Positions 1 to 64,000 of a DNA stretch of 64,000 bases are shown here, in pieces; position 1 is the stretch's first letter; each line of letters opens with the position of its first letter. A program made the translations under genes and the position numbers. Location: NCBI RefSeq assembly GCF_000316685.1, contig NC_019680.1, forward strand, positions 2,419,501 through 2,483,500, in the 5' to 3' direction. The DNA is from Synechococcus sp. PCC 6312 (lineage in GTDB: Bacteria > Cyanobacteriota > Cyanobacteriia > Thermosynechococcales > Thermosynechococcaceae). A model generated the notes under the pieces. It made no database searches and was not told where the DNA came from. It saw only the letters and a list, made by a program, of their open reading frames with translations.

Positions 1-417
1 TGTGGAGTGGGAACCTTGAGTTTACCCCTAGCCACCCAGGCCCGGGCCGTTGTTGGTGTGGAAATTAGTCCAGCTACAGTCGCCCAGGCCCAGATCAATG
101 CTCAAATCAACCAGATCACCAATGCCGAATTTATTGTGGGAGATATGGCGACTTGGATACCGGCGGCGGATTTACATCCCGATATTATTTTGTTAGATCC
201 ACCCCGGAAAGGCTGTGATCCCCAAACTCTTGCCTGTCTAGAAACCTTAGCGGCTCCCCGGATTGTCTATGTCAGTTGTAACCCGGCCACCTTAGCCCGA
301 GACCTGGATCAGCTTTGTCATCAGGGAGCCTATGAACTGACCAAGACACAACCCCTTGATTTCTTCCCCCAAACCGCCCATGTGGAAACTGTGGCCTTCC
401 TGCGCCGCCGGAACTAA
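1..417 (+). CDS. RNA (uracil-5-)-methyltransferase, C-terminal part
   Basis: This is the last 138 codons of a TrmA/RlmD-family enzyme that transfers methyl from S-adenosylmethionine to C5 of a uridine in rRNA or tRNA. The window opens inside the SAM-binding motif (CGVGTLSLPLA). Further on lie the family motifs LLDPPRKGCD and YVSCNP, whose Cys is the catalytic nucleophile, and a final HVETVAFLRR, which is typical of the family C-terminus. The N-terminal TRAM and 4Fe-4S part, which would separate RlmD-like from TrmA-like members, lies outside the window, so the target base cannot be named. The next gene follows after 3 bases on the same strand. Confidence 0.9.
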   Translation, partial: CGVGTLSLPLATQARAVVGVEISPATVAQAQINAQINQITNAEFIVGDMATWIPAADLHPDIILLDPPRKGCDPQTLACLETLAAPRIVYVSCNPATLARDLDQLCHQGAYELTKTQPLDFFPQTAHVETVAFLRRRN

Positions 418-420
418 ATC

Positions 421-1395
421 ATGACCGATGCCCTCGTTGCCAGCTATTTGCCCCTGATTACCTGGATTGGCCTGGGGATGATCGGCTGTCGGTGGCTGCC
501 AGGGATGATTCCTTACTGGTTGGGGCGAGGTTTGTATTGGCTGGGGGTTCCCATTGAGGTGTTTAGCCTAGTCCGCCAAACCGATTTTAGTCAGATGATT
601 GGCCTAGTGCCGGTGTTTGCCCTCAGTACCTTAGCGGTGGGGTTTGTGGTGGCCCAATTTAGTTACCCCCTCCAGCGGCGGTGGTTTATTCCCCAATGGT
701 TAAGGGTGAACCCGACCCAGGCCAGTTTGTTTTTACCCGTAGCTGAGGAGCGGGCCTATCGAGGTAGCTATCTCCTGGCCTCGGTGTTAGGCAATACGGG
801 ATTTGTCGGTTTAGCGATTGCGATTCAAGTCATGAGTCCAGAATATTTGGGCTGGGCGGTCTTTTTTGCCGTGACTCAAAATGTAATTGGCACCTATGGC
901 TGTGGGGTTTTAATTGCCAGTTACTATGGGCGGGCTACCCAGGGCTGGACACAACTTAAGGACTTAGCAACAGTACCGAGTTTATGGGCATTTCTCCTGA
1001 GTATGGCTTTGCGATCCGTAGAATTTCCAACTGGCTTGGAAACTGCGCTGAATACCGAAGTTAATCTTGTGATTCCCTTGGCTTTTATCTTGATTGGCAT
1101 TCGCCTCAGACAATTACCCAATTGGCAGTCGTTGAAGTTAGCCCTCTTACCAACCTTAATTAAAGTCTTGATTTTGCCCCTATTGATGGGCGGTCTGGCC
1201 TGGGGCGTGGGTTTACATCGGGAAGCGATCTTTGCCATTGTCCTGATGGCGGGAACTCCGACTGCATTTGCGGCCCTGATTTTGGCAGAGGAGTACGAAC
1301 TCAACCGCGACATTACCACCAGCAGCATTGCCCTTAGCACAATGGGGATTTTAGCCCTATTACCCCTATGGTTACTGATCCTTGAAAAAGCCTAG
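421..1395 (+). CDS. AEC-family (auxin efflux carrier type) permease
   Basis: A 324-residue integral membrane protein with about ten hydrophobic segments spread over its whole length and no soluble domain, as in the AEC transporter family. The late segment with LMAGTPTAFAALILAEEYELN matches the conserved AEC C-terminal region, where a Pro and nearby acidic residues lie in the pore. AEC members export or import organic anions or auxin-like acids; the substrate here cannot be read from sequence. It follows the methyltransferase by 3 bases and probably shares its transcript. The call is by overall pattern, not by a unique motif. Confidence 0.75.
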   Translation: MTDALVASYLPLITWIGLGMIGCRWLPGMIPYWLGRGLYWLGVPIEVFSLVRQTDFSQMIGLVPVFALSTLAVGFVVAQFSYPLQRRWFIPQWLRVNPTQASLFLPVAEERAYRGSYLLASVLGNTGFVGLAIAIQVMSPEYLGWAVFFAVTQNVIGTYGCGVLIASYYGRATQGWTQLKDLATVPSLWAFLLSMALRSVEFPTGLETALNTEVNLVIPLAFILIGIRLRQLPNWQSLKLALLPTLIKVLILPLLMGGLAWGVGLHREAIFAIVLMAGTPTAFAALILAEEYELNRDITTSSIALSTMGILALLPLWLLILEKA

Positions 1396-1488
1396 GCTTG
1401 CCTCCGATTCAATCGGACTGAGAGATGATCCTCAATCGTCTGTTGCATGTCACAATACAAAGCAATCAGTTTCTAAGGAGAACTTCCC

Positions 1489-1716
1489 TTGGCCCATACA
1501 ATTGTCACCGAAACCTGTGCCGGGATTGCCGATTGCGTGGAAGCCTGTCCGGTGGCCTGTATTCATCCGGGGCCTGGTAAAAATACGATGGGTACAGATT
1601 GGTATTGGATCGATTTTGCAACCTGTATTGACTGTGGAATTTGTTTCCAAGTCTGCCCAGTTGAGGGAGCCATTGTCCCTGAAGAGCGGCCCGAACTCCA
1701 AAAAACCCCAGCGTAA
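1489..1716 (+). CDS. 2[4Fe-4S] ferredoxin, bacterial type
   Basis: A 75-residue soluble electron carrier. The first cluster motif is present in a C-x7-C-x3-C form (CAGIADCVEACPVACIH) with an extended gap, and the second is a classical CIDCGICFQVCP. The layout resembles seven-iron or 8Fe ferredoxins found in cyanobacteria and may carry one 3Fe and one 4Fe cluster. The start is TTG at 1489, chosen because AAGGAG lies at 1475-1480 at ideal spacing and no ATG precedes the conserved region. The redox partner is unknown. The next gene, an ABC ATPase, starts 9 bases after the stop. Confidence 0.9.
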   Translation: MAHTIVTETCAGIADCVEACPVACIHPGPGKNTMGTDWYWIDFATCIDCGICFQVCPVEGAIVPEERPELQKTPA

Positions 1717-1725
1717 GTCACTCAG

Positions 1726-2451
1726 ATGGCAGAACCCCTCTTGGTCGTAGAATCCGTCTATGCAGGCTATGTAACAGATTTAGATATTCTTCAGGGAATT
1801 AACTTTCAACTTTTTCCCCAAGAACTCGTGGCTGTCATTGGCCCGAATGGGGCGGGAAAGTCAACCCTCGGGAAAACAATTGCGGGACTCTTATCACCCC
1901 GGCAAGGCAAAATTACGTTTCAAGGGCAAGACATTACTCAACTGCGGCCGAACCAAATTGTCCAACGGGGAATTGCCTATGTACCTCAGATTGCCAATGT
2001 GTTCCGCTCCTTAACCATCGATGAAAACCTGGAGATGGGAGCATTTTTACGCAGCCAGAATATCAAGAAACTCAAGGAAAAAATTTTTACAGCCTTTCCC
2101 AAACTCGCAGAACGGCGCAAACAACGGGCTGGGACTTTATCCGGTGGCGAACGGCAAATGTTGGCTATGGGACGGGCGATGATGATTGATCCCCAGGTGA
2201 TGATTTTGGATGAGCCTTCGGCTGCGTTATCCCCGTTCTTGGTCAATGATATTTTTGCCAAAATCAAGGAAATTAATGCGTTGGGAACTGCCATTATCTT
2301 GATTGAGCAAAACGCCCGTACCGCCTTAGGCCTGTCTGACCGGGGGTATGTTTTAGATACGGGTAAAGATAAACTATCCGGGCCTGGGCAAGTTTTATTG
2401 AATGACCCGCAGGTGGGCGAACTTTATCTGGGTGGGGGTAAGCTTTCTTAA
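1726..2451 (+). CDS. ABC transporter ATPase, LivF/NatE type (branched-chain or neutral amino acid uptake)
   Basis: A 241-residue nucleotide-binding subunit. It has Walker A GPNGAGKST near residue 38, the ABC signature LSGGERQ near residue 139, Walker B VMILDEPSAAL, and the switch His replaced in an IIEQN context, as is usual for LivF-like proteins. LivF pairs with a LivG ATPase and LivH/LivM permeases in the inner membrane. The matching LivM and LivG genes are at 7750-9901, beyond psbDC, and no LivH or binding protein is in the window. Scattered subunit genes are known for the cyanobacterial Nat systems. The ATPase assignment is firm; the substrate is inferred. Confidence 0.88.
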   Translation: MAEPLLVVESVYAGYVTDLDILQGINFQLFPQELVAVIGPNGAGKSTLGKTIAGLLSPRQGKITFQGQDITQLRPNQIVQRGIAYVPQIANVFRSLTIDENLEMGAFLRSQNIKKLKEKIFTAFPKLAERRKQRAGTLSGGERQMLAMGRAMMIDPQVMILDEPSAALSPFLVNDIFAKIKEINALGTAIILIEQNARTALGLSDRGYVLDTGKDKLSGPGQVLLNDPQVGELYLGGGKLS

Positions 2452-2466
2452 GTCAATTTTGAGGCT

Positions 2467-3162
2467 TTAGAGGGGTAGGCGATCAATATCTTTGTTCCGA
2501 CCAATCACCACCATCACAGCCCCTTTTTTCAGTCGTTGCTCTGGGTCTGGGTTAACGGCCACATTGTTATCACAAATCAAAGCCACAAGATTCAGGCCAT
2601 AGTGTCGCCGCAGGCCAACCTCCGCTACGGTTTTGTGATCAAATTGTTCCGGGACGCGCACTTCTACAATGCTCTGATCCGGGTCTAAATCAAACCGATC
2701 TAAAATCGCTGGCCGGGTTAAGCTGTGGGCCAAGTTACAGCCTGCCTCATATTCCGGAAAAACGACTAAATCTGCACCAACCCGCTCCAAGAGCTTTTTA
2801 TGAACTTCTGAGGAGGCTTTGGCAACAACATGATGAACTCCGGCTTCCTTGAGATTCAGAGTTGTAATCACACTGGCTTCTAAATGGTTTCCGATGGCGA
2901 CGACAACTGTTTCAAACTCGATAATCCCCGCTTCCTTCAGGGCCTGGGGGTCGGTTGAGTCTAACTCTAAAGCGTGATCCACAAGCCGCTCTAGCATGAC
3001 TTGGGCCACTAACCGTTCTTCCCGGTCTGTCCCTAAAACTTCGTAACCCAAGTTGTGGAGTGTTTCGCAAACACCTCGGCCAAACCGACCCAGGCCAATG
3101 ACGGCAAATTGTTGATTTGTTTTCCGCATTCCCCGCAAGAGGCCAAGAGAGGAAAAGTTCAC
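2467..3162 (-). CDS. ktrA: KtrA/TrkA-type K+ channel regulatory subunit (RCK)
   Basis: A 231-residue cytoplasmic regulator of a Ktr K+ uptake channel. The N-terminal Rossmann RCK_N domain carries FAVIGLGRFGRGV (about residues 18-30), with acidic residues at the end of beta-2 (GTDREERL). A C-terminal RCK_C domain covers about residues 145-231. It binds nucleotides and gates the membrane partner KtrB, which is not in this window. ATG at 3162 is used because the short extra N-terminus resembles cyanobacterial KtrA proteins; Met12 is an alternative. It lies 30 bases downstream of the DUF2256 gene on the same strand and converges with the upstream ABC ATPase gene. Confidence 0.88.
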   Translation of the reverse strand: MNFSSLGLLRGMRKTNQQFAVIGLGRFGRGVCETLHNLGYEVLGTDREERLVAQVMLERLVDHALELDSTDPQALKEAGIIEFETVVVAIGNHLEASVITTLNLKEAGVHHVVAKASSEVHKKLLERVGADLVVFPEYEAGCNLAHSLTRPAILDRFDLDPDQSIVEVRVPEQFDHKTVAEVGLRRHYGLNLVALICDNNVAVNPDPEQRLKKGAVMVVIGRNKDIDRLPL

Positions 3163-3192
3163 AGTTAATGCTCCTAGAGGTTAATGAAAGGA

Positions 3193-3360
3193 TTACTTCG
3201 AGTCTAAGTTTGAGGCCTGGGTGCGACGATTCCGACACCGATCTGAACAATACTTCACTTCATCCCAACAATCAGCCCATTTTTTTCGCCAGGTGAACGG
3301 CCGCTGACAAACGAAACAAATTTTTGTCGGGAGGTTTTCTTTGCGGCGTTGCTTAGGCAT
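3193..3360 (-). CDS. DUF2256 small zinc-ribbon-like protein
   Basis: A 55-residue basic protein. It starts [18 protein letters not shown] and contains two cysteine pairs (CFVC and YCSDRC) around a conserved [18 protein letters not shown] core, the hallmark of DUF2256. It probably binds one zinc ion. The function is unknown; DUF2256 is sometimes found next to photolyase-like genes, but here it sits just upstream of ktrA and may share its promoter. The translation was made directly from the minus strand because the ORF is very short. Confidence 0.85.
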
Positions 3361-3651
3361 ACCCCATCTGAATCCTGAGACTATTAAGGTTGATCGCCAA
3401 TGCTGTGACTACATTTATTTTCTCCTACTTTTCAACATTTCTCAGTTGCTCTTTAGGTTGGAATGATATAGCTCAGAGCTAATTAATCATGCTCTCGATA
3501 AAATTGAAGTAGACTTTTTAAAAGTGCTTAATGATTTATAAAATCTTCATTGTTGAGGAAATTTTTTCCCTGTTGGGCTGCTGAAAGCTTTTGATTAGCA
3601 TTTTGAAAAAACGTATTACTATTCAACTGGTATACACAATAGAGTTAGAAC

Positions 3652-4533
3652 ATGAAGCGTACAAAAAGAATTCTAAACTTTCATGAAGATGCTACACACG
3701 CCATCTTGAGTAAAGTCGCTTCTCAAAATGGGGCTAGAGTGTTTGTTAAGACACGTGTTGCAGATGTCCTAGAGATAAAGAACAGTGGTTTGTCAAACGT
3801 TGAATATTCATACGCTTTAAAATCACACTTCGATTTTGTTGTCGCAGATTCAAATCATGAGGCACTATTTGCCGTAGAGTTTGATGGGCCACATCATCAA
3901 GAAGATGACAAAGCCGCAGCCAATGACACCCAGAAAGACAATATTTGTCGTTGTCTTCAGTTCCCAATCCTGCGTGCTAATGCAGATTTTCTTACAAAAA
4001 AGATTAGGCAGTCCAATATTCTAAGTTGGTTAGTTGAGCTATGGTTTATTGAAAGAGAGTTCATTCAAGCACAGGAAGCTGGTGAAGTTCCCTTTGATGA
4101 GCCTTTTATTTATTTTTCTATCCTTGCAAAAACAGGTGATAGTGAGATTACGATGCCGTATGACTTGTCTCTGCCCTTGCGACTATTGATGAAGGACGCT
4201 CACAAGCAAAGATTAATCAAAGATTCTTGTCCCTCAGTTCATAGTACAGAAGACAAAGATAAATTTGTCAACGCTATTGCTTTGCTTCGGATTGATACTT
4301 CTAAAGTCATTGTTGGCAAAGCAAGGTGTCGATCATATCAGTTCTCACCTGTATCAGCTCGGGAATTATCTGAAGAACTAGCCATCATTGATTTAGGAGA
4401 AAAATTAAAGGCGTATTTAAACAAACAGTTTTCACCGTGGAGCATTGAACAAGCCCAACAGGAAATTAAAAATTTAGAGGAAATCGCCAAACAAAATAAC
4501 TCATTTGTTTATCAATCTGGCATAGACTGGTAA
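3652..4533 (+). CDS. DUF2726-domain protein, PD-(D/E)XK nuclease-like
   Basis: A 293-residue protein. About residues 12-130 match DUF2726: a Phe-Asp strand (SHFDFVV), then VEFDGPHH with the E-x-D-G-x-x-H pattern, an ND..K segment and a closing FPILRANADF. This is the layout of PD-(D/E)XK-type endonuclease folds, with Asp near residue 62 and the Glu/Asp pair near residues 83-85 as likely metal ligands. The rest matches nothing I recognise. The gene and its flanks are much richer in A+T than the surrounding genes, and it stands alone with its own terminators, which suggests horizontal acquisition. An extended -10 (TGGTATACA) lies at 3628-3636. No partner of a known defence system is adjacent. 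Confidence 0.65.
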   Translation: MKRTKRILNFHEDATHAILSKVASQNGARVFVKTRVADVLEIKNSGLSNVEYSYALKSHFDFVVADSNHEALFAVEFDGPHHQEDDKAAANDTQKDNICRCLQFPILRANADFLTKKIRQSNILSWLVELWFIEREFIQAQEAGEVPFDEPFIYFSILAKTGDSEITMPYDLSLPLRLLMKDAHKQRLIKDSCPSVHSTEDKDKFVNAIALLRIDTSKVIVGKARCRSYQFSPVSARELSEELAIIDLGEKLKAYLNKQFSPWSIEQAQQEIKNLEEIAKQNNSFVYQSGIDW

Positions 4534-4673
4534 GCCAAAGATATTATTCTAGTCAATAAAATATATATTACAGTTAAGCAAAAGACATTTGAAACTCCTA
4601 AGGTAAAAAATAAATAAATGATCCTTTAGATTTTATAGTCATTTTACTTAAGAATTAAACACCAAAATACTTG

Positions 4674-4697
4674 AAACTATTGCGAGCAGTAGTTTTT
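4674..4697 (+). terminator. Rho-independent terminator of the DUF2726 gene
   Basis: AAACTATTGC at 4674-4683 pairs with GCAGTAGTTT at 4686-4695 (one G-U pair) and the hairpin runs into five T residues at 4693-4697. It lies about 140 bases after the stop codon. Confidence 0.65.
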
Positions 4698-4703
4698 GAT
4701 TTC

Positions 4704-4737
4704 TCAGTCTTGGCAGAAATGACTGTATTTTTAAATG
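4704..4737 (+). terminator. Possible second terminator hairpin
   Basis: CAGTC pairs with GACTG across an 11-base loop and is followed by TATTTTT. It is weaker than the preceding hairpin and may be a back-up. Confidence 0.35.
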
Positions 4738-4748
4738 AAAATTATCAA

Positions 4749-4784
4749 CAAAAAAAGACCCCCATTTTCTGACGGGAGCCTTTA
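4749..4784 (-). terminator. Rho-independent terminator after psbC
   Basis: Read on the minus strand, AAGGCTCCC pairs with GGGGGTCTT (two G-U pairs) across a loop that includes GTCAGAAAAT, followed directly by a run of T. It lies about 35 bases past the psbC stop. Confidence 0.75.
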
Positions 4785-4818
4785 ACAAATGATGTAAATG
4801 TCTAAACTCAAGCCGTCT

Positions 4819-6204
4819 CTAATCCAAGTTAGGCATGGATAAAACAGCCTCCGTTTCCCGCTCAATGCCTTTCTCAAACCCAGCCGCAGCCGCCCGAGCC
4901 CGACCCGCGTGCCAGAGGTGACCGACTAGGAAGAAGAAGCCCAAGACAAAGTGAGAGGTAGAGAGCCAAGACCGGGGCGAAACAAAGTTCACGGAGTTGA
5001 TTTCAGTCGCCACACCACCGACAGAGTTCAAGGAACCCAACGGCGCATGGGTCATGTATTCAGCAGCCCGGCGAGCTTGCCATGGTTGAATGTCGTTCTT
5101 GATTTTGTTCAAGTCCAAACCATTGGGGCCACGGAGCGGTTCTAACCAAGGGCCACGGAAATCCCAGAAGCGCATGGTTTCACCACCGAAGATGATTTCC
5201 CCAGAAGGAGACCGCATCAGATATTTACCTAAACCAGTTGGGCCTTGAGCCGAACCAACATTAGCACCGAGTTTTTGGTCACGGACTAAGAAGGTCATGG
5301 CCTGGGCCTGAGACGCTTCAGGGCCGGTGGGGCCATAGAATTCGCTGGGGTAAGCGGTGTTGTTGAACCAGACAAAACAGCAGGCAATAAAGCCCATTAA
5401 GGACAAGGCACCCAAGCTGTAAGAGAGGTAAGCTTCACCCGACCAGATAAAGGCACGGCGGGCCCAACCAAAGGGCTTGGTGAGAATATGCCAAATACCA
5501 CCGGAAATACAAATCAGGCCGAGCCAAATATGACCACCGATAATATCTTCCATGTTGTCAACACTGACAATCCAGCCATCACCACCAAAGGGGGATTTGA
5601 GGACGTAGCCAAAAATAACAGCCGGATTCAAGGTCGGATTTGTAATCACCCGGACATCACCACCACCGGGAGCCCAAGTATCGTAAACACCGCCAAAGAA
5701 CATGGCTTTCAAGACCAAGAGGAAGGCCCCAATCCCTAGGACAATCAGGTGAAAGCCAAGGATGGTGGTCATCTTGTTCTTATCTTTCCAGTCATAACCA
5801 AAGAAAGAAGAATATTCTTCTAAGGTTTCCGGGCCACGGACGGCGTGATAAATGCCACCAAAACCAAGCACCGCCGAGGAGATTAAGTGTAAGACACCGA
5901 CCACGAAAAATGGGAAGGTATCAATCACTTCACCACCAGGCCCGACACCCCAACCCAAGGTGGCAATGTGGGGCAGGAGAATTAATCCCTGCTCGTACAT
6001 CGGCTTTTCAGGAATGAAGTGAGCCGTTTCAAACAAGGTCATAGCCCCGGCCCAGAAGACGATCAGGCCGGCGTGGGCAACGTGAGCACCCAACAATTTG
6101 CCAGAGAGATTAATTAAACGAGCATTACCGGCCCACCAAGCGAAACCAGAGGATTCCTGATCCCGATTGGTAGAAAAAATTGAATTACTAGAGAGCGTTA
6201 CCAC
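4819..6204 (-). CDS. psbC: Photosystem II CP43 chlorophyll-binding antenna protein
   Basis: CP43 is the inner antenna of photosystem II and supplies an Arg and a Glu near the Mn4CaO5 cluster from its large lumenal loop. The product has six membrane helices and the conserved stretches [22 protein letters not shown], the loop motif [20 protein letters not shown] and the end [10 protein letters not shown]. The start is the GTG at 6204, which gives 461 residues and overlaps psbD by 17 bases. An in-frame ATG at 6240 would overlap psbD by 53 bases. The same 17/53-base arrangement is known from chloroplast psbD-psbC, where GTG is used. A purine-rich AAGAGG lies upstream within psbD. Confidence 0.98.
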
Positions 6205-7246
6205 GTGGGAGTACCTCTTCTGGGAAGATAAAGTTTTCATGGGGTTGGTCTTGGGGAGCCATCCAGGCCCGAATCCCTTCATTCAACAAAATGTTCTTGG
6301 TGTAGAAGGTTTCAAACTCCGGGTCTTCAGCGGCCCGAATCTCCTGGGAAATGAAGTCATAAGACCGCAGGTTCAACGCTAAACCCACAATCCCAATCGA
6401 AGCCATCCATAACCCCGTCACTGGCACAAACAACATGAAGAAGTGCAACCAGCGTTTGTTACTGAACGCAATCCCGAAAATCTGTGACCAGAAACGGTTC
6501 GCAGTCACCATCGAATAGGTTTCTTCCGCCTGGGTTGGGTTAAACGCCCGGAATGTACTTGAACCTTCCCCATCTTCAAACAGGGTATTTTCGACCGTCG
6601 CCCCGTGAATTGCACACAAGAGCGCACCCCCTAAGACACCCGCTACACCCATCATGTGGAACGGATTCAGCGTCCAGTTGTGGAAGCCTTGGAAGAACAA
6701 CAAGAACCGGAAAATAGCCGCCACCCCAAAGCTAGGCGCAAAGAACCACCCAGATTGACCCAAGGGGTACATCAAAAACACACTGACGAACACCGCAATC
6801 GGGGCACTGAAGGCAATGGCATTGTAAGGACGAATCCCGACTAAACGAGCAACCTCAAACTGCCGCAACATGAAGCCAATCAGCGCAAAGGCCCCGTGCA
6901 AAGCAATAAATGTCCATAACCCACCCAACTGACACCAGCGGGTAAAGTCACCTTGAGCTTCCGGACCCCAAAGTAATAACAAGGAGTGCCCCATGCTATT
7001 GGCTGGAGTGGAAACCGCAACCGTTAAGAAGTTACAGCCTTCCAGATAGGATGAAGCCAACCCGTGGGTATACCAAGAGGTGACAAAGGTTGTTCCGGTC
7101 AACCAACCGCCCAAGGCCAAATAGGCACAAGGGAATAATAAAATGCCGGACCAGCCGACGAAAACGAATCTGTCGCGCTTAAGCCAGTCGTCGAGGATGT
7201 CAAACCACCCCCGCTCTGCTGGTGCGCGCCCTATTGCTATGGTCAT
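6188..7246 (-). CDS. psbD: Photosystem II reaction centre protein D2
   Basis: The 352-residue D2 protein with five membrane helices binds P680 chlorophyll, pheophytin, the plastoquinone QA and the non-haem iron. It begins [20 protein letters not shown] and contains the expected [22 protein letters not shown] and [14 protein letters not shown] segments. It is the first gene of psbD-psbC. GAGGG precedes the ATG. A minus-strand promoter candidate lies about 100 bases upstream, and a structured element lies further upstream (separate entries). Most cyanobacteria carry a second, psbC-free psbD copy; none is in this window. Confidence 0.98.
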
Positions 7247-7346
7247 GGAGTTAAACCCTCTTGCAGATATTAAGTTTCCCTAGCAAGGATGCTCAAAGTG
7301 CTGCTACCTATCTTCACCCAGTTTGGTGGGCTACGACAGATACAAA

Positions 7347-7375
7347 TTTACACTTCAAGACGAGATTTATATCAA
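7347..7375 (-). promoter_or_regulatory. Candidate psbD promoter
   Basis: On the minus strand TTGATA (7370-7375) and TGTAAA (7347-7352) are separated by 17 bases. This predicts a start near 7340 and a leader of about 94 nt before psbD. The spacing is ideal, but the -10 is only a moderate match. Confidence 0.4.
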
Positions 7376-7378
7376 GAT

Positions 7379-7494
7379 AAAAAGACCTGTGAAGAATTTC
7401 AACCACCGCAGTAGTCCGTTGATCCGGCAATCAGCGAGCTTGGCCACAGGCTAATGCACCCCAAATCCCTAAGGGAGAGCGGAAGTGCATATTA
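7379..7494 (-). ncRNA. Candidate structured RNA upstream of psbD
   Basis: Read on the minus strand, this block folds into two serial domains. ATGCAC/GTGCAT (7485-7490 with 7454-7459) encloses a TCCC/GGGA hairpin. CCTGTG/CACAGG (7445-7450 with 7386-7391) encloses a seven-pair stem, CGCTGAT with ATCAACG. The second domain runs into five T residues (7383-7379), as in a terminator. A promoter-like pair ends just before the first stem (next entry). Together this looks like a free-standing RNA of about 115 nt, or an attenuated leader of psbD. I do not recognise it as 6S, SRP, tmRNA, RNase P or Yfr1 RNA. Confidence 0.35.
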
Positions 7495-7496
7495 AC

Positions 7497-7525
7497 GTGA
7501 TAGCGGAATTCTTACGAAATATCAA
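7497..7525 (-). promoter_or_regulatory. Candidate promoter of the structured RNA
   Basis: TTGATA (7520-7525) and TATCAC (7497-7502) on the minus strand are 17 bases apart, which places the predicted start at the foot of the first stem, near 7491. The -35 shares the string CTTGATAT with the psbD promoter candidate. Confidence 0.35.
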
Positions 7526-7749
7526 GTTTGATGGCGATGCTCTCATAAAACATAAACCCTAGGTGAGGTAAGCATTTTTACTTAGTTTGCTCTCCTAAAA
7601 TCTGCCAACCCTTAAGAAAGCCCCCAGTGTTACCTGGAAATTTATCCTGATACCAGGCCCCAAAACCAGCACTAGGGATGGCTCAGAAATGAACCCCTGA
7701 ATTCGGCCACCAAAATGGCGTAGTATCCTTAGGTCAATCCTGAATAAAT

Positions 7750-9096
7750 TTGGAAACTTTTTTTAACGGTTTACCTTTCCTTCACGGACATTTTGCCCCT
7801 ATGGTTGGATATTTAGTTTCCTTAGGAATTTTTACTGCCACCTTTGCCCTCTTTAGTTTGGGATTAAGTTTGCATTGGGGCTTTACGGGACTGATTAATT
7901 TTGGCCATGTCGGCTTTTTGGCGGTGGGGGCCTATACAACAGTGCTCCTAAGTTTGGCGAATGTTCCCCTTGTTTTGGCTGTGTTGGCCGGAATGTTGCT
8001 CTCAGCCCTTTTAGGTGTGATTATGGGCTTTTCTACCTTGCGTCTGCGGGAAGACTATTTAGCCATTGTCACCATTGGGACAGCTGAAATCATTCGCCTG
8101 ATTGCTCTGAATGAGGAATGGCTAACCCGTGGAGCGCGAGGGGTTTATGGCTATGCACTCCCTTTAGAAGGCTGGGAACCACAGCGATTTTGGGTAGTTG
8201 GGATGATCCTTGTCTTGACGGTCATTGCGGCCTTAGGGGGGTGGCACTGGTGGCAATGGCTGGGGGGCATGATTGATATGCCTTTGCGGGTTAATCAACC
8301 TAGGCGAGGGGTGGGTATTTTAGGTGCTTATTTGCTGACCTTAGTTGGCCTGGAATGGAGCCTTTGGAGTTTAATTGATCAGCTATTGGCCGGCGGGGGA
8401 GTTCAGGTTTTCTGGTTGCTAACTGCTCTGCTCTGCTGGGCTGCCGGGGTTGGGCTTTTATCCTTACGCTATGTTAATCCTAGACAACTCTGGCGTAGTC
8501 TTCGGCGAGAATGGCTCTGGCTTTGGGGTGTCAATACCTTGGTGGCTGGCCTGGTGGGGATGCTGTACCGAGCCTTTGTCACAGGTCTGTGGGAGTTTAC
8601 CTATAAAGCGGTTTTACTGTGGCTGCTGTTGGTTGTCTTAGCGATTGTCTTTTGGCAGTTGGAAACCTGGGTGCGTTCTCCTTGGGGGCGGGTACTTAAG
8701 GCGATTCGGGAAGATGAAGAAGTGGCTAAAGCCTTGGGCAAAAATGTCTTTTCCTATAAGTTACAGTCTTTAATGTTAGGGGGAGCGATTGCCGGTCTGG
8801 CGGGGTCATTTTATGCCTGGCAGTTGACCTTTATTAACCCTGATGGTTTTATCTCGTTGCTCACGTTCCAGGCCTGGACAATCGTAGTTCTAGGTGGAGC
8901 GGGGAGTAATGTTGGTGTTTTAATTGGTGCAACCCTATTTTGGGCTTATAGTACCACTACCCGATTTTTACCCTTAGACGGCGGCCAGTTAGATGCCTTG
9001 CGGGTGATGATTATCGGACTGTTACTGATCATCTTGATGATGTGGCGGCCCCAAGGTATTTTGGGCAAAAAAGAGGAACTGACCCTTGGACGCTAG
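7750..9096 (+). CDS. ABC transporter permease, LivM/NatC type, with central insertion
   Basis: A 448-residue inner-membrane permease of the branched-chain/neutral amino acid uptake family. The N-terminal part has the LivM core (LSLHWGFTGLINFGHVGFLAVGAYT, then LREDYLAIVTIGTAEIIRLIA). The C-terminal part has the EAA-like cytoplasmic loop (RSPWGRVLKAIREDEEVAKALGKN) and the closing QGILG. Typical LivM proteins are near 300-350 residues; here about 130 extra, strongly hydrophobic, Trp-rich residues (about 155-290) split the core. The start is TTG at 7750, with ATG at 7801 as an alternative. The stop overlaps the next gene by 11 bases, which indicates translational coupling. Confidence 0.87.
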   Translation: METFFNGLPFLHGHFAPMVGYLVSLGIFTATFALFSLGLSLHWGFTGLINFGHVGFLAVGAYTTVLLSLANVPLVLAVLAGMLLSALLGVIMGFSTLRLREDYLAIVTIGTAEIIRLIALNEEWLTRGARGVYGYALPLEGWEPQRFWVVGMILVLTVIAALGGWHWWQWLGGMIDMPLRVNQPRRGVGILGAYLLTLVGLEWSLWSLIDQLLAGGGVQVFWLLTALLCWAAGVGLLSLRYVNPRQLWRSLRREWLWLWGVNTLVAGLVGMLYRAFVTGLWEFTYKAVLLWLLLVVLAIVFWQLETWVRSPWGRVLKAIREDEEVAKALGKNVFSYKLQSLMLGGAIAGLAGSFYAWQLTFINPDGFISLLTFQAWTIVVLGGAGSNVGVLIGATLFWAYSTTTRFLPLDGGQLDALRVMIIGLLLIILMMWRPQGILGKKEELTLGR

Positions 9097-9901
9097 TGAT
9101 TTAACCCGACCTGCTCAATCTGGTACGGCAACCTTGGCTCCCCAGGCCCCGTTGTTAACCGCGACGGATATTTGCAAAAGCTTTGGCGGGATTAAGGCGG
9201 TAGAGCGGGCGAGTATTTCTGTCCAGGCCGGGAGCATTACTGGCTTAATTGGGCCGAATGGTGCGGGTAAAACAACCCTCTTTAATTTGCTCTGTAATTT
9301 TTTACCCCTCGATAGCGGTCGGGTGATTTTTGATGGTGAACCGATTAATCAACTCCAGCCCCACCAAGTTGCCCTGCAAGGCCTGTTACGCACCTTTCAA
9401 GTCGCCCGCGTCCTCTCCCGTTTATCGGTGATGGAAAATATGCTCCTCGCTGCTCCTCATCAGTCCGGTGAAAAACTCTGGAATGGTTGGTTACAGCCCC
9501 ATCGAATTCGCCAAGAAGAACAGGACTTACAACAACGGGGCTGGGAAATTTTGGACTGTGTCGGATTAGCCGCCAAAGCCCATGATTATGCCGGTTGCTT
9601 ATCAGGGGGACAACGAAAACTCCTGGAATTAGCCCGCGTCATGATGCACCGCCCCCGACTCGTTTTGCTTGATGAACCCGCTGCTGGTGTCAATCCGACC
9701 TTAATCCGACAAATTTGTGAGCATATTCAGGCCTGGAATGCAGCCGGGGTAACATTTTTAATTATTGAACATAATATGGATGTAATCATGTCCCTTTGCA
9801 ATAATGTTTGGGTACTAGCCGAGGGAAAGAATCTAGCAGCCGGACCCCCCAGGGAAATCCAACAGCATCCTGATGTTTTAGCGGCCTATTTAGGTCAATA
9901 A
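9086..9901 (+). CDS. ABC transporter ATPase, LivG/NatA type
   Basis: A 271-residue ATP-binding subunit. It shows Walker A GPNGAGKTT near residue 52, signature LSGGQRKLLELARVMM near 172, Walker B LVLLDEPAAGVNPTL, and the switch His in IIEHNMDVIMSLCNNVWVLAEG, a LivG hallmark. It starts with TTG at 9086 inside the end of the permease gene, so the two products are made together. The LivF-type partner is at 1726-2451. A variable 25-residue N-terminal tail precedes the ATPase fold. Confidence 0.9.
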   Translation: MDASDLTRPAQSGTATLAPQAPLLTATDICKSFGGIKAVERASISVQAGSITGLIGPNGAGKTTLFNLLCNFLPLDSGRVIFDGEPINQLQPHQVALQGLLRTFQVARVLSRLSVMENMLLAAPHQSGEKLWNGWLQPHRIRQEEQDLQQRGWEILDCVGLAAKAHDYAGCLSGGQRKLLELARVMMHRPRLVLLDEPAAGVNPTLIRQICEHIQAWNAAGVTFLIIEHNMDVIMSLCNNVWVLAEGKNLAAGPPREIQQHPDVLAAYLGQ

Positions 9902-9970
9902 CTGGCAAAATTTTTTGTTACTTTATCCAAATTAAAAGAACAGAAGTTAAGAAAGGATTTAAAATTAATG

Positions 9971-10192
9971 CTATTTTGTCTCCGGTATGGTCGGAAACAT
10001 GACTTGACGCACACTAGGAATTGGGATTGGTTTGGGGGTATCGGTGGTAAAGGCTGCCATTGCTAGGGGGCAAGCTCGCCAGTATCCCCGGACTGGAACG
10101 CCCAATTTCCGACATTCACCCCCACGCCGACCCTGGGGATCATAGTGAGAGCAAAAACGGCAGGTTGAGACATTGATCGAAGCGTATTCCAT
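9971..10192 (-). CDS. Small conserved cysteine-motif protein
   Basis: A 73-residue protein with a CRFCSHYDPQGRRGGECRKLG core and a later ACPLA, giving four cysteines in a C-x2-C-x12-C-x16-C pattern that could hold a metal. I recall similar short cyanobacterial proteins of unknown function. The C-terminal 30 residues are Pro/Thr-rich and probably disordered. It converges with the LivG gene. No function is proposed. Confidence 0.6.
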   Translation of the reverse strand: MEYASINVSTCRFCSHYDPQGRRGGECRKLGVPVRGYWRACPLAMAAFTTDTPKPIPIPSVRQVMFPTIPETK

Positions 10193-10490
10193 TGGGGATC
10201 AACTCCGTAGTAAAAAGATACCTCTACCTACATCCTATAGATATGTCCAAGTCAACTTTTTTAGCGATCACAAGCCAAAAGAGGCATCAAGCATTCACTT
10301 CCGGTTTTTCAAACGGGAAAAGAGACTTTTAGAATCTTTTCAGAATTCAGTTACGTTTCGTAATTAATTATTTATTATTCTTGGGTTTATAATTTCACAA
10401 AGCTATTAATAAACAGGGGAATAATTAATCTTCCTGCGTTTGTCTAGTTTTCAATTGATCCCAAACTCCTTATCATGACCTCATGCCAAT

Positions 10491-10522
10491 AAAAAAACGC
10501 CCATGTTAAAAACAGGAGCGTT
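10491..10522 (-). terminator. Rho-independent terminator after acsF
   Basis: On the minus strand AACGCTCCTGTT pairs with AACATGGGCGTT (one mismatch region) and is followed by seven T residues. It lies about 30 bases beyond the acsF stop. Confidence 0.8.
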
Positions 10523-10550
10523 ACATAAAGTAATTTATCGTTAAAGTCTG

Positions 10551-11705
10551 TTACTTGACAGCTCCCGCCGGAACGTCTTTGGGGGGTAATAGAAAGAGTT
10601 TCAGCAATTGACCCACATTGCCCGCATAGAGGGGGAGCTTGCGGAAGAGCTTAACTACGCCAGGCTGCTGACTATTGGCAATTTCACTCAGCTTGACATT
10701 GTTTTCCACACAGGCCTCCAGACGGGGATAAAACTCAGGGTGATCCACATCTAAAACAATCGGAAATACCCGCCCCGCAGTGGCATTGGTTTCTTTAATC
10801 ACTTCCTTGTCAAATTCCCGCGCATCCAGGCCAATGGCCGCATAAAATTTCGACCGCTGGAGATCATTCAGGTACATGGTGGCAAAGACAGACAAGAGGA
10901 AGAACCGACACCACAGCTTGGGGGGAACCCAGGAGACCATCAAGTAGCGACTCCAGGCCTTGCCGGAAAATGAGCGGGGAATTTCCTTCAGTTTTTGCCA
11001 TAACGTCCGGGGGCGATCCAACATACTTGGCTGGGCCCGCATCACAGCATCAAAGAAGTCGCCATGACGATTTTCGTCTTGACACCAGTTTTCAAAGAAC
11101 TTAAAGATGGGGTAAATCCGGTCTTCAGGGTGTTGCTCCAAATGCCGATAAATTTTGATATACCGCCAATAGCCAATTTTCTCCGACAGATAGGTTGCGT
11201 AGAAAATAAACTCTGGCTCAAAGTAGGTGTAGCTGCGAACCTGAGTTAAAAAGCCTAAATCCAGAGATAAATTAAAGTCGGACATAGCCTTATTCAAGAA
11301 GCCAGCATGACGGGCCTCATCCCGAGACATGAGGGAAAAACCTTCGGCCAAAATGGGATTTTTTCCCTTCAGTTTGCGACTCAGTTCCTTATAGAGGAGA
11401 AATCCAGAAAATTCAGCCGTGCAGGAACGCTCTAGAAATTCCACAAACATTTGCCGGGTTTCCCCATCAATATGTTCCCAGGACTGTTCAAAGTCTTCAT
11501 CCCGGACAAAGTGGTTGCGATTATAGTCCGTGCGAAACTCAGCTAAAATCGCCTCTAGCTCGGCCTGATTTTCTGTGACATCAAGCTGGGCCATTGCGTC
11601 AAAATCGGTGGTATAGAACCGGGGAGTGAGAATCGTTTCTTGGGCAGGTGCTTTCACCCCAGGCCGGACTTCATCAAACTCAGGCTTAGTTAAAGTATTA
11701 ACCAT
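10551..11705 (-). CDS. acsF: Mg-protoporphyrin IX monomethyl ester oxidative cyclase (aerobic)
   Basis: A 384-residue diiron enzyme that closes the isocyclic ring E of chlorophyll using O2. Diiron ligand motifs are visible as [27 protein letters not shown] and [16 protein letters not shown]. The family segments [27 protein letters not shown] and [12 protein letters not shown] are also present. The start is the ATG at 11705 ([16 protein letters not shown]), not the longer ORF start. It has its own terminator and stands as a single gene. Aerobic cyclase genes often exist in two copies in cyanobacteria (chlAI/chlAII); this one looks like the major acsF/chlAI type, but I cannot prove that. Confidence 0.95.
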
Positions 11706-11926
11706 GGTTGTATCGCTGTCGTTCCAGATATGCGGACACTCATTTAAGCATCGTAGCGAACCTCCTCTCTGAGTTGGCAATTGTTTACAGAAGCGTTACA
11801 TTTCTCCATCTTGACCCAGGATCAGATCAACCTGCACTACTGTCCAAAATGCCGCCTCTCAGCCCCGCCCCCTCTTTATCTATATCAATATCAATGCCAA
11901 GGCAACCTCCAACCCGGCTGTGGCAG

Positions 11927-13051
11927 TTATAAAATGACTAAATTATCTCGATGAATCACAGTGTCGGGGCCGGCGTAACCCAAAATTTTGGGGATGTCTT
12001 CGGAATGTTTGCCGCAGATCAAGGTTAGTTCGCCACTGTTGTAATTGACCAATCCCCGAGCCACCTCAGCACCGCTTAAATCGCATACTTGCACGGCATC
12101 CTCGGCCTGGAAGACTCCGGCCACCCCTTTGATCCCGGCAGCTAATAAAGACCGCCCCTCAGTTTGAATCGCCCGAATCGCCCCCCCATCTAAATGGAGT
12201 TGGCCTTGGGGAACTAGGGCCCTGGCGATCCAACGCTTGCGAGCATTAACGGGCTTGGCCTGGGGCATAAATTGCGTTCCCAGGGATTCTCCCCCTAGGA
12301 TTTTCAGGATATTTTCGGGTTGCTGCCCATCGGTAATTACCGTCCGCACCCCGGCTTCAGTGGCAATTTCTGCGGCTGATATTTTAGTGGACATGCCGCC
12401 GGTTCCCCAGGCCGACCCCTGACCCCCGACATCTACGGATAAGGCTGCCAATTCATCGAGATCATGAACCACGGAAATGGGTTGGGCCGAGGGAGTTCGC
12501 CGGGGATCAGCCGAATAGAGGCGATCTACATCTGTGAGTAAAAATAACCAATCTGCCTCAATTAAACTGGCCACCAGGGCCGAGAGGGTATCATTATCCC
12601 CAAACTTAAGCTCTTCTACCGCGATAGTGTCGTTTTCATTGACAATCGGGATGATCCCCAATTCGAATAATGACTGAAAGGTATTGTAGGCGTTGATATA
12701 ACCCTGACGATGAATTAAATCTTGGCGGGTTAAGAGTAACTGGGCAATGGGTTGATCCAAGACTGAGAAAAAATCATCATAAAACCGGATTAGCCGCCCC
12801 TGTCCCACCGCCGCTACGGCCTGCTTTAGAGCTAAATTCTGGGGTCGCACCTTTAATCCCAACCGAGCCGCCCCAACTCCCACGGCCCCAGAAGACACTA
12901 AGACCACCTGCATCCCCCCCTGGCATAATTGACAGAGGACTTCCACTAAACGAGCCACTGTTGCTAGGGCAAGATGGCCTGTCTGGGGTTGTGTCAGGCT
13001 TGAGGTACCGATTTTGACGACAATCTTACTGCCCTGGGACTCCATCGCCAC
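11927..13051 (-). CDS. proB: Glutamate 5-kinase
   Basis: The 374-residue enzyme phosphorylates glutamate in the first step of proline synthesis. The amino-acid kinase domain is residues 8 to about 255 ([71 protein letters not shown]). A C-terminal PUA domain covers about 280-374. The ORF can start at GTG 13051 or at ATG 13045; GGTGG overlaps the region, so the choice is open. proC, the last enzyme of the route, lies at 19542-20360; proA is not seen. Confidence 0.95.
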
Positions 13052-13382
13052 CTATTTGCAACCACAATTAAATCAATAGTTTTGGCAGAGGCTATTATCT
13101 CACTTCCCAGATACTTCTAGATAAATGTTGGTGGTCTTGGCTGGGTTCACTCAAAGTCTAGGAATAGAACCAAAGAAGGGGATCAAGGGTTTTCATAAAC
13201 AAAATGCCGATCCCCAGCCAGGAAATCAGCACTTCGTCATAGTATTTAGAGTTGATTTATGGTTAAGGTCTTTATGGGCTGACCTCATTTCAATTGATCT
13301 AATCGTCGCGAAGGCTGGAGAGAGATAGACTAAAATTTATAATTTCTTTAGATTTGGATCGGTTTTGGGGCAGTTGAAGATC
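13052..13382. other. Intergenic region between proB and the thioesterase gene
   Basis: About 330 bases between divergent genes. A 67-codon open frame on the plus strand (13125-13328) has no recognisable composition or start signal and is probably not coding. I see no clear hairpin or RNA. The promoters of both neighbours presumably lie here. Confidence 0.5.
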
Positions 13383-13793
13383 ATGACCTATGGGCGGATT
13401 GTCCGGTTTGCGGATACGGATGCAGCGGGGGTTGTCTATTTTGCGAATGTCTTAAACTTTTGCCATGAGGCCTACGAGGATGCCCTATTGCAGAAGGGAA
13501 TTTCTCTGCCCAACATTCCAGACTTTCCAGGTTTAGCCCTGCCAATTGTCCATACTGAGGTGGATTTTATGGCCCCCTTGGCCTGTGGGGATCACTTGAA
13601 TATTAGTCTTGAACCCCAACAAATTGACCCGTCTAGTTATCAAATTGATTACTGGATCATGCATCTCAAGGGTAAAAAGCTAGCGGCCCAGGCCCGGACT
13701 CGCCATATTTGCCTTGACATTCAAACTCGCCACCGTTGTGAACTGCCCCCAATCCTCCAGGCCTGGTTAAGCTCCTATGCTGGGAAGGATTAG
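13383..13793 (+). CDS. 1,4-dihydroxy-2-naphthoyl-CoA hydrolase-type 4HBT thioesterase
   Basis: A 136-residue hot-dog fold thioesterase of the 4-hydroxybenzoyl-CoA type. The active-site signature FADTDAAGVVYFANVLNFCHEAYED is intact, with the catalytic Asp in DAAGVVYF. In cyanobacteria this family hydrolyses DHNA-CoA in phylloquinone synthesis. ATG 13383 is preferred over an upstream TTG at 13365. The last 107 bases of the gene (from 13687) belong to a duplicated block whose second copy lies at 14541. The gene itself is complete. Confidence 0.85.
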   Translation: MTYGRIVRFADTDAAGVVYFANVLNFCHEAYEDALLQKGISLPNIPDFPGLALPIVHTEVDFMAPLACGDHLNISLEPQQIDPSSYQIDYWIMHLKGKKLAAQARTRHICLDIQTRHRCELPPILQAWLSSYAGKD

Positions 13794-14159
13794 ACTGCGA
13801 ACTATTTCTGCACTCACCCCCTCAGTTTTACCTCGTCTATGTCCTGCCCACCTTGGCTGAATGTATTACTCGACTGCCCAGGGAATTCCGGAGCCTTTAC
13901 CTACGCCCAACCCCCAGGCCTGAGCGTCCATCCGGGAGATTTAGTCAACGTCCCCTTGGGGCCTGGGCAAGTGGGTGGGATAGTTTTAGGAAGCTCAGAG
14001 CATCTTCCCCCGGGCTTAACCCCTGAGCAAATTCGCCCCATTAACGAAGTCATCCAATTGCGATTTTTTAGCTCGACCTATTGGCAACTGCTAGAGCGCA
14101 CGGCTGCTTACTACTACACACCCCTCGTCCAAGTTCTAAGAACGGCTCTACCCCAGGCC
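13687..14159 (+). repeat. Direct repeat copy 1: thioesterase 3' end plus priA 5' end
   Basis: This block is homologous to 14541-14996, roughly three quarters to four fifths identical by eye. Both ends fall on the string CCCAGGCC, part of the genome's iterated palindrome. It joins the true end of the thioesterase gene to a truncated priA start. Confidence 0.9.
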
Positions 14160-14282
14160 AGTGGAACAGGACAAGGCCCCGACAAATGCAGCGACCTTAA
14201 AACGAGATCGTTACCCCGGAACGACTTTGCGGATAAATATACTGTACGGGTGGCCGGGCATAACGGGCTCGGTTGTGTTTAG
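13839..14282 (+). pseudogene. Truncated second copy of the priA 5' end
   Basis: The first 107 residues (beginning MSCPPWLNVLLDCPGN) align with the start of the intact PriA at 14675. From about 14160 the frame continues for some 40 codons into unrelated sequence and stops at 14282. All helicase and zinc motifs are missing, so it cannot act as PriA; only the N-terminal 3' DNA-end-binding domain could be made. The substitutions relative to the intact copy are largely synonymous or conservative, which argues that the copy evolved under selection before it was cut, possibly in another strain. Confidence 0.85.
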
Positions 14283-14502
14283 ACCGAGGTGAGGAATGGT
14301 GAAAATAGGGCTGGGGAGGCACATATTGAATTTGCGGCTGGGGCGGAATCAGATAAATTGGCTGAGGTTGGGCACCGGGGAGATTCACATTCACATTTAA
14401 CTGGGCATTGGCGGGAACAACACGAGTAGTTAAGGTTAAGCCCAGCGAAGTTGTCAGTAGGGCTAGGGTTTTCATCGTGTTCATGGCGTGTTTTTTAAAC
14501 AT
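14197..14502 (-). CDS. Small secreted Pro/Gln-rich protein inside the duplicated region
   Basis: A 101-residue product with a signal peptide (positively charged start, LALLTTSLGLTLTT core, ANA-Q cleavage site) and a mature part rich in Pro, Gln and Tyr (PQPIYLIPPQPQIQYVPPQP), ending in a basic RSKHNRARYARPP stretch. A strong Shine-Dalgarno, GGAGGAGG, lies at 14508-14515 just upstream of ATG 14502. An upstream in-frame extension would run antisense to the repeat and is rejected. The gene sits between the two repeat copies and is the likely cargo of the rearrangement. The function is unknown; export to periplasm or envelope is inferred. Confidence 0.65.
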   Translation of the reverse strand: MFKKHAMNTMKTLALLTTSLGLTLTTRVVPANAQLNVNVNLPGAQPQPIYLIPPQPQIQYVPPQPYFHHSSPRSKHNRARYARPPVQYIYPQSRSGVTISF

Positions 14503-14540
14503 CATCGCCTCCTCCGACCCTGAGATAAATGATTTGGTTC

Positions 14541-14996
14541 CCCAGGCCCGGACTCGCCATATTTGCCTCGACATTCAAACTCGTCACCATTGTGAACTGC
14601 CCCCAATCCTCCAGGCCTGGATTAGCTTCTATGCTGGAAATGCCTAACTCCTACTTTTTTTCCTCACTTCCTCCATGCCATCCGCACCTTGGCTGAATGT
14701 ATTACTCGACTGTCCAGGGAATCCCGGAGCATTTACCTACGCTCAACCCCCAGATTTGATTATTCATCCGGGTGATTTAGTGAGTGTTCCCTTTGGATCT
14801 GGGCAAATGGGTGGCATTGTTATTGGCCTACTAGAGCAACTCCCCCCGGACTTACTCCCTGAGCAGGTTCGTCCCATTATTGAAGTCATTCAACGGCGAT
14901 TTTTTAGTCTGACCTATTGGCAATTGCTGGAACGTACTGCGGTATACTATTACACTCCCCTAGTCCAAGTCCTAAAGACAGCCCTACCCCCAGGCC
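14541..14996 (+). repeat. Direct repeat copy 2: thioesterase remnant plus priA 5' end
   Basis: This is the second copy of the block at 13687-14159. Its first 107 bases encode only the last 34 codons of the thioesterase (ARTRHICLDIQTRHHCELPP and onward, with stop), and the rest is the start of the functional priA. Confidence 0.9.
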
Positions 14997-17104
14997 TGTT
15001 GCAACGCTCCCAACGCCGAATTTCCCTGGTTCAACCATGCCCCCGCAGTAATGGTCTCATTTCTGAGAAAGCCCAGCAAATTTTAGCCCTACTCCAGGCC
15101 AGCCCCACGGGTGACTACAGTTGGCGATACATTCACCAAAAAATTCCCCGCGCCCAGGCCCCATTGGCAGAACTCCTGAAAAATGGTTGGGTGAAAAGCT
15201 ATCTTCGCCCCCCCAGCCCGCCCCAGGCCAAGCAACAACAAGCGGTGATTCTCATCCAAGCCTCAGGGGATCATCTCACGGCCCGGCAGCAGGAGATTCT
15301 CAGCTATCTGCAACAATCTGGAGGGGAACTCTGGCTGCAAGACCTACTCCAGGCCTGTCAAACCTCTAAAAGCACCTTAAATACACTGGCCCAAAAGGGT
15401 TGCATCACGATCACCCTCCGCCAAAAACTGCGCCTAGAACAGGGGCTGACCACAGCAGTAGCTACGCCAAAATCCCTCACATCTGCCCAAACCCAAGCCT
15501 TGTCCCACATCAACGCGGCCACTCAAGCCCAGACTTTTTTGCTACATGGAGTGACCGGATCGGGCAAAACCGAAGTTTATATTCAAGCTATTCGGCCTCG
15601 CCTTGCCGAGGGTCAATCTGCCCTAGTTTTAGTCCCCGAAATTGGTTTAACGCCGCAAATGCTGGATCGGTTTCAGGCCATCTTTGGCGAACAGGTTTTG
15701 GTTTATCACAGTGCATTAAGCGAGGGAGAACGTTATGACACTTGGCGGCAACTATTACTGGAAAAACCCCGCCTCGTCATTGGCACCCGTTCAGCAATTT
15801 TTCTCCCCCTGCACAGCCTCGGCATCTTGGTCTTAGATGAAGAACATGACAGTGGTTATAAGCAAGAGCAACCTTCCCCCTGCTACCATGCCCGCACCCT
15901 GGCCCAATGGCGCTCGGAGTTAGAAAATTGTCCGTTGATTTTAGGAAGTGCTACCCCAGGCCTGGCCACCTGGCAGCAAAAACTAGAGGATAAACTGACC
16001 TATCTCCCCCTCCCCCAGCGCATCCAGGCCCGCCCATTACCCCCGATTGAAATTGTTGATCTTCGGAATGAACTCCACCAGGGCAATCGCTCCATGTTTA
16101 GCCGAACCTTATTTTCTGCTTTGGAAAATCTACCCGCCTCTGGTCAAGCCCTGCTCTTTATCCATCGTCGCGGTCACAGCACCTTTGTCTCTTGCCGGAG
16201 TTGTGGCCAGGCCTTGGAATGTCCCCATTGCAGCGTTTCCCTGACCTACCATTGGCCCGATCCCCAACAAGCCCCCGTGCTTCGCTGCCATTACTGTAAC
16301 TTCAGCCGCCCTCAGCCTAAACAATGTCCGAGCTGCCAGTCACCCTACCTTAAGCCCTTTGGAGGGGGCACCCAGCGAGCTGTCCAAGAACTTAAGGAAC
16401 GACTGCCCGACCTGAAGGTGATTCGTTTTGACAGTGATACTACCCAACGTAAAGGGGCCCACCGCCAGTTACTGGAGGCTTTCACCCGTCAAGAAGCCCA
16501 AGTCATGATTGGCACACAAATGTTAACCAAGGGTATGGATATCGAGAATGTCAATTTAGTCGGCATCCTCACCGCCGATGGGTTACTGCATTTTGCCGAT
16601 TTTCAGGCAGGGGAGCGCACCTTTCAAACCCTAACCCAAGTTGCTGGAAGGGCTGGGCGCGGGGATAAACCAGGCCGGGTTATTCTCCAAACCTACACCC
16701 CTGAACATCAAGTGATTCAGGCTGTTCAAGCCTATGCCTATGAGGATTTTGCTGCGGACGAACTCCAACAGCGCCAGGCCCTCAACTATCCTCCCTATGG
16801 ACAATTGGTCTTAATTCGCCTCAGTAGTCCTGATCCCGAGGCTGTTGCCCAGACCGCCCAGACTGTCAGCACCTCTTGCCAGCAACTCACTGGTTTGAAT
16901 AGTGCTGAAGTGGACATTCTCGGCCCCGCCCCTGCCCCCATCCTAAAAGTAGCTCAACGCTATCGCTGGCAAATTCTCCTCAAGTTTAATCGCCGCCAAT
17001 CCGGGCAATGTCCACCCCTTCCTTTGGATGTCAACGCACTCCGCCAGCTCTGTCCAGGCAATGTCCGGTTAGGTTTGGATGTTGATCCCCAAAACTTTTT
17101 CTAA
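14675..17104 (+). CDS. priA: Primosomal replication restart helicase PriA
   Basis: An 809-residue superfamily 2 helicase that reloads DnaB at stalled forks. It has the N-terminal DNA-binding domain, Walker A GVTGSGKTEVY near residue 292, the DEEH box (LVLDEEHDSGYKQEQ), a cysteine-rich zinc insertion (CRSCGQALECPHCS, then LRCHYCN and CPSC), helicase motifs GTQMLTKGMD and QVAGRAGR, and a C-terminal domain. Its ATG at 14675 matches that of the truncated copy upstream. The short, untypically variable stretch at residues 110-240 is a winged-helix linker region in the family. The gene is intact. Confidence 0.96.
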   Translation: MPSAPWLNVLLDCPGNPGAFTYAQPPDLIIHPGDLVSVPFGSGQMGGIVIGLLEQLPPDLLPEQVRPIIEVIQRRFFSLTYWQLLERTAVYYYTPLVQVLKTALPPGLLQRSQRRISLVQPCPRSNGLISEKAQQILALLQASPTGDYSWRYIHQKIPRAQAPLAELLKNGWVKSYLRPPSPPQAKQQQAVILIQASGDHLTARQQEILSYLQQSGGELWLQDLLQACQTSKSTLNTLAQKGCITITLRQKLRLEQGLTTAVATPKSLTSAQTQALSHINAATQAQTFLLHGVTGSGKTEVYIQAIRPRLAEGQSALVLVPEIGLTPQMLDRFQAIFGEQVLVYHSALSEGERYDTWRQLLLEKPRLVIGTRSAIFLPLHSLGILVLDEEHDSGYKQEQPSPCYHARTLAQWRSELENCPLILGSATPGLATWQQKLEDKLTYLPLPQRIQARPLPPIEIVDLRNELHQGNRSMFSRTLFSALENLPASGQALLFIHRRGHSTFVSCRSCGQALECPHCSVSLTYHWPDPQQAPVLRCHYCNFSRPQPKQCPSCQSPYLKPFGGGTQRAVQELKERLPDLKVIRFDSDTTQRKGAHRQLLEAFTRQEAQVMIGTQMLTKGMDIENVNLVGILTADGLLHFADFQAGERTFQTLTQVAGRAGRGDKPGRVILQTYTPEHQVIQAVQAYAYEDFAADELQQRQALNYPPYGQLVLIRLSSPDPEAVAQTAQTVSTSCQQLTGLNSAEVDILGPAPAPILKVAQRYRWQILLKFNRRQSGQCPPLPLDVNALRQLCPGNVRLGLDVDPQNFF

Positions 17105-17154
17105 AGGTTTTTGAAAAAGGCCGGAATCATTCCGAGTTGAGTGCAGGACTTCTG

Positions 17155-17160
17155 TATAAT
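17155..17160 (+). promoter_or_regulatory. -10 element upstream of pipX
   Basis: There is a perfect TATAAT preceded by TG in a TCTGTATAAT context. No good -35 is visible at 16-18 bases. A start near 17167 would give a leader of about 160 nt before pipX. Confidence 0.4.
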
Positions 17161-17329
17161 CTGAACAGTTTCAGCAAATTTTAATTTAATTGCTTGGGTT
17201 TACCGTCCATCGGTTAATCATTTCAGAAAACCCCTATTGCCCCATCGCTTTCCTCTCGCTTGACGGCTCAATTTCGTTTTTGTTTCCATTCTTGAATAAC
17301 TTTGCGGGAGTATTTTGGCTCAATCGTCA

Positions 17330-17599
17330 ATGTCCAACGAAACCTACCTTAGTCACCCCAATTTTGGCCTGTTATATAGTGTCTGTCCGGTGGAGAGTGG
17401 GCGTGAACTTTACACCACACTTTATGCTCAACGCCTCTTTTTTGTTGTTAGTCACAGTCCGGATGGCCTGGAGTTTGAGCCTGTGGGCCGCAGCGATGCC
17501 CGGATGATGGTGGAAGCCCGCTTACGTTTATTGCGCCGATTAGGGCGAGGGGCTGAGTATGATCAACTCCAAAAAGTCCATAAACAAACCTTTCTTTAG
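17330..17599 (+). CDS. pipX: PipX, NtcA co-activator and PII partner
   Basis: The 89-residue protein is the usual PipX length. It begins MSNETYLSHPNFGLLYSVCP, has the Tudor-like fold region with LYTTLYAQRLFFVV, and ends in two helices (RMMVEARLRLLRRLG and QKVHKQTFL). PipX binds NtcA when 2-oxoglutarate is high and the PII protein GlnB when it is low, thereby linking N/C status to transcription. The ATG at 17330 matches the family start better than the upstream TTG at 17315. It is followed 131 bases later by pipY, the known partner gene. Confidence 0.95.
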   Translation: MSNETYLSHPNFGLLYSVCPVESGRELYTTLYAQRLFFVVSHSPDGLEFEPVGRSDARMMVEARLRLLRRLGRGAEYDQLQKVHKQTFL

Positions 17600-17730
17600 T
17601 TCTCTTTACTTTTTCTAAATCCTAGTGTCGAAGTTACCCCAAACGATGCTTAAATCTTGGACTCTTGCAGGAATACGTTCTAGCTTTTCCCTAACTGGAG
17701 CCTGTTTGACTCTATATCGGTAATGCTATC

Positions 17731-18420
17731 GTGGTTGATCGTAATTCTGGGGCCAGTATTGCCCAGCGTATTGCTACCCTCCGCCAAAGGGTTCCCGCCT
17801 CTGTCCGCCTGATTGCCGTCAGTAAATATATCTCTCCAGAGATGATGCGCCAGGCCTATGCAGCAGGGATCCGTGATTTTGGGGAAAATCGGATTCAAGA
17901 GGCCCAGTCCAAGCGGCGAGAATTGGCGGATCTGACAGATATCACATGGCATTTTATCGGACACCTCCAGGCCAATAAAGTTCGTGCAGCCCTCGACACC
18001 TTTGACTGGATTCATACCGTGGATAGTTTGAAATTGGCCCATCGCCTCCAGGCCTTGATCCCCGCAGTCCAAAACTCCCCCAAACTCCTCCTCCAAGTCA
18101 AACTCCGGCCTGATCCCCAGAAGTATGGATGGGCGATTTCTGAATTAACTGCGGCCCTGCCCGAGCTAGATCAGTTAACGGAGCTAAACATTCAGGGCCT
18201 GATGACAATCCTGCCCCTGGGGTTAACACCTGCTGAACAATTACTGGTATTTCAGGAACTCCATGACTTAGGGGAAACATGGCAACACCAGGCCTGGCAG
18301 CACCTTAGTTTTCAGGAGCTTTCTATGGGCATGTCCAGTGATTATCCCTTCGCCCTCCAAGCCCAGACAACCATGATTCGCTTGGGTCAGGTGATTTTTG
18401 GCCCACGCAGTATCCCTTAA
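17731..18420 (+). CDS. pipY: PipY, PLP-binding homeostasis protein (YggS/PLPBP family)
   Basis: A 229-residue single-domain TIM-barrel protein that binds pyridoxal phosphate and regulates vitamin B6 and amino acid pools, without known catalysis. The PLP lysine is in LIAVSKY (about residue 31). Other family motifs are FGENRIQEAQSK, WHFIGHLQANK and LSMGMSSDYPFAL. The start is GTG at 17731. It lies downstream of pipX, as in many cyanobacteria, where the two are co-expressed and functionally linked. Confidence 0.95.
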   Translation: MVDRNSGASIAQRIATLRQRVPASVRLIAVSKYISPEMMRQAYAAGIRDFGENRIQEAQSKRRELADLTDITWHFIGHLQANKVRAALDTFDWIHTVDSLKLAHRLQALIPAVQNSPKLLLQVKLRPDPQKYGWAISELTAALPELDQLTELNIQGLMTILPLGLTPAEQLLVFQELHDLGETWQHQAWQHLSFQELSMGMSSDYPFALQAQTTMIRLGQVIFGPRSIP

Positions 18421-18633
18421 AAACGCCAGAGCATGACCTTACCTGTTGAGGACTGTCAAGCAGCAAATTAGAAGACCTTCATGAGGCAAGATCTAGAGAA
18501 TTATCTATTTTAGATAAGTATTGGCAATCTTAATTTCTCCTCTGAAAACCGCAAATACTTCCTATGGAGCCATCCGCAAAGCAGAGACTTGGGTCATAAC
18601 TTAACAAAATATTAAAGATTAATGAAAAGACAC

Positions 18634-18662
18634 CTGACATTTAGGTAAACATGATGTAATAT
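18634..18662 (+). promoter_or_regulatory. Candidate sepF promoter in the 477-base pipY-sepF gap
   Basis: CTGACA (18634-18639) and TAATAT (18657-18662) are exactly 17 bases apart, with A+T-rich DNA upstream. This implies a leader of about 230 nt before sepF. Part of that leader (18736-18765) contains CGGAAACTCCG, a small hairpin. I see no other gene between 18421 and 18897. Confidence 0.5.
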
Positions 18663-18897
18663 CGCCAACAGCCGAAGTAAAATTTTTCTATGAACCCGCC
18701 AAGCCACAAATTTGCGGTTCTATGAGATGAATGAACGAGTCGGAAACTCCGAACCTACTGAAAGATTGGATTCTTGATCAGTTTCCCTGACTTCAGATAC
18801 TGGACTTGAGGATTTCCCTGCTACCATATTCCTCATAGATTTTTGAAGCTAAGGGTTATCAACCGTCTCATCGCCAGGGAGTATGCAATAAGTCGCT

Positions 18898-19506
18898 ATG
18901 TTTAACAAGCTTAAGGAATTGATTGGCTTAGATTCATCCACATATTACGAGGACGATGTCCAAGAGACCTCACCCGTCTCTAGCCAAACTGGTGGCGTGA
19001 GTGTTGGTACTAGTCCCTACAGTTCCCTGGGAGAAACCTTGAACTCCGGTCAGGCTTATTCTCACCCTGAGGTTGATCCCACTTCGACGTATCAAGCTCC
19101 CACCCCTTCCTCAACCGCAGCCAACTCTATCAATAATCCGGCCAACAATGTTGTCGGGATGCCAGGAAATCGCTGGTGGGGAGCCGTGGCTGAAGTGGTC
19201 GTCATGGAGCCGCGCAACTTTGATGAAATGCCCCAAGTCATCCAATCCCTGAAAGATCGTAAATCTGTCGTCCTGAACCTAACGATGATGGATGCTGAAC
19301 AGGCCCAGCGGGCAGTGGATTTTGTTGCGGGTGCCACCTTTACGATTGATGGCCATCAAGAGCGAATTGGTGAGAGTATTTTTCTGTTTACGCCCAGTTG
19401 CGTGCAGGTCAGTACCCAGGCCGGTCTTGTCCGGGAAGTTCCCCACCCCCAAAGCCAACCCCTCTCATCTCCGGCTCCAGCTTGGAATACTGCGGTGGCC
19501 ATGTAA
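18898..19506 (+). CDS. sepF: Cell division protein SepF (Cdv2)
   Basis: A 202-residue FtsZ-associated protein that tethers the Z ring to the membrane. It has a short amphipathic N-terminal helix ([11 protein letters not shown]), a Ser/Thr/Pro-rich linker (about residues 20-95) and the DUF552 domain ([21 protein letters not shown], then [26 protein letters not shown]). It lies between pipY and proC, an order also common outside cyanobacteria (yggS-sepF-proC). The next gene starts 35 bases after the stop. Confidence 0.95.
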
Positions 19507-19541
19507 CCTCAATCTATCTTGTTAGATTTGATGAACGTCCT

Positions 19542-20360
19542 ATGACAACCTCGCCCCAACTGGGGATTCTTGGCTGTGGTGTGATGGCCGAAGCCATTCT
19601 CAGTCGTCTCTTAGCTCAGGGATGTTATCAGCCGGATCAGGTCATGGTGACGACATTATCAGGGCAGCGCCAGGCCTGGTTAGCGCAAACCTATGGGGTA
19701 AAAATTGCCCAGGCCAATCGCGAATTACTCCAGGCCCCGACCCTTCTCCTCAGCATTAAACCCCAAGTTTTTTTAGAACTGGGCCAAGACCTGCATCCTC
19801 CCATCCCCAGTTCTGGTTTGTTATTGTCGATCGTCACCGGAATCAGTTTAAGCACGCTTGAACAAGTTTTCCCTGGGCGAACTGTGATCCGGGCCGTTCC
19901 GAATACGCCTGGCCGAGTTGGAGCTGGAATTACAGCAATTGCTGCACCCTCAAGCATTACCCCGCCAGAGTTGCACCAAGCCGAGACATTCTTCCAAGTA
20001 ATTGGCCAAGTTATTACGGTTCCGGAAAAACTCATCAATAGCGTTACCGCCTTAGCCGGATCGGGGCCCGCTTTTGTTGCCTTAATTGTCGAAGCCTTGA
20101 CAGATGGCGGGGTTTTAGTTGGACTGCCTAGACCCACAGCCCAAAAACTTGTGCTGGCAACCATCACTGGGACAATTAAACTTCTCGAGGAACAAAATCT
20201 TCATCCCGGCCAACTCAAAGATCAAGTCACTAGTCCCGGCGGTACGACTATCACGGGTCTTAGTATTTTAGAAGCGGGCGGGGTGCGGGGATCCCTTATT
20301 AAAACTATCCAGGTGGCCCAAGCTCGCGCCGTTGAACTTGGTCAGATTGCCAATGATTAA
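19542..20360 (+). CDS. proC: Pyrroline-5-carboxylate reductase
   Basis: The 272-residue enzyme reduces pyrroline-5-carboxylate to proline with NAD(P)H. The N-terminal Rossmann motif is LGILGCGVMAEAIL. The C-terminal signature appears as NSVTALAGSGPAFVALIVEAL, LKDQVTSPGGTTITGL and LEAGGVRG. The start is ATG 19542; a longer in-frame reading from 19398 overlaps sepF and is rejected. A four-codon ATG reading frame (19531-19545) lies just ahead and overlaps the start, which could affect initiation. Confidence 0.95.
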   Translation: MTTSPQLGILGCGVMAEAILSRLLAQGCYQPDQVMVTTLSGQRQAWLAQTYGVKIAQANRELLQAPTLLLSIKPQVFLELGQDLHPPIPSSGLLLSIVTGISLSTLEQVFPGRTVIRAVPNTPGRVGAGITAIAAPSSITPPELHQAETFFQVIGQVITVPEKLINSVTALAGSGPAFVALIVEALTDGGVLVGLPRPTAQKLVLATITGTIKLLEEQNLHPGQLKDQVTSPGGTTITGLSILEAGGVRGSLIKTIQVAQARAVELGQIAND

Positions 20361-20494
20361 ACCCAGGCGGCTGAGACCCTCCACAAACAGGGGCAGGTCA
20401 AGTCAATCCGGTATGATCCAAAATGCCATCCTGTAGATCGTCATGAATTGAATCGGCTCCGGGATAGTTTTGTTGGATTTGAGCATAGTTAAAG

Positions 20495-22252
20495 ATGACA
20501 ACTCCTCTGCAACAGCTTCAGTCACGATTTCGGATCGCCTTGGTTGATGTTTTAGGGGATCAGGTGGCCTTACCGGATGTTGTCGTTGGCCCCGCAAGTC
20601 AACCTCAGTTTGGGGATTATCAATCCAATGTTTGTTTGGTCTTGGGCAAGGCTGTTAAACAAAATCCGCGGGCCCTGGCCCAATCGCTGATCGAAAAACT
20701 AGACCTTGCAGATATTTGTGAGCCACCGGAAATTGCCGGGCCAGGATTTATTAATTTGCGTCTGCTGCCGAGCTATCTAGCCAGAGAAATCACCCCGAAA
20801 TTAGGGGATCAGCGGTTAGGTGTTGCGCCAGTTATCTCTCCGTTAAAAGTGGTAGTGGATTTTTCTAGCCCAAATATTGCCAAAGAAATGCACGTTGGCC
20901 ATCTGCGCTCCACCATTATTGGGGATGCCATTGCCCGGATTCTCGAATTCCAGGGGCATGATGTTTTGCGGCTGAACCATGTGGGGGATTGGGGCACACA
21001 GTTTGGGATGTTGATTACCCATTTACGCACCGCCTATCCTGATGCCTTAACCACTCCTGATGCATTGGACTTGGGTGATTTAGTCTCTTTTTATAAACAG
21101 GCCAAGCAACGCTTTGATCTAGAACCCGCTTTTCAAATCGCCGCCCGGGAAGAAGTGGTCAAGTTACAACAAGGAGATACCACCAGTCGCCAGGCCTGGG
21201 AGTTACTCTGTCAGCAATCCCGCCGGGAGTTTCAGAAAATCTATGATCTTTTGGATATTCGCCTGACGGAGCGGGGCGAGTCCTTCTATAACCCGCTTTT
21301 GGCCAGTGTCGTGGCTGACCTGAAAACCCAAGGCCTGCTGGTAGAAGATCAAGGGGCCCAATGTGTATTTCTGGAAGGCTTCACCAATAAGGAGGGCGAT
21401 CCCCAACCCCTGATTATTCAAAAGTCTGATGGGGGCTTTAACTATGCGACAACGGATTTAGCGGCGATTCGTTACCGTGTCACTCAAGACCAGGCCCAGT
21501 GGTTGATTTATGTCACTGATGCTGGCCAGTCCACCCATTTTGCCCAAGTATTTCAAGTGGCGCGGCGGGCTGGGTGGCTACCACCAACGGTCAAGGTTGA
21601 ACATATTCCCTTTGGCCTGGTCCTAGGGGCCGAGGGAAAACGCCTAAAAACTCGTTCCGGGGATACGATTCGCCTCCAGGAACTCTTAGATGAAGCCATT
21701 GAGCGGGCCAAAACGGATTTGCGCTCTCGGCTGGACATTGAAGGTCGCCAGGAATCTCCAGACTTTATTGAAGAGGTGGCCCAGGTGATTGGCCTGGGGG
21801 CTGTGAAGTATGCCGACCTCAGCCAAAACCGGAACAGCAATTATGTCTTCAGCTTTGACAAAATGCTCTCGCTCCAAGGCAACACGGCCCCTTATCTCAT
21901 CTATGCCTATGTCCGTATCCAAGGCATTATCCGTAAAGGAGAGATTAATTTCGCGACACTGGCCCCCCATCTAGAACTTTGTCTAGGCGATGACACCGAG
22001 TTAGCCTTAGCCAAGCATTTGTTGCAATTTGCCGATATTTTGAGTCTGGTCACCCAGGAACTCCTGCCCAATCGCCTCTGTCAATATCTGTTTGAATTGA
22101 GTCAAAAATTTAACCAGTTCTATGATCGGTGTCCTGTCCTAAATTCCCCTGAACCAGAGCGCACCTCCCGTCTTGCCCTCTGTCAACTGACGGCCCAAAC
22201 CTTAAAACTGGGACTAGGTTTACTGGAACTAAAAATTATCGACCGGATGTAA
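20495..22252 (+). CDS. argS: Arginyl-tRNA synthetase
   Basis: A 585-residue class I aminoacyl-tRNA synthetase. It has the N-terminal Add-1 domain (about 1-110), HIGH variant HVGHLRST (about residue 135), the ArgS-type KMSKS replacement region [17 protein letters not shown] near 382, and a C-terminal DALR anticodon-binding domain that ends [14 protein letters not shown]. The length and motifs are normal. It is on the same strand as proC, 134 bases downstream. Confidence 0.97.
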
Positions 22253-22337
22253 ATCAGGTATGGCCATCGAGAGTCGCAGGGCCGAGTAACAGAATCTTGA
22301 CTTACGGTGGTCGCGGTGATTTGATGCAAAATAAAAA

Positions 22338-22365
22338 TTTAGAATGGGAAGTCCTAGGCTATACT
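22338..22365 (+). promoter_or_regulatory. Candidate promoter for the DUF3370 gene
   Basis: TTTAGA (22338-22343) and TATACT (22360-22365) are 16 bases apart. A hairpin of C5 and G6 tracts (about 22382-22400) lies in the predicted leader close to the gene start. Confidence 0.35.
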
Positions 22366-22443
22366 TTTGGAAGCTAAATTCTCCCCCATGATTGGGGGGT
22401 GAGGATTTGGTGATTTTGCTGCCGTAGATTGAATGGTTAGGTT

Positions 22444-24219
22444 ATGTTTCTTCCTGTTGTTTTGGCCCAGACCACGCCCAACTTACCTCCTCAGCAAATT
22501 CCTGGCCTGGAGCGTCAGCAGTTCCCGGCCCCACGCCTTTCTGTCACCCCTACCCCTACCCGCTCAACAGCCACTAGCCCTAGCCCTGTCGCTCAGTTTG
22601 TTCAGCCTAATCCCGCCCCACTGCCGACAACCCTGACCTCTAACTCGATCAATCGCCCTGACTCTCCCATTGTCGTCCCTCCAGTTGTCGCCCCCTTACC
22701 GGCCCCTTCAGTCCCAGTCCCGGCCGTTCCCTCAATTCCCAATGGGATTGCCTTTATTCCCCAACAGGTACGGCCGTTGCCCGGACAACTTGATGATGTG
22801 CCGGTGTTTAACAGTAACAGCCCAGAAATGGTTCGTAGTGAAGGAATACTGCTGTCAACATTTCCGAATCAAGGCAAAACAGATCCCCGGGCCCACTTAA
22901 ACTATCCCTTGCAAGGGCGATTCGATGTCTTTGCCCACCATGTCACCCAATCCAATTCAGCGGCCTATGTCCCGTCCCTATACCTGGGCCTGCTAGCCAC
23001 TAATCCCACCAGTCAAACCATTACGGTTCGCTATCTCCAGGCTGCCAGCTTTTTAAGCACTCCTGATGCGCCCTTCCGCTCGCTGCCAGCCATTGCTGAT
23101 AACCCGATTGGTTATGTCTTCTCGGGGCCAGGCAGTCGGGCCACAAATCAAATTCTCCGGGGAGTGCGCCAAACCTTCTGGCCAACCCAAGTTATCATCC
23201 CGCCGGGGGAAAGCCGGATGCTCACCAATTTGATTTTGCCCTTACCTAAGAGCAACCCCCGGGCAGCAGCATGGCGAGCGCAACAGGAGTTTAGAGTCAA
23301 CGATCAAGGTTATGTAGATCCCAAAACCCCGTTAATTGCAGATACAAGTCCCTTTGGCTCCGTTTCATCCTCCAACGGCCGCACCACGTTGATGTATCTG
23401 GACAGTGACGGCCCCCTTTATTTAGCCCATATGGCGATGTATGCCCGCACCAACCCCGATGGGAGTGAGCGCGCCCCCACCCTAGAAGAGTGGCAAGGGA
23501 TGCTCTACCACGGTCGGCTTGTGAGTCCGCGGGATATTACCCCCACGCCTCCGACTCAAACCTATGGGGCTCGCTTTTTCTACGGCCGAGTTGCGGGGGT
23601 CAGTCGAGGGTCTCAATGGTTAGCAAAACTGACGGACGATGGGCGCAACTATCTACAAATTCCCAACCCCGGCCAGGCCATCTCTTATGGAATTAGTACC
23701 CTCCAGCGGGGCACCTTGGGAACTGGACAAATCCAAAGTGCGCCAATGTTAGTGCGGTATCCCGATACAGCCTACTACTCCCACGGTAACTATGGAGTCC
23801 ATTACAGCGTTACCATTCCTCTCCACAACCCGACTCAGCAAACTCGATCTGTGAACTTGACCCTGCAAACCCCCCTCAAGGATGACTTTAATCCTAATGG
23901 TCTCCAGTTCATGAATCCACCAGCCCCACAGGTCTTTTTCCGGGGCACCGTGCGGGTGGTCTATCTGGATGATCTCGGTCAAGAGCAGGTGCGGTTTGTC
24001 CATTTAGTTCAACGGCGGGGACAGTTAGGTGATTCCTTGGCGGTCTTAAACTTACGGCCTGGGGAAACTCGGATGGCCCAGGTTGATTTTCTCTATCCGC
24101 CGGATGCGACCCCGCCCCAGGTCTTAACGGTTAATACACTCCCCAATGTCAATTATGAGAATACCGTCAAGGCGCCGTCCCGAGACCCTCTCACATCCCT
24201 AGCTCCTTCTCCCCAATAA
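22444..24219 (+). CDS. DUF3370 cyanobacterial exported protein
   Basis: A 591-residue protein of a family known almost only from cyanobacteria. A short hydrophobic start (MFLPVVLAQ) is followed by about 90 Pro/Ser/Thr-rich residues. From about residue 110 comes the DUF3370 domain (LPGQLDDVPVFNSNSPEMV, GRFDVFAHHVTQSN, GPGSRATNQILRGVRQ and GESRMLTNLILPLP), which continues to near the end. An envelope or extracellular location is likely. The function is unknown. The metallophosphatase gene begins 10 bases after the stop and is probably co-transcribed. Confidence 0.85.
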   Translation: MFLPVVLAQTTPNLPPQQIPGLERQQFPAPRLSVTPTPTRSTATSPSPVAQFVQPNPAPLPTTLTSNSINRPDSPIVVPPVVAPLPAPSVPVPAVPSIPNGIAFIPQQVRPLPGQLDDVPVFNSNSPEMVRSEGILLSTFPNQGKTDPRAHLNYPLQGRFDVFAHHVTQSNSAAYVPSLYLGLLATNPTSQTITVRYLQAASFLSTPDAPFRSLPAIADNPIGYVFSGPGSRATNQILRGVRQTFWPTQVIIPPGESRMLTNLILPLPKSNPRAAAWRAQQEFRVNDQGYVDPKTPLIADTSPFGSVSSSNGRTTLMYLDSDGPLYLAHMAMYARTNPDGSERAPTLEEWQGMLYHGRLVSPRDITPTPPTQTYGARFFYGRVAGVSRGSQWLAKLTDDGRNYLQIPNPGQAISYGISTLQRGTLGTGQIQSAPMLVRYPDTAYYSHGNYGVHYSVTIPLHNPTQQTRSVNLTLQTPLKDDFNPNGLQFMNPPAPQVFFRGTVRVVYLDDLGQEQVRFVHLVQRRGQLGDSLAVLNLRPGETRMAQVDFLYPPDATPPQVLTVNTLPNVNYENTVKAPSRDPLTSLAPSPQ

Positions 24220-24229
24220 TTGTTTAGTA

Positions 24230-24961
24230 ATGGAACCCCGCAGAATTTTCATTGGTGATGTCCACGGACACTATTTGGGTCTCACCAACCTTCTAGCGTT
24301 CATTGCTCCAGAGCCGGCGGATGAAATCTATTTCTTAGGAGACTTAGTTGATCGCGGCCCCAATAGTTCGGCGGTGGTGGAATTAGTGAAAAGTCGGGGC
24401 TATGCCTGCTTATTGGGCAACCATGAAGACATGATGCTAGCAGCCCTGTCCCATGATAGTGATCCGAGTAGCCTGCTGGCCTGGTCATCCTGTGGTGGGG
24501 AAGAAACTCTGAGTAGCTATCGCAGTAATGCCCAATTGGAGTCACACCTGGCCTGGATGGCAGAACTCCCCCTCTACCTAGATCTCGGGGATGTTTGGCT
24601 CGTGCATGCTGGTGTGGATCCCCATCTTCCCCTGGATGTGCAAGGTCATTACCAATTTTGCTGGGTACGGCGGGAGTTTCATGCCAGTCAAGAGCCTTAT
24701 TTTCCAGAAAAAGTAATTGTTGTGGGTCATACGATTACCTTTACGCTCCCAGGTATTGCCCCAGGTCAGGTGGCTGCTGGTGCTGGCTGGATTGATATTG
24801 ATACCGGAGCCTATCATCGTCGGAGTGGTTGGTTAACGGCCCTAGATTGGACTGAACAACAGATTTATCAATGTCATGTCTTTAGTGGCGAAACCCGTTG
24901 CCTACCCTTGCGAGAGATTATTGCCCCGATTGATATGGATGCCCTTGGCAGCCGCCGCTAG
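24230..24961 (+). CDS. Calcineurin-like serine/threonine metallophosphatase
   Basis: A 243-residue PPP-type phosphoesterase. The three metal-binding signatures are complete: GDVHGH (about residue 9), GDLVDRGPNSSAVVELV (about 37-43) and LLGNHEDMML (about 64). Later histidines are VWLVHAGVDP and VVGHTIT. The size and motifs match the PrpE/ApaH-like bacterial protein phosphatases. The substrate is unknown; it could be a phosphoprotein or diadenosine polyphosphate. Confidence 0.9.
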   Translation: MEPRRIFIGDVHGHYLGLTNLLAFIAPEPADEIYFLGDLVDRGPNSSAVVELVKSRGYACLLGNHEDMMLAALSHDSDPSSLLAWSSCGGEETLSSYRSNAQLESHLAWMAELPLYLDLGDVWLVHAGVDPHLPLDVQGHYQFCWVRREFHASQEPYFPEKVIVVGHTITFTLPGIAPGQVAAGAGWIDIDTGAYHRRSGWLTALDWTEQQIYQCHVFSGETRCLPLREIIAPIDMDALGSRR

Positions 24962-25099
24962 TTTTTTGTGACTAACGGATTCATCCTCTATGTAGAAATT
25001 TTGCCAATCCTAGACTAAACCAAAAGTCTTTAACTATACTCATGAAATAATTAAGAAATAACAATTTAATTAAAACCGACCAAAGGTTAATTTGTCTTA

Positions 25100-28000
25100 A
25101 TGTTCAATGATTTAATAGCTGATTTTGCACAACTGATCGCCCTCCATACCGATGACTTAATCTGTGTGCATGAACCTGATGGCAGCTATCTTTATCTAAC
25201 CCCTTCCTGTCAGGATTTGTTAGGCTATGACCCCGCGGAGTTAGTGGGTAGTACCCCCTACTTTCTCTTTCATCCCGATGATGTTGAGGCAATTCGCTCC
25301 GGCCCCCATGCTTTGGCGTTGCAGGGCGTTACAAATGTTCATATTACCTACCGGATGCGGAAAAAATCTGGGGGATACATTTGGCTAGAAACCTTAACTC
25401 GGCCAATTCTGGATGAAGCCGGGAATGTTCTCCTGATTGTCACTACATCTCGAGATATTACCCAACGCCGCTTGGTAGAAAAACAACTCAGTACAAATGA
25501 ACAATTATTAGAAACGTTTTTTAGCCAATCATTAGATGCCTGTTTTATTAAGCTATTACCCAGGCCCCTGAATTGGCAGGATGAACCAAATCGTGAAGCA
25601 GCGATTGAATATGCCCTGTTTAACCTGAGAATTACAAAAGTTAATGATGCTACCTGTACCATGTATCGGGCTGGCCGGGAACGACTGTTGGGACTCTGCT
25701 TTGGAGATATGTTCCGAAAAGATTTAGATCAGGGGCGGCAATTATTAAAAGCTTTGTTTCATCTTGGACGATTTCAAACAGAACTGCATTTACAACGCTT
25801 AGATAACACTTGGATGTGGGTAGATTGTAACTTTGTTTGTCTTTATGATGAACGGGGCTGGATTCGAGGCTGTTTTGATGTCAAAAAAGATATTACGGAG
25901 CGCAAGGAAACCCGCATTAAATTAGAGGAAGCCTATGCGGCCGTGACTAATGTTTTAGAAAGCACGACGGATGGCTTCTTCAGCGTTGATCAAGATTGGT
26001 CAATTACTTATGTTAATCACAACTTTGAACAGACACTGAAGACAAAACGTCAAAACATACTCGGAAAGAATTTTTGGGAACTATTTCCCGATGCCCGAGG
26101 AACCTTATTCGAGTCGGAATACAGTAGGGCCTTCAGAGAGAACCTACCCGTCCAGTTTGAAGAATTTTACCCCGGAACCCAACATTGGTACGCCGTTAGA
26201 GCTTATCCCACAGAGCAAGGGCTTTCCATCTATTTTCAGAATGTCACCGAGCAGAAGTTAGCCGAACTGCAACTTGCGGAAACCAATAATCGCCTGACTA
26301 CGGTTTTAGAGAGTACGACCGATGGGTTTTTTAATCTTAACTCGGACTGGCTAATTACCTACTGCAACTCCAAATTTGAAGAGACGGTTGGCTTAGGGAA
26401 AGAGCAACTGATTGGTCATAACCTGTGGGAACTTTTTAGTGATGCGGTTGGAACCCCCTTTGAATTGAAATTTAAGCAAGCTTTGGTCGAACAGGTTCCG
26501 ATTGAGGTGGAAGAGTTTTATCCAGGGCTGGGGCGGTGGTTTTATGTCAAGGCCTATCCGGTTGATTCTGGGTTAGCCGTTTATTTTCAAGATGTTACCA
26601 ATCGCCGCATTGCCGAAGCAAAATTAGCCGAGGTCAATCAGGAATTAAGCTCTGTTTTAGAGAGTACAACGGATGCCTTTATTTCTGTTGATCAGCAGGG
26701 AATGCTCACCTATATCAATCGTAACTTTGAGCGCAGAACAGGCCTAACGCGGGCGCAATTGCTGGGTCATACCCCTTGGGAGGTATTTCCAGACCTGGAG
26801 CATACGGCTTTTTTCCAGGCCATTGAGCAAGCCCAGGGTAACCATCAGCCCCAAAAAGTGGAATATTTTTGCCCCTATACCCAAACCTGGTTTTTGGCCA
26901 ATATTTACCCAACTCCAGGGGGCTTCTCGATTTACTTACAGGATGTCACGGCCCAGAAAAAACGGGAAGCCGAACGTCAACGCCAAAGTGACCTAACTGA
27001 ATTACTGTTACGTTTGAGTATTCAGGTACGCGAGTCCTTAGAAGTGCCCAAAATTCTCCAAACAACCGTGGATGAGGTGCGCCAATTCCTGGATGTGAAT
27101 CGGGTCATTGTCTATCAGTTCCTCCCCGATTGGTCTGGGAAAATTGTCGCTGAGGCGGTCGATAATCCTGATTATGCCTTGCTCAACCAAATCATTTACG
27201 ATCCCTGTTTTGGGGCCTCCCAGGTCGGGCCTTATCGCTTGGGACGGATTTCCCAGGTCATGAACATCCACGACTCGGATATGAATCCCTGTTATGTGGA
27301 GTTTTTAGCCCAATTTCAAGTCCAGGCCAACCTTGTTGTACCGATTATTTATCAAGATCAGTTATTGGGTCTCTTGATTGCTCAGCACTGTCAACAGCCG
27401 CGGGCCTGGCAGGAGGATGAAGTCAACCTATTAAAGCAATTGGCTACCCAAGTGGGGATTGCTGTCAGTCGCGCCAAATTAGTAACGGCCTTAAAAGAAC
27501 AGGAAGCGCGCTATCGGGCCATTGTTGAGGATCAAACCGAACTCATTTATCGCTGTAGCTCGGATGGGATTTTAACCTTTGCTAATGCTGCGTTTTGTCG
27601 CTATCTCCACCTCATCGAACCTGGGGAAATCAAAGCTGATCAGTGTTATTTTGACCAGGCCGTGCGCCATCCTTTTAATGAAGTGGAAACAGCTCGATTT
27701 GCCCAACAACTGGCGGCTCTAACTCCAGCCCATCCCGTGAGTTCGATTGAATGTGCTGTGGATTTACCCAGTGGCGACCAGGCCTGGTATGAGTGGACAA
27801 TGCGCGCCCTCTATGACAGCGCGAATCAATTACGTGAATATCAGTGCCTTGGCCGTGAAATTACTCGCCGCAAAAAAGTTGAGTTTCAACTCATCCATGA
27901 TGCTCTCTATGATTCCCTCACTGGCCTGCCCAATCGAGTCTTGTTGTTAGAGCGTCTCAACCAGGCCTGGAACCGTTACCGCCGCCATCCCGATTGCCCC

Positions 28001-29224
28001 TTTGTGTTGCTGTTTATTGATGTGGATCGGTTTAAGCGGATTAACGATAGTTTGGGACACCAGGCCGGCGATCAAATCCTCATGACCTTAGCTGAACGTT
28101 TACAAGTCGTCCTCAGGGCCACAGACACCCTCGCCCGTCTCAGTGGGGATGAATTTGTCCTCTTGGCTGAAGACATTAATCCTGGGATAGACTTAGACCA
28201 TTTGATTGGGCGACTCCAGCAAACAGCGGAACAACCCATCACAATCTATGACAATCTGATCAAACTCACCTTGAGTATTGGCGTGGCCTGGAGTTCAGAA
28301 GCCTACAGTCAACCTGATGAGTTACTCCGGGATGCCGATATTGCCATGTACCAGGCCAAGCGGCGGGGGCGACATCAATGTTTGACCTTTACTCCAGAAA
28401 TGCACCTGGAAGCTCGCTTTACTCTGAGCTTAGAAAGTGAACTCCGCAGTGCTATTCTCACAGCCCAGACCCGTGATCCGCTCCTTTTGACGGAGAGTGA
28501 ACTTGCCAAAGAGCTAACTGCCACACCTCTGCAAATTTACTATCAACCCATTGTTGACCTGAGTAGTCGTCATGTCATTGGCCTGGAAGCCCTCTGTCGT
28601 TGGTTTCATCCGCGGCGGGGGGTCATTTCCCCAAGTGAATTTATTCCCTTAGCCGAAGAGACGGGCCTCATCTTACCCCTCGGACAATGGGTCTTAAAAA
28701 CCGCCGTAGCCCATTTCAGTCAGTGGTATCAAACCTTGGGGCCGGGAAATATCCCAAAACTGAGCGTCAATTTAGCCCCACAACAATTTCTCCAAAGCAA
28801 TCTTGTCAATGATGTGGCTGACATTCTCGAAACCTATGATCTGCCCCCCAAATATCTCCATTTAGAAATTACTGAAACCGCCATGATGACCAGCCTAGAC
28901 GTGGTTGTTCGGGTTGCTCGGCAACTGCAAGACTTAGGCGTGTTTTTGAATATTGATGATTTCGGGACAGGTTACTCCTCCCTTAGTCGGCTTCATCAGT
29001 TGCCCATTCAAGCCTTGAAAATTGATCGCTCCTTTGTGTTGCGCTTAGACCCAGATATTTATCCCCTCTGGGATTTTGAAGCCCCCATCCCCTCCCAGGC
29101 CAGTGGTGACATTATCCAAGCCATGCTGAGTTTAGGTCAGAGCTTAGAAATGGATGTCATTGCCGAGTTGCCCGCAAAAGGGGCATTGACGGTGTACCAG
29201 TTCAGGAGGACGGCCTGTTGTTGA
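25100..29224 (+). CDS. PAS(5-6)-cyanobacteriochrome GAF-GGDEF-EAL signalling protein, EAL end truncated
   Basis: A 1374-residue soluble sensor. Two different PAS domains (about 10-265) are followed by three near-identical PAS repeats starting VLESTTD at residues 285, 402 and 519 (period 117). Next come a GAF (about 645-800), another PAS (about 805-930), GGDEF (SGDEF at 1015-1019 with RATD as an RxxD inhibitory site) and EAL (EAL at 1163). The GAF has DPCF at 701-704 and Cys731-Tyr732, the two-cysteine layout of DXCF cyanobacteriochromes, so bilin binding and blue/green sensing are inferred. The EAL keeps LEITE, DDFGTGYSSL and LKIDRSFV. After MDVIAE (about 1356) the reading frame runs into the reverse strand of the next gene and stops. 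The family's final EGVE...Q part is lost, so phosphodiesterase activity is doubtful and cyclase activity may remain. Confidence 0.9.
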   Translation: MFNDLIADFAQLIALHTDDLICVHEPDGSYLYLTPSCQDLLGYDPAELVGSTPYFLFHPDDVEAIRSGPHALALQGVTNVHITYRMRKKSGGYIWLETLTRPILDEAGNVLLIVTTSRDITQRRLVEKQLSTNEQLLETFFSQSLDACFIKLLPRPLNWQDEPNREAAIEYALFNLRITKVNDATCTMYRAGRERLLGLCFGDMFRKDLDQGRQLLKALFHLGRFQTELHLQRLDNTWMWVDCNFVCLYDERGWIRGCFDVKKDITERKETRIKLEEAYAAVTNVLESTTDGFFSVDQDWSITYVNHNFEQTLKTKRQNILGKNFWELFPDARGTLFESEYSRAFRENLPVQFEEFYPGTQHWYAVRAYPTEQGLSIYFQNVTEQKLAELQLAETNNRLTTVLESTTDGFFNLNSDWLITYCNSKFEETVGLGKEQLIGHNLWELFSDAVGTPFELKFKQALVEQVPIEVEEFYPGLGRWFYVKAYPVDSGLAVYFQDVTNRRIAEAKLAEVNQELSSVLESTTDAFISVDQQGMLTYINRNFERRTGLTRAQLLGHTPWEVFPDLEHTAFFQAIEQAQGNHQPQKVEYFCPYTQTWFLANIYPTPGGFSIYLQDVTAQKKREAERQRQSDLTELLLRLSIQVRESLEVPKILQTTVDEVRQFLDVNRVIVYQFLPDWSGKIVAEAVDNPDYALLNQIIYDPCFGASQVGPYRLGRISQVMNIHDSDMNPCYVEFLAQFQVQANLVVPIIYQDQLLGLLIAQHCQQPRAWQEDEVNLLKQLATQVGIAVSRAKLVTALKEQEARYRAIVEDQTELIYRCSSDGILTFANAAFCRYLHLIEPGEIKADQCYFDQAVRHPFNEVETARFAQQLAALTPAHPVSSIECAVDLPSGDQAWYEWTMRALYDSANQLREYQCLGREITRRKKVEFQLIHDALYDSLTGLPNRVLLLERLNQAWNRYRRHPDCPFVLLFIDVDRFKRINDSLGHQAGDQILMTLAERLQVVLRATDTLARLSGDEFVLLAEDINPGIDLDHLIGRLQQTAEQPITIYDNLIKLTLSIGVAWSSEAYSQPDELLRDADIAMYQAKRRGRHQCLTFTPEMHLEARFTLSLESELRSAILTAQTRDPLLLTESELAKELTATPLQIYYQPIVDLSSRHVIGLEALCRWFHPRRGVISPSEFIPLAEETGLILPLGQWVLKTAVAHFSQWYQTLGPGNIPKLSVNLAPQQFLQSNLVNDVADILETYDLPPKYLHLEITETAMMTSLDVVVRVARQLQDLGVFLNIDDFGTGYSSLSRLHQLPIQALKIDRSFVLRLDPDIYPLWDFEAPIPSQASGDIIQAMLSLGQSLEMDVIAELPAKGALTVYQFRRTACC

Positions 29225-29829
29225 GTATTGGCCCGGGCCTGTTGTAAAACCTTTTCATTTTCAATAATGGTGGCTTGTTGGGCCCGAATGTCCGCATCTG
29301 TAGATTGGAGGGTGGCCTGGGCGGTGCGATAGGCCAAGATGAAGGATTGGGCTTGCTCCTTAGAAACAGCCCCCTGCTCAAAAAGAGCCGTGTAGCGCTC
29401 GGCCTGGAGACGATTAAATTCTAGGGTAGCCAAGTCAGATCGACGTTGAGCTTCTAAGGCGCGCAATTCAGAACGAGAGGTTTCAACGGTGGCCTGGGCT
29501 GCTTGGAGGGCCGCAAACTGACTGGCAACGGCGGCTGATTGTTCCGAGGGATCGATTTGAATCAGCGGTGCACCTTGGGGTACATTCATCCCCGAACGAA
29601 CCAAAATCTGGGCAATCCGTCCAGAGACTTGCGGGCTGAGGTTGATGGCTCGGCGAGATTGGAGTTGGGTGTTATAGGTTCCAGTATCAACTAACATCCC
29701 CGCTTGGACGGTAGCAACTTTGACTGTAGGAGGAGGGGGAGCCCCAGCTTGTTCACTCGCGCAACTTCCCAGGCCTGTTAGTAAAGTACCACCCACCACT
29801 AGCGAGGCGAACCAATGACGTTGTAACAT
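29137..29829 (-). pseudogene. Membrane-fusion lipoprotein (RND/HlyD type), 3'-truncated
   Basis: The first about 220 residues are an efflux periplasmic adaptor: signal peptide with lipobox LGSC, a lipoyl half-domain (INLSPQVSGRIAQILVRSGMNVPQGAPLIQIDPSEQ), a long coiled-coil hairpin (about 75-200) and the start of the second lipoyl half (YTVNAPFAG). A normal protein continues with IVG-type lipoyl and beta-barrel domains for another 150 or more residues. Here the frame crosses at 29170 into antisense of the EAL gene and ends NSAMTSISKL. No RND pump gene is adjacent. It is very probably non-functional. Confidence 0.88.
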
Positions 29830-30020
29830 CCGTAACCCCTAATCCATCTCCTACACCATGATTCCCAGGCCTGGATGAGGACAAATACCGGAAATCTGCC
29901 TGTCTAGACAAACTGATTCCTAGTCAACCCCAGATGGGATGCCCTGATTTTAGCTTGCAGTTAGGATGTTGTAACCTATTTTGTCTGATGAAATGCGAAA
30001 AACTGAGCTGAGAGTTGCGG

Positions 30021-30329
30021 TCAATCATGGGGGGAATCGGCCTCTATCTCGGCTTGAAGTCGGGCTAACTCCTCTGGGGTCAAGGACTCCAGCCGTTTTT
30101 CCAGGACAGCATCTTCGTAGTCTTTAAGCTGTTGGTTATAGGTCATTTGCTTGGTAAAAACCCGAAAAAAATAGGTTGATAACCAGGCCAATAAGCCGAT
30201 GACAAAGATGGCCTGACTCCAAACTCCGGCGGTCTGGGCATCCAAACCAAACAGTTGCAAAACTCCATAGATGACTGCCCCCATAATTACAGCAGCCAGA
30301 CCTAGGGCAATGGCATCAATTCGCCGCAC
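30021..30329 (-). CDS. DUF3007 membrane protein
   Basis: A 102-residue protein with two membrane segments (LGLAAVIMGAVIYGVLQLFG and WSQAIFVIGLLAWLSTYFFRV) and a charged C-terminal helix with LTPEELARLQAEIE. This matches cyanobacterial/plastid DUF3007. It follows ndhL by one base, so it is translated from the same mRNA. The neighbourhood suggests a thylakoid-membrane role, possibly with the NDH-1 complex, but that is only inference. Confidence 0.8.
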   Translation of the reverse strand: MRRIDAIALGLAAVIMGAVIYGVLQLFGLDAQTAGVWSQAIFVIGLLAWLSTYFFRVFTKQMTYNQQLKDYEDAVLEKRLESLTPEELARLQAEIEADSPHD

Positions 30330-30330
30330 T

Positions 30331-30558
30331 CTAAGACTCCAACGTCCGCGGTTGGGGGCGAATGTTCAAAAAGGGCGCTAAAACAATCATGCCGGGAAAA
30401 AAGAACATCACCAAAAAGTACATGAACCCCCGCTCAAAAGAGCTAGCCACATACCACCGTTTTTGGAGATAGAGGTAGGTCAAAAAAGGCAGGACTAAGA
30501 GATAAGCCCCGGCCAGGCCCCCGTAGGTTGCGACCACTGCCAAATCTATTGTGCTCAT
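30331..30558 (-). CDS. ndhL: NAD(P)H-quinone oxidoreductase subunit L
   Basis: A 75-residue thylakoid NDH-1 subunit specific to cyanobacteria and plants. The family core [21 protein letters not shown] is followed by [18 protein letters not shown], and a first membrane segment ([19 protein letters not shown]) precedes it. NDH-1 runs cyclic electron flow, respiration and CO2 uptake. The gene was first known as ictA in inorganic-carbon mutants. It is the first gene of a two-gene unit with DUF3007. Confidence 0.95.
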
Positions 30559-30742
30559 TGATATGTTCCCCGGTCAGTGCATATGTGGCATTAGAAATAT
30601 AGACATCTTAAGAGATTGCTGGCCTGGGTTCAATCTTAGTCGTGGTAATGGAGCCGATGAGGATTTTTAATCAGGTTGTTCCAAAATTTAATTATTCTAT
30701 CCCCATAGCTCCCTGGCCTGCGGTATGATAAGGCTTACTTAA

Positions 30743-31069
30743 GGGGGCGTGGCGGAATGGTAGACGCTGCGGACTTAAGAAATTTGAGCCTTAGTGGGGA
30801 AACTTGCTAAGTGAATGCTCTCAAATTCAGGGAAACCTAAGTCTGATGCATATTTTAGGCATTTGAGATAGGGCAATCCTGAGCCAAGCCGTTTTTCATC
30901 ACGGGAGCGGAAGGTGCAGAGACTCGACGGGAGCTACCCAACCATGATTCGTCAAAGGGGGTAAAGAGAGAGTCCAATTCTCAACACTTGCGGGTGGCTG
31001 TGAAAGCAGCAGGAGAATGAAAATCCGTTGACCTTATAAGTCGTGAGGGTTCAAGTCCCTCCGCCCCCA
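30743..31069 (+). tRNA. trnL-UAA: tRNA-Leu (UAA) interrupted by a group I intron
   Basis: The 5' exon GGGGGCGTGGCGGAATGG... runs to CUU in the anticodon loop (30776). The 3' exon begins AAAATCCGTTGAC at 31020 and ends with the TTCAAGT T-loop and CGCCCCC, which pairs with the 5' GGGGGCG; the discriminator A is 31069. The long variable arm is present, as expected for leucine. The joined anticodon loop reads CUUAAAA with anticodon UAA. Confidence 0.95.
30777..31019 (+). other. Group I intron in tRNA-Leu(UAA)
   Basis: A 243-base insertion between U34 and A35 of the anticodon, the exact site of the ancient cyanobacterial/plastid intron. It ends with the invariant G (31019). Inside are core-like strings such as GCAATCCTGAGCCAAGCC (P-Q region) and GTGCAGAGACTCGACGGGAGC (R-S region). 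No homing endonuclease frame fits inside. Confidence 0.93.
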
Positions 31070-31180
31070 TAAATCAATAATCTGAGACAGTCTGAGAATG
31101 TCTGCAAATCCTTGTGCATTAACAAATTATTTGACATCCTTAACAAACTTAGTGCCGTCATAACAACAGTCTGTCATTAT

Positions 31181-31199
31181 CTCCTTGGCGCCAAGGGAG
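31181..31199. repeat. Perfect 14-base palindrome
   Basis: CCTTGGCGCCAAGG (31183-31196) is self-complementary with no loop, in the gap between tRNA-Leu and the DUF362 gene. It could be a protein-binding site, or part of a terminator since both neighbours converge here. Confidence 0.4.
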
Positions 31200-31244
31200 T
31201 CCATCAACTGGGTATACTGACCAAAGCAAAGCCTCCACCTGGCC

Positions 31245-32204
31245 TTAAACCCGGCCGTAGGTTGAGAGGGGTTCTTTGATCCAGCGCACGTATAAATGCT
31301 TAAAGGTAGATTTCAAAACCCGAGGCGCGCCAAAATCAATCGGAACTAGTTGGGCCGGAAATTGCCAATCATCAATTTGCAAGTCTTGGGGCTTGAGGAG
31401 GGGAAATTCCACTTGCGCTAAATCCACGGCCAGGCCCAGTTCTGCGGTGGCCTTGAGGGTGGGGACTTGGTTAAAGTCGGCCTGGAGAATGGTGGCAATG
31501 GCTTGGTCAAGAGCAAAAACATTGGTAGAAGCTCCTAAAAGATTGAGGGGACGGGGTTCGCCACCACTGGGGCCGTTCCCTTCATGGCCAATAATCCCAT
31601 CCATAATCGTTAAATCCGGCTGAATCGCCCTGGCAGTTTCCACTAACATCCGTCCAAACCGATCTCGGTCTTTGCCCGCTTCCATGTGCCACCAGGCCTT
31701 CATTTTTCCCGGTACACAACCAAACAGGTTTTTCACTCCCATTGTCAGAGTCAGTTGAACATGGGATTTAACTTTGGGCAGGTTAATGATTACATCGGCG
31801 GCCATCGCTTCCTTAGAAAGGCGGAGGTGATTAAATTCTTGGCTAATAGTTTCGTATCGCTCCCCATGAAATTCAATCACGGGCAACTGTAGGTCTTGAA
31901 TCACCGGTAAATAGCCGTTGGCCCGCGCTACTCCTAAAGCTGTCCCAAAGGCGGGGCCATCTCCTAAAAACGGCTCACCACCCACAGCCCGGATCATCCG
32001 CGTTAAACAATAGACAATTTCAGGACGGGTAACACATTCTTTCGTGGGTCTGGCTCCAGTTAAGAGGTTAGGCTTCAAAAGAACCCGATCCCCTGGTTTG
32101 ACGATTGCGGCCAGGCCACCTAAGGGGGCTAATAATTCTGTTAACTTGGCTGCTAACTCCTGATAGTCATAATTTGTTTGTTGGAGTAGACTAATCACGG
32201 TCAT
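31245..32204 (-). CDS. DUF362-domain protein
   Basis: A 319-residue protein from ATG 32204 (MTVISLLQQTNYD); longer in-frame starts up to 32366 add sequence without family character. DUF362 features are VKPGDRVLLKPNLLTGARP, FLGDGPAFGTALGVARANGY, INLPKVKSHVQLTLTMGVKNLFGCVPG and IMDGIIGHEGNGPSGGEPRPLNLL. No ferredoxin-like cluster motif follows, unlike in some members. The family has no settled function. It converges with tRNA-Leu and diverges from the kinase gene at 32383. Confidence 0.85.
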   Translation of the reverse strand: MTVISLLQQTNYDYQELAAKLTELLAPLGGLAAIVKPGDRVLLKPNLLTGARPTKECVTRPEIVYCLTRMIRAVGGEPFLGDGPAFGTALGVARANGYLPVIQDLQLPVIEFHGERYETISQEFNHLRLSKEAMAADVIINLPKVKSHVQLTLTMGVKNLFGCVPGKMKAWWHMEAGKDRDRFGRMLVETARAIQPDLTIMDGIIGHEGNGPSGGEPRPLNLLGASTNVFALDQAIATILQADFNQVPTLKATAELGLAVDLAQVEFPLLKPQDLQIDDWQFPAQLVPIDFGAPRVLKSTFKHLYVRWIKEPLSTYGRV

Positions 32205-32382
32205 TGCCACATCCCCGATTTTGACTGACTTTACTGTACCGACTCCTGCCAATTTTTCCCAGCCTGGATTCCCTATGAATTGAATTGATTGGCTAGGTGG
32301 AAAGCAATGAATTTTGACACGATTCAGAGCCAGAAAAATTAGAGAATAGGGTATTGCTTCTCCCACCTAAGGAGCCGATACC

Positions 32383-33726
32383 GTGACCCTGGCCCCCGCC
32401 CAACCCAAAATTATTGTTCTTGATGACGACCCGACTGGCTCCCAAACCGTTCACAGTTGCCTGTTATTAACTCGCTGGGATCCTGAGACCTTGCGCCTGG
32501 GACTGGAAGATGCTGCGCCAATTTTCTTTATTTTGACCAATACCCGCGCCCTACCCCCTGACCAGGCCCAAACTATTACCACCGAAGTCTGCCAAACTCT
32601 GAAAATAGCCTTAGTCGAAACTGGAATTAGCGATTTTCTCGTGGTTAGTCGGTCGGACTCTACTCTGCGGGGCCACTACCCGATTGAAACCGATGCCATT
32701 GCGGCAATCCTTGGCCCCTTTGATGCTCATTTTCTAGTGCCAGCCTTTTTTGAAGGGGGCCGCTTCACACAAGACAGTATCCATTACCTGATCATCAATG
32801 GCGTTCCCACCCCAGTTCATGAAACAGAATTTGCCCAAGACTCAGTGTTTGCCTATCACCATAGCTATTTACCCGATTATGTAGCGGAAAAAACTCAGGG
32901 TAGAATCCCAGCAGATCAGGTGGCACGGTTTTTAGAAGCTGATATTCAACAGGGTGTCCAGGCCCAACTCCAAGCCCTCCATGGCAATCAATGTGTGGTG
33001 GTAGATGCGGTTAACCAGGCCCAGATGAATCAATTTGCCCAAGATAGTTTGGCTGTTGCGGCCACGGGTAAACGCTTTCTCTTTCGCAGTGCGGCAAGTT
33101 TACTCACAGGCCTGGCCCAGCTCCCTCCTCAACCAATTCCCGCTGCTGAGATGGGGCAACTACGGCGTAACAACCGGCCTGGGGCGATTATTGTCGGTTC
33201 CCATGTCCGCAAAACAACTGAACAGTTAATGGCACTGTTGAAAGAACCGGGCCTGGTTGGCATCGAACTGGATATTGCTCCCCTGGCCAGCAATCAAGCC
33301 GCCGCCCCAACCCTATTAGAAACGACCCTGACTAAAATTTATGAGGCCTTTCAAGCTCATCTGACTCCAGTTATTTACACGAGCCGTCAAGAATTGAGCT
33401 TTCCAGATACCGCGACTCGCCTCGCCTTTGGCCTGGTTGTTTCCCAACTCTTGATGGATATTGTCCAGGCCTTACCAACAGACATTAGCTTCCTGATTAG
33501 CAAAGGGGGAATTACCTCCAATGATGTCTTAAGCAAGGGTCTGAACCTGCCCACGGCTCGCCTCCTCGGACAAATTTTGCCAGGTTGTTCTGTGATACAA
33601 ACCCCCGCTGATCATCCCAAATTCCCCAAGCTCCCCGTGGTCTTATTCCCTGGCAATGTCGGCGATCAACAGGCACTAGCAACTATTTATCAGCGATTTT
33701 CTACAGCAACACCTTCTCTTGCTTAA
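32383..33726 (+). CDS. Four-carbon acid sugar kinase-like protein (DUF1537)
   Basis: A 447-residue protein of the OtnK-like family that phosphorylates four-carbon acid sugars such as threonate or erythronate. The N-terminal domain has VLDDDPTGSQTVHS, VVSRSDSTLRGHYPIE and PAFFEGGRFTQDS. The C-terminal nucleotide-binding domain has IVGSHVRKTTEQL, LISKGGITSNDV and PGNVGDQQALATIY. The start is GTG 32383 with AAGGAG at 32369-32374. Its usual aldolase and dehydrogenase neighbours are missing, so the physiological substrate is open. Confidence 0.87.
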   Translation: MTLAPAQPKIIVLDDDPTGSQTVHSCLLLTRWDPETLRLGLEDAAPIFFILTNTRALPPDQAQTITTEVCQTLKIALVETGISDFLVVSRSDSTLRGHYPIETDAIAAILGPFDAHFLVPAFFEGGRFTQDSIHYLIINGVPTPVHETEFAQDSVFAYHHSYLPDYVAEKTQGRIPADQVARFLEADIQQGVQAQLQALHGNQCVVVDAVNQAQMNQFAQDSLAVAATGKRFLFRSAASLLTGLAQLPPQPIPAAEMGQLRRNNRPGAIIVGSHVRKTTEQLMALLKEPGLVGIELDIAPLASNQAAAPTLLETTLTKIYEAFQAHLTPVIYTSRQELSFPDTATRLAFGLVVSQLLMDIVQALPTDISFLISKGGITSNDVLSKGLNLPTARLLGQILPGCSVIQTPADHPKFPKLPVVLFPGNVGDQQALATIYQRFSTATPSLA

Positions 33727-33782
33727 CAAGATCCAGAAGTCGTCAAACTGTAGGCAACTCACCAACCGCCATTGAGGAGTAA

Positions 33783-33887
33783 GTTAGGTCTTTGACTGCT
33801 CAAAAGTTAGAATCACTGGGTAAGACATTGCTTGAGTTGCAAGATATTTCAGAGTTCCAGGCCTGGCTAACAACCTTCAATAACTAA
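33783..33887 (+). pseudogene. C-terminal remnant of an Rpn/DUF4351 transposase-like gene
   Basis: The frame encodes only VRSLTAQKLESLGKTLLELQ, then DISEFQAWLTTFNN and stop. This is the typical C-terminal DUF4351 helix pair of PD-(D/E)XK Rpn-family proteins that are abundant in cyanobacteria. A stop codon (33780-33782) directly precedes it, and nothing of the nuclease domain is left. Confidence 0.6.
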
Positions 33888-33967
33888 CAACTATGGTAGC
33901 AACGTTAATGTTTCTTCAATAACGATGGTCAAAGGATACTGAACAGGGCCTGGGGGATAGCCAGTCA

Positions 33968-34004
33968 ATAAAAAAGAGAGAGTCATATTGTTAACCCTCT
34001 CTTC
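33968..34004 (-). terminator. Rho-independent terminator of the cpc operon
   Basis: On the minus strand AAGAGAGGGTT pairs with the later ACTCTCTCTT (one bulge) and the hairpin runs into a T run. It lies about 30 bases after the last cpcG stop. Confidence 0.75.
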
Positions 34005-34035
34005 TTGGAAATTATCAGTGCTCGATCAGCCCAAA

Positions 34036-34791
34036 TTATTTCCGTTTCGGCACCTTGTTCATGTAATCAATTTCAAAGGAAGACAGCCGCTGGGCATAGC
34101 GGGGTGTAGGCGCAATTGCGTTCGCCATACTCCGGAATTTACGGGGATCTCCTTCCCGAAGTTGGCGCATTTCGTACTTGCGGCTATAGAATTGCTCAAG
34201 GGCAAACCGCCAATCGGTCGTTGTTGTGCCCACTTTATCCCGATATTCATAACCGTAGCGAGGCATCACCAAATTAAACGGCCGACCTTCCATCCGTTTC
34301 CGTTGATAAGGAACGGTATAGTCCCCAAAAGCCGCCGTATATTCCTCAGAATCAATCAACACATCCACAAAGCCATGAAACCCCAGAGTACCAATCTTGA
34401 TAGACCAAGCAATCTTCTCGGCTTCGTTGTAGGCTGCCCGGCCCAAAAAGCGCTTCAGGCAAATATCCACCAAGCGATAGTTATCATTGACGGCCACGAC
34501 GGTGTTGTAGAACCGCTCAGATTTAGCTAGCCCCCGGATAAAGTCCCGCACTGAAATCGCCCGATTGCTCACCTGAGACTCCAGGGTGACTTGGCGATTA
34601 AACTTGAGAGTTGCATGCTCACTAAACACTTGCCGGTAGGCAGCCCAAATAACCTGTTGCATTTCCCCAGGTGAGCCAGCGTCCTCAATCCGATAAATGT
34701 AAGGGGTATCCTCATCTAAATCAGCAGGGCCAAAACTGGCAACCCGATGATTTTGGGTGGTCGGTTTATAAGCCAATAGCGGTAAACTCAT
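34036..34791 (-). CDS. cpcG: Phycobilisome rod-core linker CpcG, third copy
   Basis: A 251-residue linker that attaches phycocyanin rods to the allophycocyanin core. The PBS_linker domain (about residues 15-180) has the CpcG hallmarks [13 protein letters not shown]-like [31 protein letters not shown]-like [18 protein letters not shown] and [12 protein letters not shown]. The C-terminal part is basic (MNKVPKRK) and differs from the other two copies. No C-terminal membrane helix is present, so it is not of the CpcL type. It is the last gene of the cpc cluster and corresponds in position to cpcG4 of Thermosynechococcus. Confidence 0.93.
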
Positions 34792-34833
34792 GCAGATCTC
34801 CCAAATAAAAGCAGAAATTTATAGCGGTCAAGG

Positions 34834-35574
34834 TCAACGTAACGGAAACGATGCGGTCGAGTTAATCGAGGCTAGGGCATTCCCAGAACCATCCCGACTC
34901 ATATCTGGAATTTTAATATTGTCCGTCTTGACAGAATTATAGCGGAGCGGCGCAACTTGGACGGTGCGAGCCATAGCCAAAAAGTTTTTGATATCGCCCC
35001 ATTTATACCGCTCCTCTTCCAGCTTATTGCGCCAATAGTTGGCATACCGAGGCGTGACTAAATTAAAGGGCCGATCCTGATAGCGGCGGCGTTGATAAGG
35101 AACCGTGTTGTCACCAAAGTTTTGGGTATATTCGTCACTGTCCACCAGCGCATCGACAAAACCATCCCAGCCTTCGGTGGCAATCCGAATTGACCAGGCC
35201 AGTTCCTCATCCTTGTTATAAGGTGACCGCCCTAAAATCCGTTTTAGACCCACTTCCACCAAACGGTAATTAGAATTAGTTTCTACCACGAGACGGCGAA
35301 ACACTTCAGACTTGGCCAGGCCCCGGATAAAGTCGCGGACAGAGATGGCCCGGTTACGCAATTGTGACTCTAGGTTTCCCTGGCGATAGCTTTGCAACAA
35401 AACGTGCTCACTAAACACCTGTCGATAGGCGGCCCAAATCAATTCATCGAGATCACTAGCCTCGGGAGCATCCACCAAGGAATAAAGCCGGGGCGTATCT
35501 TCATTAGCTACTTCAAAACCAGGCACCCGCTGATTCTGAGAACTGGGGCTATAGGCAAGTAAAGGAATAGACAT
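34834..35574 (-). CDS. cpcG: Phycobilisome rod-core linker CpcG, second copy
   Basis: A 246-residue rod-core linker with the same PBS_linker domain ([21 protein letters not shown]..., [50 protein letters not shown]). The tail (about 200-246) is unique and ends in Ser-rich NSTASFPLR. It starts 2 bases after the stop of the preceding copy, so the two are translated in tandem. Different CpcG copies let rods dock at different faces of the core. Confidence 0.94.
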
Positions 35575-35576
35575 GA

Positions 35577-36410
35577 TTACACCTGGGGGTTACGAGGGAG
35601 ATAACGGTAAGGCAACGCAGTAGGAGAGGGTTTAATGGCGACCCGATCCGTCCGGCCAGAGACCGTGGAATCGGGAACTGTTACCAAACTGGAGGTGGCC
35701 CGAGCCACATGGCGTTGAGTATCTTGGGTTGGGGTGAGAACACTGCGAGCCATGGAGAGAAAGTTACCGGGAATGGCCTGGCGAATGACCCGCTTGTCGA
35801 GGGGGCCAACACTGTAGTCCCGGACACGATAGTAGGACAGACCACTGACTTTCAGTTCTTGATTGCGCCAATAGTCGCCATAGCGGGGATTTACCAGGTT
35901 AAAGGGACGGGTCATCCGCCGCCGCCGTTGATAGGGGACAATGTCGTTGCCAAAGTTTTCTTGATATTCGTCACTGTCCACAATCGCATCAATTAAGCCA
36001 TTGAGACCTTTGGTCGCAGCAATAATTGACCAAGCAATTTGCTCCCCCTGATCATAGGTGGGACGACCGAGAAAGCGTTTGAAACTAATATCCACCAAAC
36101 GATAGTTAGAATTGGTATCTGCCACCAATTGCCGATAAACCTCGGATTTACCCAGGCCCCGGATAAACTCTTGCACAGAAATGGCCCGGTTCCGCAGTTG
36201 GGACTCCAAGAAAGTTTGCCGATAGCTTTCCAGGATTAAATGCTCACTAAAAATCTGCCGATAGGCCGCCCAGATTAAGGCATCCACATCGGTATTGGAG
36301 GTGGCATCTGTGAGCCGATAGCGGACTGGATCATCATCCGCAGCCACTTCATAACTGGCAACCCGTTGGTCTTGGGTGCGGGGACGGATGGGGAGGAGGG
36401 GCAACGCCAT
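35577..36410 (-). CDS. cpcG: Phycobilisome rod-core linker CpcG, first copy
   Basis: A 277-residue rod-core linker, the longest of the three and first in the series. The PBS_linker domain (about 18-190) has [42 protein letters not shown] and [13 protein letters not shown]. The C-terminal extension (about 195-277) contains [23 protein letters not shown] and ends [11 protein letters not shown]. It follows cpcF by 57 bases. Position and length fit cpcG1. Confidence 0.95.
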
Positions 36411-36467
36411 AGGTTTGTTCCTTTGCTGGATAACGATAAATTGAGGGAATTAAAGCAACACCGAAAG

Positions 36468-37145
36468 TTAAGGGGCAGCACTGAAAGCAGGCAACATTGG
36501 GTCACACTCTCCGAGGGGAGAAGAACGGGCAAATAGCTGTATCCGGGCCCGTACTGCTACATCCGAATCACACTGGGCTAAGGTTTGCAGCAAAGTTAAA
36601 AGCCGCTCTCCCAAAGACTCATCCCTAACTTGGGGTAACAGATGAGTCGCCGCGACAACAACCGCATAGCGCAATGCCCAATCACTCTCTAGAACCAGTT
36701 GTTCCAAAGCCGCAACTACTCGGGCCTGGGTAGATAGAACTTGGGCATCAGCAACTAAGCGCCAATCTAAGCCTCCTAACCCCTTCGTTGCAGCTCGCCG
36801 AACACTCGGTGCAAAATCACTGAGGGCGGCTTGCAGGAGAATCTCCAAGGCATCGGGATGGGCAATCATCGCCAAGGCCCGAATCGCATAGGCCCGCGCC
36901 CCATAGTTGTAGCCATCCAGGCCAGTGAGTAGGGGCTGAACTGCGGCATGACCCAACCGCACTAAGCCATTCATCGCCACGAGGGCTGCCCCAGGATTGT
37001 TATAGCCTAGGACTGCCATTAGTGGGGAAATCGCTTCCAGAGAGCCGGTTGCAGCCAAAGCTTCCACAGATTGGATTAAGCCTGCTGGGGTTTCCGCTTG
37101 TTCAACCGCTTGGATTAGGGAGAGGAGGGATGTTGCAGTAGCCAT
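36468..37145 (-). CDS. cpcF: Phycocyanobilin lyase subunit CpcF
   Basis: A 225-residue HEAT-like repeat protein. Repeats are visible as A-rich helix pairs (AALVAMNGLVRLGHAAVQPLLTGL and ARAYAIRALAMIAHPDALEILLQ). With CpcE it forms the heterodimeric lyase that attaches, and can remove, phycocyanobilin on Cys84 of the alpha-phycocyanin subunit. It lies 3 bases after cpcE, as in other cpc operons. Confidence 0.95.
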   Translation of the reverse strand: MATATSLLSLIQAVEQAETPAGLIQSVEALAATGSLEAISPLMAVLGYNNPGAALVAMNGLVRLGHAAVQPLLTGLDGYNYGARAYAIRALAMIAHPDALEILLQAALSDFAPSVRRAATKGLGGLDWRLVADAQVLSTQARVVAALEQLVLESDWALRYAVVVAATHLLPQVRDESLGERLLTLLQTLAQCDSDVAVRARIQLFARSSPLGECDPMLPAFSAAP

Positions 37146-37148
37146 AAT

Positions 37149-38030
37149 TTAAAGCAACCCATCCATCAACATCAGTAATTCAGTTAGCTCAGGAGGAAAA
37201 TCCGACTGGGACAAATCAACAACACGCATCGCCCCCTGCACTAGGCCCCGGAGCGCGATCAGCTTAAAGCTGTTTTCTACCGCTGCTCCGGCAATGGCAC
37301 TGGCGGCTGGTAAATATCCGGTTGCCCCCAAATCCAATAGGGCCGAACGTCTTAATTGGACATCCGGTGAATTCAGGGCTTGCATCAACAGTTCTGCCGC
37401 CGCGGCATCTCCAGTAAGCTGGCAGAGGGCCCGGGCCGCGGCAAATTTGACTCGCTCGAGGGAATGGGTGAGAAACGGCTGAATGAGGGGAACAGACTGA
37501 TTGGCTTCCAGTTGCCCAAGGCTTTCCAAGATCGCTTCATAGGGCTGAGTTAAGTGGGGGCGACCGGGCACCATTTGGGCTGCGGCCACACTACCTTCCA
37601 AGAGGGCCATCAGCGGTTCAATCCCTTGACGGTCTTTTAATTGACCGAGGGCCTGGGCCGCTGCTTCCCGGACATAGAAATCTTCACAGGCCAGGCAATC
37701 AATCAAGGGACTCACAGCCCGCAAATCCCCAAGCTTACCCAAGGCCCGAGCTGCATTTCGTCGGAGCGGATAGCCGCCCAATTCTGTCCGATCTGCTTGA
37801 TCCGCCAAGGCCTCAATCAACGCCGAAACCGCTTGTGAGCGTGCCTCAGGAGAAACTTGAGCTTGGCGACCAAACTTCCCCACCCACCAGGCCGCATAGT
37901 AACGCAGACTTGTATCCGCATGACTCAATTGAGCCACCATCTGTAAAAAGATAGTCGCAGAATCAGCCTCACCACCGGGGGCCTGGGGAGGATTGAGATC
38001 AGGATCGGACAAGAGGGAAGCCGTCATCAC
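37149..38030 (-). CDS. cpcE: Phycocyanobilin lyase subunit CpcE
   Basis: A 293-residue partner of CpcF, also made of HEAT/E-Z type repeats (SLRYYAAWWVGKFG, YPLRRNAARALGKLGDLRAV, DFYVREAAAQALGQLKDRQGI and ERVKFAAARALCQLTGDAAA). The E-Z lyase recognises alpha-phycocyanin. It sits 9 bases downstream of cpcD and 3 bases upstream of cpcF. Confidence 0.96.
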   Translation of the reverse strand: MMTASLLSDPDLNPPQAPGGEADSATIFLQMVAQLSHADTSLRYYAAWWVGKFGRQAQVSPEARSQAVSALIEALADQADRTELGGYPLRRNAARALGKLGDLRAVSPLIDCLACEDFYVREAAAQALGQLKDRQGIEPLMALLEGSVAAAQMVPGRPHLTQPYEAILESLGQLEANQSVPLIQPFLTHSLERVKFAAARALCQLTGDAAAAELLMQALNSPDVQLRRSALLDLGATGYLPAASAIAGAAVENSFKLIALRGLVQGAMRVVDLSQSDFPPELTELLMLMDGLL

Positions 38031-38039
38031 CCAGCCGTC

Positions 38040-38279
38040 CTAACCCTCAGCAACTAAAGGAGTAATGCTGACAATTTTGCCGCCCAATCGGGAAATCCGC
38101 TGCATTTCTTCATTCATCCGGCCATAGGGAACCGTGACAAAGGTGCTGCCACTGCGGCGAATCGGGAAGCCTTGTTTATCAGCTTCTTCATTCTGCCGTA
38201 ACCCAACGACTTCATAACGAAAAACCCGTCCAGAGGAAGGACTGCTAGCGGTGCTGCTGGTAGCAGTTTGACCAAACAT
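38040..38279 (-). CDS. cpcD: Phycobilisome small rod-capping linker CpcD
   Basis: The 79-residue protein caps the distal end of phycocyanin rods. The CpcD/FNR-like domain is complete: VFRYEVVGLRQNEE, then STFVTVPYGRMNEEMQRISRLGGKIVSI. A Ser/Thr-rich start (MFGQTATSSTASSPSSGR) precedes it. It shows clear similarity to the last 60 residues of CpcC just upstream. Confidence 0.97.
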   Translation of the reverse strand: MFGQTATSSTASSPSSGRVFRYEVVGLRQNEEADKQGFPIRRSGSTFVTVPYGRMNEEMQRISRLGGKIVSITPLVAEG

Positions 38280-38326
38280 GTAAAAACTCCCAACAATGGT
38301 GAACTGAGATTGAGGAGACTCTGACC

Positions 38327-39190
38327 CTAAGCAGGATTAACACTGACAATGCGCCCGCCGGTGCGATGAATTTGCTGCATTTTCGGCAACAGTTGCTCAA
38401 AGGGGATAAGATAAGCGGTGCTGCTGCGGCGAACATTGGGATAGCCAGCCCCCCGAATACCAGCAACCTCTAACCGATAAATCCGGCCGCTTTCACCATA
38501 GGAACCCCCTAAGCAGTTTTTTGGCGGGACATCATCGGTAGCAGCATAGAAGGCAAAGCTCCCATCACTGCTAGAGGGCGGCACAATTGAGGAGGCATTA
38601 TTGCTGGCCAAGTCCCGTGCTAACCGAGAACTGGTTCCCCCGGCCTGGGAATTATCACTACTGGCATAGCCCCGATAAAGTTGGAACATCCGGGTAAAGC
38701 CAACTGTGCGGCCACCAGTTTGGACATCAAACCCCCGATAGTAGGGAACCACAGAATCCCCAAAGTTGTCGGTATATTCTTGGGAATCAATATAGGAATC
38801 AATATCGGCATCAAATCCCTGCTCTTGATACAAGTCCAAGTGATAGATCACCTCTGATTCGTCATAGGGAGGCCGCCCCAACAAATGCTTGTAGTTGAGT
38901 TCAATAACTCGGGTTTGGAAACTGTTATAGAGAAACTTGTTTTTATATAGTTCTGACTTGGCCACAGCCCGGACAAATTCCCGTACTGTGATCTTGCCAT
39001 TGCGCAAAAGAGATTCAGCAGAAGCCAAACGCTCCGACTGCATCAAATAATCATTGCCTAAAACTTGACGATACACGGCCTGGATAACCGCCTCGACATC
39101 ATCATCACTCCAGCTAGACCGTAACTCAACCGGGGCCGCATTGCTATAGGCGGACGTTCCCAGACGAGAAGCTGCTGCGGTAATTGCCAC
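38327..39190 (-). CDS. cpcC: Phycocyanin-associated rod linker CpcC
   Basis: A 287-residue linker between phycocyanin hexamers. The PBS_linker domain (about 20-175) has [39 protein letters not shown] and [17 protein letters not shown]. The CpcD-like domain (about 230-287) has [21 protein letters not shown] flexible Ser/Asn-rich stretch links them. Only one rod-linker gene is in the operon, whereas some strains have two (cpcC1, cpcC2). Confidence 0.95.
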
Positions 39191-39324
39191 GACGCATTCT
39201 CCTGCTAAAGATCAAAGTGGACAGGTGGACTAAAAACAGGCCCGGCGCAGTCAACAAAGGATTAGAGTTACCCCCAAAATCATCTGCTAACCACCCCGGG
39301 CACAACCGAACTAGAACTTAGGAA

Positions 39325-39813
39325 CTAGCTGAGGGCGTTAATGGCATAGTCAAGGTAAGCATTGGCTTCGACAGCAGCTTGTCCGCTCAAACCATGGCTG
39401 GCCTTGATGCTTTTGAGGGCTTCTACATACCAGCTAGGAGACAGATCAAAGGTGCTGTTGATTTCAGCCAAACCAGCCACCAAGTACTCATCCAAAGGAC
39501 CAGTTCCACCAGCCACTAAGGAGTAGGTAACAATCCGCAGGTAGTAGCCGATATCCCGGGCACATTTGGCTTTGCCTTCGGGAGTTGAAGCGTATTGAGA
39601 TCCTTGCAAAGAGGTGGTGTAAGGAAACTTTTGATACACGGCAGAAGCAGCACCATCAATCAAGCTTTGAGCATTGCTGGTCAAGGCGCGAGCGGCTTCT
39701 AAGCTAGCAGCAGCCCGTTTGAACCGACCATCAGCGGCCTGAAGTTCAGTGTTGCTTAAAAAACGACCTTGGGTATCAGCGGCGGCAATCGCTTCAGTAA
39801 TCGGGGTCTTCAT
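39325..39813 (-). CDS. cpcA: C-phycocyanin alpha subunit
   Basis: A 162-residue phycobiliprotein that begins [20 protein letters not shown]. The phycocyanobilin attachment Cys84 is in [20 protein letters not shown], the substrate site for CpcE/F. The length is standard. It follows cpcB by 79 bases. Confidence 0.98.
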
Positions 39814-39892
39814 AGTCTTGAGATTTCTCCCTTAATAAGTTTCGTGTCTTAGAAAGCGGTCAGGAAAATTTTGGTGTAGTCATCCAAGGGGA

Positions 39893-40411
39893 CTAGGCTA
39901 CAGCAGCAGCAGCCCGATCAAAGTAGCCAGCGACTTCAGAGATCAAAGAGCTGCAATCGCCAGGGACAATACCGTTGGGATCGTTAGCTACAGCAATTGC
40001 TGCATCCTTCATTTTAGAGACACCGGTAGCAACGGAAGAACCAGGAACGCCCAAAGCTTGGTAGGTTTCCCGCAGGCCGTTTAAGCACCGATCATCCAAT
40101 ACACTGGAGTCGCCAGCCAGGGTAGCGTAGGTGACATAGCGCAAGATGATTTCCATGTCGCGTAAGCAGGCAGCCATACGACGGTTGGTATAGGCGTTTC
40201 CACCGGGCTGAATTAATTGAGGTTGTTCGGCAAAGAGGCTCCGAGCGGCATTGGCAACAATCGTGGAAGCGTTGCTGGTGATACGGTTAACAACATCCAA
40301 GCGCTTATTCCCTTCCTTCACCAAGTTGGACAGGGCATCGAATTGGGCACTGGTGAGGAATTCACCCCGGGCATCAGCCTGAGACACAACTTTGGCAAAT
40401 GCGTCTAGCAT
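39893..40411 (-). CDS. cpcB: C-phycocyanin beta subunit
   Basis: A 172-residue phycobiliprotein from ATG 40411 ([18 protein letters not shown]); an in-frame extension further upstream is leader DNA. Bilin cysteines are Cys82 ([14 protein letters not shown]) and Cys153 ([12 protein letters not shown]). Asn72 (YTNRRMAA), the methylasparagine site, is present. AAGGAG lies 10 bases before the start. It is the first gene of the cpc operon. Confidence 0.98.
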
Positions 40412-41349
40412 GGATAAAATCTCCTTAAAAAGAAGTCTGGACTTCGTGAGCAATTTATAGAGAGTTAAGGCAACTGCCGAAGCAGTATAGAAGGTTTGTT
40501 TCTTAAAGAACTGTTTGATCCACAGGAATCGCCACACTTTAAAAAGGAACCAGGCCTGGGCAATAAACTCTTCTCGCCAAGATAAATCAAGCTGAAATGC
40601 TTCAAACTCCAATCTATGCTGCGGTCAGATAATTGCGTACCCTATGTTCGCCATCTGGCCAATTCGGGATTCAAGACAGCCTGTTCAACAGACCCTTCAG
40701 GTATTTCTTATACAATGCTGCGGGAATCAGTTTTATCAGAAGTTATCAATTCGTAAAACTTACGTAGAAATTTAAATCATTTCCCAGCCACAGCCTTGAA
40801 TAATCCGAGAAAATGGCTGTTTTATATAAAGTTATGTTTTCTTTCTTAAACTTAGTTCAACTTCATCCTGGGATTATGTGTCTAAACTGCAATGGAGAAT
40901 CCCCTCGGAGTTGAGGCTAAGCCTAAATGATGAGGAAATTATATCTGTGGAATATAAAAAGTCTAGTTCAAACGAGGGTTAACCGACTCCCTGCCAACAT
41001 TGAATAAAGTTGAGGAGGTCATGCAGGGCAAAGAGGTGAAGAAATCTACACCTTAGGGTGCGACACTCAACACACTGTCTGAACTGAATTCATCGCTATA
41101 GACTTGGGCCTGCTCCTGGGATGAGTCTTACCCTATGGCTTTACACATTTAGGACTAGATGGATGCAAGTGCAAAGCTGCCCGACTAGCAGGGGTCATAG
41201 GATTCTCATGAATCAGAACAGTCTGCATCCTTTCCTTATCTAGAATGAGATATGCTCAGAGACTTCTCGCAGGAATGCAATTTATCAGCCCTCAGGTGAT
41301 GACTGAGCAATGGCTAATGTCCATAATCGCAGCAGTCACAAGGCCTGGG
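40412..41349. other. 938-base region upstream of cpcB
   Basis: It holds the cpc leader and promoter candidates in its left half. The right half (about 41000-41340) lies behind the GntR gene stop. I see no gene, tRNA or clear repeat in it. Confidence 0.5.
40823..40965 (-). promoter_or_regulatory. Two candidate cpc promoters
   Basis: On the minus strand a perfect TATAAT (40938-40943) has TAGACT 16 bases upstream (40960-40965). Closer to cpcB, TATATA (40823-40828) has TTTAAG 16 bases upstream (40845-40850). They would give leaders of about 520 and 405 nt. Long cpc leaders are usual in cyanobacteria. Confidence 0.35.
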
Positions 41350-42351
41350 CTACGAAGCCTTAATTTCCTGCAAAAAATCCGTTAATCCCAATTCCCGCTT
41401 GAGTATATCCACGGAATTGATATCAATGTAACTCTCGCAGCAAATTAAGCGGGGTGGGCGAATCAAGTTTTCCCGGACAGAGGCAATGGTAGCTTTGACA
41501 TGATCGGAACTGGCACGGTCGCTAATAATTGTGTGGGCCCGGTGAACTAAGGCATTGAGTTTATAGGCATCGTTTACCTGTGCAGTGACCAAGAGGAGAT
41601 CGTCCCCCCGCAAACTGTGGATCATCACCTCCGCCACCCCCAGGGTTCCGGAACTCAGGCTCACCAGGCCCAAGCAACAGCCAGGGGGCAACTTTTGAAT
41701 GACCTCCAATTCCCGTTGATAGTTATAAATATCAATAAAAAACAACCTTACCCCCTTGGCTCGGGCAATCGCTTCTGTCATGCTGGCAAAGTAACGCACA
41801 GTCACCAAGGTCGCCGCACTATCCGGCTGCAGAAGTGTTTCAATATCTTCGAGATAGATTAACTCCACAGGGACAGGTAGGAGTTGCTGGAGTTCCTGGG
41901 TAATTAACTCACCTGCCCCCTGATCATGCTGTGGTACCGTCACAATCACCCGCACTCCTGCTTTTTGCCGGGCTTCAATTTCCGCTAGGAATAATTCCCG
42001 AATCTGCCCTAAGGAGTAGCCCATCCCCAGCAAGGTATCTAAACTATCTTGAACAAGGCGATGAACGGGTACTACCGTGGGGCGGGCCCGCCGCGGCATA
42101 CTATCCTCTTGACCAAGGGCCCGGACATAAATACCTGACCCCACCTGTGCCTTGACCAGGCCTGCCGCCTCTAGGCGTTCATAGACTTTGCTAATGGTAT
42201 TGCGATGCAGGCCCGTTTGCATGGCCAACTGGCGGGTACTGGGCAGTCGATATCCAGGGGGAAACTGGCGCGCCGCAATCGCAAAACTAATTTGGTTAAA
42301 GAGTTGGGTGGAGGCCGGAATCTCACTCTCTGGCTGAATGTGAAACTGCAC
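41350..42351 (-). CDS. GntR-family transcriptional regulator
   Basis: A 333-residue regulator. The N-terminal winged-helix GntR domain (about 1-75) has LFNQISFAIAARQFPPGYRLPSTRQLAMQTGLHRNTISKVYERLEAAGLV. The long C-terminal domain (about 100-333) is not the usual YtrA tail or aminotransferase; it resembles periplasmic-binding-like Rossmann strands (VRVIVTVPQHDQGAGELI, CLGLVSLSSGTLGVAEVMIHSL). Similar proteins occur widely in cyanobacteria. It lies upstream of the cpc operon on the same strand, with a 900-base gap, so a direct link to phycocyanin control is unproven. Confidence 0.8.
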   Translation of the reverse strand: MQFHIQPESEIPASTQLFNQISFAIAARQFPPGYRLPSTRQLAMQTGLHRNTISKVYERLEAAGLVKAQVGSGIYVRALGQEDSMPRRARPTVVPVHRLVQDSLDTLLGMGYSLGQIRELFLAEIEARQKAGVRVIVTVPQHDQGAGELITQELQQLLPVPVELIYLEDIETLLQPDSAATLVTVRYFASMTEAIARAKGVRLFFIDIYNYQRELEVIQKLPPGCCLGLVSLSSGTLGVAEVMIHSLRGDDLLLVTAQVNDAYKLNALVHRAHTIISDRASSDHVKATIASVRENLIRPPRLICCESYIDINSVDILKRELGLTDFLQEIKAS

Positions 42352-42482
42352 CGCTTGCCCCTCATGCTATCTAAACTGTTCAGTGAATCCTTACGGCTAG
42401 AGATTTCTGCCTATGCCAAAGCGATAAAATCACAATTTTAGCCGATGAATTGCCGCCCAAGACTGCATAATTGGCCCAAAAC

Positions 42483-43589
42483 TTACGCAAATCCCTTGCC
42501 CTTAGTCATTGACGGAATTGGGGCAACACAGGCCTGGAGTTGCGCCTTGAGGGTTGCTTCATCAAGCCCTTGCCCGATTAAAACCAATTGATTTTTCGGA
42601 GCACCCGTCCATTCTTCATCATCCAATGTAAACCGCTTCCCACTCAGATGGAAAACATGGCGGCGCTGACTTTCTGCAAACCAGAGAATCCCCTTGGCCC
42701 GGAACACCGCATCTGGCATTTGGTTGTCTAGGAAATTCTGGAACTGGCGAATGAGGAATGGTTGCTCACTTTGAAAGGAAACAGAAATGAAGCCATCCAT
42801 CTCCAAATGATTGGCATGGTGATGATGCCCGTGGCGATGATCATGATTATGGGTACAGGTTTCGTCACAGGCTGGGCCATGATGCTCATGGTGATCGGGA
42901 TGTTCTGGGTAAGCATCTTCGGATTTTAGGTTGAAGTAGCGATCACTCTCAAACAGTCCCACACTCAGGATTAACGGCAACGCAACTTGTGATTTAACTG
43001 TGCGAAGAATTCTGGCCCCAGCGCGAGTTTGACGGAGACGGTGTTCAAGTTCTTCCACACGGCTAGTTGGCACCAAATCCGTTTTATTGAGAAGAATCAC
43101 ATCCCCATAGGCAATTTGACTCTGGGCGGCGGCACTGTTAAACAAGTCCAGGCTGAAGTTCTCGGCATCAACAACCGTCACAATGGAGTCTAAGCGAGTT
43201 AAGTCCCGTAGATCAGTCCCCAAAAAGGTCAAGGCAACGGGGAGAGGATCCGCCAGGCCAGTGGTTTCTACCACCAAATAGTCCACCTTGTCCGGTCGCT
43301 CCAGGACACGATAAACAGCATTGACCAAATCATTATTAATTGTGCAACAGATGCAACCATTGTTTAACTCCACCATGTCGTCATCGGTTTTAACCAGTAA
43401 CTCCTGATCAATCCCAATTTCCCCAAATTCATTGACGAGCACGGCCGTTTTCAGACCGTCTTGGTTCGTCAGAATATGGTTCAGGAGGGTAGTTTTGCCG
43501 CTGCCCAAAAAGCCAGTAATGATCGTCACAGGCAATCCATGCTTAGGCACATTCATGACGGGAGGAACAGCAGTAGAGGAGATAGGCAT
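42483..43589 (-). CDS. CobW/COG0523-family G3E GTPase (metal chaperone)
   Basis: A 368-residue GTPase. P-loop GFLGSGKTTLLNHIL begins near residue 25. The metal-binding CxCC motif is in NNGCICCTINNDL (about 78-84), Mg motif ETTGLADP is present, and the base motif NKTD is near 168. A His/Cys/Asp-rich loop (about 228-262) contains HHEHHGPACDETCTHNHDH and a following HHHH. The C-terminal CobW_C domain covers about 265-355. Such proteins deliver Zn, Co or another metal. No cobalamin riboswitch and no clear Zur-like palindrome is visible upstream. Met12 is an alternative start. Confidence 0.9.
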   Translation of the reverse strand: MPISSTAVPPVMNVPKHGLPVTIITGFLGSGKTTLLNHILTNQDGLKTAVLVNEFGEIGIDQELLVKTDDDMVELNNGCICCTINNDLVNAVYRVLERPDKVDYLVVETTGLADPLPVALTFLGTDLRDLTRLDSIVTVVDAENFSLDLFNSAAAQSQIAYGDVILLNKTDLVPTSRVEELEHRLRQTRAGARILRTVKSQVALPLILSVGLFESDRYFNLKSEDAYPEHPDHHEHHGPACDETCTHNHDHRHGHHHHANHLEMDGFISVSFQSEQPFLIRQFQNFLDNQMPDAVFRAKGILWFAESQRRHVFHLSGKRFTLDDEEWTGAPKNQLVLIGQGLDEATLKAQLQACVAPIPSMTKGKGFA

Positions 43590-44052
43590 ATAGCGTTAGC
43601 TCGGACAGTAACAATGAGTAACCCCAACTAACAGGATCAGTATGTCCCAGGCTCTGGCGGTCTGTTTGACCCCGATCTGCTATTGGGTAGGTTAATTCTA
43701 ACTTAGGGACGCAACTGGGTTGGGTGAAGACTCTACATTCCAACCAAGAGAGACAGTATTTCTTGGGCATTGGCTATAGCGTTACTCATTTAGGACTCAT
43801 ATTAGGACAAGTCAGAAAATGCTTTATGGGCAGTCTTTTTAAGATTTCTACTCTCTCAGAACAGTCTGGGTAACGCGATAGGTCTGTATCTTAATTCCCC
43901 TTGGGAGCTTAGATAGGGGCGAGTTGAAAATGATCTTGCTGATGGGGTTTCTGAGTTATTTTCGAGCCAGAACAGCCCGCCTAACCCACCCTACTTTCAA
44001 AGCACTGTTGTTGAAGTCCCTAGCTGCGTTATGATTAAAAATGCAAATTTTC
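43590..44052. other. 463-base region upstream of the CobW-type gene
   Basis: No credible coding frame is seen. The string TATAGCGTTA occurs twice in direct orientation (43589-43598 and 43775-43784), each followed by or near CTC. No riboswitch is recognised. Confidence 0.4.
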
Positions 44053-44126
44053 GGCTCTGTAGCTCAGTTGGTTAGAGCAGGGGACTCATAAGCCCAAGGT
44101 CATGTGTTCAAGTCACATCAGAGCCA
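44053..44126 (+). tRNA. tRNA with CAU anticodon (Met, or lysidine-type Ile)
   Basis: It folds with acceptor GGCTCTG/CAGAGCC, D-stem GCTC/GAGC, anticodon loop CTCATAA, T-stem ATGTG/CACAT with TTCAAGT, and discriminator A at 44126. The anticodon stem GGGGA/GCCCA has three G-C pairs but mismatched ends (G27-A43 and A31-G39). Anticodon CAU fits elongator Met, or Ile2 if TilS modifies it; the GGGGA-type stem is reminiscent of Ile2. It is not initiator Met, since three G-C pairs at the loop end are lacking. Confidence 0.9.
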
Positions 44127-44137
44127 TATATTCAAAC

Positions 44138-44836
44138 CTATTGCTGTAATGCCTTGAGAAATCGCTGCATACTGGCGAAAAAGCCCCCCCCCCCAGGGGT
44201 TTCTGCCTGTTCCCCATAGAGGACTTTATCAATCTGCTCCCCACTGGGCTTGGCTGGAGTTGCTCCGAGACGTTGATATTCACCGTTCACATCGCGCCAA
44301 ATTTCCCAATCCCCCGGATAGGCCCGTAACAAGGCTGTGGTGTCATCTAGGGGGCGGATGTAATAAGCGGTTTCCAGGGTGTTTAGGAATCGCTCCCGCA
44401 ACTGTCGTCCCGCATAGCCAATGCCAACAATGGCCACATCTTGGAGTTTGGGGTTCAGCAAAATAAATGGGCGATTTCCGGCAGCATTACACATTTGTTC
44501 GATGTAGGACACCTCAACAGGGGAGGGAGTAATGCAGACAAAGGCCTGGTCACTGTCTTGGACAGGCTCAAGCAATTCATTCACGCCTCGAACCGAGAAA
44601 ATCGGATTTTGCCAATCCCGTCGGGCTAAGGCTGCTGCCCCTGCATCCGCAAAAAAGACCTTTAGGTGCACGCCTAAATCTTGAAACAGTTCCAGATAGC
44701 TCCAGGCCAGGGGCATCACTTGTAAATCTGGTAAGAGTATTTCAATCTGAATTCGGTTAATCCCAGCATCTAGGGCGACCTGAGTGGCGGTTTTGGCCTG
44801 GTTAATGACTTCATCAAGACTGGTGGGCACGGTCAT
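44138..44836 (-). CDS. DUF1995 protein
   Basis: A 232-residue soluble protein of the DUF1995 family shared by cyanobacteria and plastids. It begins MTVPTSLDEVINQAKTATQVALDAG and contains RIQIEILLPDLQVMPLAWSYL, RPFILLNPKLQDVAIVGIGYAGR and TLETAYYIRPLDDTTALLRAYPGDWEIW. Plant relatives have been linked to photosystem II assembly; the cyanobacterial role is unknown. Near the C-terminus an 11-base C run (44184-44194, plus strand) encodes PGGGGFF. The start is ATG 44836, four bases after the Hpt gene stop. Confidence 0.85.
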   Translation of the reverse strand: MTVPTSLDEVINQAKTATQVALDAGINRIQIEILLPDLQVMPLAWSYLELFQDLGVHLKVFFADAGAAALARRDWQNPIFSVRGVNELLEPVQDSDQAFVCITPSPVEVSYIEQMCNAAGNRPFILLNPKLQDVAIVGIGYAGRQLRERFLNTLETAYYIRPLDDTTALLRAYPGDWEIWRDVNGEYQRLGATPAKPSGEQIDKVLYGEQAETPGGGGFFASMQRFLKALQQ

Positions 44837-44840
44837 AGGC

Positions 44841-45182
44841 TTACCAGTTAACTCCAATCTGTTGCCCAAGGGTTATACAGATGGTCTGCATTTCACGGAT
44901 GAGTGTTGGGGCATTGTCTAGGCTACCTTGTTTGGCTTCGGATTCGAGTTGCGCTGCTAAGGTTTGTATCCTATGGGCCCCGACATTACCACTGGAGCCT
45001 TTTAAATGATGGGCCTCGCGCATCATTGCTTCTAAGTCCTGGCGAGTGACCGCTGCTTGGGCCGCCCCTAAATGACTTTGAGCATCTTCCACAAAGGTTA
45101 GGAGTAACTCTTGTTCAAACTCCCGATCCCCCCCCGACAATTCCGCTAGATAGTCCCAATCAATGAACGGAGACAACTCCAT
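44841..45182 (-). CDS. Histidine-containing phosphotransfer (Hpt) protein
   Basis: A 113-residue single-domain Hpt protein. The phospho-acceptor His is in REAHHLKGSSGNVGAHRIQTLAAQLE (about residue 60). An N-terminal helix (WDYLAELSGGDREFEQELLLTFVED) and a C-terminal helix complete the bundle. It relays phosphate between a hybrid kinase and a response regulator; neither is next to it. ATG 45182 is preferred (GAGG about 8 bases upstream) over TTG 45188. Confidence 0.92.
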   Translation of the reverse strand: MELSPFIDWDYLAELSGGDREFEQELLLTFVEDAQSHLGAAQAAVTRQDLEAMMREAHHLKGSSGNVGAHRIQTLAAQLESEAKQGSLDNAPTLIREMQTICITLGQQIGVNW

Positions 45183-45218
45183 GTCCAAAACCTCGACTTC
45201 AAGGACAATAGTTCTACC

Positions 45219-46532
45219 TTAAAGTACGGCCGTGGCCTGGGGTACCCCATTCACCCGCTCAAGTTTGGCTCCCAGTTGCTGGAGCTTGGCCTCAATGGCC
45301 TCATAGCCTCGATCTAAGTGGGTTAAACCATAAACTTGGGTTTCTCCTTGGGCAGCGAGACCGGCTACCACCAAAGCGGCTGTGGCTCGCAGATCTGTCC
45401 CCATCACCGGCGCACCGGATAAAAAGGGAACGCCGCGAATCACCGCATGGTTGCCTTTAATCCGAATATCTGCCCCCATCCGATTCAATTCCGGGACATG
45501 GCCAAAACGATTTTCAAATACCGTTTCGCTAAAAATACTATTTCCTTCGGCAATGGTCATGAGGGCCATAAAGAGGGATTGCATATCGGTGGGAAATCCT
45601 GGATAGGGTAGGGTCTCGATATCGGTGCTGGTATAAGTTTCCGCCGGGATAAAGCGCAGAGTTTTGGGGGTCTCCTGAACAATTTGCGCCCCCATTTCTT
45701 CCAATTTGGCAATGATTGGGGTGAGGTGATCTGGGAAAACAGGGGCCAGGGTAATTTCAGAACGGGTAATAGCCGCAGCGGTCAAAAACGTCCCCGTTTC
45801 AATCCGGTCGGGAATGATCTCGTAATCTGTCCCGTGGAGTTTCTGTACCCCAACAATCGTAATAGTGTTTGTCCCGGCCCCCCGAATTTTTGCCCCCATC
45901 GAGCGACAGAAATTGGCCAAATCCACAACTTCCGGTTCCTGGGCGGCATTTTCAATAATGGTTTCCCCATCCGCCAAGGTTGCGGCCATCATCAACGTTT
46001 CCGTGGCCCCCACACTGGGATAGTCGAGGTAGATTTTCGCCCCTTTCAGTTTGCGGGCGTAGGCCTGAACAATGCCATGCTCAATATGGACTTCTGCTCC
46101 CATAGCTTGTAACCCCCGCACATGAAGTTCAACGGGGCGCGCGCCAATGGCACAGCCACCCGGTAAGGGCACACGGGCCGTTCCCAGGCGAGCTAAGAGG
46201 GGGCCGATGGCAAAGAAACTAGCCCGTAACTGACTGACCAGTTCATAGGGAGCATGGGCTGAGGTTAGATGGCGAGAGTCGAGAGAGAGGCCGCCTTTAG
46301 AGGGGAAAAGCTGTACGCCCAGGGCCTGGAGAATTTCCCCCATCCGGTTAATGTCAGCCAAGGCAGGAACGTTGTGAAAATGACAGGTATCTTCCGCTAA
46401 CAAGGCTCCAGTCATCAACACCAAGGCCGAATTTTTGGCTCCACTGATATTGACGTGACCACTCAGTTGTCGTCCGCCGTAAATCCGCAGATAGGGCTGA
46501 TCCTGAGAAATGGTGTTAATCAGTGGGGGCAT
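45219..46532 (-). CDS. murA: UDP-N-acetylglucosamine 1-carboxyvinyltransferase
   Basis: The 437-residue enzyme performs the first committed step of peptidoglycan synthesis. The catalytic Cys is in [19 protein letters not shown]. The conserved start [72 protein letters not shown] and [17 protein letters not shown] are all present. The start is ATG 46532; the longer frame to 46724 has no family character. With the normal Cys it should be sensitive to fosfomycin (family knowledge). Confidence 0.97.
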
Positions 46533-46620
46533 ATAGTTTTCGTAAAAAGTAATGTAAAGTTCCCCCAAATTGTAGCGGAAAGACTGCCTAATTATGCATT
46601 TTTTATGATGTGAAGCCTGT

Positions 46621-47031
46621 CTAAATCGGGGGTAATTCTTGATGTTGGGCGGTAAAGATGGCCCGACGCAGGCCTTGGTTATTGAGTTTGTAGCTATACA
46701 GCCCCAGTCGTTTGGCCAAGGCAATTAGTTGTGATCGTTCCAGGCCCTCTAGTTCCAACCAGGATAGATTGCCAAGGGGGGGGACTTCCGGGTTGAGGGC
46801 GGTTTTGAGTTCTTTTTTCAGATCATTCAGTTCGGTTTCCAAAGCATTCAGGCGTTGCAGGACAGTTGGACAAGTTGGGGTAGTGGGCTGGAAATACTCT
46901 TGAAGAATGTGTCGGAGGGCCTGGGCGGTGGAGGGAAGATGGTGTTGACGTTGCCATTGTTGAAGTTGGGCATAGAGGGCCGGGTCAAGAGTAACCGTCA
47001 CTTTTTGGGAAAAAGAGGATGCCGCAGCCAT
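46621..47031 (-). CDS. Ribbon-helix-helix-like hypothetical protein
   Basis: A 136-residue protein. The start ([36 protein letters not shown]) matches an RHH strand-helix-helix and could bind DNA. A short coiled coil follows ([23 protein letters not shown], about 65-87), then a Leu-rich C-terminal segment ([37 protein letters not shown]) that resembles a SAP/Rho-N-like helix pair. No toxin gene is adjacent. The function is unknown. Confidence 0.65.
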
Positions 47032-47231
47032 AGGTACGAGGATGTGAATGAGGACTCAAAAAAAACCGACAAACTAGATTAAGTCTGCCGGCTCGTTGTG
47101 TGTTCCCTGTTGATGACTCGGATAGTACTGAGTCAATTCTGATTATGCCTGATTCCTTGGGGGTATTATTGTGATCCAAATCACTGATACTTGGGAACTC
47201 CCCTGATCTGGGACTAAAATTAGTTTTGACT

Positions 47232-48263
47232 ATGAAAGATGTTGATGGCTACCTCCTTAAATGTGCCCAGGCCCCGGCAATTGGGCGCAGGCGTTTGCTG
47301 TTGCATGTCAATGGCGTAACCAGTGATCAAGATAGACAATATCGAGACCTAAAGCAACTGGCCCAATTAACCCAGGCCAACCCCCTCGATATGTATGGCA
47401 TTCATAATCAGACCCATGGGTTTGAAGCCGATTTACTAGAAAGCTTATTGGGAAAGGCGGAACTCTATCGCTACTGGCCTGGGGAAATGACTCCCGAAGC
47501 AGCACAGCGACTCCAGGCCTATGGGCAATTACTCAATGCGCTTTGTGTGCAGGACTTAGCTCCAGATGCTGATATGGTAGGCATCGCGAAAACCCTATTA
47601 CCAGGAAAACTAACCTTGCCCCTAAGTGAACAAAACCTATCGAGTTTGCAGGCCGTGTTGCAGTTGCCGTTTATTCAGAAAATGGGTTGGTTGGAGTTTG
47701 CCAATTATATTTACGGGACATTACCACCGGGTGCGCCGCGACCGACATTAAGGTTAGCCTATGAGATTTTGCGGGGGATCCAGGCCGGTGCGGAAATTTT
47801 TATTGTCGCCCACAGTCAAGGGTTAATTATTACGGCATTGGCTTGTCGGATGGTGGAGATAGTGTTGAAGGGTTCCCCCAACTGGGCGGAAATGCTGCGG
47901 ATTGTTGGCTATGGGCCGGTGATTTTATGGGCGGATTTACCAGCAGCTTTACATCCACAAACGGTTTTGATTCAGCATCGCCAAGATGTGGTGGCCGAGT
48001 CCTTGAGTAATATGCGGCAAATGGGAGTGTGGAATAATGTCCAGGCCCAGTTACAAAATTTGTTAAGTAATTCAGATGGCCTGTTTAAGACGATGGAACG
48101 AGATAGCCACCATGCCGCTAGTAATTATTTAGGGTTACAGGATAATTTGACCAGTCAACGGAGTAGCAAGTTAATTCAACTCTTACTCACAGAAAACTGG
48201 CAAACCAGTCCTTGGATTTCTGGCCTGGCGGGGAACCGGATTATTTTAGAAGCAGAGGTTTAA
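47232..48263 (+). CDS. Hypothetical alpha/beta-hydrolase-like protein
   Basis: A 343-residue protein. RLLLHVNGVTSD at the start resembles the oxyanion-hole strand, and EIFIVAHSQGLIITALACRMV (about residues 195-215) is a lipase-type nucleophile elbow (GxSxG variant AHSQG). IVGYGPVIL and a final His region (SHHAASNYLG) may complete a triad. It lacks a signal peptide. Start ATG 47232 is preferred over TTG 47226. The next gene starts 2 bases after the stop. Confidence 0.7.
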   Translation: MKDVDGYLLKCAQAPAIGRRRLLLHVNGVTSDQDRQYRDLKQLAQLTQANPLDMYGIHNQTHGFEADLLESLLGKAELYRYWPGEMTPEAAQRLQAYGQLLNALCVQDLAPDADMVGIAKTLLPGKLTLPLSEQNLSSLQAVLQLPFIQKMGWLEFANYIYGTLPPGAPRPTLRLAYEILRGIQAGAEIFIVAHSQGLIITALACRMVEIVLKGSPNWAEMLRIVGYGPVILWADLPAALHPQTVLIQHRQDVVAESLSNMRQMGVWNNVQAQLQNLLSNSDGLFKTMERDSHHAASNYLGLQDNLTSQRSSKLIQLLLTENWQTSPWISGLAGNRIILEAEV

Positions 48264-48265
48264 GG

Positions 48266-49615
48266 GTGAATGATTTACTAGCACGGCGGCGGGGCCTGGC
48301 GAAAACCTGTTCACATCCGGTGTTACTCTGGGCAGGGAGTCGGGTCAGTCGTAATTTTGCTGCTAATACTTATCCATTTCGAGCCAGTAGTCATTTTCTC
48401 TATTTCACCGGGTTGAACTTAGCCGAGGCCGTAATTTATCTCGAAGCTGGTAATTTAATTCTCTTTTGGGATGAACTACCGGAATCTGCTGCTCTTTGGC
48501 ATGGAGACAGCCCGACCCGTGCTCAATTGGCCGATCAACTCCAGGCCCAGGCCAGTTATCCCCATTCAGAACTATTCCGCTTCACTGCCAACGCTGCCAC
48601 GATTCCCTTAGTTAATCTCGGTGATCGCCTTGATCAAGCCACTTGTCTTAACCACCCTGTTGAGTTTCCCCTGAGTGGTCGTGATTTAGAACTGGCCGAG
48701 GCAATCATTCAACTGCGGCTCATCCATGATTCTCTTGCCCTAACCGAGATTTCCCAGGCCATTGAGTTAACAATCCGGGCCCACCAAGCCGGGATGAAAG
48801 CCACACCAACCGCTAAAACTGAAGCCAAAGTCCGGGCCTGGATGGAACAGGTTGTAGCGGTCAATCAATTCAATCTCGCCTACATCAGCATTGTCACCAC
48901 CCAAGGGCAAGTTCTCCATCAAGAGTTTTCACCACACCCACTCCGGCCTGGGGATTTGCTACTCGTAGATTTGGGGGCCGAAACACCGGCGGGCTGGGCA
49001 GCGGATATAACTCGGACTTGGCCGGTTTCTGGGAAATTTTCTGGCACTCAACGGGCAATTTATGAAGTGGTCTTAGCCGCCCAAACCCAGGCCATTGCCG
49101 CCATTAAACCTGGAGTGGAGTTTTGGGATATTCACGGGATTGCTTTGCGAGTCATGACAGAAGGGTTGCTGGCTTTGGGAATTTTACAGGGTGATCTGAG
49201 TGATTTATTAGCGGGTGATGTCGCTACGGTTTTCTTTCCCCACGGGATTGGTCACTTACTGGGCCTGGACGTGCATGATATGGAAGATTTGGGAGATTTA
49301 GCCGGATATGCTCCTGGTCGAACTCGCAGCCCCAAACCCGGTTGGCAATATCTACGTCTGCATCGGCCATTGCAAGAAAATATGGTTGTGACGGTTGAAC
49401 CGGGATTTTACCAAATACCACAACTCTTAGAAAAAGCGCGTTTAGATCCTGGCCTGGGGCAATGGATTAACTGGGCTGTTTTAGGTCAATTTGCTGATGT
49501 TAAAGGGATGCGGATTGAGGATGACGTGTTAGTTACTGCTACAGGATTTCAGGTACTCAGTCAGGCCTTGCCCCGCGATCTCCCTGATTTAGAAGCCTTT
49601 GTTTCGGAGCAATAA
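48266..49615 (+). CDS. Xaa-Pro aminopeptidase (M24B, aminopeptidase P)
   Basis: A 449-residue metallopeptidase that removes an N-terminal residue ahead of proline. The N-terminal AMP_N domain covers about 1-160. The pita-bread domain has all metal ligands: LLVDLGAE and AADITRTWPV (Asp), FPHGIGHLLGLDVHDM (His), VVTVEPGFY (Glu) and GMRIEDDVLVT (Glu). The start is GTG 48266, two bases after the previous stop; an upstream in-frame extension overlaps that gene and is rejected. Confidence 0.93.
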   Translation: MNDLLARRRGLAKTCSHPVLLWAGSRVSRNFAANTYPFRASSHFLYFTGLNLAEAVIYLEAGNLILFWDELPESAALWHGDSPTRAQLADQLQAQASYPHSELFRFTANAATIPLVNLGDRLDQATCLNHPVEFPLSGRDLELAEAIIQLRLIHDSLALTEISQAIELTIRAHQAGMKATPTAKTEAKVRAWMEQVVAVNQFNLAYISIVTTQGQVLHQEFSPHPLRPGDLLLVDLGAETPAGWAADITRTWPVSGKFSGTQRAIYEVVLAAQTQAIAAIKPGVEFWDIHGIALRVMTEGLLALGILQGDLSDLLAGDVATVFFPHGIGHLLGLDVHDMEDLGDLAGYAPGRTRSPKPGWQYLRLHRPLQENMVVTVEPGFYQIPQLLEKARLDPGLGQWINWAVLGQFADVKGMRIEDDVLVTATGFQVLSQALPRDLPDLEAFVSEQ

Positions 49616-49706
49616 GATTAATCCTGAAAATCTGCCTTTAACAATTCGTTATCCTAAAAAGGGTTTACACAAGACATCATAATTTGGACATTTTGGATAT
49701 TCAGCC

Positions 49707-50600
49707 ATGACATCCCTTGTAGAAACGGTTAAAGCCTCCGAAAACTCCCAGGCCTGGCAGTGGCGTGATTATCACATTAACTACACCGTCCAGGGAGAAG
49801 GACAACCTCTCGTCTTAGTACATGGATTTGGGGCGGCGATTGGGCATTGGCGGCAGAACATCCCGGCCTGGGTGACAGCTGGCTATAAGGTTTTTGCTTT
49901 GGATTTATTGGGGTTTGGGGATTCAGATAAGCCAGATGTGGATTACAGCATTGAACTTTGGGCCGAGATGTTACAGGAGTTTTGGCAGGCCCAGATTCAG
50001 ACTCCGGCGGTGTGGGTGGGGAACTCCATTGGTGGCTTAATTTCCCTGACCGTAGCAGCCCAGGCCCCGGAAATGACCCAAGGCCTGATATTACTCAACT
50101 GTGCTGGGGGACTTAATCATCGGCCGGAAGAACTCCATTGGCCCCTGAATTGGGTGATGAGCGGGTTTACAAAGTTAGTCGCAACCCCAGGCCTGGGAAC
50201 CTTTATTTTTAACCAAGTCCGCCAACCCCAACGGATTCGGAATACCCTCAAACAGGTCTATGGCAACCGAGCGGCCATTACCGATGAGTTAGTCGAGATT
50301 CTTTACCGTCCCTCCTGTGACCCCAATGCCCAAAACGTCTTTGCCCGGATTTTAGCCGCCCCTCCCGGCCCCCGAATTGCGGAACTATTACCTCAAATCA
50401 ACATTCCGATGCTGGTGTTGTGGGGAGAGGCGGATCCGTGGACTCCAGTGAAAGGGGGCGATATTTTCCAGGCCTGGGGGGAAGAACATCCTGTGGAATT
50501 TATTACCCTCCCGGAAACCGGCCATTGTCCCCACGATGAGCGGCCCGAACAAGTCAATTCCCTGGTGATTAACTGGCTAGCGCAACTTCCCACAGTTTAG
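49707..50600 (+). CDS. Alpha/beta-fold hydrolase
   Basis: A 297-residue hydrolase. Strand-loop PLVLVHGFGAAIGHWRQN forms the oxyanion hole, and the nucleophile Ser is in VWVGNSIGGLISL (about residue 107). The acid is in LVLWGEADPWTPVKGG and the His in PETGHCPHDERPEQVN. Close relatives in cyanobacteria and plastids include pheophytinase/dienelactone-type enzymes, but the substrate is unknown. It converges with gltA. Confidence 0.9.
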   Translation: MTSLVETVKASENSQAWQWRDYHINYTVQGEGQPLVLVHGFGAAIGHWRQNIPAWVTAGYKVFALDLLGFGDSDKPDVDYSIELWAEMLQEFWQAQIQTPAVWVGNSIGGLISLTVAAQAPEMTQGLILLNCAGGLNHRPEELHWPLNWVMSGFTKLVATPGLGTFIFNQVRQPQRIRNTLKQVYGNRAAITDELVEILYRPSCDPNAQNVFARILAAPPGPRIAELLPQINIPMLVLWGEADPWTPVKGGDIFQAWGEEHPVEFITLPETGHCPHDERPEQVNSLVINWLAQLPTV

Positions 50601-50611
50601 AGATTTAGGTA

Positions 50612-51748
50612 CTAGCGGGCTTCAATGGGAACATAGGCCTGGTCATGTTGACCTGCATAAACTTGGGTTGGACGATAAATCCGATTCGCTTCTAACTGTT
50701 CTTTCCAGTGGGCTAACCACCCCGCTACCCGGGCAATGGCAAACACAGGGGTAAACAAATCATTGGGAATTCCTAAGCGGCGATAAACCAGCCCTGAATA
50801 GAAGTCCACATTGGGATAAATACCCTTGGGCCCCAGTTCCTGACTAACAATTTGCTCCAGTTCTAGGGCAATGTCGTAGTACATATCACTGCCAAAGCGA
50901 GCAAACAAATCCTCTGCCAATTTTTGCAGGATAGTGGCCCGCGGATCCTTCACCTTATAGACCCGATGCCCAAAACCGGGAATTTTTGCCTTGCGCGCTA
51001 AACAATCATCCACAAAGGGGCGCACCTTTTCGACACTGCCAATTTGCTCCAGCATTTCAATCACTTCTTCATTCGCGCCGCCATGTAACGGCCCCGCCAA
51101 AGTCCCCACTGCTGAAGCCACAATCGCATAGGGATCTGTCAAGGTGGATGCTGTCACCCGGGCCGAAAAAGTCGAGGCATTCATGGTGTGTTCAGCATGA
51201 AGAGTCAAGCAGGTATCAAAAATATGAGCGGCAAAGGGATCCGGCTCGCGTTCACTCAACATATAAAGAAAATTAGCGGCGTAGTCGAGATCATCCTTGG
51301 GGGTGACGGGATCATTTCCTTTGCGAATCAGTTGAAAGGCCGCCACCATAGTCGGAATTTTCGCTAACAAGCGTACTACTGCCGCCCGGATATAGGCCGG
51401 ATCATCTAACGCCCGCCGGGAATAGAACAGGCCCAATGCCGCTGCCGAGGCCTGGAGGGCATCCATGGGGTGGCCACTTTCCGGGAAGCACTTCATCATG
51501 TCGCGGATGCGGTACTTAACCCGGCGATGGTATTGAATTTCATAACAAAAATCCCGTAGCTCCTCGGCCGTTGGCAGTTTGCCCCAAATGAGGAGGTAGG
51601 AGGTTTCCAGAAAGGTGCTTTTTTCGGCCAGTTCTTGAATCGGGATGCCGCGATATTCCAACCGCCCGACTTGACCATCCACAAAACTGACGCTGGACTG
51701 TGCTGCCGGAATTCCTTCCAGGCCTGGGCGATATTCACAAGCAACCAT
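50612..51748 (-). CDS. gltA: Citrate synthase
   Basis: A 378-residue enzyme that condenses acetyl-CoA and oxaloacetate. Active-site motifs are LHAEHTMNASTFSARVTAST (His), GPLHGGANEEVIEML (His), KIPGFGHRVYKVKDPRA and VDFYSGLVYRRLGIP (Asp). The short form belongs to the Gram-positive/cyanobacterial type without the NADH-inhibited N-terminal domain. The start is ATG 51748. It produces the carbon skeleton for 2-oxoglutarate, the signal read by PII and NtcA-PipX elsewhere in this window. Confidence 0.96.
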   Translation of the reverse strand: MVACEYRPGLEGIPAAQSSVSFVDGQVGRLEYRGIPIQELAEKSTFLETSYLLIWGKLPTAEELRDFCYEIQYHRRVKYRIRDMMKCFPESGHPMDALQASAAALGLFYSRRALDDPAYIRAAVVRLLAKIPTMVAAFQLIRKGNDPVTPKDDLDYAANFLYMLSEREPDPFAAHIFDTCLTLHAEHTMNASTFSARVTASTLTDPYAIVASAVGTLAGPLHGGANEEVIEMLEQIGSVEKVRPFVDDCLARKAKIPGFGHRVYKVKDPRATILQKLAEDLFARFGSDMYYDIALELEQIVSQELGPKGIYPNVDFYSGLVYRRLGIPNDLFTPVFAIARVAGWLAHWKEQLEANRIYRPTQVYAGQHDQAYVPIEAR

Positions 51749-51840
51749 TGAACTGTCCTTTCGGGATAACAACAAACTGACCATGCAAATTACCCTCGGT
51801 AGATTTTCCCCAAGGATTTAGCCATATTTTAGGGCAGATT

Positions 51841-53118
51841 TTAGGAAGTAGCGGTTAACCGATGGCCAATGTCCCGCCGAAAGTAGGCATTATGAAACTG
51901 AATCTGGGCTACTCCACCATAGGTTTGGGCCAAGGCTTCCTTAACATCATGCCCACAACCAACCACTGTTAAGACTCGCCCACCATCCGTAAACAGTTGC
52001 CCATTCGCTGCCCTTGTCCCGGCCTGGAACACGAGGGCCTGGGAGTTTGCGGCCTCAATCCCGGTAATTTCATCCCCCTTTGTAAAATGCCCCGGATATC
52101 CCCCCGCTGCCATCACCACACCTGTGGCCATTTGATCAGCCCAGGCCAACTCTCCTAATTCTGCCAAGGTGCCATTGACACAGGCCAAGAGCAAATCCAA
52201 GAGGGGAGTTTCCAACAGCGGCAAGACCACTTGGGTTTCTGGATCACCAAAGCGGCAATTAAATTCAATCACATAGGGATCGCCTTCTGGAGTAATCATT
52301 AGGCCGGCGTAAAGTACCCCTCGATAGTCAATCCCCCTGGCCTGGAGGGCGTTTAGGGCGGGTTCGAGAATCCGGGTTTGAATCTTGTCCCTTAAGGCGG
52401 TACTCACCCAAGGCACCGGGGCATAGGCTCCCATTCCCCCTGTATTGGGCCCCGTATCCCCTTCCCCAATGCGTTTATGGTCTTGGGCCGGCAGGAGCGG
52501 GCGAATGACTTGGCCATCCGTGAGGGCGAGGACAGAAATTTCTTGGCCTTGTAAACAGTCTTCAATCACAACACGACTCCCCGCAGTGCCAAACTCACCC
52601 CCAAATGCCGCTTCAATCGCTTCAATGGCCTCAGTCATTGAATGGGCTACTGTGACTCCCTTCCCCGCCGCCAGGCCATCCGCTTTAACTACAATTGGGG
52701 CCGTTTGCTCGCGAACATAATGGATAGCCTCCGTTTCAGTGGTAAAAACAGCCGCTTGGGCCGTGGGAATTTTGGCTTCGGTCATCAAGTCTTTTGCCCA
52801 GGCCTTGCTGGCTTCAATTTCGGCTCCGGCTTGAGTGGGACCAAAGGCAGGAATCCCCACAGCTTGCAACCGATCCACTAATCCCAAGGCCAGGGGAACC
52901 TCTGGACCAACCACTACTAAGCCCACCTGTTCATCTAAGGCTAACTGGGTAATGTCAACTAAATCCGTGGCCTGGATGGGGATATTTTGACAGCGTTCGA
53001 GAGTAGCTGTTCCGCCATTCCCCGGACAACAATAGATTTGGGTGACTTCGGCTGATTTCAGTAAAGCCCAGGCCAAGGCGTGTTCTCGCCCCCCACTACC
53101 CACGACAATAATTTTCAC
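51841..53118 (-). CDS. purD: Phosphoribosylamine-glycine ligase
   Basis: A 425-residue ATP-grasp enzyme, second step of purine synthesis. It begins MKIIVVGSGGREHALAWALLKS. Other signatures are IVVKADGLAAGKGVTVAHSM, HKRIGEGDTGPNTGGMGAYAPVPW, FNCRFGDPETQVVLP and AGGYPGHFTKGDEITG. It has the standard length. Confidence 0.97.
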   Translation of the reverse strand: MKIIVVGSGGREHALAWALLKSAEVTQIYCCPGNGGTATLERCQNIPIQATDLVDITQLALDEQVGLVVVGPEVPLALGLVDRLQAVGIPAFGPTQAGAEIEASKAWAKDLMTEAKIPTAQAAVFTTETEAIHYVREQTAPIVVKADGLAAGKGVTVAHSMTEAIEAIEAAFGGEFGTAGSRVVIEDCLQGQEISVLALTDGQVIRPLLPAQDHKRIGEGDTGPNTGGMGAYAPVPWVSTALRDKIQTRILEPALNALQARGIDYRGVLYAGLMITPEGDPYVIEFNCRFGDPETQVVLPLLETPLLDLLLACVNGTLAELGELAWADQMATGVVMAAGGYPGHFTKGDEITGIEAANSQALVFQAGTRAANGQLFTDGGRVLTVVGCGHDVKEALAQTYGGVAQIQFHNAYFRRDIGHRLTATS

Positions 53119-53216
53119 AAGCTGCGCCCTACCCTGATGTGACTCCTAGGAAATTGTGCCACAGGCCCAGGAGCAAGGCTGATGCCCTAGGGGATAAGTT
53201 TATTGGGTGGGGATTT

Positions 53217-55739
53217 TCATACTCCAATCTCACTGGGTTCTAAATGGGCAAACTCATGAATACGTTGCCTGTAGTCGTGATTCATCTGCTCAGTCCAGGC
53301 CTGTTCTCGCCCATTGACAAACAAATGCACCAATGGCTCACTCGCATCAGGTAAGACCAAGACCCAATCGTTCCCATCACGGTGGAGAATTTTTACTCCA
53401 TCCACCAAGTTCAAGGTAGTGGGACTATGGGTTTCGACTAAATGCCGCATCAAAGATCCTTTCGCAATCCAGGGACAGCGCAGGGCCTGGTGGGTATGGA
53501 AAACCTGGGGTAAGTTCTGACGAATCTCACTCAGGGGTTGTTGGCGCAGGGCGAGCATTTCCATCAGCTTGGCAATACTGAACATGGCATCATAGCCGGG
53601 ATGGAGTTGGGGAAAAATAAACCCCGTCTCAGCACTGCCCCCCAACACGGCCCCCACTTGTTTCTGACAGGCTTCCATCAGGTCGGTGGGATTGGCTCGA
53701 GTCCGCATGACACTCCCCCCATGTTTCCGGGCAATCACCTCAATAGCACTGGAAATATGTACCGGGATAATCACCGTCCCCCCTGGATAGGCAGACAGAA
53801 CTAAATCGGCCATCAATGCTGTCAATTCTTCCCCGACAATGGTCTGGCCTCTATCGTCAACGAGGGTTAATCGCTCACCATTGGCAGAAACCTGTACCCC
53901 CAAATTGGCCTGAATCGCTTGCACCACTTGTCCGAGTTCCTGGAGCAGGCCTTGGCGTTCCTCGGTATTCGGGGGGGTTTGATGCACAGTCGCATTCAGG
54001 ACAACTACATCGGAGCCAAATTTATTCAGCAGTTCTGGTAAGACGGCCCCAGAAACCGCATAGGCATAGTCAAGGACAATTTTGCATTCATATTGCTGGA
54101 GGGCCTGGGTATTCAACCATTTCCCAAACCCTTGGGCGTAGATCTCAACAATTTGACTGGGATAGGTAATGCGGCCAACATCCGTGAAACTAACCCGCCG
54201 CATATCTTCGCGAAAATAGGCCGTTTCAATTTGCCGCTGCTTGGTCTGGTTAAGATTAATGCCCTTGTGATCAAAAAACTCAATCAACAACTGTTCATCC
54301 CGATCCGGATGCAGCCGCACATGGATTCCGCCACAAACCGAAAGGCTCTGAACCGCAAACCGCGAAATGGGCAGGGCAATGGCTTCCAGGCATAAGACAT
54401 TGATCCCCACGGACATCAACCCAGCGATTAGGGCATTGGCAATCATCCGGGATACACTGCGCTGATCTCGAGAAATTAAGACGCTGGTGCCGGGTTCCAA
54501 TGTAGACGCATAGGCTGCCGCTAACCGCACCGCAAACTCTGGGGTAATATCCACGTTGGCCAGGCCCGCTACCCCTTGATAGCCGAATAGATTCCGTTGT
54601 CCGGTGCTACCCCAAATCAAGCTTTGATTAACCCTTGCCCCCGCCTCAATCTGTTTACCCGGCCAAATCCGCACCCCCCGCCCAATGACACTCTCTTCGC
54701 CAATCCGGGTGCGCGACCCAATCACGGCCCCTTCCTGGACAATGGCATGACGATCCACCCGTACCCGCCGCCCGATAATACAGCTATCCAAAACACCCTC
54801 TTCACCAATGACACTCCCCCCCCAAACAATGGCCTGATTCAGATGGGAACGGCTACCGATGATCACGTTATCCCCCAAAACCGTGCCACTTTCTAAGCAA
54901 ACATCCCCTTGAACCCGGCAGTTATGGCCAATCAAGAGGGGGGGGCGCAAAATAGCCCGCGGATGAATAATCGAGTTATGACCCACCCAAATTTGCGGAT
55001 AGAGTTCTCGGCCAACTGGCTCGAGTTTCACCCGTTCTTGCAGGGCATCGTATTGGACTTGTTGATAGGTTTCCAGACTACCCACATCACACCAATAGCC
55101 TTGAGCCACATAGCCGTAGAGGGGAATTTGGGACTGGAGAAGGAGTGGAAATAGGTCTTTGGAAAAATCTCGTTCAATGCCACTGGGTAGATAATCCAGG
55201 ACTTCAGGTTCAAGAATATAAATTCCAGTGTTAACTGTATCCGAGAAAATTTCACCAGGAGATGGTTTTTCTAAAAAGCGGCTAATCCGTCCCTGTTCAT
55301 CCGTAATCACGACCCCAAATTCCTTCGGGTTGGATACAGAGGTTAAAACTAGGGTAGCCGGGGCCTGGTGCTGGCGGTGAAAGGCCAGTGCGGCAGTCAA
55401 ATCAAAATCAGTAACACTATCTCCACTGACCACGAAAAAGGTTTCTGTTAACAAGCTGGCAATGTTTTTAACACAACCGGCTGTTCCCAGAGGATAATCT
55501 TCTTCCACCGCATAGGTAATATCCACGCCAAATTCATGGCCATCCCCAAAATATTCCCGGACAACATCAGGCAAGTAGTGGAGGGTAATAATAACTTCCG
55601 TGAGTTGATGTCGCCGGAGCAGGTTGAGAATATGTTCCGCAATCGGCCGATTCAGCAAGGGCACCATCGGTTTGGGGAGTTCACAGGTCAATGGACGTAA
55701 ACGCGTTCCACTTCCCCCGGCCATTAAGACTGCCCGCAT
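53217..55739 (-). CDS. Sugar-nucleotide pyrophosphorylase / hexapeptide / degenerate phosphomannomutase fusion
   Basis: An 840-residue three-part protein. Residues 1-235 are a GlmU/ManC-like nucleotidyltransferase (RAVLMAGGSGTRLRPLT, LPKPMVPLLNRPIAEHIL, VVSGDSVTDFD). About 250-375 are left-handed beta-helix hexapeptide repeats. About 385-840 resemble a phosphomannomutase. In the last part the phosphoserine loop TASHNP is replaced (GGIHVRLHPDRDE, about 468) and the metal loop DGDGDR appears as SANGER (about 616), so mutase activity is unlikely. Such fusions are common in cyanobacteria and are annotated as mannose-1-phosphate guanylyltransferase. GGAGG lies 5 bases before ATG 55739. Confidence 0.9.
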   Translation of the reverse strand: MRAVLMAGGSGTRLRPLTCELPKPMVPLLNRPIAEHILNLLRRHQLTEVIITLHYLPDVVREYFGDGHEFGVDITYAVEEDYPLGTAGCVKNIASLLTETFFVVSGDSVTDFDLTAALAFHRQHQAPATLVLTSVSNPKEFGVVITDEQGRISRFLEKPSPGEIFSDTVNTGIYILEPEVLDYLPSGIERDFSKDLFPLLLQSQIPLYGYVAQGYWCDVGSLETYQQVQYDALQERVKLEPVGRELYPQIWVGHNSIIHPRAILRPPLLIGHNCRVQGDVCLESGTVLGDNVIIGSRSHLNQAIVWGGSVIGEEGVLDSCIIGRRVRVDRHAIVQEGAVIGSRTRIGEESVIGRGVRIWPGKQIEAGARVNQSLIWGSTGQRNLFGYQGVAGLANVDITPEFAVRLAAAYASTLEPGTSVLISRDQRSVSRMIANALIAGLMSVGINVLCLEAIALPISRFAVQSLSVCGGIHVRLHPDRDEQLLIEFFDHKGINLNQTKQRQIETAYFREDMRRVSFTDVGRITYPSQIVEIYAQGFGKWLNTQALQQYECKIVLDYAYAVSGAVLPELLNKFGSDVVVLNATVHQTPPNTEERQGLLQELGQVVQAIQANLGVQVSANGERLTLVDDRGQTIVGEELTALMADLVLSAYPGGTVIIPVHISSAIEVIARKHGGSVMRTRANPTDLMEACQKQVGAVLGGSAETGFIFPQLHPGYDAMFSIAKLMEMLALRQQPLSEIRQNLPQVFHTHQALRCPWIAKGSLMRHLVETHSPTTLNLVDGVKILHRDGNDWVLVLPDASEPLVHLFVNGREQAWTEQMNHDYRQRIHEFAHLEPSEIGV

Positions 55740-55939
55740 AACCACCTCCAGGCCCTCTGTTCCTATCAGCCTAGATCCTAGAATTTAGCTTAGGAAATGT
55801 TACTGAACTGTTCTAATTCTTAATGAATTGTTGGCTGGGCTGTCTGACCGGAAATCTCGGGTCATAATCAAAGGGTCAAGGAACGGCTACATGGCTGCTC
55901 TAAATCGAGTTATCCCTGTGAGACGCGAGGCTATGGTCT

Positions 55940-56779
55940 ATGTCTGATTTGAAAAACTGGCTGACATCCTTTGCTGGTATTACGATTTTGGTCGGGGCGA
56001 TATTTTTATTTAACTCCTTTGTTGTCATTAACCCAGGCCAGGCCGGGGTGCTCAGCATTGCCGGGAAAGCCCAAGATGTGCCGCTTTTAGAGGGAGTGCA
56101 TTGGAAAGTTCCCTTTGTCTCACGTGTGGATATTTATGATGTCACCGTCCAAAAGTTTGAAGTTCCTGCCGAAAGTGCCACCCGTGATCTACAGGATTTA
56201 ACGGCCAGTTTCGCCATTAATTTCCGCCTCGATCCGATTGATGTGGTTAAGGTTCGCCGGACCCAAGGCACATTAGAAAACATTGTCGCCAAAATTATTG
56301 CCCCCCAAACCCAAGAGTCCTTTAAAGTCGCAGCGGCCCGGCGGACGGCGGAAGAGGCGATTACAAAACGGGAAGAACTGAAGATGGATTTTGATTTGGC
56401 CCTCAGTCAACGCCTGGCCAAGTACAGCATTATTGTCTTGGATACGAGTGTGGTAAACCTCAGCTTTTCCCGGGAGTTTTCTCGGGCCGTTGAAGACAAA
56501 CAAATTGCCGAGCAGCGGGCCCAACGCGCCGTCTATGTAGCCCAAGAAGCAGAACAAGAGGCCCAAGCCGAGATTAACCGGGCCCAAGGGAAAGCCGAAG
56601 CTCAACGTTTATTAGCTGAAACCCTGAAAAGTGCGGGGGGGCAATTAGTCCTGCAAAAAGAAGCCATTGAGGCCTGGCGGGAAGGGGGCGCGCAAGTCCC
56701 GGATGTTTTGGTTTTCGGGGGGTCTGGGAATGATCTACCCTTTTTACTGAATCTGACGAGTCCCAATGCAACAAAATAG
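55940..56779 (+). CDS. Prohibitin / SPFH-domain membrane protein
   Basis: A 279-residue protein with one N-terminal membrane anchor (FAGITILVGAIFLFNSFVVI) and the Band-7/SPFH domain (NPGQAGVLSIAGKAQDVPLLEGVHWKVPF, TASFAINFRLDP, RRTAEEAITKREEL). A coiled coil follows (EQRAQRAVYVAQEAEQEAQAEINRAQGKAEAQRL). This is the prohibitin layout. It forms large membrane rings linked to protease control and membrane organisation. Its stop is 4 bases from that of the convergent gene. Confidence 0.93.
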   Translation: MSDLKNWLTSFAGITILVGAIFLFNSFVVINPGQAGVLSIAGKAQDVPLLEGVHWKVPFVSRVDIYDVTVQKFEVPAESATRDLQDLTASFAINFRLDPIDVVKVRRTQGTLENIVAKIIAPQTQESFKVAAARRTAEEAITKREELKMDFDLALSQRLAKYSIIVLDTSVVNLSFSREFSRAVEDKQIAEQRAQRAVYVAQEAEQEAQAEINRAQGKAEAQRLLAETLKSAGGQLVLQKEAIEAWREGGAQVPDVLVFGGSGNDLPFLLNLTSPNATK

Positions 56780-56783
56780 GCTA

Positions 56784-58862
56784 TTACAGCGGTGCTGAAG
56801 GCTCGGCCACCGGATTGACCAACTCCACCAGGCCCAGGAGCGGCCCCAACTGTTCTTGACCATTGACCGCCAGTTCACTATGGCAAAGATAAATTTTTTC
56901 CGTGGCCCGACTCCCTAAGTCCACCAATAACCGTTGCAAGCGGGCAATTTCATCATGCCAAATTTCCGCATGATCGCCCGTTTGGGCGCGCAGGAGTAAG
57001 GGACTTTGCCAACGAGTCACAAGACCGCCATTTTGCCACAGGGGCCCACCGACATCTAACCAAAACTGCCAGCGATGTTTGAGGCGGGAATTGCGATATT
57101 GAAATGTGGTTGCGAGGGTGACAGCCGGAATTGGGCGGGGCAGGCGGGGATTGGTGGTGATGGGGGCGGTGCGAATAAAGCGAAAAAAGGTGGCAACGGC
57201 GGGATAATCCCCATAGGCGGGGCTGCTGGCGGTACTGTGTTGAGCAAGACGGCGTTGGACATCCCAGTAGTGCTGGCTAATTTCCAGAAGTTTACGCAGA
57301 TCTAAGATTTGGTTGTAGTTGAGGTTGCGGCTCCACAAAAACCGCTGAATGGCCCGATCCATCATAAATACGGGATTGCGGGGAACATCCGCCAGTTGAT
57401 TTTGTTGATCCTGAATCCAAGTCCGTAACCCTTCATAGGCCTGGCAAGCTTGATACCCTAACCGATCCCAACGGGAAAACTCGGTGGCTCCAATTAAACT
57501 GGGGTTCTCAGGATCTGGCCGAAAACAATGATCTGCCAATAACCCAGCCCGGACGGGATCAATCTCGGCCTTTTCTTGAAAGAGGACAACCAACATTTCC
57601 GCAATCGCTTCCCGCTCCAGGCCGCGCCCACATTCTGGGTAAATCAAGGACAACAGGGTTAAAATTCCACGCACGAGGGGAGAACTAATCAGGGGGCGTT
57701 GGTCATTGAGGGCATAGAGGGGAATTTCGGCCTGGCTCAGGAGTTGACTCAGGGTGTAGCGGGCAATGGCATCTAATCCGGGGCCAACAATGGCAATCTC
57801 AGCCGGGGCGATGGTTTTGGCCTGCACGGCCTGGATGATGGTTTCAGCAACGGTAGTCAATAACTGCATCCGGGACGGAGTCTGCACAGATTGCAGAGTT
57901 TCTGGGAGTTGGGGGCGAGGATCCGTCAACCAATAGGAGACCAGGGCCTGGGGTTGCGAACCCAACACAGATTGATTAAGGTCTGCTAAAGTTTCCACCC
58001 GACAAAAATCCGCTAAACCGGCCAAGCAATCGGGATCTGCTCCCAGGCCCAGCCGACACCCACCGGCCGGATTAAAGGTAAATACCCCCCTCACCCCTTG
58101 GGCTAATAAAACCTGGAACAAATCTCGGGCGAGGGCCGGGTAATTATCCAGATCATCGGCTAAGACCGCATCATAGCGTTGGCGCAGTTGGGCCTGGTAA
58201 TGGGCTTGGGGGAGGAGAACTTGGCCATACAACTCCAATAAAATCCCGTAGGTCAACAGGCCCCGCGCCAAACACCAACTCCGCCACTGCAAAATGGCTT
58301 GGGTGACAGCCGCTCCCAAGTCTGGATCATAGTCCGCCCGATTGACCAGCAACTCCCCCAATCCAGTCAACGGCAACCCCGCAAAAGCCGCCAGCTCCAT
58401 CAAGTTAATCAAATTTTGAACAACAAGGGGGGCTGATTCCGAAATGGAGCGAAATACCCCTGTGTCTAACTCGGGTGACCATAATTTCAGGGCTAAATAC
58501 TGCTCTGTTTCCGCCTGCAACCGCACAGGCATTAGGCCAGGAATATTTAAATGTTGAACAATTAAGGGCCAAAACAAAATCACCTCTTCCGGGAAAAAGC
58601 CCAGGGGGGTCGTGACCGTTAACGGGAGGCCCAGGCCAATGGTTTGATGAATCCGTTCCCGTAACCGCTGCCCATTTTCGGCATTGGCCGCCATCATCAA
58701 AACCTTGCGGGCCAGTTCTCCCCGCCGTGGATAGGCAGGCGCGCCCGGGAGTTGGGCCTGGTTCATCCACGTTTTTAATTCCCTCACCAAGCGGGTGGTT
58801 TTGCCGGACTGAACTCCCCCACGAATCCAAAGAGCAGGGGCGAGTTCTGAGGTACTGGACAT
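56784..58862 (-). CDS. Large P-loop ATPase related to UvrD/AddB-type helicases
   Basis: A 692-residue protein. A Walker A GGVQSGKTTRLVRELK stands at residues 14-24 and a Walker-B-like VLADDLDNYPALARDLF near 230. IAIVGPGLDAIARYTLSQLL and the following ISSPLVRGILTLL resemble motif IV-VI regions of RecB/AddB-like superfamily 1 helicases. The C-terminus lacks the four-cysteine iron-sulfur nuclease motif of AddB. Cyanobacterial databases often label such genes recombinase family protein. No AddA partner is adjacent. DNA repair is plausible but unproven. Confidence 0.6.
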   Translation of the reverse strand: MSSTSELAPALWIRGGVQSGKTTRLVRELKTWMNQAQLPGAPAYPRRGELARKVLMMAANAENGQRLRERIHQTIGLGLPLTVTTPLGFFPEEVILFWPLIVQHLNIPGLMPVRLQAETEQYLALKLWSPELDTGVFRSISESAPLVVQNLINLMELAAFAGLPLTGLGELLVNRADYDPDLGAAVTQAILQWRSWCLARGLLTYGILLELYGQVLLPQAHYQAQLRQRYDAVLADDLDNYPALARDLFQVLLAQGVRGVFTFNPAGGCRLGLGADPDCLAGLADFCRVETLADLNQSVLGSQPQALVSYWLTDPRPQLPETLQSVQTPSRMQLLTTVAETIIQAVQAKTIAPAEIAIVGPGLDAIARYTLSQLLSQAEIPLYALNDQRPLISSPLVRGILTLLSLIYPECGRGLEREAIAEMLVVLFQEKAEIDPVRAGLLADHCFRPDPENPSLIGATEFSRWDRLGYQACQAYEGLRTWIQDQQNQLADVPRNPVFMMDRAIQRFLWSRNLNYNQILDLRKLLEISQHYWDVQRRLAQHSTASSPAYGDYPAVATFFRFIRTAPITTNPRLPRPIPAVTLATTFQYRNSRLKHRWQFWLDVGGPLWQNGGLVTRWQSPLLLRAQTGDHAEIWHDEIARLQRLLVDLGSRATEKIYLCHSELAVNGQEQLGPLLGLVELVNPVAEPSAPL

Positions 58863-59065
58863 AACTGTTACTTTCAGGTAGCTGGGCCTGGCTGAAAATT
58901 ACCTTAACCTAAGCTGACATGGAGTAGGCCATCGAGGCAGGAGGAGTATCATTTAACCCTCCGCTGATCTGGGAGTATGTATCTAGTTGGGGAGCGGTAT
59001 GATTTGATAGATTGGGGTGCAGAGACTTCAGTTGCGATATCCCATCACAGAGCTTGAGTGTAGCA

Positions 59066-60016
59066 ATGTCCTTTGAGATTAATCGGGGCCTGGGAAAATT
59101 CAATTCAGCCAAAGACTATCATGCCGCTCTGGGACTCCCCCTAGGAGCCGATGCTGCTCAGATTCGCAAGCAATACTTAAAAATCGCCCGAAACCTACAT
59201 CCAGATAGTCGTAGTAATGATGAATCTCAGCAGTTGGCTAGCCAAATTCTATCAAAACTCGTTAACCCAGCTTATCAACTTCTCACCCAAGAAAAACAGC
59301 GGGAGGAGTATGAGGTCATTCTCCGGCTCTTAGGACAACAGTTGGTGAATGGGCAAATTCCCTTAAACCAATCGAATCCAGCCGTAACAGCAATCATGAC
59401 CGCCCCCGATTATGAAGCTACTTATTTGTTGTCCCTAGAGACATTGGCTAATCAGCAGTACGAAAACTTAACGGCGAGCGTGGCTATTACAGGACAGATT
59501 AGTGAGCTAAATCTAGCCCTTTTGTGGCGACAACACGGGGGTTCAACTGGATCAACCGCAGTCCCTCAACCGACTGTCACCAGTGCCACACCACCGACTC
59601 CGACCATGCCAGCGAGTTCTCCGCCCCCAACAGCAGTTTCCTCCAGTAAGTCAACCCAAAGCGGTACTGACCAATATACGGAGCAATACTATCGGCGAGC
59701 CGAGGAGTTTTTTCGGAAAAATAGTTTTCAACAGGCCATTAAGGAACTGCGGGATGCCCTCAAGCTCAATCCCAACAGTAGTCGCTGTCATGCCTTGATG
59801 GGGCAAACCTATCTCAAGCAGGGACAAATTACAATGGCCAAGGTTCATTTTAACCAGGCCCTGAAAATTAACCCCCAAGAAGGCCAGGCCGTCACAGGAA
59901 TGGAGACGATTACCAAGGCCGAACGACGGGCCCAACAAAAGTCCAAGCAAACGATTCCGCCAAAACCCTCCAGTGGGGGTCTGTTTGGTAGTTTATTTAA
60001 GAAGAAAGATAAGTAG
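59066..60016 (+). CDS. DnaJ-domain protein with TPR repeats
   Basis: A 316-residue protein from ATG 59066. The J domain (about 15-80) keeps the essential HPD (KIARNLHPDSRS), so it should stimulate an Hsp70 partner. A Pro/Thr/Ser-rich linker (about 160-205) leads to two or three TPR repeats (YYRRAEEFFRKNSFQQAIKELRDALKLNP, SRCHALMGQTYLKQGQITMAKVHFNQALKINP). A basic C-terminal tail follows (GLFGSLFKKKDK). hisZ starts 15 bases after the stop. Confidence 0.9.
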   Translation: MSFEINRGLGKFNSAKDYHAALGLPLGADAAQIRKQYLKIARNLHPDSRSNDESQQLASQILSKLVNPAYQLLTQEKQREEYEVILRLLGQQLVNGQIPLNQSNPAVTAIMTAPDYEATYLLSLETLANQQYENLTASVAITGQISELNLALLWRQHGGSTGSTAVPQPTVTSATPPTPTMPASSPPPTAVSSSKSTQSGTDQYTEQYYRRAEEFFRKNSFQQAIKELRDALKLNPNSSRCHALMGQTYLKQGQITMAKVHFNQALKINPQEGQAVTGMETITKAERRAQQKSKQTIPPKPSSGGLFGSLFKKKDK

Positions 60017-60031
60017 GATAGCCAGAACACT

Positions 60032-61255
60032 ATGGTTTATCAACCTCCCACGGGTGGGCGCGACTTACTGCCCTTAGATGTGGCCCAACAACGCTGGATT
60101 GAACACCACCTTGAGCAAACCTTTCAACGTTGGGGTTATCACGAAATTGTGACACCGACCCTGGAGCGATTAGACACATTAATGGCGGGAGGGGCAGTTC
60201 GACCGGAAACGGTGATGCAGTTACAGGATACGGAATCGGATTGGTTAGGCTTACGGCCCGAATTAACGGCATCCATTGCCCGCGCTGCCGTCACCCGCCT
60301 AGCTGGAACCCCTTTACCCCAAAGGCTCTACTACAAGGCCAATGTCTTTCGCCGGGCTAGCACTAAGGGCTTGAACCGTCGCCAGGAATTTTTCCAGGCC
60401 GGGGTTGAACTGATTGGGGGGTCTGGCTTGCGGGCCGATGCAGAAATTTTGTTCTTACTAGAAGACTGTTTAGATACCCTCCATCTCCAGGCCTGGTCAG
60501 TTTTACTAGGAGAAGCAGGTTTAACCCAATGTTTATTAAACACCTTTCCCCTGGCCTGGCAACCGCAAATTCGCCATCATTTGGCCCAGTTGGATCGGGT
60601 TGCTCTCTTAGAATTACCCCTGCCCGATGAGATCCGTCAAAAAGTCCTCGATTTACTCAATATGCGGGGCCCCGCCGATCAGGTGATGGCGAAACTCCAG
60701 GCCTGGCCCCTAGATCAAGCCGGAAATGCACGACTCGCTGCCCTAGCTCAGTTATTGGGGATTATTGGTGACAGACTGAAGATCATGCTGGATTTAAGCC
60801 TGATTCAAACCTTTGACTACTACACCGGCATTGTTTGGGATGTGGTGGCCTATGCCGAAGGAGATCTTAGAGTTGTCGCCCAGGGAGGCCGCTATGACCA
60901 ACTCCTCGGAACCTATAGCCCGTCAGCCGAATCTCAACCCGGTATCGGTTTTGTCTTTAACTTGGAGAACCTCCAACAGAGCCTGGCCAGCCAAGGACAA
61001 TTACCCCAACAGCCACCCCGAAGCCAATGGTTAGTCGTTCCCACATCAGAGCCAGCCCTGAAAGCCAGCTTTGCCCATGCCCATACTCTCCGCATTGAAG
61101 GAGATGTCCGCGCTGAAGTTGCCTTAGCCCCCCTCAGCCCCGATGAAATGCGCGATTATGCCCAACGCCAACAGATTCCCTACATTGCCTGGGTGAATGA
61201 AGCAGGTCAGCCAACGGTGGAAATTGTCAGTGAGCGGGAGAACGTGCCATGTTAA
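60032..61255 (+). CDS. hisZ: ATP phosphoribosyltransferase regulatory subunit
   Basis: A 407-residue HisRS paralogue that activates the short-form HisG. It has the class II fold motifs ([44 protein letters not shown]), but the histidine-binding signature is altered ([17 protein letters not shown]) and no anticodon-binding tail of HisRS is present. The stop overlaps the hisG start by 7 bases, so the two subunits are translationally coupled. Confidence 0.93.
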
Positions 61256-61908
61256 CCATTGCCATGCCCAAGGGAGCGCTCCTGAAAGATAGTATTAAAA
61301 CCCTCAGTTCAATTGGCCTGGATTTTTCAGCCCTCTTGGATAGTTCCCACCGGCAACTACAAATTCTTGACCCCAGTGGCCAGGCCAGAGCGTTACTGGT
61401 GCGGGCCCAAGACGTGCCAGTCTATGTCGAATATGGCCAGGCCCAATTGGGAATTGTGGGCTATGACGTGCTGAAGGAAAAACAGCCCCAGGTGGCTCAA
61501 ATTGCAGATCTGAAGTTTGGGGGCTGTCGGTTATCGGTGGCCGTGAAGCAAACCAGTCCCTACAAATCAGCCCGAGATCTGCCCCCCCAGGCCCGGGTTG
61601 CCTCTAAATTTGTCAAATGTGCCGCCGATTACTTTCAAGCCCTCGATTTGCCTGTGGAAGTCGTTCCCTTGTCTGGTTCGGTGGAATTGGGGCCGCTCAC
61701 AGGCATGGCAGAAGCCATTGTGGATTTAGTCTCCACTGGGCGTACCCTGAAGGACAATGGCCTAATTGAACTAGAACAGTTGTTTTACAGCACCGCCCGC
61801 CTCATTGCCCATCCCCTCAGTTACCGTTTGGACAGTGAACAATGCCGGGCCTGGGCTGAGGAGATTTTAGGGATCAATGAATGCATGGAGTCAGCCCTTA
61901 AGCCGTAG
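61249..61908 (+). CDS. hisG: ATP phosphoribosyltransferase, short form
   Basis: The 219-residue catalytic subunit of the first histidine-synthesis enzyme. It begins [19 protein letters not shown] and has the PRPP-binding signature [27 protein letters not shown]. It lacks the C-terminal regulatory domain of long HisG, which is consistent with need for HisZ encoded just upstream. Confidence 0.96.
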
Positions 61909-61965
61909 TCAAGGCAGCCAACTCTGAGAGAAAACTGTAATGTTCTGTTACAAATCAGTGTCCCT

Positions 61966-61994
61966 GTGACAATTCTTAAAAAAAGGACTATAGT
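61966..61994 (+). promoter_or_regulatory. Candidate promoter upstream of the 142-residue gene
   Basis: GTGACA (61966-61971) and TATAGT (61989-61994) are 17 bases apart, with an A-rich spacer. The predicted start near 62001 gives a leader of about 60 nt. Confidence 0.5.
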
Positions 61995-62059
61995 TTAGGG
62001 CAGTGTTGGGCGGTCAATCTGTTTCTTCCTAATGTCTTTAGTATTTGTGGTGTGTGGTG

Positions 62060-62488
62060 ATGAGCTTTAATCCAAAACGTAAATTTCACGTTACCGAGCC
62101 GGAATGGGCTGCCCTGGTCAATTCCCGGCAACAACTCGAGCAATCCTTTGCCTCAGAACTACCGGAGCCTACGGCATCTTTGGACAGCCAAACCCAGTTA
62201 GAGCAAGAACGGGACATGGTTCAACAACAAGCAGCAGAAATTAGGCGTTTACGGGCCCAAGTCCGTTATCTCCAGGCCCAGTTGGTCAATCCTGTTTCCC
62301 CAGCGAACCTTAAACCTGCGCTGGCCAGGAAGCAAACCAACCCCGTCATCCTCCCCCATGCCACCAACTGGGCCCAACTGACCCCGGCCTGGCAAAATGG
62401 AGAGCTAGGCATTCGTCCTTGGCAAGCTGAACCCATCCGTTCACAACGCCGTGTCCAAGTTGAATTACCCCACTTCGCCCGGCGTTAA
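62060..62488 (+). CDS. Hypothetical coiled-coil protein
   Basis: A 142-residue protein from ATG 62060 (MSFNPKRKFHVTEPEWAALV). A coiled coil covers about residues 55-85 (QLEQERDMVQQQAAEIRRLRAQVRYLQAQ). The C-terminal part is basic with several Trp. No known family is recognised. It lies 24 bases upstream of glmS on the same strand. Confidence 0.6.
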   Translation: MSFNPKRKFHVTEPEWAALVNSRQQLEQSFASELPEPTASLDSQTQLEQERDMVQQQAAEIRRLRAQVRYLQAQLVNPVSPANLKPALARKQTNPVILPHATNWAQLTPAWQNGELGIRPWQAEPIRSQRRVQVELPHFARR

Positions 62489-62512
62489 ACCCCCTCTCCA
62501 AAGGAGTCATTC

Positions 62513-64000
62513 ATGTGTGGCATTGTTGGCTACATTGGCCCACGTCCGGCTGCGGAAGTGCTGTTAGAAGGCCTCCGCAAACTAGAATATCGGGGCTACG
62601 ATTCAGCGGGCATTGCGGCCGTCTGGGAAGGGGAACTTCACTGTATTCGGGCCAAGGGCAAACTCCACAATCTCCAAGAAAAGTTGGAAAAACTCCACTT
62701 GCCGGCGCGTATTGGCATTGGTCACACCCGCTGGGCCACCCACGGCAAACCAGAGGAGTATAACGCCCATCCTCACCGAGATGCCAGTGGCCGCTTGGCT
62801 GTTGTGCAAAATGGGATTATTGAAAACTATCGGGAACTCCGGGAAGAACTTAAGACAAAAGGCTATGTTTTTACCTCGGATACCGATACAGAAGTCATTC
62901 CCCATTTGATTGCTGACTTTCTGAAAACATCTGCTCCCGACCCAGACGGTCATCATCACGGCCTGTTAGACGCAGTACGGCAAGCGGTTCAACATCTCCA
63001 GGGAGCCTTTGCCATTGCCGTGATTTCCGCCGATTTCCCCGATGAGTTAGTTGTGGCCCGTCAACAAGCTCCTCTCGTTTTGGGCTTTGGGGAAGGGGAA
63101 TTTTTCTGTGCCTCTGATACTCCCGCCTTAGTTCCCTATACCCAGGCCGTCTTACCCCTCGAGAACGGAGAAATTGCCTGTTTAAGCCCGACCGGAGCGG
63201 AGATTTACGACTTTTCTGGGCAACGCCTCCGTAAAACCCCACGCACCCTGAATTGGAATCCGGTTTTAGTAGAAAAGCAGGGCTTCAAACACTATATGCT
63301 CAAAGAAATCTACGAGCAGCCGGGGGTTGTCCGCACCTGTTTGGAATATTACCTGCGGGATGATTGGCAACCGAATGCCGACTTTAGCCCGATTAAATTG
63401 AACTTACCTAAGGTACTCCTTGCTGATTTAGAGCAGGTGCAGATATTGGCCTGTGGTACGAGTTGGCACGCCGGATTAGTGGGTAAATATCTCTTAGAAG
63501 GGTTAGCCCAAATTCCAACCAGCGTTCAATATGCGTCTGAGTTTCGCTATGCCCCACCACCCGTTACCCGCCATACCCTCACCATTGGGGTGACTCAATC
63601 CGGGGAAACAGCTGATACCTTAGCGGCTTTGGAGTTGGAACTACACCGCCGGGCTAATTTGAGGCCAGAGCTACAACCCCGTCTGCTGGGAATTACGAAT
63701 CGGCCAGAAAGTAGTTTGGGTCATCTTGTCCCCGAGATGATTGATACCCATGCTGGGATTGAAATTGGTGTGGCCGCGACCAAAACCTTCGTGGCTCAGT
63801 TATTAGCGTTTTATTTGTTGGCTTTGGATCTAGCCTGGCAACGGCAAACCCTTGACAACTCCCGTTTAGGCGAAATCATCGATCAACTGCGACAACTCCC
63901 AGCCCAAGTCGAGCAAATTCTGGAAAGTCAAGAACGCTATATTGAAACCCTTTCCCATGATTTTGCTGATACTCAAGATTTTATTTTTCTTGGACGTGGC
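62513..64000 (+). CDS. glmS: Glutamine-fructose-6-phosphate aminotransferase (isomerizing), 5' part
   Basis: The first 496 codons of GlmS, cut by the window end. The enzyme makes glucosamine-6-phosphate for peptidoglycan, feeding the MurA pathway. Cys2 is the glutaminase nucleophile (MCGIVGYIGPRPAAEVLLEG). LEYRGYDSAGIA, GIGHTRWATHGKP and HPHRDASGRLAVVQNGIIENY complete the amidotransferase domain. The first SIS domain begins with ILACGTSWHAGLVGKYLLE and contains TQSGETADTLAAL. AAGGAG lies at 62501-62506. No ribozyme-like leader is seen in the 24-base gap to the previous gene. Confidence 0.97.
   Translation, partial: MCGIVGYIGPRPAAEVLLEGLRKLEYRGYDSAGIAAVWEGELHCIRAKGKLHNLQEKLEKLHLPARIGIGHTRWATHGKPEEYNAHPHRDASGRLAVVQNGIIENYRELREELKTKGYVFTSDTDTEVIPHLIADFLKTSAPDPDGHHHGLLDAVRQAVQHLQGAFAIAVISADFPDELVVARQQAPLVLGFGEGEFFCASDTPALVPYTQAVLPLENGEIACLSPTGAEIYDFSGQRLRKTPRTLNWNPVLVEKQGFKHYMLKEIYEQPGVVRTCLEYYLRDDWQPNADFSPIKLNLPKVLLADLEQVQILACGTSWHAGLVGKYLLEGLAQIPTSVQYASEFRYAPPPVTRHTLTIGVTQSGETADTLAALELELHRRANLRPELQPRLLGITNRPESSLGHLVPEMIDTHAGIEIGVAATKTFVAQLLAFYLLALDLAWQRQTLDNSRLGEIIDQLRQLPAQVEQILESQERYIETLSHDFADTQDFIFLGRG

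Follow-up and report, generated by a model that had tools for sequence, protein, structure and literature searches.

A likely SesC ortholog in Synechococcus sp. PCC 6312 with a DXCF cyanobacteriochrome GAF domain and a truncated EAL domain

The described systems closest to the protein reported here are photoreceptors of Thermosynechococcus. SesC (Tlr0911) joins a DXCF GAF domain to a PAS-...-GAF-PAS-GGDEF-EAL domain order, carries phycoviolobilin and is described as having raised diguanylate cyclase and lowered phosphodiesterase activity in blue light, with the reverse in green (PMC8846402; also PMC5871770 and PMC9090330). SesA (Tlr0924) is a blue/green photoreceptor in which Cys-499 is the DXCF cysteine and conversion of phycocyanobilin to phycoviolobilin is partial and extends over days (PMC4067208), and SesB (Tlr1999) is described as a phosphodiesterase that teal light upregulates (PMC5871770). 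TePixJ, known from GAF structures (3vv4, 4glq and 4fof), is a chemoreceptor-type protein. Two further reference points are NpR3784/miRFP670nano (6mgh), from the red/green lineage that is marked by a Trp two residues before the DXCF Asp (PMC11284453), and a T. vulcanus frameshift allele of Tll1859 (WT_N), in which the C-terminal EAL region with the putative metal ligands Glu669 and Gln689 is lost, c-di-GMP is more than doubled and phototaxis is reversed (PMC9090330).

The window analyzed here is a stretch of 64,000 nucleotides from Synechococcus sp. PCC 6312 (NC_019680.1, positions 2,419,501 to 2,483,500), a strain for which our literature search found no paper making the connection to a cyanobacteriochrome. 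It contains a large photoreceptor gene, whose frame (25100-29224) has no internal stop, and a broken neighbor, with the following features.

25100-29224, + strand: SesC-type photoreceptor gene, 1374 aa, PAS-PAS-PAS-PAS-PAS-GAF-PAS-GGDEF-EAL(truncated), with six PAS_4 stretches (Pfam)
25148-25471, + strand: first PAS domain, residues 17-124 (Pfam PAS_4)
25937-26995, + strand: three tandem PAS_4-type domains, residues about 280-632, borders set from the sequence
27050-27466, + strand: bilin-type GAF domain, residues 651-789 (Pfam GAF, 1.4e-23; model pLDDT 90.7; fold matches)
27200-27211, + strand: DPCF motif, residues 701-704, with Cys703 as the second (C10-type) cysteine
27290-27295, + strand: canonical (first) cysteine Cys731 (27290-27292) and Tyr732 (27293-27295)
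27503-27874, + strand: PAS domain between GAF and GGDEF, residues about 802-925, borders approximate (Pfam, domain alignment)
27902-28375, + strand: GGDEF domain, residues 935-1092, with SGDEF at 28142-28156 and RATD (RxxD) at 28115-28126 (Pfam)
28499-29167, + strand: retained part of the EAL domain, residues 1134-1356, ending in VIAE (Pfam EAL)
29168-29224, + strand: out-of-family tail of 18 residues, LPAKGALTVYQFRRTACC, and stop, an antisense reading of the hlyD remnant
29137-29829, - strand: truncated hlyD/RND-adaptor-type gene of about 220 residues, converging on the photoreceptor gene

A preliminary description of this locus, made from the sequence, had proposed a DXCF cyanobacteriochrome GAF domain, and this assignment is well supported by sequence comparison, tree and predicted fold. 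The residues it rested on are exact in the translated frame: DPCF at 701-704, Cys731 28 residues past Cys703, and then Tyr732, with the FQVQANLVVPI and LLGLLIAQHC segments following C-terminal to the tyrosine. The comparison drawn there with the cysteine spacing of TePixJ also stands, because the TePixJ GAF domain (locus L053) aligns both cysteines in the same columns; it shares DPCF, the 28-residue spacing and a similar fold with the domain studied here, although it has Cys-His at the canonical site, belongs to a chemoreceptor-type protein and is 38% identical. A phmmer search against PDB chains placed cyanobacteriochromes first (6oap, 1.6e-40; 8k9o, 4.5e-33; miRFP670nano, 4e-31; TePixJ 3vv4, 1.4e-28), and these matches, like the Pfam GAF match at 1.4e-23, are far from what chance would give. 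The AlphaFold2 model of the domain, built with 33 aligned GAF domains as input, has a mean pLDDT of 90.7 and a pTM of 0.86 and lies nearest to cyanobacteriochrome- and phytochrome-type bilin-binding GAF domains. The top Foldseek rows were the dual-sensor kinase 6oap/6ob8/6oaq, TePixJ and miRFP670nano, and the VIA structure search gave 4glq with a Z of 22.6 and an rmsd of 2.2 over 149 residues; among the 50 matches listed by each of these two structure searches, all were phytochrome-type bilin-binding GAF domains. The domain thus combines kinship to bilin GAF domains, Asp-Xaa-Cys-Phe, the 28-residue cysteine spacing and a His or Tyr after the canonical cysteine.

A tree of 29 GAF domains from the window genome and two relatives (a 30-domain set with G005:1333266 left out) is consistent with this assignment, with some blurring at the edges. 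A branch with support 98/93 places the query together with the 12 other DXCF domains and three CikA-like ones, apart from nine of the 13 remaining GAF domains; the other four of the 13 fall on the query's side, where they and the CikA-like domains sit among the DXCF rows with weak support. The 13 DXCF rows do not form one clean clade (two changes; one branch side in 11% of bootstrap trees), and an arrangement in which the 12 others form a clade without the query is mildly rejected (AU test, p 0.044). That the domain keeps the motif and yet binds no bilin appears very improbable to us, given that cyanobacteriochromes are its nearest neighbors by sequence and predicted fold, that the 98/93 branch separates it from most of the non-DXCF, non-CikA-like GAF domains, and that the genome has one bilin reductase gene (Fe_bilin_red, PF05996, 8.7e-81). 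Covalent bilin binding would be in keeping with that assignment.

The tyrosine that follows the canonical cysteine had been presented as a departure from the usual histidine, and this part of the preliminary description did not survive comparison with a broader set of GAF domains. Loci were collected by similarity to the SesC alignment (the 80 best of 467) and from the genomes of relatives, and 172 GAF domain hits were reduced to 131 distinct domains of at least 135 aa and then to 96 with the Asp, the Cys and the canonical Cys, the Phe of DXCF not being required. In this sample, which is biased to relatives, histidine is the commoner residue (63/96), but tyrosine is also common (31/96), and the remaining two domains, both CikA-like (L055 and L057), have leucine. 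When the column after the cysteine was masked and a tree was built from the 96 domains, the His/Tyr/Leu state changed at least 19 times, with different states even in a close pair (L147 with Tyr and L133 with His).

Tyrosine also occurs in described members of the class. The relative genome G005 (2,593,857 bp), which we take to be T. elongatus BP-1, partly from the cysteine numbering of Tlr0924 and TePixJ, has a GAF domain at 569614 that is TePixJ: its DXCF cysteine is residue 494 counted from the GTG start, it reads ECHLNQ, and it agrees in the alignment with the letters of 3vv4. The G005 domain at 945313, with its DXCF cysteine at residue 499 from the GTG start, corresponds to Tlr0924 and reads DPCF...DCYREL, and the domain at 2084383, which reads DSCF...PCYRDL, fits Tlr1999 by its position and strand and by being the last of the four DXCF GAF domains in that genome. 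SesA therefore shares DPCF, the 28-residue spacing and Cys-Tyr with the window protein, while differing in GAF clade and in length (a 777-aa frame against 1374 aa); SesB shares Cys-Tyr in its position-fitting GAF domain, with DSCF there, and again differs in GAF clade, and the window genome has its own likely SesB ortholog elsewhere. NpR3784/miRFP670nano has Cys-Tyr at the canonical site in the phmmer alignment, but it lacks the DXCF cysteine (DRYF is aligned there) and is of the red/green lineage. With Tlr0924 and the Tlr1999-fitting domain both carrying it, Cys-Tyr is an ordinary feature of functioning DXCF sensors, and as judged from the aligned sequences Tyr732 is a common alternative to histidine that leaves the class of the domain unchanged. 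A literature search on Cys-Tyr versus Cys-His found nothing useful. Because the tyrosine is common and exchanges freely among DXCF photoreceptors, it is unfit as a flag for unusual ones, and a false lead is thereby removed.

We sought relatives of the whole protein in 39 genomes, that of the window included. The best were eight same-family proteins with frames of 1241-1271 aa and 49-55% identity over the C-terminal half, single genes in G002 and in seven genomes of one genus, that of G005. Pfam finds five PAS_4 stretches, a GAF, a GGDEF and a complete EAL domain in the G005 and G002 relatives. The G005 relative lies on the + strand at 929-933 kb, between a CikA-like GAF domain (913 kb) and Tlr0924 (945 kb), and this placement among the numbered GAF domains is as expected for sesC (tlr0911). 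In the published knock-out of sesC a segment of about 3400 bp is missing from within the open reading frame (PMC9090330), and this requires a frame as long as this one. The window GAF domain groups with the SesC GAF domains of two relatives with support of 86/87 in the 29-domain tree, and with nine SesC GAF domains at an SH-aLRT of 88 in the 96-domain tree. The G005 SesC GGDEF domain has SGDEF and an RxxD, like the SGDEF and RATD of the window protein, which also has the PAS-GAF-PAS-GGDEF-EAL architecture of SesC with one PAS_4 stretch extra. Beyond this additional PAS, it differs from SesC in having Cys-Tyr where SesC has Cys-His and in lacking the end of the EAL domain. The three tandem PAS_4-type domains of the window protein (25937-26995) are 39-50% identical to one another, and the array looks like a lineage-specific duplication, with six PAS_4 stretches by Pfam against the five of the two SesC orthologs.

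Gene order was also considered as support for orthology and was set aside: the neighborhoods of the SesC loci in the two relatives compared have nothing in common with that of the window gene beyond the photoreceptor and a single weak match at 27%. Membership in the Tlr1612 family of phosphodiesterases (NF053781) was likewise rejected, the score of 512.3 bits standing against a curated 1600 bits. Orthology to SesC (Tlr0911) is the reading of the window gene that we favor, with moderate support for the placement, and since the end of the EAL domain is missing the gene would be an ortholog by descent and not a complete bifunctional SesC. On this reading it places a SesC ortholog outside Thermosynechococcus.

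Judging by its other photoreceptor genes, the genome seems to have the Ses set: a likely SesB ortholog with an 810-aa frame (G000:C1 3665435, L046) and a likely SesA ortholog of 798 aa (G000:C1 473446, L052), alongside likely orthologs of PixJ (964 aa; G000:C1 1350508, L050) and CikA (756 aa; G000:C1 3540071, L056). The SesA- and SesB-type GAF domains have Cys-His in the window genome and Cys-Tyr in G005, and the SesC pair has them reversed. The CikA-like GAF domain of the window genome is without the PCL cysteine of its two relatives.

The color of the predicted photocycle can be approached from residues of the GAF domain. The residue two before the DXCF Asp is Ile699, with Ile in TePixJ too, instead of the Trp of the red/green lineage, and Leu736 aligns with Leu527 of TePixJ, a tuning position (PMC7504144). 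The two cysteines, Ile699 and Leu736 together fit a blue-absorbing dark state and a green or teal photoproduct; it is the orthology to SesC alone that makes green the likely one of these. By analogy with SesC, then, a blue/green photocycle is likely for the window protein.

The output end of the protein departs from that of its orthologs. Their sequences continue past (I/V)(I/V)AE with GVET...QGY.F..P to the last position of the EAL profile, and the Pfam matches of two of them span profile positions 3-236 and 10-236, whereas that of the window protein spans 3-209 of 236. In the alignment of EAL domains, where nine of the eleven rows have sequence, the window protein reads VIAE (Glu1356), then LPAKGALTVYQFRRTACC and a stop, and the GVET...QGY end is absent. 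It therefore differs from the SesC orthologs in not having a complete EAL domain with the C-terminal Gln of QGY, and the GGDEF-EAL output given in the preliminary description was wrong as written. A blue/green cyanobacteriochrome over an intact GGDEF-EAL output, remarkable for a Tyr in place of His, would agree with the DXCF motif, the 28-residue spacing and the tyrosine, all of which are as stated, and with the presence of GGDEF and most of the EAL domain; given that the EAL domain ends before QGY and that tyrosine occurs in 31 of the 96 sampled domains, those of Tlr0924 and the Tlr1999-fitting locus included, we consider it improbable. As a separate observation, the retained EAL part contains 13 extra residues after FVLRL, at about 29051-29092, around IYPLWDFEAPIPS, which are absent from five SesC orthologs and from five aligned other EAL domains of the window genome.

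The T. vulcanus Tll1859 allele is comparable in that the C-terminal EAL region is cut and the Gln ligand is lost, but it concerns another protein, and Glu669, which is lost there, matches the Glu1356 that is kept here. Glu669 and Gln689 are 20 residues apart, the spacing in our EAL alignment from the Glu of AEG to the Gln of QGY, and by this mapping of our own the window EAL domain would keep the first metal ligand (Glu1356) and be without the second (Gln). With the Gln ligand missing on this mapping, loss of phosphodiesterase activity is expected.

The photoreceptor gene ends where it meets, 3' to 3', an equally broken neighbor, the junction lying at 29168-29170. What remains of hlyD is the first approximately 220 residues of a protein whose relatives have frames of 403-416 residues, and its match to TIGR01730 (2e-18) is below that model's cut-off. 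We searched the window genome for the missing parts. With the EAL end of a relative as query, it returned only seven further EAL genes and, from the window itself, the stretch that matches the first 22 query residues; the 3' half of hlyD gave three weak matches (best E 0.004); and for the AcrB-type RND gene (Pfam ACR_tran), which follows hlyD in two relatives, there were three matches of 22-24% identity and no ortholog. An inversion was considered and rejected as the cause of the fusion, as it would leave both missing ends side by side elsewhere and the searches found neither; a deletion accounts for the result better, as would a rearrangement with subsequent loss. The data fit a deletion in which sesC lost its end, hlyD lost half of its length and the RND gene disappeared, supposing that the three had become adjacent in this lineage.

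The same two facts, a break point common to both genes and missing ends that did not turn up elsewhere in the assembly, could also reflect an assembly error, with a real gene that has a normal EAL end. The assembly is, however, near-finished (two contigs, 99.99% complete, 0.14% contamination), and hlyD is far from sesC in G002, G005 and G011, so that a simple collapse is not an obvious cause; we regard such an error as unlikely.

There is also some chance, though a small one, that the gene is decaying as a pseudogene, its truncation leaving the protein as a whole unstable or silent, as the cut 3' end, the foreign 18-residue tail, the equally broken hlyD and the 13 extra EAL residues might suggest. 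Against this, the frame has no internal stop, the GGDEF domain, the RxxD and both cysteines are kept, and the EAL domain is constrained like the GGDEF domain. The branch leading to the window protein has lengths of 0.69 for EAL, 0.71 for GGDEF, 0.72 for GAF, 0.76 for the PAS before GGDEF, 0.38 for the first PAS and 0.93 for the second. Relaxed selection on the EAL domain was thus looked for in this comparison and not seen: the retained part evolves no faster than GGDEF and gives no sign of a long-standing loss of constraint, which suggests either that the loss is recent or that this part still has a structural role.

We therefore prefer, with a probability of roughly three in four, the reading that this is the GAF domain of a SesC-ortholog DXCF cyanobacteriochrome whose EAL end has been lost, probably leaving a cyclase raised by blue light. 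By analogy with characterized relatives, Cys731 would be the A-ring attachment point of phycocyanobilin or phycoviolobilin. In the dark state a bond from Cys703 to C10 would produce the blue-absorbing form; on 15Z/15E photoisomerization Cys703 would let go, giving a green-absorbing form, and the signal would pass from the GAF through the PAS to the GGDEF and EAL domains. With the EAL end removed by the deletion or rearrangement, and the gene joined 3' to 3' to the broken hlyD, the protein has probably lost its phosphodiesterase activity and would retain a diguanylate cyclase raised by blue light. Chromophore binding, the colors, the loss of phosphodiesterase and the retention of cyclase are all inferred for this protein, and its output is most likely light-regulated synthesis of c-di-GMP, with degradation crippled.

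What is familiar here is a DXCF cyanobacteriochrome of the SesC kind, and what is unusual is the loss of its EAL end by fusion with a broken neighbor. More tentatively, and with less than even confidence, we suggest that a natural deletion has turned the two-way SesC switch into a one-way maker of c-di-GMP in blue light, which would skew or re-wire the blue/green control of aggregation and phototaxis and make the gene a wild counterpart of the T. vulcanus laboratory EAL-truncation allele. With its phosphodiesterase half apparently cut off, the window gene offers a natural test of how far the color logic of SesA, SesB and SesC needs the green-light degradation arm of SesC.
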